Positions 1 to 64,000 of a stretch of DNA of 64,000 bases are shown here, piece after piece (within the stretch, counting starts at the first letter, position 1; every line of letters starts with the position of its first letter). The stretch is from Acanthornis magna (Eukaryota; Chordata; Aves; Passeriformes; Acanthizidae). A model generated the notes under the pieces. The model was not told the origin of the DNA, ran no database searches, and worked only from the letters and a program-made list of their open reading frames with translations. The DNA is taken from positions 12,728,001 to 12,792,000 of the forward strand of contig JAWUZG010000032.1 in the NCBI GenBank assembly GCA_036785705.1, written 5' to 3'. Made by a program: the position numbers and the translations under genes.

Positions 1-3000
1 GAGATAGAAGCCTGTGCTGTTCACAGCCTGGTAAATCAGAGGAGAGATCAAACTAAAGCAGATTTACCCCAGATCAACTTTCAGACTTTTCAACATCTCC
101 AAGCTATGCAGCAGCTGGACAGAAGTTTTCAGAAGCCTATTATGGATGCAAAATCTAATGATATTAAACAATTCTGAGCATTTCAGCTCTCTATCCTTCG
201 CTCATTTTCTTACCTCAGAGAGGCACATGCAAAGTTTCACAATAAACAAACTGATCTCTAGTAGGAATGTCTCTTTTAAAACTCACAAGAAAAGTACCTG
301 GCATAATAGTTTTGTACCAACAAAGGAAGAAAAGAATAAAAATTAAAAGCTCTTCTCATCCTTCTCCTGTACAAACATAAATGTCAAGCAACTTGAATTA
401 AAATTAATTCCAGACCTATTGAAGATTACATAAGCAGTCCTTGGAAGGTGCTGTTTAGAGGGAAATGTAATTTTGGGGAAGTTTTAGATGCCTCAAAGGA
501 AGACTTCATCTCTCATCTAGACCATCATTAATTGTACTTCCCTAAAGAGATCATAGTACATAGACACATCAGGAAGGAGCTCTGCATTGCAGAATGGAAA
601 ATAAATGCAACTTCTGTGAGATGCCCTTAATGTGAGTAAGAAGTAAATATGCTTTTAAATTCTCTGTTCCTTGGATACCTAAATGCATAAGACTTATTAA
701 TCAGTAATCTTGCCCTTTTCTCCTCAACTGCATAATGATTCCTATGGTTAGCAGTACAAATGGAGTATTTGTACTGCCTGAGACAGCACAAGCAGGAGGC
801 TCATAAACCCACAGGACTGGTCCTGACTTCTACATCCCTATCATTATATAAGAAAAAGATGCTGAAGTGACCCTGCACACTGACATTACTGCTTTGTCAT
901 CATTTCTTATTCAGCAACTCTTGTGAGGTACATTAAATTAGTTCCAGTAACTCATTCCCCTCTGATCATTAATTTTTTCAAACCAGTCTTTTCAACAGGT
1001 TTTTCTCAGCAGCAAATCTGGATTTAGGCTTAGAAAATTAATTTAGCACCCGAATTATGAATGTCAAGGCCAAGAGTCACTGCATTAGCAGCAGATCTAG
1101 AAGACAGTCTTCATATGGAGAACCAATGTTGGCATAAAAGGGAGAAGGGAATTAGGAACATTTCTTAACCTGCAGCTTCCCACTGAGGTTGAAGACCAGC
1201 CAGAGTAAAGTGTGGGCTAAGTCTCTTCTACAGGCACTTCTGGGTGGTGATTCAGGAATCTAAATTAGGCTCCAGCTGTGAATTGCCTTCAGAGGATTCC
1301 CATCTCTCCACGAACCATAGCTGGAAGTCTGGGAGGCTATCCTAAATCTCACATCTAGGCACGACTCATGAGTTTGGTAGTTTCAGTCAGTCTCTACACA
1401 TGCTATCCTCAGATCTATGGCCAACATACAGACAGTATTCCTTTCCGTAACATGGGGAAAGAAACTTCTCTTTTTCTCAATGATTGGACCCATTTATCTC
1501 AACACTGTTTATCACTTCTGTGACCCAGGAAAAACTCGAATTCCAAAGAAAGTGAACTTCATTAATTAAACCACAGATTTTTTTTTCCAGAACTATTACT
1601 GGGAGCACATGCAATAGAAATTGCAAGTTATCTGTTATTTGTCAGGAGATCTTGCCAAAATATTTTCAAAAATAATCATTTCATGATGCCTTATTAAGTA
1701 ACACAGTTTGAACATCCCTTTCCAAACACATGCTGTGTCTTTTTAGATACATTTTTTCAGCTGAATTAACTGCTCCTCTTTCACAAGCTCCACAGTTCTT
1801 CTAAGAAACTTCTCTACATAAAATTGTCTAAGCTGTCTTCATTGGGCACATACGCTTATTAGGCATATATTAACTTAACCAATATGTCTACTTGACACGA
1901 TGCAGTGCTGCACAGAGAATCCCAAAGCAGTTCCAAAGAAATCAGAGAGATATCTGAAGCTGCATCAGCCTGTTCTTTCCACAAGACTAAGGTATCCAGC
2001 TCTGCAAAAGTCCTCACCACTCTGCACTAGGGCTGCTGCTCTGGCTCTTGTTCCCGAAATAGATCATTTATTAAACCATGACACATACGTATCTTCTCCC
2101 ACTTGATTTCAAACCAAAATCTTTTTGTGTATGGAGATAGGTGGGAGCTACCATAATTCTCAATGAAACCGAAGCTATTAGTCCAATATCATTTTGAGAG
2201 CGTGGTGAGTATGAGACCAAACCGCATGGAAACAGGCTCCAGCCTAAGCATGGCATGCAGTGTTCCTGTGCCTAAGGTGGCAAAGGCTTCTTCCTCTTCC
2301 ATGCTGGAAGCTTGGATGAGGCAGCCAGGTATGAACACGATACTTGGAGCTGTGCTGCAAGAAGGAAATGTGACAATGAGGCATAAATTAACACTAAAGT
2401 GAATAACATTATATTGAGAAACACTAACTTCAGCAGGGTGAAAGTTTAAGGTTGACTTTTAACCTAGGTTAGGAACTTTCCTCTTCCATGGGAACAATTA
2501 GGTTCCTTAGAGCCTAATACTCATCCCAAAGTAAGTTTTTTAAGTAAATGGAAAGAGCCATTATACCTTTATTTTTCCCGATAAGGACTGCTGCCACATC
2601 TTTCAGATCCTTATCACATAGGTTTTCCTCTAAGACCCAAGACAGAAAAAAGTCTGCCTACAGGTTCTCTTCTACACTAGGAAGCATTGCACATGAAGTA
2701 GTTGCTTCTTATTCAAAAGCCCTTCACTGAAGCCCCTTTCAGTCTCCTCTCAAGATGTGAACTGAAGAAAGATTACCTTTTTTATTTCCATTTGCTGATT
2801 TCTATTCGTCTGTGGTAAAATTTTACAACAATGCCATTAATCAAAACTAAATTTAAATAAAAATCTTATTTCATTATCTTTTATTGTTGGTACTATTGCT
2901 CTCATAATGCTGAATAATGTCAATGATGTGCCTGTGTGCCACCAAATGATAAATTAAAAAGCATCTAGTAAGTGGAACTTCTTGTTTCACATTGAGCCCT

Positions 3001-4093
3001 GGAAAGGTTTTGCTGGATTAGGTGTGGTATGGTCTATTTTATTGCAAAATACTTCAAATTTTCTTTGTTATTTGCTAGAAAGGCTACTGGCAAACAATTA
3101 TTTTATGCAGAACACCAAAGAGTTGTCGCCATATATAAATCTATATAACCCAGTTATTAATATATTCATGAGGCAAGTAGAACATTTACACATATCAATC
3201 CCTTTGCAGGTAATTTATACATTTTGAACAGCAGTGTTGCATTTTTCAATGCACGATCTAATTCTAAGGACTGCCATCCTTTTGTATCAGTGCAGGCCAT
3301 TTTGCCAGTCTTGCTCTTTTACGACTTTGCTTTTATCCACTTCTACATGACTTTTGTATTTCTGTTTGATCCTATTAGCACTGAGATCAATCACAAAATT
3401 CCTGCTGGGAGCAGAATGGGATGCTGTCTTTGTGATGTCTAAATCAAATATTTGACACCATTTTTCCTTACACACCAGATGCAAACTGGTACCTGTTCTT
3501 CTAACTCTGCACTTTTAGTCTTTCACTGTTAGGTCTTTTTACCATTTAAAACAAATAAGAAAATAATTTAAATATGCAAAACCTTTTTAATAATGCTACC
3601 TTTTCTTAATATTCTACAATTTTTGAACACTTACTTTTTTAATCCCAGTTCATAAATACACAATCACACTACTGGTTTATTTACAGAAACACCACTGAAC
3701 AGAAGGTCAATTTCTCAATGCTTTTCACAAAACCTGAGCAAGTTACTTGCATTCTCACTGGATGTCTGTGGGTTTTCTGAGCGCATAGAATACATCCACT
3801 TAGAGAAATGCATCAATATGGATATTAATAAAAAATCCAAATTCAGCCCCTCAAATAAGGAAAAACATCTTGAAGATTTGCAGATTGTAAATAGGTCTAT
3901 CTCGAATACTTCTTCTTGACAAACAGCTCCTTTGTCATAATACTGTGATGATTCAACTTGAGAAATGGACTTATAATATTTTCACAGGGCAGAAAAGAAT
4001 TTTTTTTCCTTTTAATTCCAGCTCGCTAGTAAAAGGAAAGTAATTAATAACTACACATATTCTCATATCACTTTTACTTTCAAAGAGGGCATG
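1..4093. other. Unique AT-rich noncoding DNA
   Basis: No gene, known repeat or RNA gene was recognised. The open frames are short, overlap on both strands and carry no recognisable domain. The stretch is ordinary AT-rich intergenic DNA with short A and T runs. Conserved noncoding elements could be present but cannot be judged from one sequence. Confidence 0.6.
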
Positions 4094-4227
4094 GTGCACA
4101 TAGAGTTCCTCATCTCACTGAACAAATTAGGAAAAATATTTTAATAGTGAATACTTGCTAGTGCACACAGAGTTCCTCATCTCACTGAACAAATTAGGAA
4201 AAATATTTTAATAATGAATACTTGCTA
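4094..4227. repeat. 67-bp tandem duplication, two copies
   Basis: Two adjacent units (4094-4160 and 4161-4227) both begin GTGCACA and end ATACTTGCTA. They differ at only about two positions (CATAG versus CACAG, and ATAGTG versus ATAATG). The near identity in otherwise unique DNA indicates a fairly recent local duplication. It contains no coding potential. Confidence 0.95.
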
Positions 4228-5179
4228 CTGCATTGGTTTTAATTCAGTTAAGATTGATAGTCGGTGAAAGAGCAGCAAGGTAAATGCCATTTTAATAAAA
4301 ACAATTGTTATAACTGAGTTCTGCTATTTCACTACTGCAATCCCCTTCGACAATACAGAAAATGAAAACTGTTTCTCTGGTACTGCCACACTCAGATTTC
4401 TAGACCATAATTTCTATAAAACAAAACAGAAATATTTTCATTTGCTGTTTTCTGAAAAAACAGTAACTTTTGTTGTGAAACAGAGGCCACAAGAAATTTT
4501 AAGCTGCCTTTTCTGTTGGATTGGTATATAAGCACACAATTCACTGGAGTTTTAATTTCCTATGCTACCACAGAGTGTAAGATACTTCTGACTATGGCAT
4601 TCCACTTGTGTGCATACAAACATCTCCATCTTTCAGGTACTCCATCTCACTTTTCCAAAAGTTAAACTCAGGATTTCTACAGATTCCATTAGATTTACTT
4701 ACACCAGGGCTGTTGCATCCAAGCAGTAAGAAAATAAGCCCCGAAGCATGTCTGGGGATATGAATTTGATATAATTTGGATCACTGGAGGACTTTCCAGA
4801 AGATTGGAATATCGCCAATTGTGCATCATTATCCCAAAGGGTAAATAGAAACACAGAAAAAAAATTATGTTCAGCAAAATGGCCGGGTCATTTAGGAAGG
4901 TACAAAACAATCTAAAACCAGATGCAAAAGTAATGCCCATCAAGACAGCTTTATGAAAAACAACTTGTTATCAAAACCAATTTTACATCTCTAATGACAT
5001 ACATGATTTGTAGATGAAATCAATTACACAGACATAATATATAAAAATATTAATATTGTCTTTGATTTAATATTATTTTCAGAGGGAAAAAAGACTCAGA
5101 TTCACAGGGTCCTGCATAACTCATTCACAAAGTCCAAGAACAGAAAATAAAGAGAGAACTGAAAAAGATATTAAGACAG

Positions 5180-5330
5180 CACTTAGTCCATCCCTGCCCA
5201 AGTGCTGCACTGTCCCAATGTCTTTCCTCAAAGGGGTTTGCCAAACTGGTTGTTAAAATCTTTCATGATGGAGATTCCTTCAGATCTTGCATGCCATTTC
5301 TATCCAGGTTTTCTGAGTCTTTTCTGCACA
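5180..5330 (-). mobile_element. Degenerate CR1 LINE 3' fragment
   Basis: Read on the plus strand, the segment follows the reverse complement of an old CR1 3' region: TTAGTCCATCCCTGCCC, then a CACTGTCCCAATGTC-like block, then GGAGATTCCTTCAG. The order and spacing fit, but many positions are changed, so this is an old copy. The element is too short and diverged to name a subfamily. Confidence 0.6.
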
Positions 5331-7789
5331 AGAAGATATTTGATACAAGATATCTGTACAAGAAGGCACATTTAGCCTAGGTATCTTTTCAGTCTATACA
5401 TTTCTTTTTCTTGAGTCTGAAGCTTCAGCACTGTTAAATGAAACCATGGGGTTACCCGAGACACAGTGTGCTTCCCTAGGAGGCGCAGACAGATGAGGGG
5501 TTGAAAACGAAGACCACAGTCCACAAGGAATGTGTGGATCTGTGTAGCACTATCCCATCAACATCAGCTCTAGCAATTACATATATTCAAAGACTATGAG
5601 GCAATCAAAAGAACTTTTTAAAATAATTCTGTTAGAATTTGGGATGCTACATAATTTTTACTTACATTCTAATTTGCCATTGGGGTAATCTGAGTCATGA
5701 TTTTTGGGGTTTTTCACTGCAACCACTAAAATTAACAACTGTACATTGTTTTTTTTCTGTCTAAAACAAGGGAATAATCTCCTGCAATGACTTGTGTCCA
5801 GAAGCAAGGGCTTTGACTGAAAAACAAACCAACGCATCATTTGAAAACTACTGTTCCTCATAAAGGAGCTGGCAATTTTGAAATGCAGTGCATCTTTCCA
5901 GAAGTAAGTGGGAGCTACACAGACATTTTATCAGACAACATAGAAGAAAACAAAAACCATCTCACACTTGTTAGCAGGCACAGAGGAGAGCAGGCATCCC
6001 TTGGCAGCTGAGGGACTGAAGCAGCTTGCTGCGTCTCAGGGCTGTCCGGAATCTGGAGCTCCTCCGAGCATCACAGTTGGTCACCAGCACTGCTGGACCT
6101 GAGGATGTTCGAGTATAACCTGACTCTCAGAAATTCGGGAGCAAAGATGTGTGCAGAGAGAGTCAACATCTAGGAAACAAGATTGTATATAAAGCTCTCA
6201 TCTCTGTGCCTAGGGATCACAGAAAGGGTTGGATTAAAAACAAATGGGAAGATGTCAGGAGCTCTACGGCACTGATTTTTGTGCAAAGTCACCCCCTGGG
6301 ATGACTGGGAAGAGGACAGTCACTGAGCTATCACACTGCGTCTGTGCATGCTTTAATTCAGTTTGACTGCCACATCAAAAATGCAGCTCGTGTGAGATGC
6401 TAATGACAGGCTTCTGCAATGTAATGCTTTCAACAACAATTTATTAGCTTGGATAGAATCTAGAAGGGAATAAGGCATTATATTCATGAGAATAATTGAA
6501 ATAAAGTTTAAATACTGTCAAAATGCAACCATGCTGTTCTCATAACAAATCCCTGGGGACTTCCACCTATTTAAAATTTTAATACATTTTTAGAGCTCTC
6601 AGCAATGCTAGTGACTAAAATGTTGGAAAATGGCTCCTGGGAGGGCAAGGTGGACTGGTTTATGTATTAATCCAGTGCTGTAGGCATTTAGCAACCTCCT
6701 GAAGTAATCAATTATGATGGGGAGTTACTTCAGAGTTTCTGTGCTGTAAGACTTAAGTAGAAAATCTTAAGCATGTAAATGATTAACCAGGTCTCATCAG
6801 ATCTCCTTGGAGTCCCAAGCTTCTCACAAGTTTTCCAATGGACCTCCACTCTCCCAGTATGCAAATACACACACAAGCACTGTTAATGTTATGTGGTTGC
6901 CACAGAATTTATTTTAAAAAGCAACATGCTTTTTAACACAGTCCATTAGAAAATACTAGGAGATGGTGGATGAAAAAATCAACCCTGGTTCAAGTCCACT
7001 AATGTTAACGAGTTCTTGATGCAACACATTTGCTGAAACCATCCACAATCAATTACTGAGACAGAAATAGGAGCGCAGAAGCCACTGCCTTTAAATAACA
7101 CACTGTTGATGCACTTAAAACAGTTCCTTGCTTTTTTTCCATAGGACAGAGCTTGCTATGGGCTTTTCCTATGGGGTCCTGGGAGCTTCTTTAAGAACTA
7201 GCATAGAACTCTTTTCGCACTCTGGCAGAGTCCTTGTTAAATAAAAGGCCTTTAAGGTGTAGGAAGGTTGCTATGAAACATGCCTGACATCTCTCCCTTT
7301 CAAGGAAAAGCTTGTGTAAACAAAAACTGCTAGCGAGAGCAGTGAGATGCACTCAGACAATGCCAGGTTGCTCAGACACTAACTCATATTTGCTGCTGTT
7401 CCAGCCTGAGGTAAAAATCCTCAAGATTTAGGAGTGTTACTGAGATGTTTTGGAAATGCTGCGTTAGCCTTTTCAACCAGTTTATTTCCCCAATCTCACA
7501 TCCTATAGGTGAAGCAGAAGAGCTTGTGAAAGAGCAGATCTATCCTGGCCGTTCATGCTGCTGCCTGCTTCCCACTTCTGCCTCCATGCAGGAGTGGCAT
7601 CTGCCCCAGCCTCACATTACAGCCACTCACCAGAGCTTTGCCTTGGGACTACTGAACGCTGCACAGACCAGACTAACACAGCTCGTTTTCCTTCCCATCA
7701 CACAGCTCCTGCCATGCATCAGTTGAAATCAGGGTGCAAAACAAAGACCAACTATTATGCAAATAGAAGAAAAAAACTTATGGCTTAAA

Positions 7790-7819
7790 TTTAAATCTGT
7801 AAACAATTACAGATTTAAA
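7790..7819. repeat. Perfect 13-bp inverted repeat with 4-nt loop
   Basis: The left arm TTTAAATCTGTAA (7790-7802) is an exact reverse complement of the right arm TTACAGATTTAAA (7807-7819), around the loop ACAA. No surrounding element explains it. Confidence 0.9.
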
Positions 7820-9478
7820 GAAGAAATCAAGTGGACTATGAAGGATAGATAATCTTAGAAATAACGATGTCTGTGTTTACTTCTTTGAGTTACATATTGC
7901 TGTAATAAATGGTAAATCAAAATGTGAAATAGATACTGGCAAATTAACAGGTTATTTAATATTAAATTGACTGAATATTAATATGATTACTGCTTGTTTT
8001 CAAGCACTGTTTCTTTTTATAAGTGAGGTTTTAGAATTTTCAGAGTATGTGATATTTCCAATCCTAAACAGTTCTCTTTCATCATTTAACAGAAAGGCAA
8101 AATGCCTGGGAGCACGAGAGCAGGAAACCAGCCCTACAGAATTTCCTCTCAGAAGGCATTTAAATTTTATGTAGGAAGCAAGGCCTATGACAAAAGTATG
8201 TGTAATGTAATGTAATTGTATCATTTCTCAAAGTTTTACATAATGACTTTCTGTTTCTAAATAATACTTCATTATTGGGAGCAGGAGAATGTAATTGTTC
8301 TCTGGGTGCTGCTGTTAGCTCCTAAGGGCACGATCAATCCTGCTGAGACATATAATTCATGCACTGTTTGCTTCTGATACAGCTACATTTACGAAAGCAA
8401 TGCAGTGATTAGATTCCTCCAGAATAAATGTGTCTATAAATCCCTGTGCTGTAAATATTATTAACAGCTACATCCAGTAAAGGACTTGAGCCACTGACAT
8501 GAGGCTGAGGCAAAACTAAAAGACCTCCAAACAAACCATAATTTTAAAAAATAATTTTAAAAAAATCCCCTCTCTGCTATGGCTTAACCCTAGACACATT
8601 TACAATCTTGAGGCACCTTCATATCTAACTGTAGTCTACTCAGTGCCTGAGGTGCTTCTCCAGCTCCTGCTCAGCAGGAGATTCTAAAACCCTTTTCCCA
8701 CATGAGTGAAACTGAAGTCATGGCATTGAGCATGCTTCTGCCACAATTTTTGAAAGACTGACTCTGACGTATATTCAACAGAGCAGGAGAAGAATTAGAT
8801 GCCTTCACAAAAACAACCAAGGACACTCATAAAAAACAGTGGCTATTTTATCAGACAGTGGGTGCTCTTGAAGGGAGATCACTCTCTGCAGCGCTTCATG
8901 CCACAAAAGAATAGTGCCTTGGACTGCCTCAGGCTAGACATGACTGTAAGCGATGATCCAGGTACACACAGAAATTACACAGGGTAAGGGTAAGATTCAT
9001 GTCTACAAATTAAGACATCTGCAACAGATCTAGCTGGAGGAAGATGAGTGCTTTAGGGCATAGTTCATCTCATTTAAGAAATAAACCTAAAACTCATGAT
9101 GTGCATCACTCCTTGGGATTGCTTTTCCCCACACTGACTATAAAGGGAGCCCTAAAAAGCTAAATCAGATATAAATGTATGCACTGCAGACTGCTAAATT
9201 TAACTGAAATCAGTGCACCAAGTGTTTATTAATAATTTAACTAACCAGAAACATGGATGAAAGTGAGTCAGTGTATTGTTTTAATATTATTTATGTTACC
9301 ATTGGACAGAGAGCAGAAAGATGAAACAGAGACTGAATAAACATAAATCTTTCTAATCATGGAGAAAGTCATATTTATGTATGTCCTTGTATCCAGAAAT
9401 ACCATATTGATTTTCCATCTTTTCCACCTATGCCATTAATATACAGAAATTAAATTCTGAAGGCAGTAATTTTTTAAA

Positions 9479-9502
9479 AGAGAGAGAGAGAGAGAGAGAG
9501 AG
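9479..9502. repeat. (AG)12 microsatellite
   Basis: Twelve uninterrupted AG dinucleotides follow a short T-rich/A-rich tract. It is a simple repeat that is likely to be polymorphic. Confidence 0.97.
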
Positions 9503-9957
9503 TAGGACTTCGATAAACCTATAGGATTCCTGTAATAGTCTAATGAGATTTTCACACTCAGCTTTGTAACTACTCTTGTTATTGGGTTTTGTGGACTCTG
9601 TCATGAAATCTTCTCAGGACATCAATATAATCAGTTTGTTTCAGTACATTTCCACATCAGTCTTGAAGAAGACTGGAACTATTTACTTTACACTTTTAAA
9701 AAGGCTGATTCTTAGAACTTTCTTCCCTTTTGCAACTAAAGTGCTTACAACTGTACCAAGTATTTCATTCCACAATGGCCTATTTCTGATGTATAGAGTT
9801 TAGGAAAAGACCACCTATATGAAGGCATATTTCCAGGGTTCATGTAGCATCTAGTACCATGGAACCTCCATCTTTGCAGAATTGAAGCCTAAATTTCCTG
9901 CCAGATGACATAGGAATTATTACACTTAAAAAGTAATTGAGAACTACACATATACTT

Positions 9958-9971
9958 AAAAAAAAAAAAAA
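9958..9971. repeat. A14 run
   Basis: An uninterrupted run of 14 adenines lies in unique DNA. No polyadenylation signal or coding sequence upstream makes it a retrocopy tail. Confidence 0.9.
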
Positions 9972-10974
9972 GAAACTCAAAACCAATATAATTGAACCAT
10001 ACAGTACCGCTTGTTGACACTAGTCTCTAATTTGGAATACGTCCTCACCCACTCCAGGAATCTCACTAGTATATTATTTGTTTTCTTTGACCCATAGCCT
10101 GCCTTTAACAGAGCATCACTTACTGTCTTCTGAGTGTTAAATTTGCTGGTACTTCAGACAGGCATGTATTGTAATTTTCCTACAAATGACCCATTTAAGG
10201 AGAGGCAAAGATGATAAGTATCACAATGTCATAGAGAAAAAAAAGACAGGAAAAACAAAAATCAAGGGAAGCTGTTGGTAAATCCCCAATTGGGGTTTGC
10301 AGTCCTCATTAGAAAAAATAGAGATAAGAAATAATCCTTAATTGAAAGAAAGCAGGACTGAGAGACCAACACTCACAGTTCATCTGTTTCACCTCTGCTT
10401 TCTCCCCAATCAAAACCACTTCTGGCATAAATAATGTTGACTGTGTTGCCTGTGGTCTTTTTTAATCACTCATGTTTTAACTTTCCTCTTTTTGTTATCT
10501 ATTTCCCATATTAATCACAGCTTGCTACCTACCTTTTTTTTTCTTTCATCTGCTATCTCCTCTTAAATTTCATTTTGTTAGTGGTTTGTTTTTTTACCTG
10601 CTTCTGCTAAGCACCATCTCATGCTCATGCAAGCCCTCAATCCAAGTGGTCTCTCCAGCATGAGTAGAATTCAGCTTCACAGCAGAAGCCCACCAGAGTG
10701 CCTTTTACTGTGGTGGATGCAGGGGATATGTCAGCAATAAGGGTGAGCTGTGGACTTCAGGGAAGAGCTTGACCAGTCTCAAAAAGCAGAAGTGGATGAC
10801 TGTCCAGGCAGGAGATGGGGATAAGGTAAGAGAGGTCATTCTGCCTGGAAAGGCATAGACAGAGCAGGCATCTGCCTCTCTACCATCAGACAAGATCTCT
10901 CTCTGCTGGCTCTCCCTTTGCCTTTCCAGGCACTTGAGTGTGCACTTCCAGCTGAATTGCAGAGGGCTTCATAT

Positions 10975-11657
10975 ATTTGTGTCTTAGGTTACATGGAAGG
11001 TGTAACCAAAAGTACGTATTCTATTACCATCTCCATAAGCTGTTAAAAACAGACGGGGCAGTGTTGTTTGTGTTCAGCATGACCCAGCCCTGATAACACC
11101 ATCGGAGCTATCTCTACTAATGGACCATCAAGGGCTCCCAGAGGGACTCATAGGATTACATCAGCCCATTGTGAGATGCCCCGCCTAGAGGGGAGGAACT
11201 GAACTTTCCTACCTGCATATCAGTCTGGAACACTGGACTACCTTTCCCACTGGATTCCCAGAGAAGAAGAGCCCATCAAGAGTCACCACTGGACCTCCAG
11301 AGACCATCGAGATCTTTTCTGCAGTATCACCACTTCAACAAGACCACATCCATCACTTCCACGGGACTGCAGCCACCATTTTAATTTTAACCATTTAGCC
11401 ACCATTTTAAGCCACCACCCTAACAGGCTGAGATGTTGTATTCTGATTTTGTCAGTTTAAACCATTGTTTCTGTATTATTGCCTTGTAATAAATGTTAGT
11501 AAAGATCTGTTATTCCTTTTTTCCCATGTCTTTTTTCTGAGAGCCCCTTGATTTCAAAGTTATAATAATTCGGAGGGAAGGGGGGTCATATTCTCTATCC
11601 CAAGGAAGGTTCCTACCTTCCTTGGCAGACACCTGTCTTTCAAACCTAGATAATTTG
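10975..11657 (+). mobile_element. Solo LTR (ERVL-like) with 5-bp target-site duplication
   Basis: The element runs 10980-11652. It begins TGTCTTAGGTT and ends AACCTAGATA, which are near-perfect inverted termini. Both sides are flanked by ATTTG (10975-10979 and 11653-11657), the expected 5-bp target-site duplication. An AATAAA at 11488-11493 lies in the downstream half, and a purine-rich GGAGGGAAGGGGGG block follows at about 11572. There is no internal retroviral coding sequence, so two LTRs probably recombined to leave one. The sequence resembles a family I associate with songbird genomes. The 5-bp duplication favours a class III (ERVL) assignment, but the subfamily was not checked. Confidence 0.88.
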
Positions 11658-14600
11658 ATTTTCAGTTTGACAGACTAGGCCCACTCGAAGCTCTGAGCAG
11701 CTTGCAGTAGTTATGCAGACAGTAACTGCCCAGAAGCATAAATATAAACACACACTTGCATGGTCCTCAGTTATCAAATGGAGATGATAACAATCTACCT
11801 CACCCCGTGAGGTAAACACTAAAAACTTAAGAGAAATACATCGCACCCCACCCAATAATATTCAGTGGTGTGCCCTCAATCCCTCAAAAACACAGCCACA
11901 GAAAAGCTAATTATGCTGTGCTTGTCCAGATTAATGTATCGCAACCCCAGGTAGCACTCTGAAGATTTCGCCTCTGAGCTCTGAGGCAGTAATTTCCCTG
12001 AAGGAAAGGGAACAGTTGTGCCAGTCCCTGCAATCCTTCCACTATCAGCAGCACACAGCAGCTCCAGTACCATGCCAGAATCAGTCAGGGTCTTTAATAC
12101 AAGTAGGAACCACAAGGGGACATAAAACTTTGCTGACCTTCCCTTTCCCTCTGTGTTGTGGGATGGCAGCCTGAAGGGAGCTGAGGGATAACATGGTTTA
12201 GCTAGAGATAGCCCAGCCTTGAAGGACACAGGGTGGGAGTGCTCCCAAAGTCTCTTCCACCCGTGTTCCCTAGGATTGCTGACTAGTCAAATTGAAGCAC
12301 TCCTCACTTCAGACCCTAACCTCTAACCAACTTAAAATATATAAGAAAATTGTCTTAGCCCTACCTCTAACTGAAGTATGTCTCCCACTTTAAAAGGATC
12401 TATTTACTTAGCAGTTATAAGACATTCCTAAGTCAAATTCAGACACTATATGGATTGTACTCTTTCCTTTAAAAAGTTTTCACTTTTCACTAAAAATTGG
12501 CACTACTCTTTCTTTTTTTTCTGCATCTCAAGGCCCTCGGCAAAGGTATATAACTGCAAAATAAACCTTTTGAAGAACACAGTTCTAGCAGCTATGTGTT
12601 GTATGAGAAATTGGTTATGAATGTATAATTTAGGGCTTCAAGGAAAATTTTAAAACTAGGTATAAATTAAGGACCTAATGCTGTACTCACTGAAATCTCT
12701 TGGAACATGACTGGACTCTAAAGGACCACTGGAGGTTACTGTTTCCCCACAGAAATTCAATGAGCCAAGCATTATGCTAATTCTTTTCAATTATTAAATA
12801 CAAGCATCCTTAATATCAGCGGCTGCAAATTTCTCCCATACATGGCAAGCTTTGTTAAGTATGTTCCAGGGTGGAAAAGATTTGGGGCAGGGATATTTGA
12901 GTGTACAAGCCTAGAGATGCAGTCAAAGAAAGATTTTTTGATGCTCGTTATTACTCCAGGACCTAGAAACCAAACATTTACCAGATTTCTGTTGTGTGAA
13001 GAGCTCTACAGGCTGGAGATGCTGCCCCAGCCACCCACAGCCTTAGCAAGAGACTGATGAACTGTTTTCGGGTGTTAGCCACCATGGGGACCTTGTGTTA
13101 TTGACCTAGCACATCACTTCACCTTGAAGGTTGTAAGAAAGTGGGTTTTTAGGATAGATTCTTCTTTGCCCATACTACTTCTATTTGGAGCTTGTAGTAC
13201 AATTTTTTTCTGTGCAGCAGGGGAAAACTTTCTGCTGCAAATTGGGGATAATAACTTCCTTTTTAATGTCTCACTTGTTCGAAGGAAAGCTCTAGGAGAC
13301 AGGGGCTGCCTTTTAATTTCCATTTGTGCAATTCCTGTATGATAGGTCCGGACAAGGGCCCCAAGAAGCTCCTTTAGTACAAGTAGTAAAAACAGTAAGA
13401 AAGGTAATCTTAACCTCTCAAAATATCTTCAAAGGATCAACACAAACTTTAATGTTATAAGTTGTGTCAGGAAGAGCCTAATGACGGTTTACCCACAAGA
13501 ACCTGATCTTCCTCACTATTGGCAGCTAGAGGTACCTAATGGCATGTTAGAGGCAGCACAACAAGAGAAGATCAATGTGACATAAAAAAGAAAAAAAAAA
13601 AAAAACAGCCCAGTGATGTGTGGAGAAAGCATTGTCAGGCTCTGGGGAAGCAGCTGCTTTGTCATCTGTAAGGCTCTGTAAAATACCACAATCCAAAAAG
13701 AATAAAAGAGTTTTTAAAATAGTATTCCATTTTCCCTTCTTTAAAGATTTGTCACCCCCATAATTTTCTCCTCTGCAAAGTTCTTGCTCACTATCAAAGC
13801 CTTTTAACTTTAATATTAAAGTGATGTATCACTTTTTTCCTCTTTCCTTTTATTTGGGGGGTATGGCAAAGGATTTGAATATTTTCCTTCATTGCTGAAT
13901 TTATTTTTTCCAGTCCAAAGCTGGTTTTGAAATTCTAAGCAGGGTTAAAAACTTTGGTAGAAATTCAACAACCCTCTGTTTATTAAAAAAAAATAAAATC
14001 TGTGGTTTAAATCTCTGTCATACTGTGAAAAGGCATTAACACACTCTTTTCAACTGTTTCACTGAAAGTCTTTCTGCAGGTAAAGCAGGACCAGGCACAA
14101 GAGAAAGCTCACCTTCAAAGGTGTTGGGTCCCAAATACATTCCCCCAGCACAGACTGCCATCCTCAGTTTGGCAGAAAGATACAGAGTCTTTCTCCTTCT
14201 AGTTGTAGTATCTTCTTTGAGTCTGGGTGAGTCTGGCAGTCAACACAAACCACCACCTCTTAAACAGGTACTGGATAAACACTGAAGGCCAGACTGTGGG
14301 TGATAGGAGTCATTTCTTGACACTTCTACCAGGACCTGAGTGGGAATGGCAATAGGTGGGTTCACATTTAAAGTAAATGAGTGCTAGAGCAGCAGAAGTC
14401 CTCACCCAGAAACCAGGGGAAATTATTTTGATGCAATGAGCAAGACAAAGGACTCAGGGAGCAAACTGTCCCCACTGACAAACAGGAAACAAATGGCTTA
14501 CCAAGGAATATTTTTATTAAAGGCAGAGAAAAAAAAATGCCTCTAACAGGCAGATAAACAGGGCAACAATAAGTCATTCTCAAAGCATAACTGTAATGTA

Positions 14601-17600
14601 TAGTCTTTTCTTCTGGAGAGAGACCAGCCATGGCAGCTGGATACCTTTCCCCGTCTTTGCCAGCGTTCACCGACCATATGCGATTTTCCAGCCTTTCAAG
14701 GCCCCTCTCAGCTGAGCAGGTTGGTGTGGGTGGGGTAAGGAGGAAACAGGCAGGGGTGAGGGAAGGAAGAGCATGTGGGAGTTGGTCCCCTGGCAGAAGT
14801 GAGAACAGTCACATCCAGACACTCAAGCACAGTCACGATGCTGAAACTTGAAAGGAAACAAGAAAACTGAATTAGTGCCATACTTTTTCATTTTTTGCAG
14901 GTCTGGGTCCTCCCAGGGAGTAAAAATGTAGTCTACACAAAGCCTAAACAACACTGTTTGTTGTGTCAAGGGCAGAATAAAAAAAACCAATTAAGGCTTC
15001 CTTATTTCCAATGGGAAAATCATTCCTCTCTTGTACTGCAAGTAAATCTTGACAAAAAATGCTGCTACTGATAAAAGCTCATGCAAAATTTTGAAGGAAT
15101 GATTCCCAAGATCCTTAAATATTTACTTTATAGGACTCAGTTAATGTCTTTGCTGCAAAGAGAAACACAAGGTTGTTGGAGACAGGATCAGCAAGTTCTG
15201 AACCAGCTCTTGTAACAGTAGAGTTCTCTAGAGCAAATAGCATCATTATCAATAAAAATGACATCTCATTTACTGTAGGTTTTGTAAGAATGCCTACTCT
15301 GTTCACAGAGATCTGCTGTTGATTGGGAAAGTCCATTTTCAAAGGAGTGACAGAAATTACCTGCCTTTCTCTGTGTCTAGCATTTACTTTTCTCCTTTCA
15401 CTTAGCTGCCTTGATAGCAACACTAATTTAAATAAATTACTACAGTCTGCCAGACAGAGACAGTTATATCAATAAAAATGTTAGTATTTTTATATGTGGT
15501 ATTAACTAATATTCACGTCAACATGGTGTTTATACAGATTTAATATATTTTTATTTCTCCCCCAATCACTGAGTGGGGAAAGTCTTCTGAGTACCTATAG
15601 TAAGCATATACCATAATTGGTAAACTTTCATATCAGCTTGATATGATTGATAAAATTGAGATGAAAAATGTTTTCTGGGCTACTAACAGACAGAAAAGAT
15701 TTTAAGGTATAAGATGGTGGATTTATTTCAACTATAAAGGGAGACAGGTTTCAGACAGTGCACTCTGACAAAATGACATATTCAGTGGTTCCACTTTGAC
15801 TGCAACCATTACAATATTGCTTGATCCTGTCACTCTTATTCCAGAGATAATTCCTTTTTCTTTTTCCAAGCAGAACAAAAAAGAATGTGAGCCTGCCTTT
15901 TTGTTCCACCTTTGGGCAGCACTAGGACAGGGGAAGATGGCTCACAATGATGTGAAATAACCAATAAATAGATGGATTTATTACAGCAGAGCTGGCAATT
16001 ATCAGTTGAGAATGGAACTGTCAAGGGGTAAGAAGGGAACGTCTGGCTATGCAGAGTCCTCAGTAAACCATCATTTTTTATTGCCTCATCTCCAAATAGT
16101 TTAGCTTATATTCAATATCATGTAAAATTAAGTTCATAACAGAGAGGTCATAAGTCAAAACATTTTTCAAAAATCTGGTCTTGAAATTTTTATAATTTCT
16201 TGATAAATAATGCAGTTAATTTGGCTGTATTTTCTTAAAAGTGACAACAGTGGTTGTTTGAAGCTCTGAGCATGCAGGAGCCATTTTCATGGACATGAAA
16301 GGAAGAACAGAAAGCACAACCCACCCATTTCACAGAATGCTCTTCACAGATGCAATCAAAGCCATCTAAGACTTCTTTGTGGAGCAGGTGAGAAATTTTT
16401 CAATTATCAATTCCCACCTCCCCAGTAGCTAACCTTGACTTGATAAAAATTGTTGTTAGATTTTATTTGAGGTAAAAAGTTAAAATTTCTGTGTTCAAAG
16501 TACTTTATTTAAAATTCAAGCAAAATCACTGTAGGCTTTTATCTGAGCTGTGTGCTCTAACGATTTTTAATCCCAAACATTTTTGAGATTTTAATTTTGC
16601 ACTGTTACCAAAAGAAACATTTCAAGGCTTGAATATATTGCCAATTACTGCTTGGTTTTGTTTTTTTCCACTGACAGCTGAGTCTTGGATAGTTTGGTGC
16701 AATGGACATAGAATTCACAGGTGGAGACAACTTGCAATTTAATATTTTGACATGGTCCCATCTTTCTTCTCCAAAATGAGTTTTCTGCAAAATAAATAAA
16801 ATTCCAAAATAAAAGGAAAATATTCAATCTATTTTTTCCCTATCAACTTTGCCCACGTTATTCATCTTTCCTTCCACTAACACACTCCCTGTTTCCCACC
16901 TCTATTTTGATCTCTTGAAGTTTGATAAGAAAGCTTGTCTACAAAAATTCTGTATGAGAGAAGTCAAACATCTGAGTAAAAGATAAACTCAGCTCATTAA
17001 TAACTTGCAGTGCAGAAGTCACTCTTCTCTTGCTATGTCACCCTTCTCTTGTAGCCATGTGCTACAAACTTATTGTGAATAACTTGAGACAGAAGAAAGT
17101 AATTACTGTAGCATTTTAAAGCTCCAAAACTTTACGGAAATTTTAGATATTAGATGTTATTGTTCCTACTAAGTCTGAGACCATGAAAGCTGAAAGTTTG
17201 TCCGATGAGAACCAAAGAAATATGTCCCTATAACTCTGATATAGTAAAGCTTTACTGCCACCTTTTTCCAAAGCACAAGTTAGGGACCCTATTAAAGGAA
17301 GTGTGTAAATTCATAGCTAGCTTCACTTACTTATAAAGGAATAAAACGAGTCTTAGTCTTTAACACATTCTTCCATTTGGAAGACACTGGCAGCCAGTAG
17401 ATTTTAATCTGAGTTTTCCAGAAAGATGATATCTACTTGATCTTTTTGATACAGCTCTCAGTGGAAATAGACGTTATGTCAACAAAATCACTTATTTTTA
17501 TCTTCAAACGATGCTTTGAAAAATATGTGATGTTAAAGGTTTATTTCTTAGCTCAGAGAAAATGTAAGACGGAATGGGACTATTATTCTATAGTCAATCT

Positions 17601-18989
17601 AAGTCTATATAACTTTTACCTTCCTCTCTGGGTTATGACTTTCATTTCTGCTGCCAATAAATTTCAGGTTTATTGTGGTTGATGTTAGGTACCTCAGCCC
17701 TGTTATGGCTCATTATCTCATTCCATTCACAATCCATTTGATACAACCTAATCCATTAGTGGTTATTTTCCCACTTAGGACCACCATTATTTCCTCTCTG
17801 ATACATGAACAAACATAAAAATAACAGAGAAAAATCAGGTGACAGACTCCACATTGTAGATGTCAGCCAGAAGCCTTCTATGCCATAAGCAGCATCAACA
17901 AAACCTAAATTAATCATAACTGACAGTTCAATAAATAAAATATTCAAATGCAACAATAACACCCTAGGAGTAAATAAGAATGGTTCAATGTTTCTCTCTG
18001 GAAAGACAAAATAAATGCCTCACTCTGTAAGCAGCAGAGATGACAAAACTTGGTTTCCTGCAGATCTATATCTCAAGTCTGTGCTCTCCTCTGGACTCTC
18101 TGATGCCTAAGCAACATGATTTCACATCTGCTGCTCCCGTGATGGAGCATGAACCCTCTGCCTCTTCTACCTGACCAACTATTGTCACATAGGGGTATAT
18201 TACTTTTGTAGGGGTTTATTATTTTTGTTATCTTTACATTTCTGACAAACTTGGATGAAATCAGCTCATGTGTCAAAATGTTTGGGGCCAGTGTTAGCAG
18301 GACTGTGGACAACTGATCATCAGAAAAATGCAGCATGTTTTCATATTTCATATTTGCTCAGAAAAAAAAGCAAGCCAAAATAAAACCTGTCTTTGAACTA
18401 AAAGTTGGACACACCTGTTAATTTCAGGGTTAAATGGCTGGAGGAAGGGGGAGAGATGAACAATAAAGTGGAACAACACATGAAGTTACTGAGAAAGGAT
18501 TCAAAGAGATAGAGTTTTGATAGAGATTAGGAAAAAAAAAAAAAAAAAAGATGAAAAAGCCCTGCATCTAATGAGGAAAAAAATTACTGCCATGTTCTTT
18601 GGAAATGACAGGAGGACTCTGCTTTCGAGCAGCCTGAAAACAAAACTCTGTGGCCTCCACCCCACAAGTGGTCTGAATCACATTTGCTGAGAGTGAGAAA
18701 AGGAGTTACAGGCACAATAAGCGCCTTATGCCCAAGTTTTTCCGTCAGTCATCTGTTAGTACAATTGTCAGCTAAATGATTCTCAGAAAACTTCTGAAGC
18801 TCACAAAGAAGGGAAAGGAAAAAAAGAGGCAGACACTTGTCATTTAAATAACATCTCTCTTTCTTTGAGCTTCATGAAAGAAGAAGACAGTGAGCTGTCT
18901 GTTTTACTTAACAATAAAATAATATGAGTGAAGAGAGTGACAAACAGCTTTTATGAACATGCATTCAGTTATGGTAATGGATTTTCTAT
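11658..18989. other. Unique noncoding DNA
   Basis: No gene or classified repeat was recognised. A-runs occur at 13591-13605 and 18532-18549. Open frames of 60-117 codons (for example 11876-12229 minus and 14368-14670 minus) have no recognisable domain and lack convincing splice signals on both sides. Confidence 0.55.
18532..18549. repeat. A18 run
   Basis: Eighteen consecutive adenines lie in noncoding DNA. No AATAAA or retrocopy was recognised just upstream. Confidence 0.92.
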
Positions 18990-19147
18990 GCAGGGTATGG
19001 ACCAACTCTGGCAGCATTCAAGGCCAGGTTGGATGAGGCTTTGAGCAACCTGGTCTAGTGGGAGGTGTCCCTGCCCATGGCAAGGGGGTTGGAACTAGGT
19101 GATCTTTAAGGCCCCCTCCAACCCAAACCATTCTGTGATTCTATGAT
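18990..19147 (+). mobile_element. CR1 LINE 3'-end fragment
   Basis: This is a typical avian CR1 3' tail. It contains AAGGCCAGGTTGGATGAG, GAGCAACCTGGTCTAGTGG, GTGTCCCTGCCCATGGCA and the terminal octamer-like repeats TTCTGTGATTCTATGAT. It is severely 5'-truncated, as most CR1 copies are, and has no coding capacity. Confidence 0.95.
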
Positions 19148-20938
19148 AAAAATGTGTTTGAATGCTACCAGCGTTGACAGTGTGAGTAGAATCATTGCCT
19201 GCCTGGGCTATGGTGCTCCAGAGTTTCTCTCTGGCTTTTGCACTGCACTTGACCTTTTTTGTTGCACTTGAATAAGAGCAAAGGGGAAGATTGTGAAGGA
19301 CTTGGGAATGACTGACTCAAGTCTACTTTCTGTTAGTGCTCAGCTGCTGGCCTGCATAAAATTAATCTATCTACATAACATTTCATTATCACTTTAATAA
19401 TGGGCCAGACTAGTGCCAAAGTCTGTATTACATTGAGCTTTCAGTAGGCTGAATTTCAAGGCACAAATCTAGACTGGTCTCATTAATATTTTGCAGCAGA
19501 TGAACAGTCCTTTTTCACAGAGTCCTGGTAGGCCATGCCTAAATGTAGGAGCCCCATTTCCAATTGGACAAGAATGTTGAACTCAGTCTTGCCTCCCATG
19601 GAGGTGGGGAGTGTAAGAAAACGCCCCCACTTTCACTGTGTGATTGCTGTGGTGACAGAAAAGGTGTCTATAAATCCTTCCTTCAGCAGTATGAGTAGAC
19701 ACAGGTGAAGGTATACAAAGCTGGATGTGAACCCAAGTGGATCTCCTGCCTTTGTCTCCAGAAAGGAAAGAATGTGTTACTTATAATCCATGTTCTCAGT
19801 GACAGGTAGGCACCTGCCTTGTACCACAGTCAGCAAACTATGTAGATATTTACCTGTAAAACTCTAATCCCTAAAGCTGTACGGATGAGATCCTACATGT
19901 GTGATAAAAACACAAACCCTATTTAAAAGTAACAAATCAATTTTAAAAGAAATTCCTACCTGTTACATCCATCTCTAAATAGAATTTACTACCTTGACAT
20001 TAAAGTCAAAGTTTTAACAGGGATTTGAAGACTGAACTAAATCAACTTTTCCTCTTGAGACACAATCCCATAAGAACAGTGCCATTTGGTTTAGTGCAGC
20101 ATACATGTACTCTGAAAGGGTTTTTACTGACCTAAGAACTCAGGCCAAGCAAAATGGTGTTTTCCCTTCTGAAGTACTTAAAAGCTTTGTCCTGGATCGA
20201 GACTTGGTGATTTGCTGCAGGACTTGCACCCGTTCAGTCCTCTGCTTGCCAGGACTGGCAGCACCAACCTCCTTAGGTCACTCCCATGACTGCATCCTGT
20301 CTCACATCATCCTGAAAAGCACTCCCAGAACATGCTGAGCAGGGAAATTATACTGAATAGTCATGGCTCATTTACACACAACAGTTCTCCAGAAAACATG
20401 AGGCAACTATTGGAGGAGTGAGCCCTTGTGGGGTTGAGTACATGGCAAATCTCTCAAGCTTTACTTTCATCCTGTTCTCAGTGCTGTAGGGCTCTGAACT
20501 TCATCAGAAAAAAAAAATGCTTATTAATGATTCAGCTCTGGGAACTCCAACTGATGTAAAGGAGAACATGTACTCTTTGAAAGAGATCTGATGGAAATCT
20601 TCTCTTTCAAATCTCTCCTCAAGACCTACTTCTGCTGCAACATCTATCAGCTAGCTAATGATCCTTACATGTTAACAGCAGTCAGGGACAGCCCACACCT
20701 CTTATTAAAGGTGTTTTGCAATGACTAATAAACACCATGCTGGGCCCACAGATGATTTATATCATCTTGTGGTTTCATCCCCACCTTCTTTCCTCCCTTA
20801 CTGTCTCCTTCCTCTTTAAAATTCTTGGTATACTCTTTACATGACCCTATCCTCCTCTGGTACTGGGGCAGTACAAGGTGGCATTCAGATGGCACTCATC
20901 CTGCAACTGAAGTTCTGCACTGATGTCTGTGGGGCTGT

Positions 20939-21060
20939 CTATACATATAAATACTTACATATAAATGCTCACAGGTAACCATATATATCTACTCATGTGT
21001 GTATATATATGTATGTGTACGTATATATATATGTATATATACACATGTATGTATATATAT
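20939..21060. repeat. TA/TG-rich low-complexity tract
   Basis: Irregular repeats of TATATA, TGTATG and ACATAT cover about 120 bp. It is a decayed dinucleotide microsatellite. The small open frame through it is a by-product of the repeat. Confidence 0.9.
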
Positions 21061-21416
21061 GCCTTGCACCTCCACACATACCCTCTCCATTCTCAGAAAA
21101 AATTACCTGGAGCTTCCTACAACAGAGCTTCCACACACAAAATTATTCACACTTTACTTACATTTTTAAGCCTTAGAAATCAAAAGTAAACAAGCCAAAA
21201 TTCTCTTAAGTAAAGTTTTAGTATCTGATGAGGAGAATATTTTGGTTTTAAGTGATGTGAATTGGTTCCTTTAAATATATGCAATTACATTACTAGAAAA
21301 ATGAAATGGCAAGATCAAATAAGAGTTTACATCTGTCAGATAAACTGTCTTTAAGGAAAACATTCAAACACAAACTTTTAATGCTTTTTTTCCCCTTGGA
21401 AGTCACACAAAATAAA

Positions 21417-21445
21417 ACTTAGAATGATATGTCATCATTCTAAGT
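21417..21445. repeat. Perfect 12-bp inverted repeat with 5-nt loop
   Basis: ACTTAGAATGAT (21417-21428) and ATCATTCTAAGT (21434-21445) are exact reverse complements around the loop ATGTC. No known element was recognised around them. Confidence 0.9.
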
Positions 21446-24400
21446 GAATTTTAGGAGTTACAGAATCAGTGCTTGTTTTACTATCTCTATATACATTGTA
21501 GAATTGCTTGCAATATGAAAGATGTTTGATAATAAAGTGGTAGGTAAAGCATGACAAGCTAAGCTGAAAATGGTTTTAGTCCATTAGTGCTAGGAACAGG
21601 GGTAGTTTATTGCTGTGAATGACAGCCAGGCCTCTTTGAAATCAGATGGAATTTTGCCACCATGACTTCATCCAGGCCACTGTTCAGGGACACAGACCAG
21701 GGTCTCAGGTCTCAGTTGGATTATCTGGCTTGATTACTTTGACCAGAAACACTGGTGCATGGAAAAAATAAACATAAACAAAAATGAAATATCAGCTCTT
21801 TATCACATTTGGGACAGAAAACTTTCACACAAGTGGCCTCTTGTATACAGGTGGCTCCAGTAAAGTCACAGGCATCCCTGAGAGCAGTTTTACTGATGAC
21901 AGAGCAAGCGCCCAGTTCACTCACAAGTGCAATGCACTATTCCACAGGCTCCATCCCCACATGGAGCCTATTGCAGTCAAGATTACAAAGTTCTCCTGTT
22001 GGATGTCCAACTTCACATCCTTCCTCAGGAGGCTGTCAGTGACCTTTCTCCAATGCATGAACACAACTCCTTTAGGGCAAAGCAGCACAGCCTCAGCCCC
22101 ATTAAGCCTTCAGGCTTGATAGACCCCTGGTGGCAGTTTTGAACAGAGCTCTTCTTTTCCTCCCCACCTGAAAGCTCTTTGAAAGTTTCACATCCAGCTG
22201 AACACTACATCAGTGGCAGATTTTTTAACAAAAGCAGCCAAGTGAAGCTGAAATGAGTACGGTCTAGGGATTAAATCTAGAAATTTAGAAAGTCTTTGGA
22301 AAAGCCTGTTCCAACCCCCAAACATGTCAGAGCAGCCTTCCTGCTCACCCCTTCCAAAGCCACCCTGGCTCCCAGGGACTTCACCCACCTGTAGGAATGT
22401 GGGCCACAAACCAGCAACCAAGAAGGAGGTAAAAACTGATGCAATGCTCTCATCCTATACTGAAGTTTCCTGAACAAACCTGAATTCCATAATGCGTAAA
22501 AAAAAACCCCACAAGTGAGTTTCACACTGTCCAGACAGCATGAAGCTGTCTCCTAGAGGAGAGTTCACTACTGCCCTCAGATTCCCAAATAGAATTTCCC
22601 GTATCAGACAATAAGGAGAACTCTCGAAATTCACCATTATCACAGTCCCGATGAGAGAGTATCAAGGTCAGAGACAACCAATTTGTAAAGCTAAATTATG
22701 CTAAAGAGAACACCATACTGTAAGTTAGATTATTATGCTAAAAGCTTTGCTGCTGGAAAGCCTCTCAGCATCTTCCCATATCTCAGAACTGATCTGAAGG
22801 TGACGATTACTTGCCACATTCTGTAAATCGGGCAAATTATTTGGGTGTACACAGTAAAATGGCTTTTTTATTAGAAGCCCTCAGCTGTCACTAAGACTGA
22901 GCAGCTGTTCAGAGGACAATGCTAGCTGCTGTGGCTGAAACATTGTCATTCTCAGTCCTGTTTCAAGCCATTTGTGGCATTCTGGAAACCAGTATCAAAA
23001 CTATGTGGCAGAAATCATTGCAATATATTAAAAGTAAAAAATTGAACAGCTGCACCAAGTCGATGATCCAAAATATATCAGAGCTATAGAAATCAGGTTA
23101 TTCTAGTTGTCTGCTTGTTTCTTGGACCATATGATGTATTTGCAGCCAAATCTCCTGGCTAAGTTGTGGAGTTTCTTTAAAAAGCATCCCATCTTCCTGA
23201 CTAAAATCTGAGCTGGCACCTTGGACAACTGAGCTATAAGCCACCCAAATGCCCCTTTCTGTCTCTAGTGATGCACAAAATTTAAACCAGTAAACTATTT
23301 ACTACTGTTGCTGAACTGCAGACCAGGTCTAAGTTTTCACACACACTAAATATTTTGCATAATAGAAGGGTTTAAATACTCTGTTATAATGCAGGAGGAA
23401 AACTCCTGAGCAGCATTTAAACAAGCTTATTAAACCATACTTGACATGCCTCTAGAACAAATTAAACCAAGCAATATTCCAAAATATGTCCTGACAAATC
23501 ACTACAAACAACAGAAATTACTTCAAAATAACATTTTCTGTGCACAAATCTGCCCAGACTGAATTAGGTCCCTATTGAATATAATGGCATAGACTCACCA
23601 CCTTCACCCTTACCTTGCTGTCAGCTTCCACCTTTTTCTACTATCATAAGGAGGAAGACCTTCAAACAACTTCAGAGGTGGTGAATGGCAAGCCAGGGCT
23701 GAGTTCTCCAAAGCCCCTGGAACTGGGACAGGGAAGAACCCCAAGTGTCTCAAGCAAATCCCTGGGGTTTACCAGTCACAACTCTGGCTATTCTTTGTGT
23801 AGCTTATCTCACAAGGTATTCATTCGAGGGGGAAAATCATTTATCAACTTGCAAAAACTGATTAAAGAAAACTAAAGGAAACTGAAGCTTCTACCTAGAC
23901 TCCCTAAAAGAAAAAAAAGTCAATAAACGCCTACCATTTGGTGCAATGCAGTGTATTCCAAGGGCAAGAACTTCTGTTCTTCAGAATTATTTTTATAATG
24001 TCACCTCTGCCAGGGATGATTTAAGAGTTTCTAGATAAGGGAATGAATTTCATAAGAGGCGGAGAGATCACCTCAAGTCTCCCTTGAGCTTCTTGATGAA
24101 TAAAACACCCTCCCCAGCTCTCTCTAGCACCTCACTGCTACATTCAGAAGTGCAACTTTAAAGCAAAGGAAATTATTAGTGTCTCAGTGTAAAAGCCATC
24201 TTTAAGGAACTAAGAGAGCAAACACAAGTACAATGAGTAAAGACGAGCTGACTAAGCTTTAAGCAGCTTTAAAACTATCTTAAACCAGGTGTATCCAATC
24301 TACTCCTCTGAATAGCTACTACTACATAACAACACTGTGCCTGCTGCAAGTGAGAACAAATAATACCTCATATTTTCAGAAAGCAAAGGCTGTTGTAGCA

Positions 24401-26519
24401 TTTCAGGCATCTTACATGTGGAAATTGCTACTTGCCATTGCCAATGCCTAATTGCCACTCCTACTTGTATGTAGGAATCCTCCCTCTTAAACTAATTCAT
24501 ATCACTTTCAATGATAGGTACAGCAGGGTATCATCTAAAAACATAAATAAGGCTGCAATACAAATTTCCCTCTCTATATAGGAGAGATTCTTGATTAGTC
24601 TCACCCACCAGGCCCTTCCTTCTCTAGTATCTGCCAGTTCTTCTTAGTGAATGCCAATGAACAGGCAAAGGAATACTGGAGCTGGGAAATCATTTGCAAT
24701 TCACTCCTTCAGCCAACAAAAGCAGCTGCTAGAGGAGGATGTCAATTTTTTCCCCTTGTAATCCTTCGGCATAACTACAGTAAGGAAAAGAATCCTAAAT
24801 ATTGCACATTCCCAGTCACAAGTTACCCAAAAGAGTGCTGTGCTGGGTGGCCACAGTCTGGGCTTGCATAAGTCTCTTGGACAGCAGCAAGGATGAACCT
24901 ACATAACCTCCTTCAGTTCATCTCTACATATCCTATATGTAATTTATTTTGAATTTTGAGGTATTCCTTTCTATTCTATCAGGATCTTTTCACTCAGGGA
25001 TGCTTGATCTGGAAAGGTATTTTGTACAAGTCTCTGTAATCTCCCCAGGATTCACAGTCATCCTACTTCTTATGTACAGGCAGTGGAGGAGCAGCATTGT
25101 TGGGTTCTGGTAAGGAAGGCCCCAGTCCACACAACACATACATTTCCTAATAGCTAATGTTAAAGAAAGGAACTCACACTGTCACACGTTCAGGGAATAG
25201 TGGTTAGAACACTGGAGAAATGGGAATTCATCTTATAAAGGGACACTATTACAGAATTACTTATTCAGCACATAAAAGGCAAAGATGCCACATCCGGACA
25301 GAGAGTGCAACTATGCTACAAATGCTTCCAGGAGAAAACACAAGAGAAGAACTTTCCAAATTCACAGAGAGTGTTGACATATGAAGAAAATGGTTATTAA
25401 GAAATGAGATTTCCAGCCATCTGGAGACTGAAGTTCTGGAACAGATTTCCAGAAAAATTGTACTAGGAACAAAACAAAAACCCTCAATCAGTTTTCCAAA
25501 TAGGCCTGGATGTGTTTGCACAAGAGAGTTATTTGGCACAGTTTCTCACACAGAAATACACCTCAGCACTCTACCTGCTGTTTCCAAGCTAGGAATAACT
25601 TACAGACATTTCTAGGAAATCAGAGCACACAGAGGCTGTTCGAGCAAACCTTTGGTCACGTCAGCTTCCTAGGAGGTACAATAAAGCATTATATGCAAAC
25701 AGTGCAACAAATTTAGGAAAAATATATCAGAAATATTTAGTCATAAAGAAGCAGAAAAAATTATAGCTTTAAATGCTCATTTAGGAAAAAGAGCTATCTA
25801 CAGTGCACAGCATATTGAAGGGCAAGGAATGCAATTAGTGCTTGCTGCTGTGTTTCAGGAGTGCTTGATCATTTCTTCTTAGCATGTAATTTACATATTA
25901 ATACTGGAAATGTCATTTGTTTGTTCCTTACATTATCACTCTTTGATAAGCACATGTCATTATTGCATACAAATAAGGAGCTTCCACCTGTCTGACAGAA
26001 AACACAGCCAGAAGTTATTTACAAAGGAACCCTAGTCAGTCTGTTTCACACCATAATGAATCACCTGCCTCATTAGGGGACAGCTTTCCTTCCTCCACAG
26101 TGAGCAGGCAGGGAAAGATCCTGACAGCAGAGCTTCTGCTGCTCACTGCATGGCAGGAAGTAACACAGCAAGGTGTTTGCTATGAGACCAACACCCAGAC
26201 GTGCTGGAATCATGCTCATGTGCCTCCTCAAGGCACCACCTTGTACTTATCTTTCCCACAAAGAACAAAACTTAAAACCCATCTTTGAAGAAAATCAAGG
26301 CTTGGGAGGGAAAAAGAAAGTCCAGGAGAGTGACAGAGCAGAAGTGCTGGGGAAGCCTGAAAGCAGGGCTCAGCTGAGCAGAGCCACAGCCTCCTGCTAG
26401 CAGAAGGGTTTGAGTCACAGCAGCCACCTGAGTCCTCTGACACAGGACAGCCTTTGATCACTCAGTCAGTAGTGAAGAACAGCATTAACTCTATATATCT
26501 GACAGAATGGACATAACCA

Positions 26520-28100
26520 TAAATATTTTAAGACACTTTGGTCAAACCAAAGGTCCATTCATTCCTGAAGCCAGTCTCTGGCTGTGGCTATCAGCAGATG
26601 CTCCTGCCAGGAGCCATGGCACACAGAGAGCCCTGCTGACCACGGGTGATGCTCCCAGCAAGCAGGTGTTTGAGGCTGCTCTGTGCCAGAGCTTGTTTTC
26701 AATGGCCTTGCTTCTCCAGATCCATCCAATTCGCATTTCTACTTTTACATCTGACACATCATATAGCAATGAGCTCCTGAGCTGTATTATAGGCTGTGTG
26801 GAAAAGTACTTCCTCTTGTTTGTTTTAGGCCAGATGTCTAATGGCACCATTATGCTGTCCATGCTGCACAGGCTGGGAGAGACAGGGAATGATCATCTCC
26901 AACTGAACTGCACCAAACACATCTCAATAGTCTCTATCCCAGGCTAAAAGCCATAACTAATTTAATCTCCCCATGTGCAGAAGCCATTTCAAATTTCTGG
27001 TTAACTTTATTGTGCTTCTCTGTATCTTTTATTTCTCCTATATCATCTTGAGACTAAGGGATCAGAAATTAGTTCTCTATTCAACACTCCATATATGTAA
27101 CTGTGACAAAGAGGTATTTTATCTTCTATTAATTTCCTTATGACTTCTAACATTCCTTTTACCTTTCAGTTATCAATAATCACTATAATGATTTTTTTTA
27201 CAAAATTATATATAATAACTTCAAATTGACATAGCTAATAGGGAAATTACAATTTCATACATATATTTGAGACTGTTTTTCCCAGGTGCAGTATTTAAAA
27301 TATCTGGGTCCTAGACTTCATCTGCCATTTCTATTTTACAGTCAGTTAATAACAAGAAATCTTTCTAATGCTCTTTGCAGTTGGTCTGAGTTTTGGTTAT
27401 TCTGAAATATTTTGTCTGATCAAGCAGCAGTTGTCACCACATCACTCACCCCTTTTCTCAGATCATTTATGAATACACTAAATAGAGGCTGGAGCTGTGC
27501 ATATTCCTCTCTATTGTGAAATAGAGATCATTTACTCCTATCCTGTGGTTTCTTTCATTTAACCAATTATTAATCTGTGACATCTTAATACCATCAAGAC
27601 TCTATGGTTAAAAATACCATTGAAAGTTCTTTTATAGAATTTGTTATTAAATGCATCACCCTTACATGCATATTCTTCACAGAACTAGAACAGATTTGTG
27701 AAGGATAACTTCAGTCTATGATATCTGCTTTGTCTCTTCTCCTCTATGCTGCATTTCACCTCTCTGCTCTTTTTCCATCATTTGTTACAGCTTCTACCAA
27801 TTTGCCCAACACAAAAGTCAGAGGTACTGTTCTGTAGTTCCTTGAATTCTCTCTTCAACCCTTTGATAAAAACTGGTGTTATATTTGCCACTCCCAAACA
27901 ATCCAAAAGAAAAAATCGTTTTAAAGAGTAAGTTGGAAAATACAACTAATTGTTCAGCAAACCCAGCCCTGAGTTCAACAGGTGCATACTTGGCTCATAC
28001 TGCCTCACACCATCAGTTTGATTCTTCCTTTCCCACTGCATTTCCTAAAACTCTTCTGGTGTCATTTCATATTGAGACACTTTTGCAGACTTGCTTCCTA
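26520..28100 (-). mobile_element. Ancient CR1 LINE, about 1.5 kb, reverse orientation
   Basis: On the plus strand a chain of blocks matches, in order, the reverse complement of the old amniote CR1 lineage known from turtles and crocodilians: a CAAACCAAAGGTCCATTCA block near 26545, GTGTGGAAAAGTACTTCCTC near 26797, TTGTGCTTCTCTGTATCTTT near 27010, CTTCATCTGCCATT near 27317, CAGATCATTTATGAATAC near 27460, TTAACCAATTATTAATC near 27560, and CAATTTGCCCAACACAAAAGTCAGAGGTACTG near 27800 (quoted in parts: CAATTTGCCC, then GTACTGTTCTG). The spacing is close to the intact element, so this is one long copy covering the 3' untranslated part and part of the reverse transcriptase frame. Heavy divergence leaves no open frame. 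The outer ends are approximate. Confidence 0.82.
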
Positions 28101-29330
28101 TAAAGGAAAGTTTTATGGTTGTGAATATTCCCCAACGAATGTCAATTAAAATAATTTATTTTAAGCTTAGTTCGCTGCTTTCTCTGGGCTCCCAGTAATT
28201 CTCTCCTGCTGAATTTGAGATGTCAGTACCTTCATTCAAAATCAGTTACTCTAGTTCATACCTCTTCATTTTAGACTTTTATTACTGGTAGAAAAGTATT
28301 CATATTCATATGAGTTTTTGCAGTACATATGAACTTGATTGAGTTTTCTGTCTCATGCTTTATGAGATTTTTATGTTTAATATTGAGCAGCAAAAAAGGG
28401 ACCTTATTTGCCTGCACATGATCCTTTACTCTGCCTCATCCTATGCCTAAGTGTAGGAATACTGCACTCCAGAAGATTTAACCACCTCAATGATGAAAGA
28501 TAACAGCAAAAATTAAAAATTCAAGACAGTTAGCATTTTTACTCTTCTGTAAATAAATGGTTTCCTCCCCACCAAATAAAAAATAATTTTAAAAAAATTT
28601 TAAACATTTTTTAAAAGCCCAAACAAAAACATACAAACAAAAAGCCCACCTGTATTTAAATTAGAAGACTAAACTACATTATTTAGGTATAGCCTTAAAT
28701 GAAGAAGGAAGATTTATATTTCTGTTCTGAGTTCGTCATAGGTCTCTGAACAACCAGTAAATGTTCAATGTCATATTTATACTGCCACATGCTGTGATTT
28801 TTCCTTCCTGAGAGACTCCATAGCATATGCCCTCTGCTCATCTGCAGTTGTGAAAATATTTAAGTGGCCATTTGTAGAGTGAACCAATAGAAAGGAATGA
28901 AAACACTGAAGAATCCTTTTAAAACTACACAAAGTATCCTGGCTGAATTTGCCACCACTATTTCAGTGCTTACTTAACAAAATAAGAAACATGACATTAT
29001 CTCTCTCCAATAATACTTTTTATTTCACAAGATATCAACATTGGATATTGCTTTAATAATGAAGCTGACAAACAGTTTCTATTCACAATTCAGCATCCCT
29101 GAATATTTTTTATATAATTACAGCATTTGCATCCATTTATTTTAAGTAAATACTTTATAGCAACATTATGTCTAGACCTATCAACTGTAATGGCCATTTT
29201 ACCCAGGCCTTGTGAAAAATAAGATGGTGATCATTTCAGACATATTTATCTACTGAGAAACTTCTGGCTTTAAACAGGCCTACATTGATACTTTGATTTT
29301 AAATGTTTTTGTATAATACAAAGCACTTTT
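28101..29330. other. Unique AT-rich noncoding DNA
   Basis: No gene or repeat was recognised. A low-complexity A/T stretch lies near 28580-28640. The left edge could still contain diverged remains of the neighbouring old CR1. Confidence 0.5.
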
Positions 29331-30431
29331 TGTTGGGGCCCCCCTCAACAGGTCCACATGGGGTTGTGCTCATCCTCAGCTGCCTGAGGCAGAAAACCAC
29401 TAAACTGATTAATCTCCTGGGTCACCACTCAGGTATCTACAACTTAAAATTACAGTTCATACTTCTTACCCTGAGCACACCCAAGTGTCTGACAAGAGCA
29501 GTAGAGGGTAAAAGCACATATATAGACGCACAAATATACACATAAGATACGGGGAGACCAAAAAACAAAGTTCAGCAAGGAATGCATACATTGGCTGTAG
29601 TTCACCAGGTACAAGCTGTTTGCACACCTTAGAAGCAGGAATGCTGAAGAAGCTTGGGGTGTCACTCCAAGGGAGGCCTGAAACTAAGGATGGAGGGGCA
29701 CAAAGGTGTTGCAGTCATGCCCTGTTGAAATCAGTGCACATGTGAAACAAAAAATGGAGCAACACAGCATGAATTGCTCCATTGAAAACAATGCAGCTAG
29801 TGGGAACTAAGCCAAAGGAATTATCCAGATGGTATTCAAAAGCTGAACTTTGCTTCATTAACTCAAAAATACATATTACTTTTCATGCCTTACATAAGTT
29901 AGTTACTAAATTCACTCAAATGCCACCTAAATGTGTAATTGTAACTTTACATTTTCTTCTCCCACAAAGAAAATAATATAGATTAAGTAACAGGGAAGGT
30001 TAGAGAAGGCTCCATTGTAACTTCTGGGATCCATCAATGGTCCGAACCTGTCTTGTCCCCATAGGGATGTCAGTAGGGTAAGAACCTTATTTATGTTCAC
30101 TAGATGATTATCATGAGCTAGCTTTCATTGGTGATTAGAGCTTGTCTGGATTTTGCTTCAAATTCATTTTTGCAGTCAGTATACTACCAGTGGCAATCTC
30201 TGAACCTTAACCTGTCACAGTCTTCTATTACCAGTGTGTTTGCTAATAAAGTGTGCTATTCCATAAAGTTTGAGTCCTTCAAGGGTTCTGGCAGCTGCTG
30301 GCAGTGGATAACATTCTTGCTAAAACAGATAATAAACCAACCAAGCATGGGTATGCTATCAGTGTGTGACCCTGAATTATTGCTTGAACCACACTCTGAT
30401 CCAGGCTCTGTTTAGTGGGGTCCCCATAACA
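29331..30431 (+). mobile_element. Possible LTR-like element
   Basis: The block starts TGTTGGGGCCCCC and ends GGGGTCCCCATAACA, which form an imperfect terminal inverted pair of the TG...CA type. Near 30243 there is an AATAAA followed by AAGTGTGCTATTCC, as in the R region of an LTR. A TATATA lies near 29519. No convincing target-site duplication was found, and I did not recognise the family. It may be chance. Confidence 0.3.
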
Positions 30432-31920
30432 GAGCCCTGACAGACTAGTCAGGCACAAAGGTCTCCCCTTCCCTGGGGGCACTGAGAGATTGCTCAAACA
30501 TAAAGGGTTCAAGGAAACATCTCCCTTTCAACTGACAGCATATCACTCTTACAACCCAACAACAAACATGCTGCTTGCAGGTTCAGCTTGAGCTAAACCC
30601 CTCAGGAAGCTTTTCACAGTACAGAGAAAAGCTACCTTGAAAGCAAGCACAGTCTGGTCACTGCTAATAATGAGTGTGTACCTGCAGGCTTCTTGGGCAG
30701 CTCACAGGAAAACCACAAAACCTATGTGAATGTCAGTGAATTTATAGAGAAAGCACGCACATATTTGGCATTGTGGGAACACAAGTTCAAGTGCTCGCTT
30801 CCCTTGACGTGGGTCAGAGACATACCCCAGGCTGCAATCACTGAGAGGGTACCTCTGCTGCCCAGCAGCTGATATTTGGGACAGGCAATCTCATTTTCTT
30901 AATGAAGAACATTGGCTGAGATAAGCCTTCAGAGAAAGGCCAAAGGTGCAGAGAAGAGCCTCCATTCTCAGTACCTCATCCCTCAGCAGCATGAGCAGAC
31001 AACAACCAAGCTTGGAATATTCTAAAGCTCACAGAGCTACCAGCACTGGGAGAACAGCACTGAGATGTCTCACCTAAGTAAATGCTCCTGCAGATGTGGG
31101 CACTTTTTGTGACTCACCTCAGCACAAAAGCCTGTAGCTGATAAAATATATGATCCTATCTCACTATTAACTTAAATGGGGCTACTCACACAATTAAGGA
31201 CTAATTGCATGAGAAAAGATTGCTTGATGAGGTTCTTAGACTTGTGTGTTTCTGGTCAAGTCCTCAATGGATGCAAATTAGCACAGCTTCAAAGAAATAA
31301 GTTAAGTGATGCTGAAGGTGTGGCTTCCACTATTTGTGTGTTTGAGAGAGAAGGCAATAGAGACAAAGTAATTGTACATGAGAAAGTTATGTCTCTACTA
31401 ACATACTAGTAATAGATAAAGTAGGTTGGTAAGGGATAATTTATTTGGATTTTCATTATGTTCTTTTTAAGATTGTTAGGCAAACTAATTAGTCATAGGT
31501 TAAATGTCAAAACGCTGTAGTGGGATTTGAAACTGATTAAAAGATGCAAGGTAAAGAATTTAGGCACATAAATGGTAAGAATTTAAAGGTAGCTGTAGAC
31601 CGGCATTTAGTATTATTTAGTATATATAAGTTATTAGTAAACAATCAGGAGATGATTGTGTGGGAATCTTTGGAGGAAAGAAAAATTTTGAGGTGCATTA
31701 AGTCTGAAGGAGGTTTGAGGAACTAAAAAGTTTGTTGTAAGTATAAAGCAGATAGTTATAATCTCTAAGACAAAGTGACACTGGAACACAGTAAGAGTGA
31801 GCACTGTCACTAGCAGTCCTGTCCTTAAAAGCAGCTCGAGCAGATGATAAGTGGGAGAAACCCATTTCCTTCCACAGAAAACATCCGTTTGCCTGGTCAT
31901 TGCTAAAGCACAAGTCAACA
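30432..31920. other. Unique noncoding DNA
   Basis: No gene was recognised. Two open frames in the right half (31176-31409 and 31544-31726, plus) have no recognisable domain, and no splice or promoter context was found for them. Confidence 0.5.
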
Positions 31921-32350
31921 ATGGAGCATCTCTCCTATTGAGGAAAGGCTAACAAAATTGGGGTCGTTCAGTCTGGGCAAGAGAAGGCTTCAAATAAACC
32001 TCATTATGGCTTTTCAGTACTTAAGAGGTTTATAAGAAAGACAGAAAAAAACTTTCCAATAGGGCCTGTAATGATAGGGCAACAGGGAATGGGTTTAAAC
32101 TGAAAGAGAGCAGGTTTAGATTAGATTTTAGGAAGAAATTCTTTATGGTGAGGGGGATGAGGCATTGGAACAGGTTGCCCAGAGAAGCTCCAGCTTCACT
32201 GGTGGATGCTCCAACCCTGGAAGTGTTCAAGGCCAGGCTGGATGAAGCTCTGAGCACCCTGGTCTAGTGAAAGGTGTCCCTGCCCAAGGCAGGGGAGTTC
32301 GAAGTAAGTGGCCTTTAATGACCCTTCCAAACCAAGCCATTCCAATTCCT
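31921..32350 (+). mobile_element. CR1 LINE 3' fragment with end of ORF2 and 3' tail
   Basis: The fragment reads from the end of the CR1 ORF2 (ATGGAGCATCTCTCC, TTCAGTCTGGGCAAGAGAAG, GGAAGAAATTCTTTATGG) into the 3' tail (GTTCAAGGCCAGGCTGG, GAGCACCCTGGTCTAGTG, CCAAACCAAGCCATTCCAAT). Small indels and stops break the frame. It is 5'-truncated and inactive. Confidence 0.94.
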
Positions 32351-35300
32351 TTCCCTTCCTCTCTCTACTTCCCTCTGCTGTAAAATCTCTGTGGGCTGAA
32401 CCGCAGCCATTTTGCACCTGCTTACAGAAACCCTTTGCAGCTGCAAGTGTCATTCTGTGAGAAGCAGCTGAGTGTACAGGCAAACAATATTAGCTATTTT
32501 AGCAAATTTTCTCATGGCTATTTCATACTTCAGGCACAACAGCTTCAGAAGATGAAGGACTCTTGCATACCAGCATTTATACAAAAACTTTTGTTCCCCA
32601 CTGACCTTGAGTCTTGTATATCTGTGGGAGATGTATGGTATATAATAACAACAGTGCTGGGGGAAGTTCAATTCAGTCAGTCAAAGCATACACACACAGG
32701 TAAATGCATTTTATTAACAGCTTTCATTTTCTCTTGTGTAAGGAGCCCCTTATGGCATTTTTGTAAGGAGAAAATGGAACTGAATAACCTTTCAAGAAAA
32801 AGAAAACATAAAGCTTGCAATTAATTCAGCTCTATAAAATGCCTAACACAGGTTCAAAAGCCAATTTAAAATCTTCAACATAAGATCAAAAAATACTACA
32901 AAAGGGTGTAAGTATTTTTAAACAGGAAGGTTCTCTTCAGGAGTCAAACCACTTCACAGGTTGACAACTTTTTGTGTTCATAACCAGCAGCTTCCCTTTG
33001 AAGCAACTTTCACATTGAGATCTGATGGAATAACTTAACATTACAAAACAGGAAAGTATATAAATTATGCTTATTATTTTGAGGGCTACAAAAATACAGC
33101 CACAGATAAAAATCTCAAGATGTGCACAGCCTAAAATACTTACTAGTTCCCACCTCACAGAGATTCTAGCTGTGGACAAAAAAACACAGGAAAGCCGTGA
33201 AATAATAAGGAAAAGGAAATCCATTAATTAGTAGCCTGTTTTGTGGGGTCATGTATAAACATACAGCAGGTCAAACAAGTGTTTGTAACAGCTCCCTCTC
33301 AAACCAGATTGTGGTTACATTTGGGCAGGAATATTTGACATACAACACGTGCTGTCAGCCTCTGTCAAATGCAGCCATTGTCTTCTGAGAAGAGTACAAG
33401 GTAGAGAAGGAAGTAAAATTCCAGATTTAATCAATGTTGTCTATGGAAAAAAAAAGGTTCAGTCAAATGGCTGAACCATACAAGTATAAACATATATTCA
33501 GACAGTGAGGGATAGCAGCAGAAGAAAATTTCCAGCGTTTTAACATTCCTGTGATATAGCATGCAGTAAGTACATTCATTTAGCTAAACTTAAAATTGCA
33601 AACACATAGCAAACACAAAGCTCAAGTTCTCTGTAACATCAGACAAGAAGTGGTGCTTAGGTTTCTCATTAGGCTACACAGAAGTGAATTTCAAATACAA
33701 AATTTGTATCATATCCACATATCCATTTCTCTTGCAGGTTTGTACCCACTGCAGAGAACATTGTAAATGATAGAGCTTCCCAAGCATAATTGGTTCTTTG
33801 AGGCTAACTCACAAAATATATTCCTAAATTTGTGCAGAATGTGTGGTGAAATTGTGGTGTTACTTCTTTGGCATTAGTTAACAACTCTCTAGAGCAAAAC
33901 ATAGTTATGGTTGCTCATGACATCTGTCATACCACTAAGCTGTACTCTGTGGATAAGTCAAAGGCATGCAGTTATCAAAAGACCCCTAGCAGCTATTTAA
34001 ACATTAAAAAAGAAAATTTTCATACTAATTTGTTAAAAATACAAAGACAAAAGTGTAAAGGAATAAAAAAATTGAAAACAAGTGTTGTGAATTCTACTTT
34101 TGTCTCTAGCACCTCTTTATTTTCACATCAGACTTGCAAATTTTTTTCTTATAAAAGAGTGCTGGCATTTCAGAAAAAAAATTAATTTTCCAGGGCTATT
34201 TCCATGACTCCTAAAACTTACCTTAAAGGATTGGCTGCCCGGATAAGACACTGGAAGTATGGGTCCTGCAAAAGAAGGTATACCTTTATTCAGGTCCAAC
34301 AGCATGATATATCTTCTGCTTGAAAGGAAGGATTTGTTCAGTGAGAACATTGCAACCTGATTATGTGACACTGCGTGGAACCAGGGATAAACAGACATCA
34401 AAGACAGCACTGTGAAGGGAAGAATAGCTAAAAGCTTTAGCAGACATACTCTGAAAAAAACAGGGAGAAAGGACATGGAAGAGACCTAAGCAGCATGTCT
34501 CTCCAAGTAAGGTGTGCCAGAAAAATGGAATGATTGTAAAAGAAGAGGTTTAATTCTGACAGTCTTTTCACTGTGAAGAAGTGGATGTGTTTCATAAGTT
34601 TTCACTTAATTTGGGCAGCGTGAAGGAACTTTACCTTTCACGCAAAAGTGTCACCCCCGGCTGGCTGGCCCCAGGCTGGACACCTCAGGGCTGGACAAGC
34701 TGTTTCACTGTTTCCCAGGACCCCTGTCCTACAGAAATATCTTAAAAATGAAGCCACTCCCATTTTATGTAACACTTTAAAAAATGTAACTAGCAGCCCT
34801 TTGCCTTCTATCCTCCCTCCTCTTTGCTTTAACATCTGCCAGAGCATCTCTACCTTGCTGGCTGAGACACTCATCTAGGTGGCGGGAGGCAACTGGAATT
34901 CTTTCAAATGGAGAAGGGAATGGAATTGTATCCCACATAAAGTATTCTGCTGACTCAGAATTACATTATAAAGATTACATGTAAGGAAGTCATTGCTACT
35001 TCCTCTGGTTATGTCTTAAAGGAGATGACTACTGCTCCACTTCTAAAGAAAATTTCTCAGACAATCTACTTACTTCAGTGTGTCTGGAGGGAAGCACCTT
35101 CTGGGAGGCACAGGTAGGATGACTACGAGTCCAGACAAGGATGAGAATGTGAGATGGAAGCTTAGTGCACACAGCTCCTCAAAGTGATTTGAGACAACAT
35201 TCCCTTCCAAGTGCTGACTGCGAATCCCTTATGAGACATGCAGGACTTGTGGGGGGACAGAGGACAGGCATTGTGAGGCTGTCAATCCCTGTATGGCAGT

Positions 35301-36702
35301 AGGAAACTTAAAGCTGGACTGTGCAGAGAGACACACTGCTTTCCAGCACCCAGATCTGTTGGTGGGCTCAGGCCAATGCTCCCTTCACCGTGTTGTGTCT
35401 CCTGGAGAAGCCCTGAGGTTGGCATTGACACACATGAGTACAACATACAGAAATCTACATTGTTGCTGATGCCACACGGGAATTGAAAGGATTTCTGTCA
35501 CCACTGGGATCAGGCAGTTTGACAAGCTTTGTGAGCTCTGTATTTTCTTTCTTAAAAAAGTATTAGGATACCGACATTTAATGCTCCCTGATTTGCATAT
35601 AACTAAGCTATACAGTATGGTAATTTTTGCTTTGTTTTTTTACACATTACTTCTATTGTTGTCATAGTCTGTTGAGGTTTGCCATTTATGCCCTAAGCTC
35701 TAAACAACTCACTAGGATGCCACTTATCTTAATCCTTTTTTAGACATTTTTCATATACAACATTCCCTGCATAGTGACAGGTTCAGTATTGTTAAAAAAA
35801 CAGCAGGAGAAAAACCCAATTAAACTTGCAATTTTCCACCAGGCAAGGCATATAAGCAGTGTGCCCACCAGATGACTTGCTCTGTCCTTGCCTGTACAGG
35901 ACATGTCTACAGGAGGATTTTCCCCTGGGGGAACAGCATGTCTCATTTCTTAAAACTCTGCTACCGTTCTTCAGAAGAGAAATATAAATAAAACAAAACT
36001 GTAATGGCTTTCTTCACCTCGAATATATATAGTGCATTTACATGAAGGGCTAACATTTCAAAAGGCTTTCCAGATCTCTGAAAGCTGCCTGGGCTTCCAG
36101 TTGCAGCTTCATTGTACACATAAGAAGAGTTACTGCTTCCCATGTTTTTCAGGCTATTTTGGTGTGCAACTCCTCCACACATGGGAAATCATTTAATTTT
36201 CAGATATGCAGGAGGAAGACTGGACAGCTTTGTGTTCACAGAACTGGACTCCTCTTTTGACATCCCATCTGCTCTTCAAAATCAATCACATTAAGGAACC
36301 CTTGGTGTGATTCACAGGGAACCCAAAGCCTGATTTATAGCAAACCTAGGCTGCAATTTGTCTCCCACCACTTCAGCTGTCCACAATCTCAACACTTCTG
36401 GTAAGTAAGTTTTCTCCATTTCTTCCATACTCAAAGGAGTATTTTTTGATATAGGTATCTTTCTGCTCAGTGATTCATCAGCATCTCCTGTTTCAGGATG
36501 GGCTGAGTCATTTGTCTCTCTGTCCAACAATTAAGAGCCTAGATCATTTTCTTACTCAACTATCAACTCCAAAGCAATTAACATTAAAAGAGTTGAATCT
36601 TACCCCCAATTGAACCATTGTTCTTCAGTTATTATTTTAATGTCAGGAATGATGACACTGTGACATAAATCCCAGGGAACTTGGATAAAGTAACACTTCT
36701 CT
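32351..36702. other. Unique noncoding DNA
   Basis: No gene or classified repeat was recognised. Open frames such as 32435-32824 plus and 34123-34476 minus have no known domain and are probably chance. Confidence 0.5.
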
Positions 36703-36855
36703 GAGAGTCTGTCCTGCTTTTGGCTGCGATAGAGTTCATTTTCTTCTTGGTAGCTTATTCAGTGTTGTGGTTTGGTACTTAGTATGAGAATAATATTGAT
36801 AACACACTGATGTTTCAGTTGTTGCTAAGTAGTTCTCACCCTAGGTCAAGAATTT

Positions 36856-37888
36856 ATTGCAGAACAGATTTTCTGCACTAACGAACAGTCAAAATATTGC
36901 TGATGGCTATAAAGATGAAGGGCAGAGACTTCTTGACTGTGTAGTGAAAAACATGGAAAATTGGGTATCTTCAGGACAATGGATAGTTTCATCTTACTCA
37001 CCAGTGAAAGAAAAGCAGAATTTCTCAGGCTTCTTAGACTTCTTGCCCGAACAGTTCCATCTGGAGTGTTATGACTGCAGAGCAAACAATAACATTCAGA
37101 ACTAAATAAATTCTGTCCAATGGAACGGACAATGGAAAAATCAGCTGCCTCAGTTGAAAGCTTTAAATGCCTTGACAAAAGCAGCTGAGTTATCTGAATT
37201 AAAGAACACGATCGCTCAACCTTGCCTTCCTTTGGATTTGCAGGACAGCAAACATCAAGCTTTGGGCTGCTGAGCTTTCCTGTGAAGAGCAGCAGTAACA
37301 GGCCTACCAGTTTCTCTTTAAAATGATTTCCAGTCCTGCCAGTGCATCATCATCTGGAAACACTGTCACTTTCGAGAGCATTTCTCCTGGTTGTAATCCT
37401 CCTGCATTTGGGGCTGCATCCTTGCCGAGCAATTCTTCTGCTGTGAACTCTCCAAGCATCACTGTGCTTACAGCCTTTGGAACATTTAATTCAGCAGTAG
37501 CAACTGCTGCCTCACATTCCAGCAGTATTTTATTTGGATACACTGCCAGTGTCTCTGGACATAACATCACATCAGCATCTTCTGCACTCACAAACAATAC
37601 TACATAAAAAAAGTTATTTACACCTGACAGTGGCTGAAGAATTGAAACAATTTGAAGCAAAAAAGATTACAATGGGGAAAAATTCTTCTTAAACCACCAC
37701 CACTAGAACTTTTAAATGTTTAGGACATTCCAAGTTTATTTTGAAAGCTATAATAAAAGTTATTTTGTAACTCTGATAGAACAACCACACAATATTGTGG
37801 TTGAGTAATGAAACAAAATGTTTCCATTTCAGTTCAGTTTTGTTCCCCTTTAAGCCTTCTGCAATAATAAACTCTCAGGTAAAAAAAA
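36856..37888 (+). pseudogene. NUP42: Processed pseudogene of nucleoporin NUP42 (NUPL2), 5'-truncated
   Basis: The parent gene encodes an FG-repeat nucleoporin on the cytoplasmic side of the nuclear pore that helps mRNA export with GLE1. The copy begins inside the coding region. In the first frame it carries SSGQWIVSSYSPVK and FSGFLDFLPEQFHLE, then a stop at the point where the protein reads YLNSVQ, then LKALNALTK. A second frame holds FG-type sequence (PSFGFAGQQTSSFG, SSSNRPTSFSLK). A third has NPPAFGAASLPSNSS and the Ser-rich region. The C-terminus reads AEELKQFEAKKITMG, then LLKPPPLELLNV and a stop at 37721-37723. Several frameshifts and stops kill the frame. No intron interrupts this span, although the human gene has several. 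The 3' UTR follows, with AATAAA at 37866-37871 and A8 at 37881-37888. Identification rests on remembered human NUP42; the motif order makes it secure. Confidence 0.92.
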
Positions 37889-38020
37889 TTTAACCAGGCC
37901 AGGTTGAATGAGGCTTTGAGCAACCTGGTCTAGTGGAAGGTGTTTCTGCCCATGGCTGGGGAGTTGGAACGAGATGATCTTTAGGGTCCCTTTCACCCCA
38001 AAGCATTTTATGATTCTGTG
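37889..38020 (+). mobile_element. CR1 3' tail fused to the NUP42 retrocopy
   Basis: Immediately after the A-run of the retrocopy, CCAGGCCAGGTTGAATGAGG, GAGCAACCTGGTCTAGTGG, GTTTCTGCCCATGGCTGGGG and ATTTTATGATTCTGTG give a CR1 3' end of about 130 bp in the same orientation. The host LTR resumes at 38020 with GACTTTTCAG. The segment probably belongs to the same insertion as the NUP42 copy. Confidence 0.93.
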
Positions 38021-41000
38021 ACTTTTCAGTCTCCCATGCTCTGGCAGTGAGCAGGTGCACAAGAAGCCAGGAGGCAGCAAGGCCAGGACAGCTGATCTGA
38101 ACTGGCCAAAGGGCTATGCCATACCATAGAATGTCATGCTCAGTATCTAAACTGGGGAGAATAGGCTGGGAGGGGGAGGTCGCATTTTGGGGATGGGGTG
38201 GGCAGCAGTCAGTGGGTGGAGAGCAATTGTGTTGTTCATCACTGATTTCTCTTGGGTTTTATTTATATCTCTTTCTCCTTTTCAATTAAATTTTATTCTT
38301 ATTATTGTTACTATTATCATGTTTATTAGCACTAGTATTATTATATTTTACTGTATTTGAATTCTAAAACTATTCTTATCTTAACCTGTGGGTGTTACCT
38401 GTTTTTCTGATTCTCCTCCCCAGGACATCAAGACTGCATGGGGGAGTGAGAAAGCACTTGTGTGGTTGATGCCTGGGGTTAAACCAGAAGAGAGTCAAGA
38501 GTCCAAGAGTCCTAGGCAATAATCTCTATTCCAACAATATTTATGTCCATATAACTAGAAAGCAACTAGATAAAATGCATGAGTAGTGTTAGGAGTGGCA
38601 CCATTCTGCCAAACTGTGGCTCTTACCATTACCCAACATCATCAGGTTCCTTTTTCCCTGTGTCCCTGGAAGCTTGTACTCCTGGATATCCAGTGGTCTG
38701 TCTGCAATAGGACAGCTTCAGAGAGCATTTGCTTAGAGTGGTTACTGGCCCAGGACTTTCCATTTTGCCTGGCTGAGAGCTGAGTTATGGCAAATAGGAA
38801 AAGCATCTTTATTACTCCCCAATAAGCACATATGTTTCCTATCCAACAGCTCATTAGCTGAGTTCATGTAATAGTTCTAGGATACAAATCCTACCCTTAC
38901 CTCAGCATCATGAGGGTGGTGAGTGAGACAGTTCTGTTTCCAAAGGCTGTTTCAATGTATCCCTGTGGGCTGTCTATTGCTAATACCCATCATACATATC
39001 CAAGGATCCCTATAAAATTCAGAATGAAATTAAGTATATAGCAGGAGCTTAAAAATTATATTTCCAGGACAGGTACTTAACACTGGATCCAGTGTAAAAC
39101 ATGATACAGGATTTGGGTGCCCAGCCTGTTCATGAATTGCTGAATATCACTTCCCTAGGAGTCTGGAGACATCTTGTGTGGAGATCACAGATAGGTACTA
39201 TGTTTTGCAGACAATAAGTGCAAAATCCATGAAAGAAGCCATAGCAACCACATTTTCAATGGATTGACTTTCATACTTAAGATAGAACATATCTTTAAAT
39301 GCTTTATTGTGTGAACAACATAGTGATTCTTGGATTTTTAAATAGGAATTTCCTTCAGCCATTCTAAAAAGCAAAAGAATAACCGTACAAATTAAGACAG
39401 ATTTGTTACCCAAATTATCAACCTAGCTTGTTTACCGGGAACAGTGAGATCGTATTAGCATTACCATAGCCTAGATATTCTTCTCCTCAGCAAGAATGGC
39501 TCCTGCATTATCCCAGCTATCCTGCTCATGAAACTGAAGCCCTTCACCTGGGCTACAGAACCAAGGTGTTGTGGGAAGTACAGTCATAAGGAAAGGGAAA
39601 ATTATGCCATCCCAGACCAAGCTGTCAGCCCATCACAAACTCTCTTACCCAATATCAGAAAGTAAGAGGCCCTAAAAAAATGTACACACTTGGGGAAATC
39701 TTCCTGGAGGTATCTCTTGGATGAACAAGGACAGAATCAGCCTGGATCGCTTGATGTAACTGACAGTCCCTTACCGAGTTCTCCTTACCTGAACTTTCTC
39801 TTGCTCCTGGAAACTTGATATTACATGACTTTTATTAACCCAGAGCACTGTAAAGGAATAGCTGAAATTCAGCACCTACATTGGCATAAAGAAATGCCCA
39901 CAGAGGAGCATTCCTCAGCCTACAGTCTAAAGGTAAAATATACATCGTCAAAGACAAAGGGACACTTTCCCTATTATGCATTCAAAAGATGAAAATTGCA
40001 TTTCAAAGGCCTGAATGTGCTCCTAGGAGGGAACACAGAAGGGAACACAGCTCCTTTCACCTTCAGGAAGTGAAGTGGTCATTTATGCCAAAACCTTTCA
40101 GCTGGGAGGACACTGCTCAAATTATATCAAACATTTGACTAAGGGCACAAAAGTACATGAAGCCCCATTCAGTATTTGGGTGACAATGTTTGCTCATGCA
40201 AATTATATCCACCATACTCACAGCTTTTGGAAACACAAAAAAAGTTGTGTTTTGTGGAATTTACAACTTTAATATTCAGACACCTTTTTTTGTGACTCTT
40301 ACTGCCTATTGTTATCTCCTATGAACCAGGGTTGTTTGTGTCAGTATGAAATCCAAAACCAAGCCATCAGAGTCAGTCTTCTATCCCCCTCACCAGAACA
40401 TGGCATTTGCATTAAAATAATAGCTCAACATAAGAAAGAGCCTAAAATTCTGAACAGAACAAAATTATATGCATAATAGATTTTTTTTTTACTTTGGTAT
40501 TCCTATTTAATAGCTTAGTTCATCTACTGAGACTAATGAACAGAACAACTTGTCTAATGTTTACTGAGTTACTGGAATTCACAAAACCATCTAGAATCCG
40601 TTTGATTTTGTGTGTTCACATTATTAATAACCTATTCAACTGCATTTTTCCCTCTGCAGAGGATATGTGCCAGGTGTATGTTTGAATCACATGTTTGTAT
40701 TTGTGGTCCAAACCCATCAAGAGACAGAGAGCAGTCATTCTTTTTAAATCTTCTCATTGGGCACAACATGGACTACATGCTCTAGCTTTACCAGAGGTAA
40801 AGTGTGTCAAATCAACACAGGAATGGCTATAACTGTTTTACATAAAACATTTTACATATGTTTTACATATTTCTAGCTTCCAGTTCAAACCCAAGGAGAA
40901 AAGTGTGTATGTAATTTTCAGAGTTAAATTTGTAAATTATGTTCTTCTTTCCTCTGTATTTCTCAGTTTCAGAAACTGCATGGATTACAGGGAAGAGCGT

Positions 41001-44000
41001 GCTCACTGGGGAGAATTGTTAGCACTTTTTCAACACTTACCCTCAAAATCAACTTTAGAGAGAAAGCAAAATATTGTTTCTTCTTGATAAAACATGAAAA
41101 AGGATTTTAATTTTCCTCCGGCTTTCTTGCTTTTGGCTGATTCATTGTTGTAGACAGATAGGTTTATAAGCAATGAAGAACAATGTTAAGTTTATTCAGA
41201 ACTGAGTTTATTAGTCAAGTTAATCCTAAAGCTTTAGAGGAATTAATGCAGGGATTTAGAAAGGATTTTAAAAGACTGTTTTGATGAGCACCAATCAAAA
41301 TATTTCTGAAGGCTAGAAATCTAGGCATTTTCTTAAGACAATGAAACAGATAAAGAAAAACTTAACTTCATATATTTTAATACAGAAACATTCCCACAAG
41401 TGCTTAAAATTCTGGCTAACCCACGAGAGGATTACACTGAGAAGAAAGTAACTAATTTTTATGTTTTTACTAATAAGCATCTTAATTATAATAATATTCT
41501 GAACTATTTTACAATAGAGAGTGAACTATTTTATTATTTTATATATTTTGCTTTCACATTTTGAAGACAGCTCATATTAACTTCAGGAAGAAGCGTGTAT
41601 TCACAATCATACTAAATGTCTTACTCTATTTTTTGAGGTACCTATAAGTTCAGAATCAAACAATGAATATGTAACTAAAAATAAAAGTAATATTTCTATT
41701 TGTTCCAGAGCTGGCCTTTTCTTAATAGATAGCATCGGTACAATCAAACTCCACTTGCTACAAAAACAGTGACTTTAAGTTACTTCTCTGAATCTGGAGA
41801 AGAATCTGTGTCTATATATGTTTTAGCAATTGTCAAATTCAAACTACATTATGTCCCACCACAATGTTCACAGTATTTCATTAACAGATCCATTTTATCT
41901 GCAATTATTTTTTCTCTTTTCTTGCCTTGCTGTAACAAACACTTTATTCTCTCTCGCTGATTTGATTTAAAAAATAAAATGGAAAAAAGTAGAGAAACCA
42001 AAGTGTGTATCTCAAGTGATGATCATTTCCAAAACAGTTCATGTGTGCCTTATCAGGGATGCCTCTATTTGCACTTATAATTTCCTAAAGATATTTCTTC
42101 GCAATGAACCAAAATGAAATACTTGAATGAAGAGTTATGGTCCACTAAAAAAAGTAGTACTTCTAATCAAATAACTTTCTTTCAAAACTGAGTACAAGAT
42201 CATTAATTGATCCAATATACAAGTCTAAATTTTCAAAAGCATCTAAAGTTTAACTCCTTTAATAGCCCGAATACTTTTTTAATTTAATTTAGAAGTTTAA
42301 ATGTCATTGACTATCAATTACCAAAGATTTTGATCCTTAAAAAGGCAGTATGATGTTAAAAAAACCCACTATGGAAAGACACATTTTTTTGAACCCAAGT
42401 ACCTTTAAGAATCAAGCTATTTGTAAAACATCTACTTTGAAAATGTGAAAAAAGTGAACTCAGCCCAACCCAGTAAACAAATGGTGTGAAGAAAATTAGG
42501 TGTCACATTTTTCTCCACTATGGCATTAAACAGAAGGTACATTTTGTTTTGAAGTGCTTTTATTCTCTGTGAAGGACACAACTATATTCTGTTCTATATA
42601 GTAATATGAGAAAATAAATTAAATTATTTCTGCATGTATTCTCCTGAATAAGTGTTGGGCCAGATTTGTAAAGACACACATTAAATACAAAGTCAACTTA
42701 TTCAGTCTTTGATTTCAATAAGAATGTGTTACCTGGGCCCACCTCTTGTCCAGTAGTAAGAGCAGCAGCTGGGATATAGGAAAAATTTATCTGAATTCAT
42801 GCTAACTCATTGTTAGAAGGGATGGAAGGAATAATAAGGGATATTTATACTATTTAGGAGGAAAACAGAGGTGCAGTTCCACCTTGAGTTGTATTCTCAC
42901 TGTAAGTAATCTAAGAAATTTATTCAATTGTAATTATTACTCTTGAATTGGAAAAATCCTGATTTTTCAGAGAAAGGAAAACTTACTTCAGGTCAAATGG
43001 TGAGATGTCTGTTTCCTAGATGAGATTTTTCTAGAGGAAAGCATAATGTCTAGACGTACCAAAGGTTCAGGAGGGGGCCTTTCCAAGCCATCAGACCTAC
43101 CTGTAACCCTGTCTTAATGGCTAGGAGGAAGCAAAGGAGAGAGAGCAAGATAGAGATACTTCCACAGATTCCTTTGACAGGGATTTTCTAACTTTATCAT
43201 CTAAAAGTCAGCTCCCTAAATGTCAGCTAGTCCCCTGGGCTCCTTTATAGTCGAAGGAGAGAAAGAGGCACCTCCAGGAAGCAGTTCATCTCAACCTAAA
43301 GTAGATATCTAAGACAGGTTCGATGAATCACTATCTCATTTCTTTCTTATCCTATGGCTATGAAGGAAATATGACAAGTAACTTTTCGATGTCTGACTTT
43401 GTCAAGATGCATTCTTAGTGTCATTTTTCACTCCACTCTGAAATGTCACTTGTGGATTTTCTTTGCCTTTGTGCTCTTTGTGACTTGGTTCCCTTTCTTG
43501 CCAAGCTTTGTGATGCCTGACCTGCCCTCACTCACTGACATGAGCCAAAGCCCACTGGAAGAACCTCTTTTCTGTGAACTATCTTTGGATCAGACCTTAA
43601 GGGAAAATCAATATGAGGGCAAAGACACTCATCAAGATTATGACAGAACAGCAAATCAGTTTAGCCCAGTCATTGCAGGAAAAGTTCTCCCTTGAATCTT
43701 TAAGACTGGGCCAATGAATTGCTTATCCCATTTCAGTCCAGAAGGTCTAGCCGGTTTTTGACTTCATATCTTGTGCTGTCACACATAACTTGATAAACTG
43801 CACCAAAATTGCTCTATATGGTTGTCATTCACTTCTGGCTAGTAGAAAGGCCAAAGAAATGTGCAAGACTCTCTCCGAAACCTTTATTGCAAGAGTTTTT
43901 CTGTAATAGCCTGGTGAAAAAAGGACTTTCAAGCTGAATTCTAGAATTCCTTCTATTCTGGAATTCATCAGATGTTATTCGCTTTGGGTAATACATAAAA

Positions 44001-45254
44001 ATTTTGTTGTTAAAATTTGTCCATGCTTGTCAAATCACATGCCTAATTTAGTGATCTTTGCCCTCTCCTGACAAGAGGACCAGTTCAGCACAGTCAATTA
44101 TTTCCAGTATCATACAGCAGTACACAAGAAAGCAATCATAGTGAGGCTGCATTCAGTGAAAATGTATGAAAACTTCCTCAAATTTTCCACTGTAAGATCA
44201 ATGGCAAGAATTTCTTACTGAAATCAGAAATAATTTGTGTTGTGCTTCAAAATACCTTGTATCATTCAGAATTATGAAGAAGAGAAGCCAGAGGCTAAAA
44301 TAATCTTGAAAACATGTCATTACCAAACAGAAGTTGTCAATCATGGTACTGTACTGAACATGACAAAAATGGAAAAAAAAGGTAGACCTTGACTTCAGAG
44401 CATCCATTCTCTCTTCACATATGAGAAAAAGTTGTCATATAGATAACTTTCTGATTTCCATATATTAACAGAATTCTCACTTGAAGGCAGTTTTCATCAT
44501 AACACAAACCTGAAACATGGAAATATCTTTGTAAGTTCTGGTCAAAAGTGGCCCACACCTGAAGTAAATGGGTAAAGATGGGTAAACAATTAAATCCTAA
44601 AAAACCATGGAAATCTACCTGAGAGCTTCCAATTCTGTAGATTCAAAAGGCTAATAATAAGAATAAAAAAAACCATTGCACTTGAATTTGCAAACACCTA
44701 CAATATTAAAAAGTACAACAATTTTGTGAAGAAAATCTATTCACAATTTAAAATACTTTCTAAGCAGATTGAAGGAAAACAATTCATACTTTTAGTTCAT
44801 GTATGTTTGCCAATGCATATGGCTCCTATCCTATCCTTCTACTGATATGAATCCATGTGAGTCAAACACAAAAATGGGAATGTCAGTAAACCAAACTTTG
44901 ATGTTCTTTACACAATTTAATCAAAACCAACCATTTTCTCATCAGAACTAACAGGGTAGAGATGCATTAAAAGGTACCATTATTGTAATTTCATTATTAT
45001 GAATTTAGTATTACAATGAAGGAGGAACTTAACACCAAACAAAAATATTAGCAAGGAAAGAAAGAACTAAGTTACTTCTAAAGCCACTCTGTCTTTCTCA
45101 CAAGTGTGGATAAATTGATGATTTAAATCTCAAGTTGGACTTCTTTTTTCCTACTAGGTCTCTTTCAATGAACACAGATGTTTTAAACCTAGTCAAATAA
45201 CTGTGAAGTGCTTCCTATGGAGTATGTTTTTTTTTCTGCTCTCTTTCACCTAGT

Positions 45255-45437
45255 CGCTTTATTTTATTTTAAAAAAGAAAAACCCACAAAAAAAATCCAG
45301 TCCATTTTCTTTATTTTAAAAAAAGCCCTGGTTTTGGTTGGTTTTTGGGGGTTTTTTTGTGTTTGTTGGTGGTTTTTTGGGTTTTTTTGTTTTGTTTTGT
45401 TTTGGGGTTTTGTGTGTGTGTGTGTGTGTGTTTTTTG
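45255..45437. repeat. A-rich then G/T-rich low-complexity tract ending in (TG)n
   Basis: An A-rich part (45268-45325) is followed by T runs punctuated by GG, GGG and GGGG (45328-45410), then about ten TG dinucleotides (45411-45430) and T6. The 117-codon frame across it (45208-45561) is Phe/Gly/Cys/Val-rich and is a product of the repeat. Confidence 0.92.
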
Positions 45438-47741
45438 TTTAAAAGCCCTGTTGGCCGTCAGGAAAGCTCACTATACAGAAAAATCAGCAGATCCATTCCA
45501 GAGCTCTGGTCAGCTTCAGATCCCATTAGAAAAAGTTACAAAGGAACTTTTAAATAACTGATCATACAGTCCAATAGTGATAATATTTATTACTGCAATT
45601 CTAAGCTGAAGCCCTCCCTTTTATCAGTGAAATGAGACTGTAATCTACGCTCACACTTTGCCTGTGGATTGTTGCTGTCATCCTCCCCAGGATGACACTT
45701 ACTATGGCTACAGCACTATTGGCCTTACTGACCTCACAAATGGTGCACCTGGTGCTACAGTGCAGAGGAGCTTCTATGCCACCTGAGATCAAATCTTTCC
45801 TGAAAAGATATATGATGGAATGTCCACTTGGCCTTCCCAGAAACATCATTATTAAAAAATAATGCTGAGGAGAATCAATTGACTTTTGCTTTTTATTTCC
45901 TAAAATGTTGAAATCTTCATTGGAAGCAATCATGTACACGTGAATTACAGTGAAAGATGAAAATATTCATATCTACAATCCATCTCCTAGCTTACAGACC
46001 AAGGCCTTCAGGGAATATGACAAATCCACATCATCTTTCTAAATGTCAGTTTTGTGCTTTGACCTCTGGCTTAGATATCAGATAAAAATCACGCATAACC
46101 ATATAACTCTAGCAATTACATTAAAACAGATGCTGAAAAGAATAATTTTGTTGAGTTAAAGTGGTAATGAACTTAGACGAACATAAAGGTCTCTTCCACA
46201 TCTACCTTTCCCTGACGAAATACAGCCAATACATTGCCAGTCACTGTAGAAGACATTTATTGGTCGTTGTTGCTTGATATTAATTTTACTTTGATCACAT
46301 AAAGCCCTTTCTGGTAAGAGATATGTGCATTTATAAGTCACTTTCAGATCTAAGGACAAAAAGCACTAGCTAAAAATGCTATCATCATCACCACTGGAAA
46401 GGATTCAGAAAATGTGAATCTATTGTTTGAGAGGAACTTAAAGTACACTCTGGGGCTGCAGAACATGGCTTTATATACTAATGTAAAGTCATTACTTAAA
46501 ATTTCAATGAAGACCTAATGAAATCATTAGCACTGAGAAATCACACACCTATATTTTGTAAATAATCCATACATTTTCTATCTTAGCAGTTCTTAAATTG
46601 TACAAATCTTACAGAAATCAGTCTCCAGAAATAAAGCTCTCCCTTTTTCATACAGCTATCACAGGCAGTATTTATTCACATATTCAAAAGTCATTTCTCA
46701 GCGAAGTAAAGGCAGTTTTGTGTCTCCAGGTCATAGCCCTGGACTGGAAGGTTATGGGAAAACCCTAGAGCCTTGGTGTCACGAGAGCACCTAACAAAAC
46801 TCTCCCCATGGCTCACCAGCTCCACCGTGGGGTTTGACAAGAGCTGCCTACACAGGTCTGGGTCCACAGTAGCTTGTCCTCCCCACTGGAGTTTAGCAGT
46901 GGATAAACTTAACAGTCCCCTGTCCACATTGCTTCATGAGCAAGGCTGCAAAGCTGCACATGCATTAGTGATGTGGTTGTTTCACCCTATTTTGTTCCTA
47001 TCAGCACATGACACCATATTTAATATGGCACTAAATTTGGAGTGATTTTCATATAGCACAGATAAAAAAAATATGAGCAGTGAAATTCAAGCCCTTCCAC
47101 AGATGGCAATGCAGTGTGAAAAACTATTACATTTTCCCCCACTCAGATAAGAGAGTATAAATGCCAAATAAAGTGGAGATTTTCATCTGAGGAAAAGAAA
47201 AATGCAAAAAAAAAATTTAGAAAACAATGTCCTGAAGGTGCCCAGCAATCCCCATTTGCCACTTGTTATACAATGATCCTTACTGCAAGACAGTGGCTTG
47301 ATTCACTGGAATATGTCACTCCAACCACTATATTTTGCAATCTCTTACTGCCATCTTATGCCATTTTTTGTCACTGCACAATCCATGACATACTAAAAAT
47401 TGGCAAAACGTTTTTTTACATATAGCATTGCCTTTCAGAAGTGTTTGTGATCCTATCAGCATATTATCATGTAGCCCTCATTTCTGCACCCCCAATTCTG
47501 CAAGAAAATATTGGACACTGAATTCTCTTTGAAGTTGATGAGAGCTTCGAACCCCCAGCTCCTTTGAGGATGGTATTAAAGAGGTTAATAAAAAGCTCTC
47601 CCCTTCAAAATTATTTCTTCATTTGCTCATTGCTTTTCAGTTACGTGGCTTTACTCATTTGTACTGATTGACTCCATGTTTCCCAGTACTGCTCAGGGAC
47701 TACAAAGTAAATGATAAAAGGACTGTAGTTTTCCTTCTATT

Positions 47742-47767
47742 AAAAAAAAAAAAAAAAAAAAAAAAAA
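47742..47767. repeat. A26 run
   Basis: This is the longest homopolymer in the window. No polyadenylation signal lies within about 100 bp upstream, and no retrocopy was recognised, so it is listed as a simple repeat. Confidence 0.93.
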
Positions 47768-48289
47768 GAAAGATGCCTTATAAATGCTGAAACTAGATTC
47801 ATAGATTCATGGGATACACCATTTGCACAAATACAATTTACATAAATTGCTGATTTAAACAGCATTAAATGACAGAACACCAAAATGAGTAAGGCAGAAG
47901 GAAAAGTAATGGTCTCTAGTCAGCAATCATATTTTATGCCACACAAACTCCATTTTCATAACCCACATTGATTTCAACTGTTCCCACCAATTGCAATTCC
48001 ATACCACAGTGTTGCAACACAAGTAACATTTGTATTTATTTTTCAACATGTGTTGCAATAACTCCTTTTTAACACACTTCAGTGATCACTTTCAAGGACA
48101 ATACAGTCAAATGAGAGCTACAAAGTGTTCCAATATTTGGTTTTCCTTAACAAGGTAGCAATTACTAGGTCTCAATAGTACATCCACAGGAGAGTCTTTT
48201 AATGTAGTAGAATCCTACTATTTAAAAGTAAAATTACCTTCTTCTGTGCTCAGTTTCCTGAGAGACTAATATTACCCAAAAAAAGGACA

Positions 48290-48825
48290 AACTGATGTGA
48301 TATTCTCCATTCTGGATTATACATCCAGCTCTGCAGTCTCCAGCACAGGAAGGACACTGACCTATTGAAGCAAGTTCAGAGGAGGGCCATAATGATGATC
48401 AGAGGGATAGAGCACCTCTCCTGTGAGGAAAGGCCGAGAGAATTGGTATTGTTCAGCCTGGAAAAGACAAGGCTCCAGGAAAACCTTATAGCAGCATTCC
48501 AGTACCTAAAGGAGGCTCTCTGGAAAGCTGGAGAAGAACTTTTTATAAGGGTCTGTAAACACAAGACAAGTGAAAATGTCTTTAAACTGAGAGTAGGTTT
48601 AGATTGGATATTTTGAGGAAATGTTTTACTGTAAGGATGATGTGGCACTGGAACAGAGAAGTTGAGAATGTCCCACTGCTGGAAGTGTTTGAGGCCAGGT
48701 TGGATGGGGCCCTGAGAAAGCTGGTCTAGTGAAAGGTGTCCATACCCACGGCAAGGGAGTTGGACTACAGAATCTTTAAGGTCCCTTCAAACCCAGGCCA
48801 TTCTATGATTCTATGATTGAGACCC
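48290..48825 (+). mobile_element. CR1 LINE 3' fragment including the end of ORF2
   Basis: The copy covers the last part of ORF2 and the 3' tail. One frame (48365-48616) reads QVQRRAIMMIRGIEHLSCEE and LVLFSLEKTRLQENLIAAFQ, which is the C-terminal region of the CR1 reverse-transcriptase protein. The tail has GAGGCCAGGTTGGATGGGG, CTGGTCTAGTGAAAGGTG and the terminal ATTCTATGATTCTATGATT. Stops and a frameshift make it inactive. Confidence 0.95.
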
Positions 48826-49364
48826 TGTTACAACCCTCTGTTCTGGGGCACACAACAGTGGGGTGAAATCTAAAGTTATAGGTTGCTGCATTCTGCTTAC
48901 TTGCAAGAAGAAAGAGTGAAGAATCTAACCTTCAAAACTCCCAAAACACTCCAGATTGGTATAAACAGAACCATATGGTTGATCTTGCAATTATCTATTT
49001 TCCTTAGTATTTGTATAAGTCCCTGTGGTCTGTATTTTTAAAGTTCTAATTCACCATTTCAGGTGAAAAGTGGGGTCCCTCCTGTGAAATAGGGATATCA
49101 GAGTCATACATACTCAAGGTCATTCAAAATATTGGAGCTTTTTTTCTTTTCTCCATAGATCTAAATCTAGTTAATTAATTAAAGATCTTATTAATGCAAT
49201 AAGAGGAAGAGTAAATATAGAGAAAAATAGCATGGATTAACAAGGCCAACCTTCTCACTGACCACACTGGTCTCCTGAAAACTGCAGGGAAGTATAGTTA
49301 GCAGATATGAAGTCCACATATTATTAAAACATAATAATATACTCAAGTTTTTAAACAAAATGTA
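48826..49364. other. Unique noncoding DNA between two CR1 copies
   Basis: No gene or repeat was recognised. The segment separates a plus-strand and a minus-strand CR1 copy. Confidence 0.5.
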
Positions 49365-49722
49365 GTATCATATAATCCAGAAGATTTCGTGTTGGAGGGG
49401 ACCTTTGAAGGCCATCAAGTTCAACCCTCCTGCAACCCTGACTCAACCAGATTGCTCAAAGCCCAGTCCAGCCATTTTCAGGGACTGTGGCACAACCACC
49501 TCTCTGGGAAACCTGTTCCATTGTTTCACCACCCTTGTCATAAAAAATGTTTTCCTTATATCTACTCTGAATCTACCCTCCTTTAGTTTAAAACCATCAC
49601 CCTTTTTCCTGTCACTATGGGCCCTGCTAAAAAGTATGTCCCCATCTTTCCAGCAAGTCCATTTAAGTACTGGAATGTTGCTACTGGAGCTGAACAACCT
49701 CAACTGACTCAGCCTGATATGA
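49365..49722 (-). mobile_element. CR1 LINE 3' fragment, reverse orientation
   Basis: The minus-strand frame ending near 49443 reads GDGFKLKEGRFRVDIRKTFF and VVKQWNRFPREVV, which is the C-terminal end of CR1 ORF2. The 3' tail lies to the left, with GTTGGAGGGGACCTTTGAAG on the plus strand and decayed terminal repeats (ATCATATAAT) at about 49367. It is 5'-truncated and inactive. Confidence 0.95.
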
Positions 49723-52700
49723 TATATATGACACATTTTTACATGCTGAGGGGACAGAGATTATTAAGAGGGGAATTCAAGCTTGGTCCACAGAGATTGT
49801 AGTACAGAGACTTACAATAAAATAACTTGCCAGCTTAATTTCAACACCAAGCAAAAAAATATTCTAAAAGAAAGCTGATGCATTTCTAAGGCTCAGGAGC
49901 ATTCGACACATCCCTAGGTATGTATAAAGGGCCCACAGAAATTTTAGTTAAAAACAAATAATTTCATAGCACAGAGAAAAATAAAGTCATCCCTCTACTG
50001 CAATTTAAAAAATAAAACTTTTTGTTTGGGAAAAAAACCCAAAAGAAATAACACCCAAGTCTTTCCCTATGTAACCTGCAAGGTTTTGAAATTGATCCTG
50101 ATTATTTGTTAATTTCAAAAAGTGTCTAAAAATGTTAGTCCCTTAGGATTACTAATGACAATGGTAGCCTGCTCCAGTTCACAGCTACTTCATAACTACT
50201 TAAAAGTTTCTTTAGAAATCAGTCATCTCTACTTCTGAAATAATTTTACACTTAACAGCAGCATTGCAAATTTCCAGATTCATAGTCCAAGAATGCTCAC
50301 AAATGTTCTCTTGAGATGCAGCTTTCACATTATAGACCTCTCCGCCTTGTTAAAACTATTGTCCTGATACCATCTGCTCTGCCATCCCTTTTTCTGGCAT
50401 TTCCCATACATTGTCCTCCTGTCTCTGCAGGTCTTACCTCTTTTCATTGGCTCACTTTGGCATTTAGCCATTTTTTAATTAGGGTGCCACCAGGGCGCTT
50501 CAAAAGCACTTTTATAGCCGACTTTTCCTGTGTACATTTTCTCTTGGCTGATCTTTTAGCTGTGATTTGGCTTTTCTTCTGCTGTATCACTTAGATTTCC
50601 ACTAGCCCTGTTGCTGTTTCAATTGCAGAGGATTTTCTGAAACTATCTCTGACATTCCTGCAAAATTATTGAAATATCATTTCTTTAAATCTCAGTTACT
50701 TGTGATCTACTTTCTGTGTTTAGTTACTCACCTCCATGTCATGCTGCTCTACTTTTTCTCTTCCAAACCCTTGGTAAATCTTCTGCACCATTGGGTATAG
50801 TCTGAATGCTACTCTGAATCTTTAATACTCTGTTTAACTTTTCTGAGGGAACAGGGTAAGGGTTTCCAGGGAAACATTTTCTGAGCAAGGACATAAAGAA
50901 GAGGGTGGTAACACAGTGAATTTAGTCCTTCAGGGAATTCCAGAAATGTGGGTAAAATCTGTAAAAGGTAGGGAAGAAGATCAAAAACACATCAGCTGGA
51001 TTGAGTAGAGTGAGCAGAGAAATGGAGGGAGGATATAGCCAAAATCCAGGGTCTTCAAAAGTGAGAATTTGAAGAATTCCACTCATCGTGGAAAATCTGA
51101 GGGGTAATAAAGGAAAGCTTGCCAAAAACAGAGAAAGAACATCACTTTCTGTTGCCTTTTCCGGTAACTTCTAACATGTGGGAAAAAATAGTGTTGGCAC
51201 AAAAGTTAAAAAGACATTTCTTACACCATTCCATTTACCCTTTTAAGGTTGTCACTGTGTCACTACCTGTTCTCTTTCTAATTTTCATCTCCCTGAGTAC
51301 AAAAAAGCAAATGCAGCCTCTTGCTGTCAGCTCCCCTGGTCTGAGCCTCCCACCTCTGCTTCTGCTTTGCATCCAAACTCTTGCACACCGTATTTCAGCT
51401 AATTTCTGAATTGTCACACCTCCCAAAGCTATTCTCACATCTCTTTCTTTCATCATCTACAGCTGTATCTCTAGATGTGTATATTTTAAAAAAGATTCTG
51501 TTACAGGCAACTTTACAGTTTTTTTGTTTGTTAATTATTTCAGATCAATAGGCATAATTAACAGTAATCCTAAAGTCATTGCAAAGATCCATTAAAAAAA
51601 CCAAAGTTACGTCTTATTGCAAATATTTAAAAGATGTGATGCCATTTCTTTTTCTTTTAGAACTGATGAAAATCATGCAATGACCAGCCTAGATTTAAAG
51701 TGATCCGTTCTTGACTTTATCCTGCACCACTTGTGCAATAGTAAGATCTCATCTGAAAGATGAGAAAGAAAGACTAAAGAAAGGAAATCTTCACTCTGTG
51801 TACAGTCAAAATATGGATTTCCTTGACACAGGAGATTCAAATTTTGGGGTCAAATCTAATAATGAGTGCCTGGGTAATTTAATGAAATCTAACATTCGTT
51901 GCATCCCATACCCAATTAATCTTGTGCTTCAAGACATGAAACCATAACTTTCCCTGCTGAAAAAGAAGCTGTTTTTCCTCTGTGTCACGGTAACGTGACA
52001 CCAGGATAAGTTCAGCACAGTTAAATAAATAAATAATTTATAAGGAAAGGAGTATTTTTAATATTTTTTTTAATACTTCCTAATTCAAGCTTGGGAGAAC
52101 AAATTTAAGCATTGATTTTTAAAAGTTATCTATTTTCCATTGTGTAATTTCCATTACATTAAAAGAATTGCAAGCGAGCAGACAAATTCCAGGAATAGGA
52201 CTGATAAAAGCTGCCCTGGGGAAAAAAAAGCTGCCCAGACCCTTCAGTTTAAGGCTTGTTGGCAATTCAGACTATACCCATCAGCAAAGAACAGGGTCTG
52301 GGAACTGAATCCCAGAAATCTTTCTGGGATTCTCCTTTCCTTTGCATTTTGAATCTAGGACAAAGGTCTCTGTGATCATTTGTGAGAGAGGGAAGTCACA
52401 GAGATGGTGCAGATGGAACCTTGCCTGATATTAAGGACTTTGCCTGTGGAAAGGGGGAGACTACGGACTGCAGTGTCTCTGCCCTGATGCTGATTGTAAT
52501 GAAGTGCTGAATCAGTGCATTCCTTGAATCACCTGATAAAAAGGACACATGCAAACACGAGACAGTGAGGACAGACAAGGATGTGAAAAGAATCTGTAAT
52601 ATCAGAGCTTCTTTTTAGAAGTGGGTAGCCTAAAATCTGCCAAAGACTGCTTGGAAATGAACAGATTTCTTAATTTCCAGCCTCTTTTAGTCTCCATTTT

Positions 52701-55700
52701 CTGTTAATACAGGTGCCATATAATTTCATCCTTTTTTATCAATCAGAATAATTAATCAACAAAGGTCTGTCCAAGAACAACCAGAGGCTCTCCATAATAT
52801 GAAATCTTTCCATCAAGGCAAAAGAGTCTTCAAAAAGTTTGGTCAGCTCACTTCTAAACTTTTGAAAGCTGTGTGGCCCTTTACGGAGGTCAGGACACAG
52901 GAATTATTTTTGTTCTTAAAATTCAGCATTCCATAATTCTCCTCAATTGTATGGTTGCCTCCACAAAGCATCTTTAAATTGCTCCGGCTGAACATATAAT
53001 TGCTATAACTGTCAGGTTCTTGGCAGTGAAATTATCAAGATTTACTGACTTGTTAAAGAGAAGTATTTGTGGGAAATTAACACCAAGATGTTTAGCAGTG
53101 CTTTTATATGAAAAGCATTAATATGTGTTCATTCACAGTTATTGTGAACTTCTAAGAAACCATAAAATAATATATTGGAGAAAATATATGTTATTTCCTT
53201 CAGAACTTACAAAATCTAAGATAACGTTTTAAATAAAGGGTATTAAAATTATTAGGCATGTAAATTTTAATGAAGAGTTTATTATAAGCCACTACCTTAA
53301 AATTACATTTTAATTATCACGTTCTGTACGACTATCTTCAAGTTATGATTTTATTTCTAATTTATTTTTAAAATATTGCATCTTTTGACACATATATTTT
53401 GGGCAAAGATTGATTGCTTACAGAGAATAATTCCACACAAATACAATGCTCAAGACCACTTCAAGGAGCCACTTAGCTTTTCTGTAATGTTCATAACCTT
53501 GAACAGAGACTGTGACTTTTTATAATTTTAGGTGCTGCTGAGCACAGAACATGAGACATTTCAGGGATGTCTACCAGAGAGAACAGATTTAAATCTTAGT
53601 TCTACTAGTCTTAAACCTAACTTTCTCTCTGACAACATTATTAATTCCATGATTTAGGGCTTCATTCACCACAGTCTCCTAACATATTTCAGCAGCAACG
53701 GTATTAAGTACTTTACAGTTTTACAGAAATGGACAAGAATGATGTAATTACTTCTTTTTGTACTGTGGGCTTTCAATCAGTAGATTAAATCAACACCAAC
53801 AGCTAACTACAGTCACAGAACAAGATAATTGCTCACATTATATGTTAAAGTTCACTTTGAAAAGCAGAGTAAAGAAATCTCCACATATTAACAGGACCAA
53901 TTTAAAACTACAAAAAGTCAGATCACATCTGAACTCAGCCTGAGACAGTAGACTTGTATGGAATTACCTCTAAAACAAATTACCTTGTCAAATCACTATT
54001 TAGGAGGAAGCCTGTTTAAAGGAAAGTAAAAATGTGGTTAACCCATTCATATTTTCCAGCAATACAGCCACTTCTACTCAGGCTGCAAATTCTGGAGTGT
54101 GTCTTCCATCAAACGACATCCACAGCTAGAGAAATCATAAACAGTCCTTGGAAAGTCTGTAGGCACAGCCAGAGTGAGAGGAGTGGAAGCATTTCCCTTT
54201 CCCTTTAGACCTCTGTATGTTGTAAAGGGAAAACCTTCTCACCAGCCTCAGCTCCTGTGAGTCCTAGTATGTTCCCCTGAAGCCTTGGCAAATCTGTTTT
54301 TCTCATTAGTCCATGAAGTGAAAAAAGCTTCCTGAGGACACACATTTCCTAAAAATAGATGATTTAACAGAAATCATCTAAGTTCTACATTGGCTCCATC
54401 TTATCCAGTAAATTTTGATCTTGAAAATAAAACACCAACAGGGACAGAGCTATTAGTGTTGGTTTCTTCCATGTTTCTTCATAAAAGATAAGAGATGCTC
54501 AAGTAAAAGCTCAGAACTCTCTGGTGTTCATTATTAAAAATTCAGTAATTTAGAACTCTAAAAAAATAATTTTAAATTTTGAAGGATTATTTTCTATTTG
54601 CTTGGATCTTACCTTCTCAATTTTGAGTTTTGTATGGTTCTGAAAAAGTAATATTTTTTTGTCCTACACAGCGATTGTCAGTGCCATGTAAGAAGTGAGT
54701 GACAGACTGACTTTGCATAAAACCATTGCAAGGAATAACCAAGTAATACATAGATATGGCACAGGACCTCAATTCATTAAATGTTTTGCAGTACACTAAG
54801 TCAGGAACCAACACACATGACAACAGAAAGACATCAATCAACATCGCTGCTGCAAATTGTTCTTTCACAAAAACAGCATTTGGCAGCAGCTGTAACAGAA
54901 ATTTCCTTGTCACACACATTCCAAACCTTAAAAATCCTACCTCACTAAACAAATCCAGCTCCATTGCTAAAACTCATAAGCAATGTAGCACTTCACTGCT
55001 ACTATACAGAAATAGATCCAAACATAAAACCATCTGTTTCCTAAGGAAAAAACCAAATCCCACACACAATTTAGCACTATCTCTATTTCTTCACACTCTG
55101 TAGTTAAGTTTTCAATTTCTTAATTCAACTATAAATTAGCAGAATGATATTCACAATTAAATTAGCTTTTCCAACTCTAAAACAGGTTAACCCATAATTT
55201 TCAAAGATGCGTCTTATTCAAAATGTAAGTCAGAGAAAGCTTATTATCTGTAGATTTGGCTCTATATTCAAATTCTGAGTGACAGACTCTCAATACACTT
55301 AAACTTGAGCTTTGCAATGTACCTTTAAAGAGTGCAAAGCAAAAATGTGGCTATAGTTATTAAATGATCCCTAGAGTACGGTGTTCTTACAGTGCATGCT
55401 AACCACTCAGTAACATTTGACCTTGTTTCAAAGAAAAGTCTTTCTCCATAGATTAGTTTGCATTTCAGGTAATTTTATACCTGGCCTTAGAAAGATCTTC
55501 TGGGATTTATCCAATTAAGCTCTTAAATATGATACTGTTATGTACTATTTCTGCAAGACACACTGGGTTCCCCAAAATTTAAAGATCACACAGCACTGTA
55601 TTTTGAAGTAACACCAATGAGATTTCATTGCATATCTACATTTTGAGTATAAATAGTGTATCAGATTTTGTTTGATACAGGCTGTCTCATAAAGAGGCAA

Positions 55701-56030
55701 ATCACTTTTAATTAATGGTTAAATCAGAATATCTTGAATATGAAGAAAATGGGAAGCTTGGCTTCATTACATTATCCAAGAGTTCTTTAAAATGTTTATT
55801 AATGATTTCTTGATAAGCACCATTCAATACTTAAGAGTACATCTATTGATACTATTATATATTTAAGTAATTCCTCTACATACATCTTGGCTAAACAAAA
55901 ACAAAACAACAATATCAGCAACAAAGAAGTAAGTACAGCTGTGACAAACTACTTTCAAAAACATTTAACTCTCTGTTTAATGCAATAATTTATTTCTGAG
56001 GAATATACATTTATAATTTCCTCTGTTCTC
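49723..56030. other. Unique noncoding DNA
   Basis: No gene or classified repeat was recognised. The two 115-codon frames on opposite strands at 54617-55103 overlap and have no recognisable domain. A short perfect hairpin (GTGTCACG-GTAA-CGTGACAC) is at 51983-52002. Confidence 0.5.
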
Positions 56031-56309
56031 TTTTTTTTTTTTTTGTATTTTGTTTCTTAAAGTCAGCAGTACCCAGAATTTATTCATGCAAGTTCTCAAA
56101 TTGATTTAAGTGACTAGGCACCGATATTTTTGGATTCTGTTACAAGCTTCCTCCTTGTCTTGCCATATCACTTTGATCAAAGTCAGTTGCACTCAAAATT
56201 TTAGGAGTCTCTACTTCTGGCTGCTCCTGCTGAGCAACATGGAGTGTCATCTCCAGAGGTAATGAATACCTAAGAGGTTCAATCTGTTTCATTTGAAGAT
56301 TTAAGTGTT
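56031..56309 (-). pseudogene. Unidentified 3' gene end: terminal exon or retrocopy
   Basis: On the minus strand the sequence TTTCTCTCTATATTTGCAG is a strong splice acceptor. The 56-residue frame after it (56309 down to 56140) begins HLNLQMKQIEPLRYSLPLEM, includes QQEQPEVETPKILSA and ends DMARQGGSL before TAA. A 55-bp UTR then leads to AATAAA (56084-56079), and 34 bp further on to A14 (56044-56031). That could be the last exon of an unknown minus-strand gene, or the 3' end of a 5'-truncated retrocopy whose A-run is the old tail. Against an exon, I found no upstream exon between here and IRAK1BP1. Against a retrocopy, I found no matching target duplication. The family is not recognised, and a chance open frame remains possible. 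Confidence 0.4.
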
Positions 56310-56884
56310 CTGCAAATATAGAGAGAAAGCCAGTTTCAAAGGCAGAAGACTCCAAAAGTCATGAAGCACGCAGAAGTCACTGATACCTCTTAAGGCAGAT
56401 GTGATATTAATGATGGGAAAGGAAATTTGTACACAAGCTGTCTAATGACAAGGCATGAAGCACACACCACACCAAGCAGAGTAATTAAGGGGAAAAAAGA
56501 CAGGGCTTCAGCTCCCTTAATATTTCTGTTTCCTGACATGTCCAAGGAATCTTCATCTGAGTTGTAAAATCAGATCTTGATGTCTTTGCATGTCATGTTT
56601 TTATCTAGGAGGAGAGTATAGCAATATTTATCTGTATCATGTCACACAGACTTTCCAACATTTGCAATATGAATTTTGAAGGCTGCAAGACCTTGTATAA
56701 ACACACAGTACCATTCCAGCCTCTGTGCTAGATTACAGATTTCAGGTAATCAAAACACAGGGTACCACAAATGTAAACAGTAATGACATCTTCTGAGTCC
56801 TTCCCAAAAATCCTCATACAAATGACACCGGACAAACAGAGCTCATCACTGAGCTACCCATTTCATGGTCAGTCAGACTGGCTG
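56310..56884. other. Noncoding DNA left of the promoter-proximal CR1
   Basis: No repeat or gene was recognised. If the minus-strand segment to the left is a true terminal exon, this would be its upstream intron. Confidence 0.45.
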
Positions 56885-57570
56885 AAGAACTGGGCTGAGA
56901 AAGATCTCACAAAGTTCAGCAAGGGGAAATGCCAAAATCTGCACGTGGGGAAGAACGACCCTGTGCATCAGGGCACACTGGGGCTTCGCTGGCTGGAAAG
57001 CAGAAAAAGACAACAGGCGGATCATGCACCCACGCAGCAAAGCAGGCCAGCTGCATCCTGGGCTGCATTACAGGTGGCATTGCCAGCAGGTCAAGGGAGA
57101 TGATCCTTCCCCATTGCTCAGCGCTGCTGAGGCACACCTGGAGTATCTTCAGGACTACCCAATAGAAGGAAGATATGGACATACTGGAGAGAATGCAACA
57201 AAAGGCCGTGAAGATGATGAAGGGACTGGAGCATTGCTCCTATGAGGAAGGGCTGACAGAGCTGGAGCTGTACAGGCTGGAGAAAGATCAGGGAGACCTT
57301 ATCAGTCTATATATAAACCCCTGACGGATGGAAGACAAGGAAGCCAGACTGTCTTCAGTGCTGCCCTGTGACAGGACACAATGGACACAGATTAAAGCAC
57401 GTGAAACTCCAGGTGAACATAAAAGACTTGTATTTTCACTCAGAGTATGGTCAAACACTGACTTGCATTGCCCAGAGAGGTTCTGGAGTCTCCATCCTTC
57501 GAAACATTCAAAATGCAACTGGGCATGGACCTAGGCAACCTGCTCTGGCTGACCCTGCCTAAGCCAGGGC
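56885..57570 (+). mobile_element. CR1 LINE fragment with ORF2 C-terminal region
   Basis: Several frames carry CR1 ORF2 C-terminal motifs in order: KFSKGKCQNLHVGKNDPVHQ near 56917, then ASRSREMILPHCSALLRH near 57080, then the CAACAAAAGGCCGTGAAGAT and GAGGAAGGGCTGACAGAGCT stretch at 57197-57262. The right end has AGAGAGGTTCTGGAGTCTCC and ACCTAGGCAACCTGCTCTGG, a tail unlike the more common 3' end elsewhere in this window, so it is probably a different subfamily. Frameshifts and stops make it inactive. Confidence 0.88.
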
Positions 57571-57687
57571 ATGGACTTTGTCCTCTTGTCGTGTCCTTTG
57601 TCATTTTCACGCCTGGGTACCGCCCTCCGACACTGCCACGGCAGAGCCCCCTCGGCGGGCGGCGGAGGGACTTCCCCGGCAACCAGC

Positions 57688-57895
57688 GACAGGATGAGAG
57701 CGCACAGTGTTAAGCCGCACCAGGGAGGCTTAGGTTGGACATGAGGAAGAAGTTCTTCACAGAAAGGGTGATTATAAATCGAAACGGACTGTCCAGGGTG
57801 GTGGTGGAGTCACCGCCCCGGGAGATGTTTTAGGAAAGACCGGTCGTGGCACTCTGTGCCATGGTTTGGTACGGTCACAGGCTGCGTTCGGTGAT
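57688..57895 (+). mobile_element. CR1 LINE 3' fragment in the proximal promoter
   Basis: GACAGGATGAGAGCG, GGTTGGACATGAGGAAGAAG, TTCTTCACAGAAAGGGTG, GTGGTGGAGTCACCG (57801-57815) and GGCACTCTGTGCCATGGTTT are in CR1 order. It differs from the common 3' tail in the window and matches the copy at 58704-58850. The end nearest the gene is CpG-rich and decayed. Confidence 0.85.
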
Positions 57896-58045
57896 CCCGG
57901 AGGTGACTGTGCCACCGCGGCGGTGCCGATCCCGGCAGGACAAGCTCACTCCGGCCCGCGCGGCGGCGGCCGGGAGCGGGCGGGCGCTGTGACGTGGCGC
58001 CCCGGGGTTGCCATGGTGCCGTGAGGGGCCGCCATAGCCACAGCC
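57896..58045 (+). promoter_or_regulatory. IRAK1BP1 core promoter and 5' UTR with short upstream ORF
   Basis: The region is GC-rich and TATA-less. A TGACGTGG motif (57990-57997) resembles a CRE/ATF site, and GGCCGCCAT near 58027 resembles a YY1 core. An upstream ATG at 58013 in a good context (TTGCCATGG) opens a three-codon frame, Met-Val-Pro, closed by TGA at 58022-58024. The stop is 21 bases before the main ATG, so reinitiation is possible. The transcription start itself cannot be placed. Confidence 0.6.
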
Positions 58046-58324
58046 ATGGCGCCGCCCGCGCCACTCCCTTCGCGCGTCTTCGCCGAGCTCGACCTGGCCC
58101 CGGCCCCGGCCCCGGCCCCTGCCCCGGAGGGACGCGTCGGAGCCCCGGCACTGCCCGTGCGGGAGGTGCATGTGAGCGGCAGCGCGGAGCTGAGCGCCCG
58201 CCCGGACCGGGCGCGGGTGTCGCTGCGGCTCGGCAGCCGCAAGGAGGCGGCCGTGGCGGCGCGGAGCAGCGTGTCCCGCCGGCTGCAGTACATCACCCAC
58301 AGCGCCCGCCTGCGCGGCGTCCCG
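58046..58324 (+). CDS. IRAK1BP1: IRAK1BP1 (SIMPL), coding exon 1
   Basis: IRAK1-binding protein 1 (SIMPL) is a small SIMPL/DUF541-family protein linked to IRAK1 and NF-kB (p65) signalling, acting in cytoplasm and nucleus. This exon encodes 93 residues. The N-terminus has RVFAEL, like the RVFVEL start of the mammalian protein. An Ala-Pro run follows at residues 18-27, then the start of the SIMPL domain: REVHVSGSAELSARPDRARV, LGSRKEAAVAARSSV and RRLQYITHSARLRGVP. Each matches remembered human motifs (EVQVSG, DRAQV, KEAA, DYITQS). The ATG is chosen because it has a Kozak-like ACAGCCATGG and gives the expected N-terminus. The exon ends in phase 0 at CCG|GTGAGC, where the human first exon also appears to end. 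The family protein is about 260 residues, so roughly two-thirds is missing here; later exons should lie to the right of the window. Confidence 0.94.
58097..58126 (+). repeat. GCCCCG hexanucleotide repeat coding for (Ala-Pro)5
   Basis: Five tandem GCCCCG units, the fourth with a silent G-to-T change (GCCCCT), encode Ala-Pro five times at residues 18-27 of IRAK1BP1. The unit length keeps frame, so copy number can change without a frameshift. The region precedes the SIMPL domain and is probably disordered. Confidence 0.92.
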
Positions 58325-61300
58325 GTGAGCTCCGCCGCCCGGGGCCCGCTGAGGCGCCGGGGGTCCCCCCGGGGGAAGGCGAGGGGGGCAGCGGGCGGGG
58401 CAGTTCCCGGTCCCGGGGCCTCCCCGGCCCCGCTCGGCAGCCCGCGGGCTGCGGTGCCGTCCCGCCGGGGCCCTGAGGAAAGGCGCCCGCGGAGGGCCTC
58501 GGTTTCGGCGGGAAGCAGGGGAGTGACGGGTTTGAAGCTCTCGGCCCTCTGCCTCGGGAACCGCGGGGGCATTGCTGGCAAAGCCTGCCTGTCTTTGGAA
58601 GGCTGCAGCCAGCCATGCCAGCCCCAGCGGAAAAGGTGGAATGTCGCTACCCGGGCTTTCCAACAGGTTGCTTGTTTAGCATGTGAAAGCCATCTGCTTC
58701 GACTCTTTCACGGTGGTGGAGTCACCGTCCCTGGAGGCGTTTAAGGAAAGACTGGACGTGGCACTCAGTGCCATGGTCTAGCTGACGTGGTGGTGTCCGG
58801 TCAGGGGTTGTACTGGATGATATCAGAGTGCTTTTCCAGCCTAATTGTGTGTTTTGTTCATGTGGTGCAGCTTTCACCCGTGCATGCGGATGAAACTGAT
58901 AAAGCTGTACACAGCAAGATAACCTATACCAGTATGTGTCAGGGTAACTATGTAGTTACCATAGTTTAGCAACAAATACATACAGAGCTCTTCCTCTTTT
59001 TCTTGTTCCACTTAAGTAGAGAGGTTTTGAAAAACATGGGATATGACCAAGATAGCTGAAGTGACAGAAGCCCCTTGTGGAATCGAAAAGTTCCTTTACC
59101 ACCGTAAGTTTTTTAGCCTCAGGAAGTAATTTTGCAACAATGAAAAAAGCATGGTCTTGCCTTTAAAGCTTTGTCCAAACAGTAAATGCTCCACAAGGGT
59201 GATATTTGTCCTAACAGTTGTGCTGATAATGTTTATGGATTTCACAAAAGAGTTTTGAACAGTGTTTCACACATAGGGCTCTTAAAAACAGAACAAAGCT
59301 GATCTTTTATTGAATAAGCAGTTGCTTTCAAAAGTTACTTGTTATTGAAGTTCCCTAGGAAGTCTGTGCCTTTTGAGTGTATTCACAGATGATCTGAGGA
59401 AAAAGGGAGATGATAGAGTTTTCTATGAACATCAGATTATTTAATGGAGTAAGAAAGAATTGCAGAAGGGTTTCCTGGTACTGCATGATGGTACAGTGCA
59501 AGTCAGTGTTAGTAAATGCAAAGTAAGAGAGTAAGTTACTCGGCCTAAACAGTGATGTGCCCACAGTGAAATTTTGTGCCTGCATCTCAGGTGCTGCATG
59601 CATTTGAAGATAAGTACTGGCTGCAGCTTTTCATTTCCCCAGGAAAATAGGATTGTCTGTTTTCTTTTTGAACTATTATGCTGTTACTGTAGTACCTATA
59701 CAAATTGTTCAGGAATAAAGAAGACCCCTTAGCCCCCCAAAAAGCTCATATTGCAGCTCTGGGACTAGATGGCAAACAGACATGGAGGCTGCTCTGGGCT
59801 AGATATGTGATCCTGTTCCCCGTGGTTTTCCCGAGTGCGTGGCTGGGTGCATGTCTGTCACAGGCAGCAATTGTCATGGGTTCCATTGCCATCAGGATGA
59901 CTTGTTCAGCCAAAACTGGTGCATTTTTATATGGGATTACGGGTTAAATACCTTCAGTTTCTATTAGGTGAGTTAATAGGAGTTCAAAGGGCTGGATTTT
60001 AAGAGGAGAAGACAAAGCGACTCAGTATGCATTCATTTTCATTAGCAGAGAAAACAATAAGATTTGTACCCACCACCATGGTGAGCTATCCAATTATGGG
60101 GCATTTTCATCCTGTCTCTTCGGAGTGTGGCTGGATTAGAGAAGATAGTTGCAGCTATTTATCCTACAGTGAATCCGAACTGACTTCCAGTTTTGACTTG
60201 AGACTGATTGAATTGGGGTAGTGTGGAGCATCCAACACATGGTGGATGGCACACAACAGAAGTAGGCAGGGTGCTAAATAGGTGAGTGTGCTTTAGAGGT
60301 GCTGTGTGTACCAGTCCAGGCTAGAAAAAAGAATTGCAGACTGAATTACGACCTGGACAAACAAATGGTTTTATATGGGTTTATACGGTCAGGTTCAGAA
60401 ATGTAATGTGAGCAGGCATGCAGGGTGGAGAGTGGGCTGTTTTTACAATGTGAGAGCATTCAGTGTCTTATTATAGTTACAATAATTTCACAGTAGTCTT
60501 TTTCTGGTTCGGAGATGCTGTGTGTTGGAGAATGGAAATGTTCTTTCCACTTAGTTGAGAGACTGTGAAATGCTGCCTAAGTTGTGGGTTTCTCAGTGTT
60601 AGCAAAGTGTTAGCTCTAGGGAACTCTGAGAAAAACAACATGAAGTTATTTTTTTTTCAGAGTAGTTCCCCACGGTATAATTTTTAGTGCTTTGTTCCAT
60701 CCAGTTTTAAATCACTCCACTGCTGGAGCTTTTATTTGCCTTGCAGCTTTTCCACTAACAACTCTCACTGCTGGCAATTTGTTCTTAACTGCGTTTGCTA
60801 ACTTCTCTTGTAGCTAATACCATTCTAGACAAGTGTAAAATTAATCTCTCTTCACAATCTCCATATGGTTCTAGTTATTGTAAGCTTATCTAAGGCCTCT
60901 TTAGAAATCATCTAACTGTGCTATATATTTATTTTTAATTAATCCACAGAACAATTTCCTTAACCCTTATTGTTGCTATCGTAGGAAGTCTGTGAGATCA
61001 GGAGTGTATAACCTTTGCAGCAGCAGGAGCTTGCATTAGCAGCTTGTCAGGATGCCTGAGGGCAGCACCTGATTTCCATATACATTTACACAGGATTTTA
61101 ATCAGAAATAGATGCACATAGTGACATTTATTTATAGAGTACTGTAAGTATATGCAGCACTTCAGACCCCAGAATCTGGTTTCCCCACTGATTTTACTTT
61201 CCTTGCAGCCTTCAAAGCAATCTCTCTTAATCAGCCCAGCTGCTCAAAAGTAAAATTTTCTTCTCTTTCTCTAGAAACAAACTGATTTTATATTTTCCAC

Positions 61301-64000
61301 CTCTGATTTGTTTGGGGAGTGGTGTGGAGATGACATTTGTTTTCTTTAATGGCTATATCTAGCAATTGGTATTGCCCACCTTGTTTAAAATAACAGTGAT
61401 CATATTTGTTGTACCTGTCAGAGTGCTGCTGAACAAAGCAAATCAGCTGGCAAACTATGTCTGGTGGGCTCTGGGATAGAGATTGTCTGTACTGGGACAC
61501 ATCCTTGGATATATGTGCCATATTTCAAAACTTATTCAGATGTCACATTTATGGATGCACATCCATACAGTCAGTTAAAAAAAGGTTTTAAAGTTTTTCT
61601 CATTCAGTTATAAAATCTTCCAATGTCAGTATATTTCCAAATGGAGGTAAAAACCTGGGTAAGGCATCACCTTTTTCACATTACCATGTATTTAAAGAAA
61701 TAACTCCAAAGTACCCTTTCATGTGCTGAGTACAAATCTGCTTTGTTACTTTCTTGGAATAACTGTTACGTATGCTTCTGTTACTTCTTCAGTGGTCAGT
61801 AAGTAGCAAAAACTTCTTCACCATAGGTTTTTGGGTTGTCATTCTATCGTCTCATGCCAAACAGACCAGACAGAGTGAGGGGATGAGAGGCTGGAGCACA
61901 GCTACCCAATCCCAGGAGATGCTCACCATCCTTACCTATCTGGAAGCACTGTGGCTGATTGTCAGGAGATATGAGCATACATCAAGGCTCTCATTAACCA
62001 TTACCGTTGCTCTAAGACCAAAAATGCCATGATCAGATGGAAGAAGCTAACTCTTTTGATTGTTTAAATATCTTTATTTTTCATAACATAAAGCTATACT
62101 GGATATATCAGTTAAAATGTACAAGTAGATTTTAAGAGACATTTCCAAGTGTCTCGAGATTTTTTTTTATTTACAGTTATACATATCAGCATAGCTTACC
62201 CAACGGGCATTAACATACATTCCAGACTGTAAACACTTTCCCTTGCTAACACTGGGCTTGTGTGTCATGAAAAGGTCTCACAGTTTTGTTAAGTCATTAA
62301 CCATATAGAACACATAATTTCATGTGCAGATGGCTTGTTCTCTTAGTGTGTTGTTACATACTTGCCTCCTTGAAGTGTGCTTTTGCTACCTTAGCCATTT
62401 AATTTTTTTCCCTGTTCTCTCCTGGGGAAAGAGCAGTAATTCCTATAAACAGCCATTGTTGTAAGGGTGGACACGATGGTCCTGTGATGAAGACATTGTT
62501 CAGAAGTAGCAGATGGGGGAAGGGCTATAGAAGGTTGTGTTCAGTTGAAAAGAGTGAAAATATAAAACAGAGCTCATTTCTAGACTTGATGTTATAAGCT
62601 CAACGGGATATTGAGTATCTTTTTCATCTTTGTTTATTGCAGAGTGCCTGCAGCAGTGATGGTTTATGCCACATAGAAAATAGGCTTTATAAGCAGAATT
62701 CAAGTGTGATTCTGTTAAGAGTTGTTCAGTGGCTTCTGGGATAATCGAGTTACCAATATTGTTACATTCATTTAATTTTTTTGACTGTGATCTTGGCCCA
62801 CAGATTTAGAAAATGGAGAAAGTCATTCCAGATGTCCAGAACAACTGACACATCAGAACTGTAGCTTTCCCTAAGTGAAAGTGAAAACTATTTCTTCTGT
62901 GGCTATTGCAATCATATGGGTATTACCTAAGCCAAAATATGAATAGTAGACATAAACAGTAGGGAAGAAAATTTTTTTGCTTTTGAAGTAGTCTCAGTCT
63001 TGATTCCAATTTAAAATTCTGTTGTCTCCTACCTGTCTTTTCCATATCTTTGTCTGAACACACTCACGAACAGAAGCAAAATGTCTAACAGATGATGTAT
63101 CACAGAAGGCCACCTTGTTATGACTTCAGCAATTATTCCATCCGTTTATCTTCAGTAACACAGCTACTATCAAATTTGGTGGGATAAAAATTAGCTGTGA
63201 AGAAAATTTTGTAATATATGGTAGAAAATGGTCTCTCACTCCATAATATTGATCTTGCAATAGCGCCTGGTGCCACAGGATGGCAGTGTCCTTAAATACA
63301 CAGGGACCTTGGGAGGGCACAGCCAAATTCCAAGGCTGGTATCTGCTCAGCAAGAAAGAGAACTTTTTAAAAAAGTATTAAGAAGAGGGCACAGGGGAAA
63401 ACAAATGCATTTTTCTGTATTTACAGTTGTGTTACAGCATAGTTATTTCTGTAAGATATGAGTTGTAGAAGTGTGTGTTCTGTGTGCTAATTTCTATAAG
63501 GTATGTCAGGCCTCTAGGAAAAAAAAATCTTTCTTGTCAATTGTAATTGGATTCTGTCATAAATAGTAAGATTTGCCCCATTTTTTAAATTAAATGAGCT
63601 GTTGGTGCTAGACAGTCTTGATCACTCTTTAGCAAACCACAGCCAGCCACATACAAAGAAAAAAATACAGCTTTTATGGACTACTGGCCCTTACTAATCC
63701 TTGTCTAGAAGACAGTATCTAAAAATATCTAAAATTAGGATTGTTGTGCTTGAATTTGAGCACTACCAATCAATCGTGATACAAATTCTGAAATTTCAGT
63801 TTTTTGTAGACATCTGTGCAATGGTAACTATGGGTCTAAAATCCATATAATATTTTAAAAGAAAAATACTCTTCATGGTTAATGTCATTTGCATAAACTT
63901 ATGCATGCATGCTACATGAGAAACTTGTAGATTTGAACGTCTGTAGGAAGCATTCTGACACAAAGCATCTTTTGAAATGTGTCAACACTGAAGGCAAATA
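58325..64000 (+). other. IRAK1BP1 intron 1, running past the window edge
   Basis: The intron starts with GTGAGC. No sequence coding for the conserved AENITVTKDFRR-like start of exon 2 was found in this span, and no other coding segment was recognised. It contains one CR1 tail (58704-58850). The first 300 bp are still CpG-rich and the rest is AT-rich unique DNA. Failure to see exon 2 by eye does not rule it out. Confidence 0.6.
58704..58850 (+). mobile_element. CR1 LINE 3' fragment in IRAK1BP1 intron 1
   Basis: GTGGTGGAGTCACCG (58713-58727), TTTAAGGAAAGACTGGACG, GGCACTCAGTGCCATGGTCT, then TGTACTGGATGATATCAGAG and CTTTTCCAGCCTAA give the CR1 tail in order. It belongs to the same subfamily and orientation as the promoter copy about 0.9 kb upstream. 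Confidence 0.87.

Follow-up and report, generated by a model that had tools for sequence, protein, structure and literature searches.

A chimeric NUP42/CR1 retrocopy inside a resident LTR of the passerine Acanthornis magna

Introduction

In an ordinary processed pseudogene, the remnant of the poly(A) tail normally adjoins the target duplication directly. Other gene copies are joined to LINE sequence, and mammalian U6/L1 is one such LINE chimeric retrogene. U6/L1 is named in PMC13174262, and the MGL chimeras of Magnaporthe are described as bipartite and tripartite LINE chimeric retrogenes in PMC2104539. Law and Burns (2026, PMC13174262) place 15 of 17 human LINE-1/mRNA chimeras at the starts of transcripts; most carry a near full-length L1, and six have their end at a splice donor. 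In passerines, the origin of PittSINE is proposed to involve a switch of the CR1 enzyme onto tRNA-Asp (PMC5729268). Birds have few processed pseudogenes, and this scarcity has been explained by the need of the CR1 enzyme for the 3′ end of its own RNA (Suh 2015, as cited in PMC8665684).

Here, we analyzed a 64,000-nucleotide stretch of Acanthornis magna DNA, referred to below as the window, and describe a single locus within it that is a genuine chimeric NUP42/CR1 retrocopy. The locus resembles LINE chimeric retrogenes in that the copy of a cellular RNA lies upstream of, and joined to, the 3′ end of a LINE, an arrangement ascribed in those elements to template switching. However, the LINE here is CR1, for which dependence on its own 3′ end has been proposed, and it is joined to a protein-coding mRNA at that mRNA's 3′ end, where a poly(A) stub is left at the junction. 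As in the human LINE-1/mRNA chimeras presented in PMC13174262, mRNA sequence lies 5′ of the LINE in what was probably one insertion, whereas here the 3′ end of a transcript, with its poly(A), was captured and the CR1 part is very short. PittSINE shares with this locus a proposed switch of the CR1 enzyme to a cellular RNA; in the PittSINE account the RNA concerned is a tRNA and a SINE family followed, whereas we find an mRNA and a single copy. Finally, the locus is intronless, 5′-truncated and provided with a poly(A) stub, as an ordinary processed pseudogene would be, but its poly(A) is separated from the target by a CR1 3′ end. A literature search limited to open-licence papers, carried out mostly by listing, found no CR1/mRNA chimera of this kind.

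Results

The features of the locus are collected in Table 1. Positions 36860-37880 of the forward strand are an intronless, frameshifted copy of a NUP42 mRNA, as a preliminary description of this DNA had proposed. The read-through C-terminal piece matched human NUP42/Nucleoporin-like 2 among solved structures (7tbl_f and 6b4f_C; E 1e-11), in which the matched NUP42 chains are C-terminal pieces of 45-50 residues. The first NUP42 stretch of the window gave no credible match in solved structures or Pfam. Searching the genome of the bird itself (1.48 Gb, 1515 contigs), we found the parent NUP42 on one contig as two adjacent gene copies (G000:C28:26236276-26236874 and 26246635-26247229; L009-L011) that are 91.6% alike across ~2.5 kb of their 3′ halves. 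Two upstream exons were found, matching copy 2 only. Relative to spliced gene copy 2, five introns have no counterpart in the retrocopy, and the two sequences are identical at 800 of 1040 aligned bases, a count that includes poorly aligned UTR, FG-repeat and flanking stretches. NUP42-specific sequence begins at ~36860, and the reading frame is broken by stops and frame changes. The copy therefore has the three marks of a processed pseudogene: absent introns, poly(A) at the parental site and a broken frame. Over exons 1-4, copy and parent differ at 58 of 329 positions, the parent's own changes included. No other gene appeared among the 40 candidates scored out of 3824, which comprised the two NUP42 genes, copies of CR1 and the window itself.

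Table 1 Features of the chimeric locus (positions within the window).
Feature	Positions	Strand	Remarks
Host LTR, 5′ part, ending ...GGTCAAG	36710..36850	+	Start approximate; joined flanks align in 29/29 other copies
5′ junction AATTTATTG, place of the 9-nt GACTTTTCA	36851..36859	+	4/9 bases agree today
NUP42 coding sequence, 5′-truncated, intronless, frameshifted	36860..37720	+	
TAG stop after LLNV, same end as human NUP42	37721..37723	+	
NUP42 3′ UTR, middle aligning poorly to parent	37724..37880	+	Last stretch TCTGCAATAATAAACTCTCAGGT; parent CCTGCAGGAATAAACTTGCAGGT
AATAAA poly(A) signal	37866..37871	+	
A8, remnant of the poly(A) tail of the mRNA	37881..37888	+	Parent reads ATAAACATGTG here
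TTTAA: either filler or part of CR1, then followed by a 3-nt insertion	37889..37893	+	
CR1 3′ end, 5′-truncated, ATTCTRTG-type repeat at end	37894..38019	+	
GACTTTTCAG, 3′ copy of the target site, directly after the CR1 3′ end	38020..38029	+	Same letters in 14/29 LTR copies
Host LTR, 3′ part	38020..38490	+	End approximate

The two parent genes have both lost the ancestral stop after LLN(V) and carry an extended C-terminus; copy 2 now reads past the LLNV point to ...LLNAYDLLSLFRSNMF. In human NUP42, the C-terminus is the part whose structure is solved with Gle1. Because the window copy ends in LLNV-TAG, as the human protein does, and both parents read on, the retrocopy probably predates the loss of the stop in the parent genes, as judged by these endings.

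The stop codon, the AATAAA and the A8 of the preliminary description are all present where Table 1 places them. NUP42 homology stops 9 nt past the AATAAA and is followed by the A8. Parent and copy agree through CAGGTA and then diverge, parent copy 2 reading AATAAACTTGCAGGTATAAACATG and the window AATAAACTCTCAGGTAAAAAAAATTTAACC. The point of divergence is where cleavage 9-10 nt after AATAAA would fall, the poly(A) site being placed by the signal and the end of homology and not by transcripts. Parent DNA is also A-rich at this place, which makes the A-run by itself weak evidence, but homology ends there, and alignment to the parent thus bears out the claim that the A-run marks a natural poly(A) site. 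The five bases that follow, TTTAA, are not in parent NUP42 and, ungapped, do not fit CR1 copies. Once a 3-nt insertion (CCA) is allowed for, TTTAA differs by one base from TTCAA, which precedes GG in 7 of 19 same-orientation CR1 copies. The CR1 copies nearest in this stretch, L006 and L066, have CCAGGCCAGG like the window, with different letters upstream.

The 3′ part of the insert aligns to CR1, in agreement with the preliminary description; homology begins at 37894, however, and not at 37889 as that description had it. The CR1 ends at ~38019 in ATTCTGTG, and the locus reads ATTCTGTG then ACTTTTCAG at this point, the G being common to the CR1 end and the target. The locus accordingly shows what marks a CR1-driven insertion, a 3′ end with an ATTCTRTG-type repeat adjoining the target, and what marks a LINE chimera, the copy of a non-LINE RNA directly 5′ of a same-strand LINE 3′ end, with TTTAA between them. 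An 8-bp CR1 repeat unit of this kind is described in PMC8665684. CR1 of this type has many copies over many contigs. The CR1 part differs from the majority of copies at 14 of 126 positions (11%), and 19 other same-orientation copies differ from that majority by 5.6-13.6%; the majority was built over 29 loci, ten of them opposite-strand and unturned, and the figures quoted come from the other 19. When this CR1 copy was folded, the 3′ hairpin that CR1 RT presumably requires was not seen (z 0.81), and it may have decayed. A stem was predicted in two other folded CR1 copies, with z of -1.40 and -0.24, not clearly beyond shuffles. Rfam gave no match at gathering threshold within the window.

We next consider how often CR1 would be found in such a position. 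A run of A7 or longer lies within 20 nt upstream of one of 21 CR1 3′ ends, namely the one behind NUP42. A same-strand CR1 would lie within 6 nt of any chosen point with a probability of ~3e-4, a value that rests on 21 CR1 3′ ends in 210 kb and on a biased sample, some loci having been chosen for CR1 and some overlapping. The parent genes have no CR1 at their 3′ ends. With a CR1 3′-end profile (E 1e-3), we detected no same-strand CR1 in the 3 kb that follow gene copy 1, where the nearest CR1 is on the opposite strand ~1.4 kb away and same-strand ones occur only beyond 3 kb, and no CR1 within 8.7 kb downstream of gene copy 2.

Several other features came to light in the course of the analysis. 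Another CR1 3′ end (L005/L043; G000:C40:21360003) is followed by ATTTTCAG, which resembles the TTTTCAG after the CR1 here, perhaps by chance or through a shared target taste. A longer CR1 copy lies at 48296-48806 (+) of the window; its open frame runs towards the CR1 3′ end and, judged by eye, resembles the terminal part of CR1 ORF2. CR1-like pieces at 57792 and 58704 flank a GC-rich, first-exon-like ORF at 58025-58340 (+) that contains the start of a SIMPL domain (Pfam E 4.7e-7) and that we take to be the likely exon 1 of IRAK1BP1. At 4094-4227, there is a 67 bp tandem duplication whose directly abutting units are 97% identical and which is apparently young.

The chimera, itself an old copy, interrupts an old LTR. 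A search with 38020-38260 yielded 1145 candidate places, of which 40, the window itself included, were scored; the best of these supplied the 29 other LTR copies. The joined flanks of the window copy align through the site in all 29, five of which have 4-20 bp indels nearby, and none of the 29 compared has a larger insert at the site. Members of this LTR family that lack the insert thus display the site, and the LTR does resume immediately after the CR1, as the preliminary description had stated. Exact CAAGGACTTTTCAG is found in 9 of the 29 copies and exact GACTTTTCAG in 14, the rest having variants. As GACTTTTCAG starts directly where the CR1 ends, the target letters of the window copy itself are visible. 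LTR divergence is ~22% pairwise, which under a star phylogeny corresponds to ~11% per copy. A search of viral_contigs with the LTR pattern returned 0 matches.

At the 5′ boundary, LTR sequence can be followed as far as TCAAG, and recognisable NUP42 sequence starts with CAGAACAG; nine bases lie between the two. In parent NUP42, the nine bases before CAGAACAG are GACTTTTCA, identical to nine in the LTR target; this 9-mer is read from today's parent gene. When window sites were paired at random with points of the parent mRNA, at least 9 nt were shared in 1.2e-4 of 60,000 trials. Because such a match is rare among random pairs, the 5′ end of NUP42 probably became attached to the LTR target. In this reading, which is compatible with target-primed insertion, the cDNA would have paired with the target overhang. 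Since that overhang is the sequence adjoining the CR1 3′ end, the outer ends of both parts are tied to one target. The junction bases themselves match GACTTTTCA at 4 of 9 positions, a level reached by 21% of random 9-mers, and five changes in nine bases are more than expected (probability 0.01 at 17% divergence). A putative target duplication around the whole chimera would have a clear 3′ copy, GACTTTTCAG, and an imperfect 5′ copy that agrees at 4/9. The GAATTT/GACTTT duplication of the preliminary description is imperfect and is re-read here as the 9-bp target GACTTTTCA that is also present in parent NUP42. In addition, AATTTA occurs at 36851-36856 and 37887-37892, on either side of the NUP42 part (chance 1.3%).

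Discussion

The locus holds the copy of a spliced mRNA that ends at a natural poly(A) site, a truncated CR1 with its 3′ end, an LTR target, and nine nucleotides that target and parent share. We infer that they came together in one event and by way of a jump between templates. One insertion that carried both the NUP42 and the CR1 parts is the best reading of these data and a likely one when the two single-event routes, template jump and RNA ligation, are taken together. Of these, a CR1-driven, target-primed insertion into the resident LTR with a template jump onto NUP42 mRNA is itself probable. The A-run at the parent poly(A) site, the CR1 identity of the 3′ part and the lack of a CR1 tail on the parents support this route, which the preliminary description had also put forward and which we favour.

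In the favoured route, the CR1 enzyme would have nicked the LTR, already resident, before GACTTTTCAG. Copying of CR1 RNA would have started at its 3′ repeat, as suggested by the CR1 3′ end that stands at the target. The enzyme would have left the CR1 RNA after ~126 nt, a few bases (TTTAA) were perhaps added, and it may then have jumped to a mature NUP42 mRNA, landing on its poly(A) tail. The A8, the 3′ UTR and ~860 nt of coding sequence would have been copied next, up to the point at which base pairing between the cDNA and the 9-nt overhang of the LTR, GACTTTTCA, allowed the 5′ end to be sealed. A jump suits a junction that is located at the 3′ terminus of an RNA and has additional bases. Template jumping by an R2 RT is reported to require nontemplated addition (PMC8857657), and by analogy such addition would fit TTTAA. 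Against this route stand the 4/9 agreement at the junction, the AATTTA flanks, the unseen hairpin, the derivation of the 9-mer from today's parent and the restriction to one locus. The divergences of CR1 (14/126), LTR (~11% per copy) and NUP42 (58/329) are mutually compatible; dating does not split one from two events, as the samples are small and the NUP42 figure contains changes of the parent.

Two separate insertions at the same LTR point are unlikely. NUP42 could have come first and CR1 followed at the end of its A-tail, or CR1 could have come first and NUP42 followed at its 5′ end. The AATTTA on both sides of the NUP42 part would suit an insertion of NUP42 only, and TTTAA otherwise has no firm explanation. 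However, a second hit within a few bases would be needed (~3e-4). If NUP42 came first, no A residues or duplication were left 3′ of the CR1. If CR1 came first and NUP42 was inserted later into a target copy already changed to AATTTA, the 9-nt identity of NUP42 and LTR would be a coincidence of 1.2e-4, which favours one event. In either order, a poly(A) mRNA lacking a CR1 tail would also have to be accepted as template by some enzyme; chicken retrocopies are few, 78 in the count of PMC3136929. Within the single-event readings, ligation is the less probable route and is altogether rather improbable: a polyadenylated NUP42 mRNA would have been joined at its 3′ end to a fragment of CR1 RNA, and the fused RNA inserted by CR1 once. 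It, too, yields this order of parts, a single target and the sealing of the 5′ end, and ligation, trans-splicing and template switching are all considered for LINE-1 chimeras in PMC13174262. On the other hand, it presupposes that a CR1 fragment had a 5′ end fit for ligation and was joined to a mature poly(A) end, and it leaves the extra bases unexplained if TTTAA is filler.

Splicing of NUP42 to CR1 is unsupported because the junction follows a poly(A) stub and not an exon end. It is very improbable that NUP42 once had this CR1 in or near its 3′ UTR and that a read-through transcript was mobilised via the CR1 tail. The CR1 enzyme could have used such a transcript without a jump, but the A8 lies between the poly(A) site and the CR1, where the parent reads ATAAACATG, and neither gene copy has a same-strand CR1 in the downstream stretches given above. 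Retroposition of mRNA by LTR retrotransposons is a described mechanism, and the NUP42 copy sits inside an LTR. Yet we regard the pickup of the mRNA during reverse transcription of an LTR element as exceedingly improbable here, given that the LTR halves join in register with all 29 other copies, as after a precise interruption, and that the CR1 end would be left unexplained.

With a template jump from CR1 RNA to NUP42 mRNA as the favoured reading, the locus bears on the rule that CR1 needs its own 3′ end. A CR1-tailed mRNA copy is what this rule predicts when an mRNA gets through, and the rule thereby becomes testable. The locus would show one way in which birds can still make gene retrocopies. 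We tentatively raise the possibility, which for now we hold to be doubtful, that avian CR1 RT captures polyadenylated mRNAs via their poly(A) tails and that this is a general route to the few processed pseudogenes of birds. If true, many bird retrocopies would hide a short CR1 3′ end between the A-run and the target.
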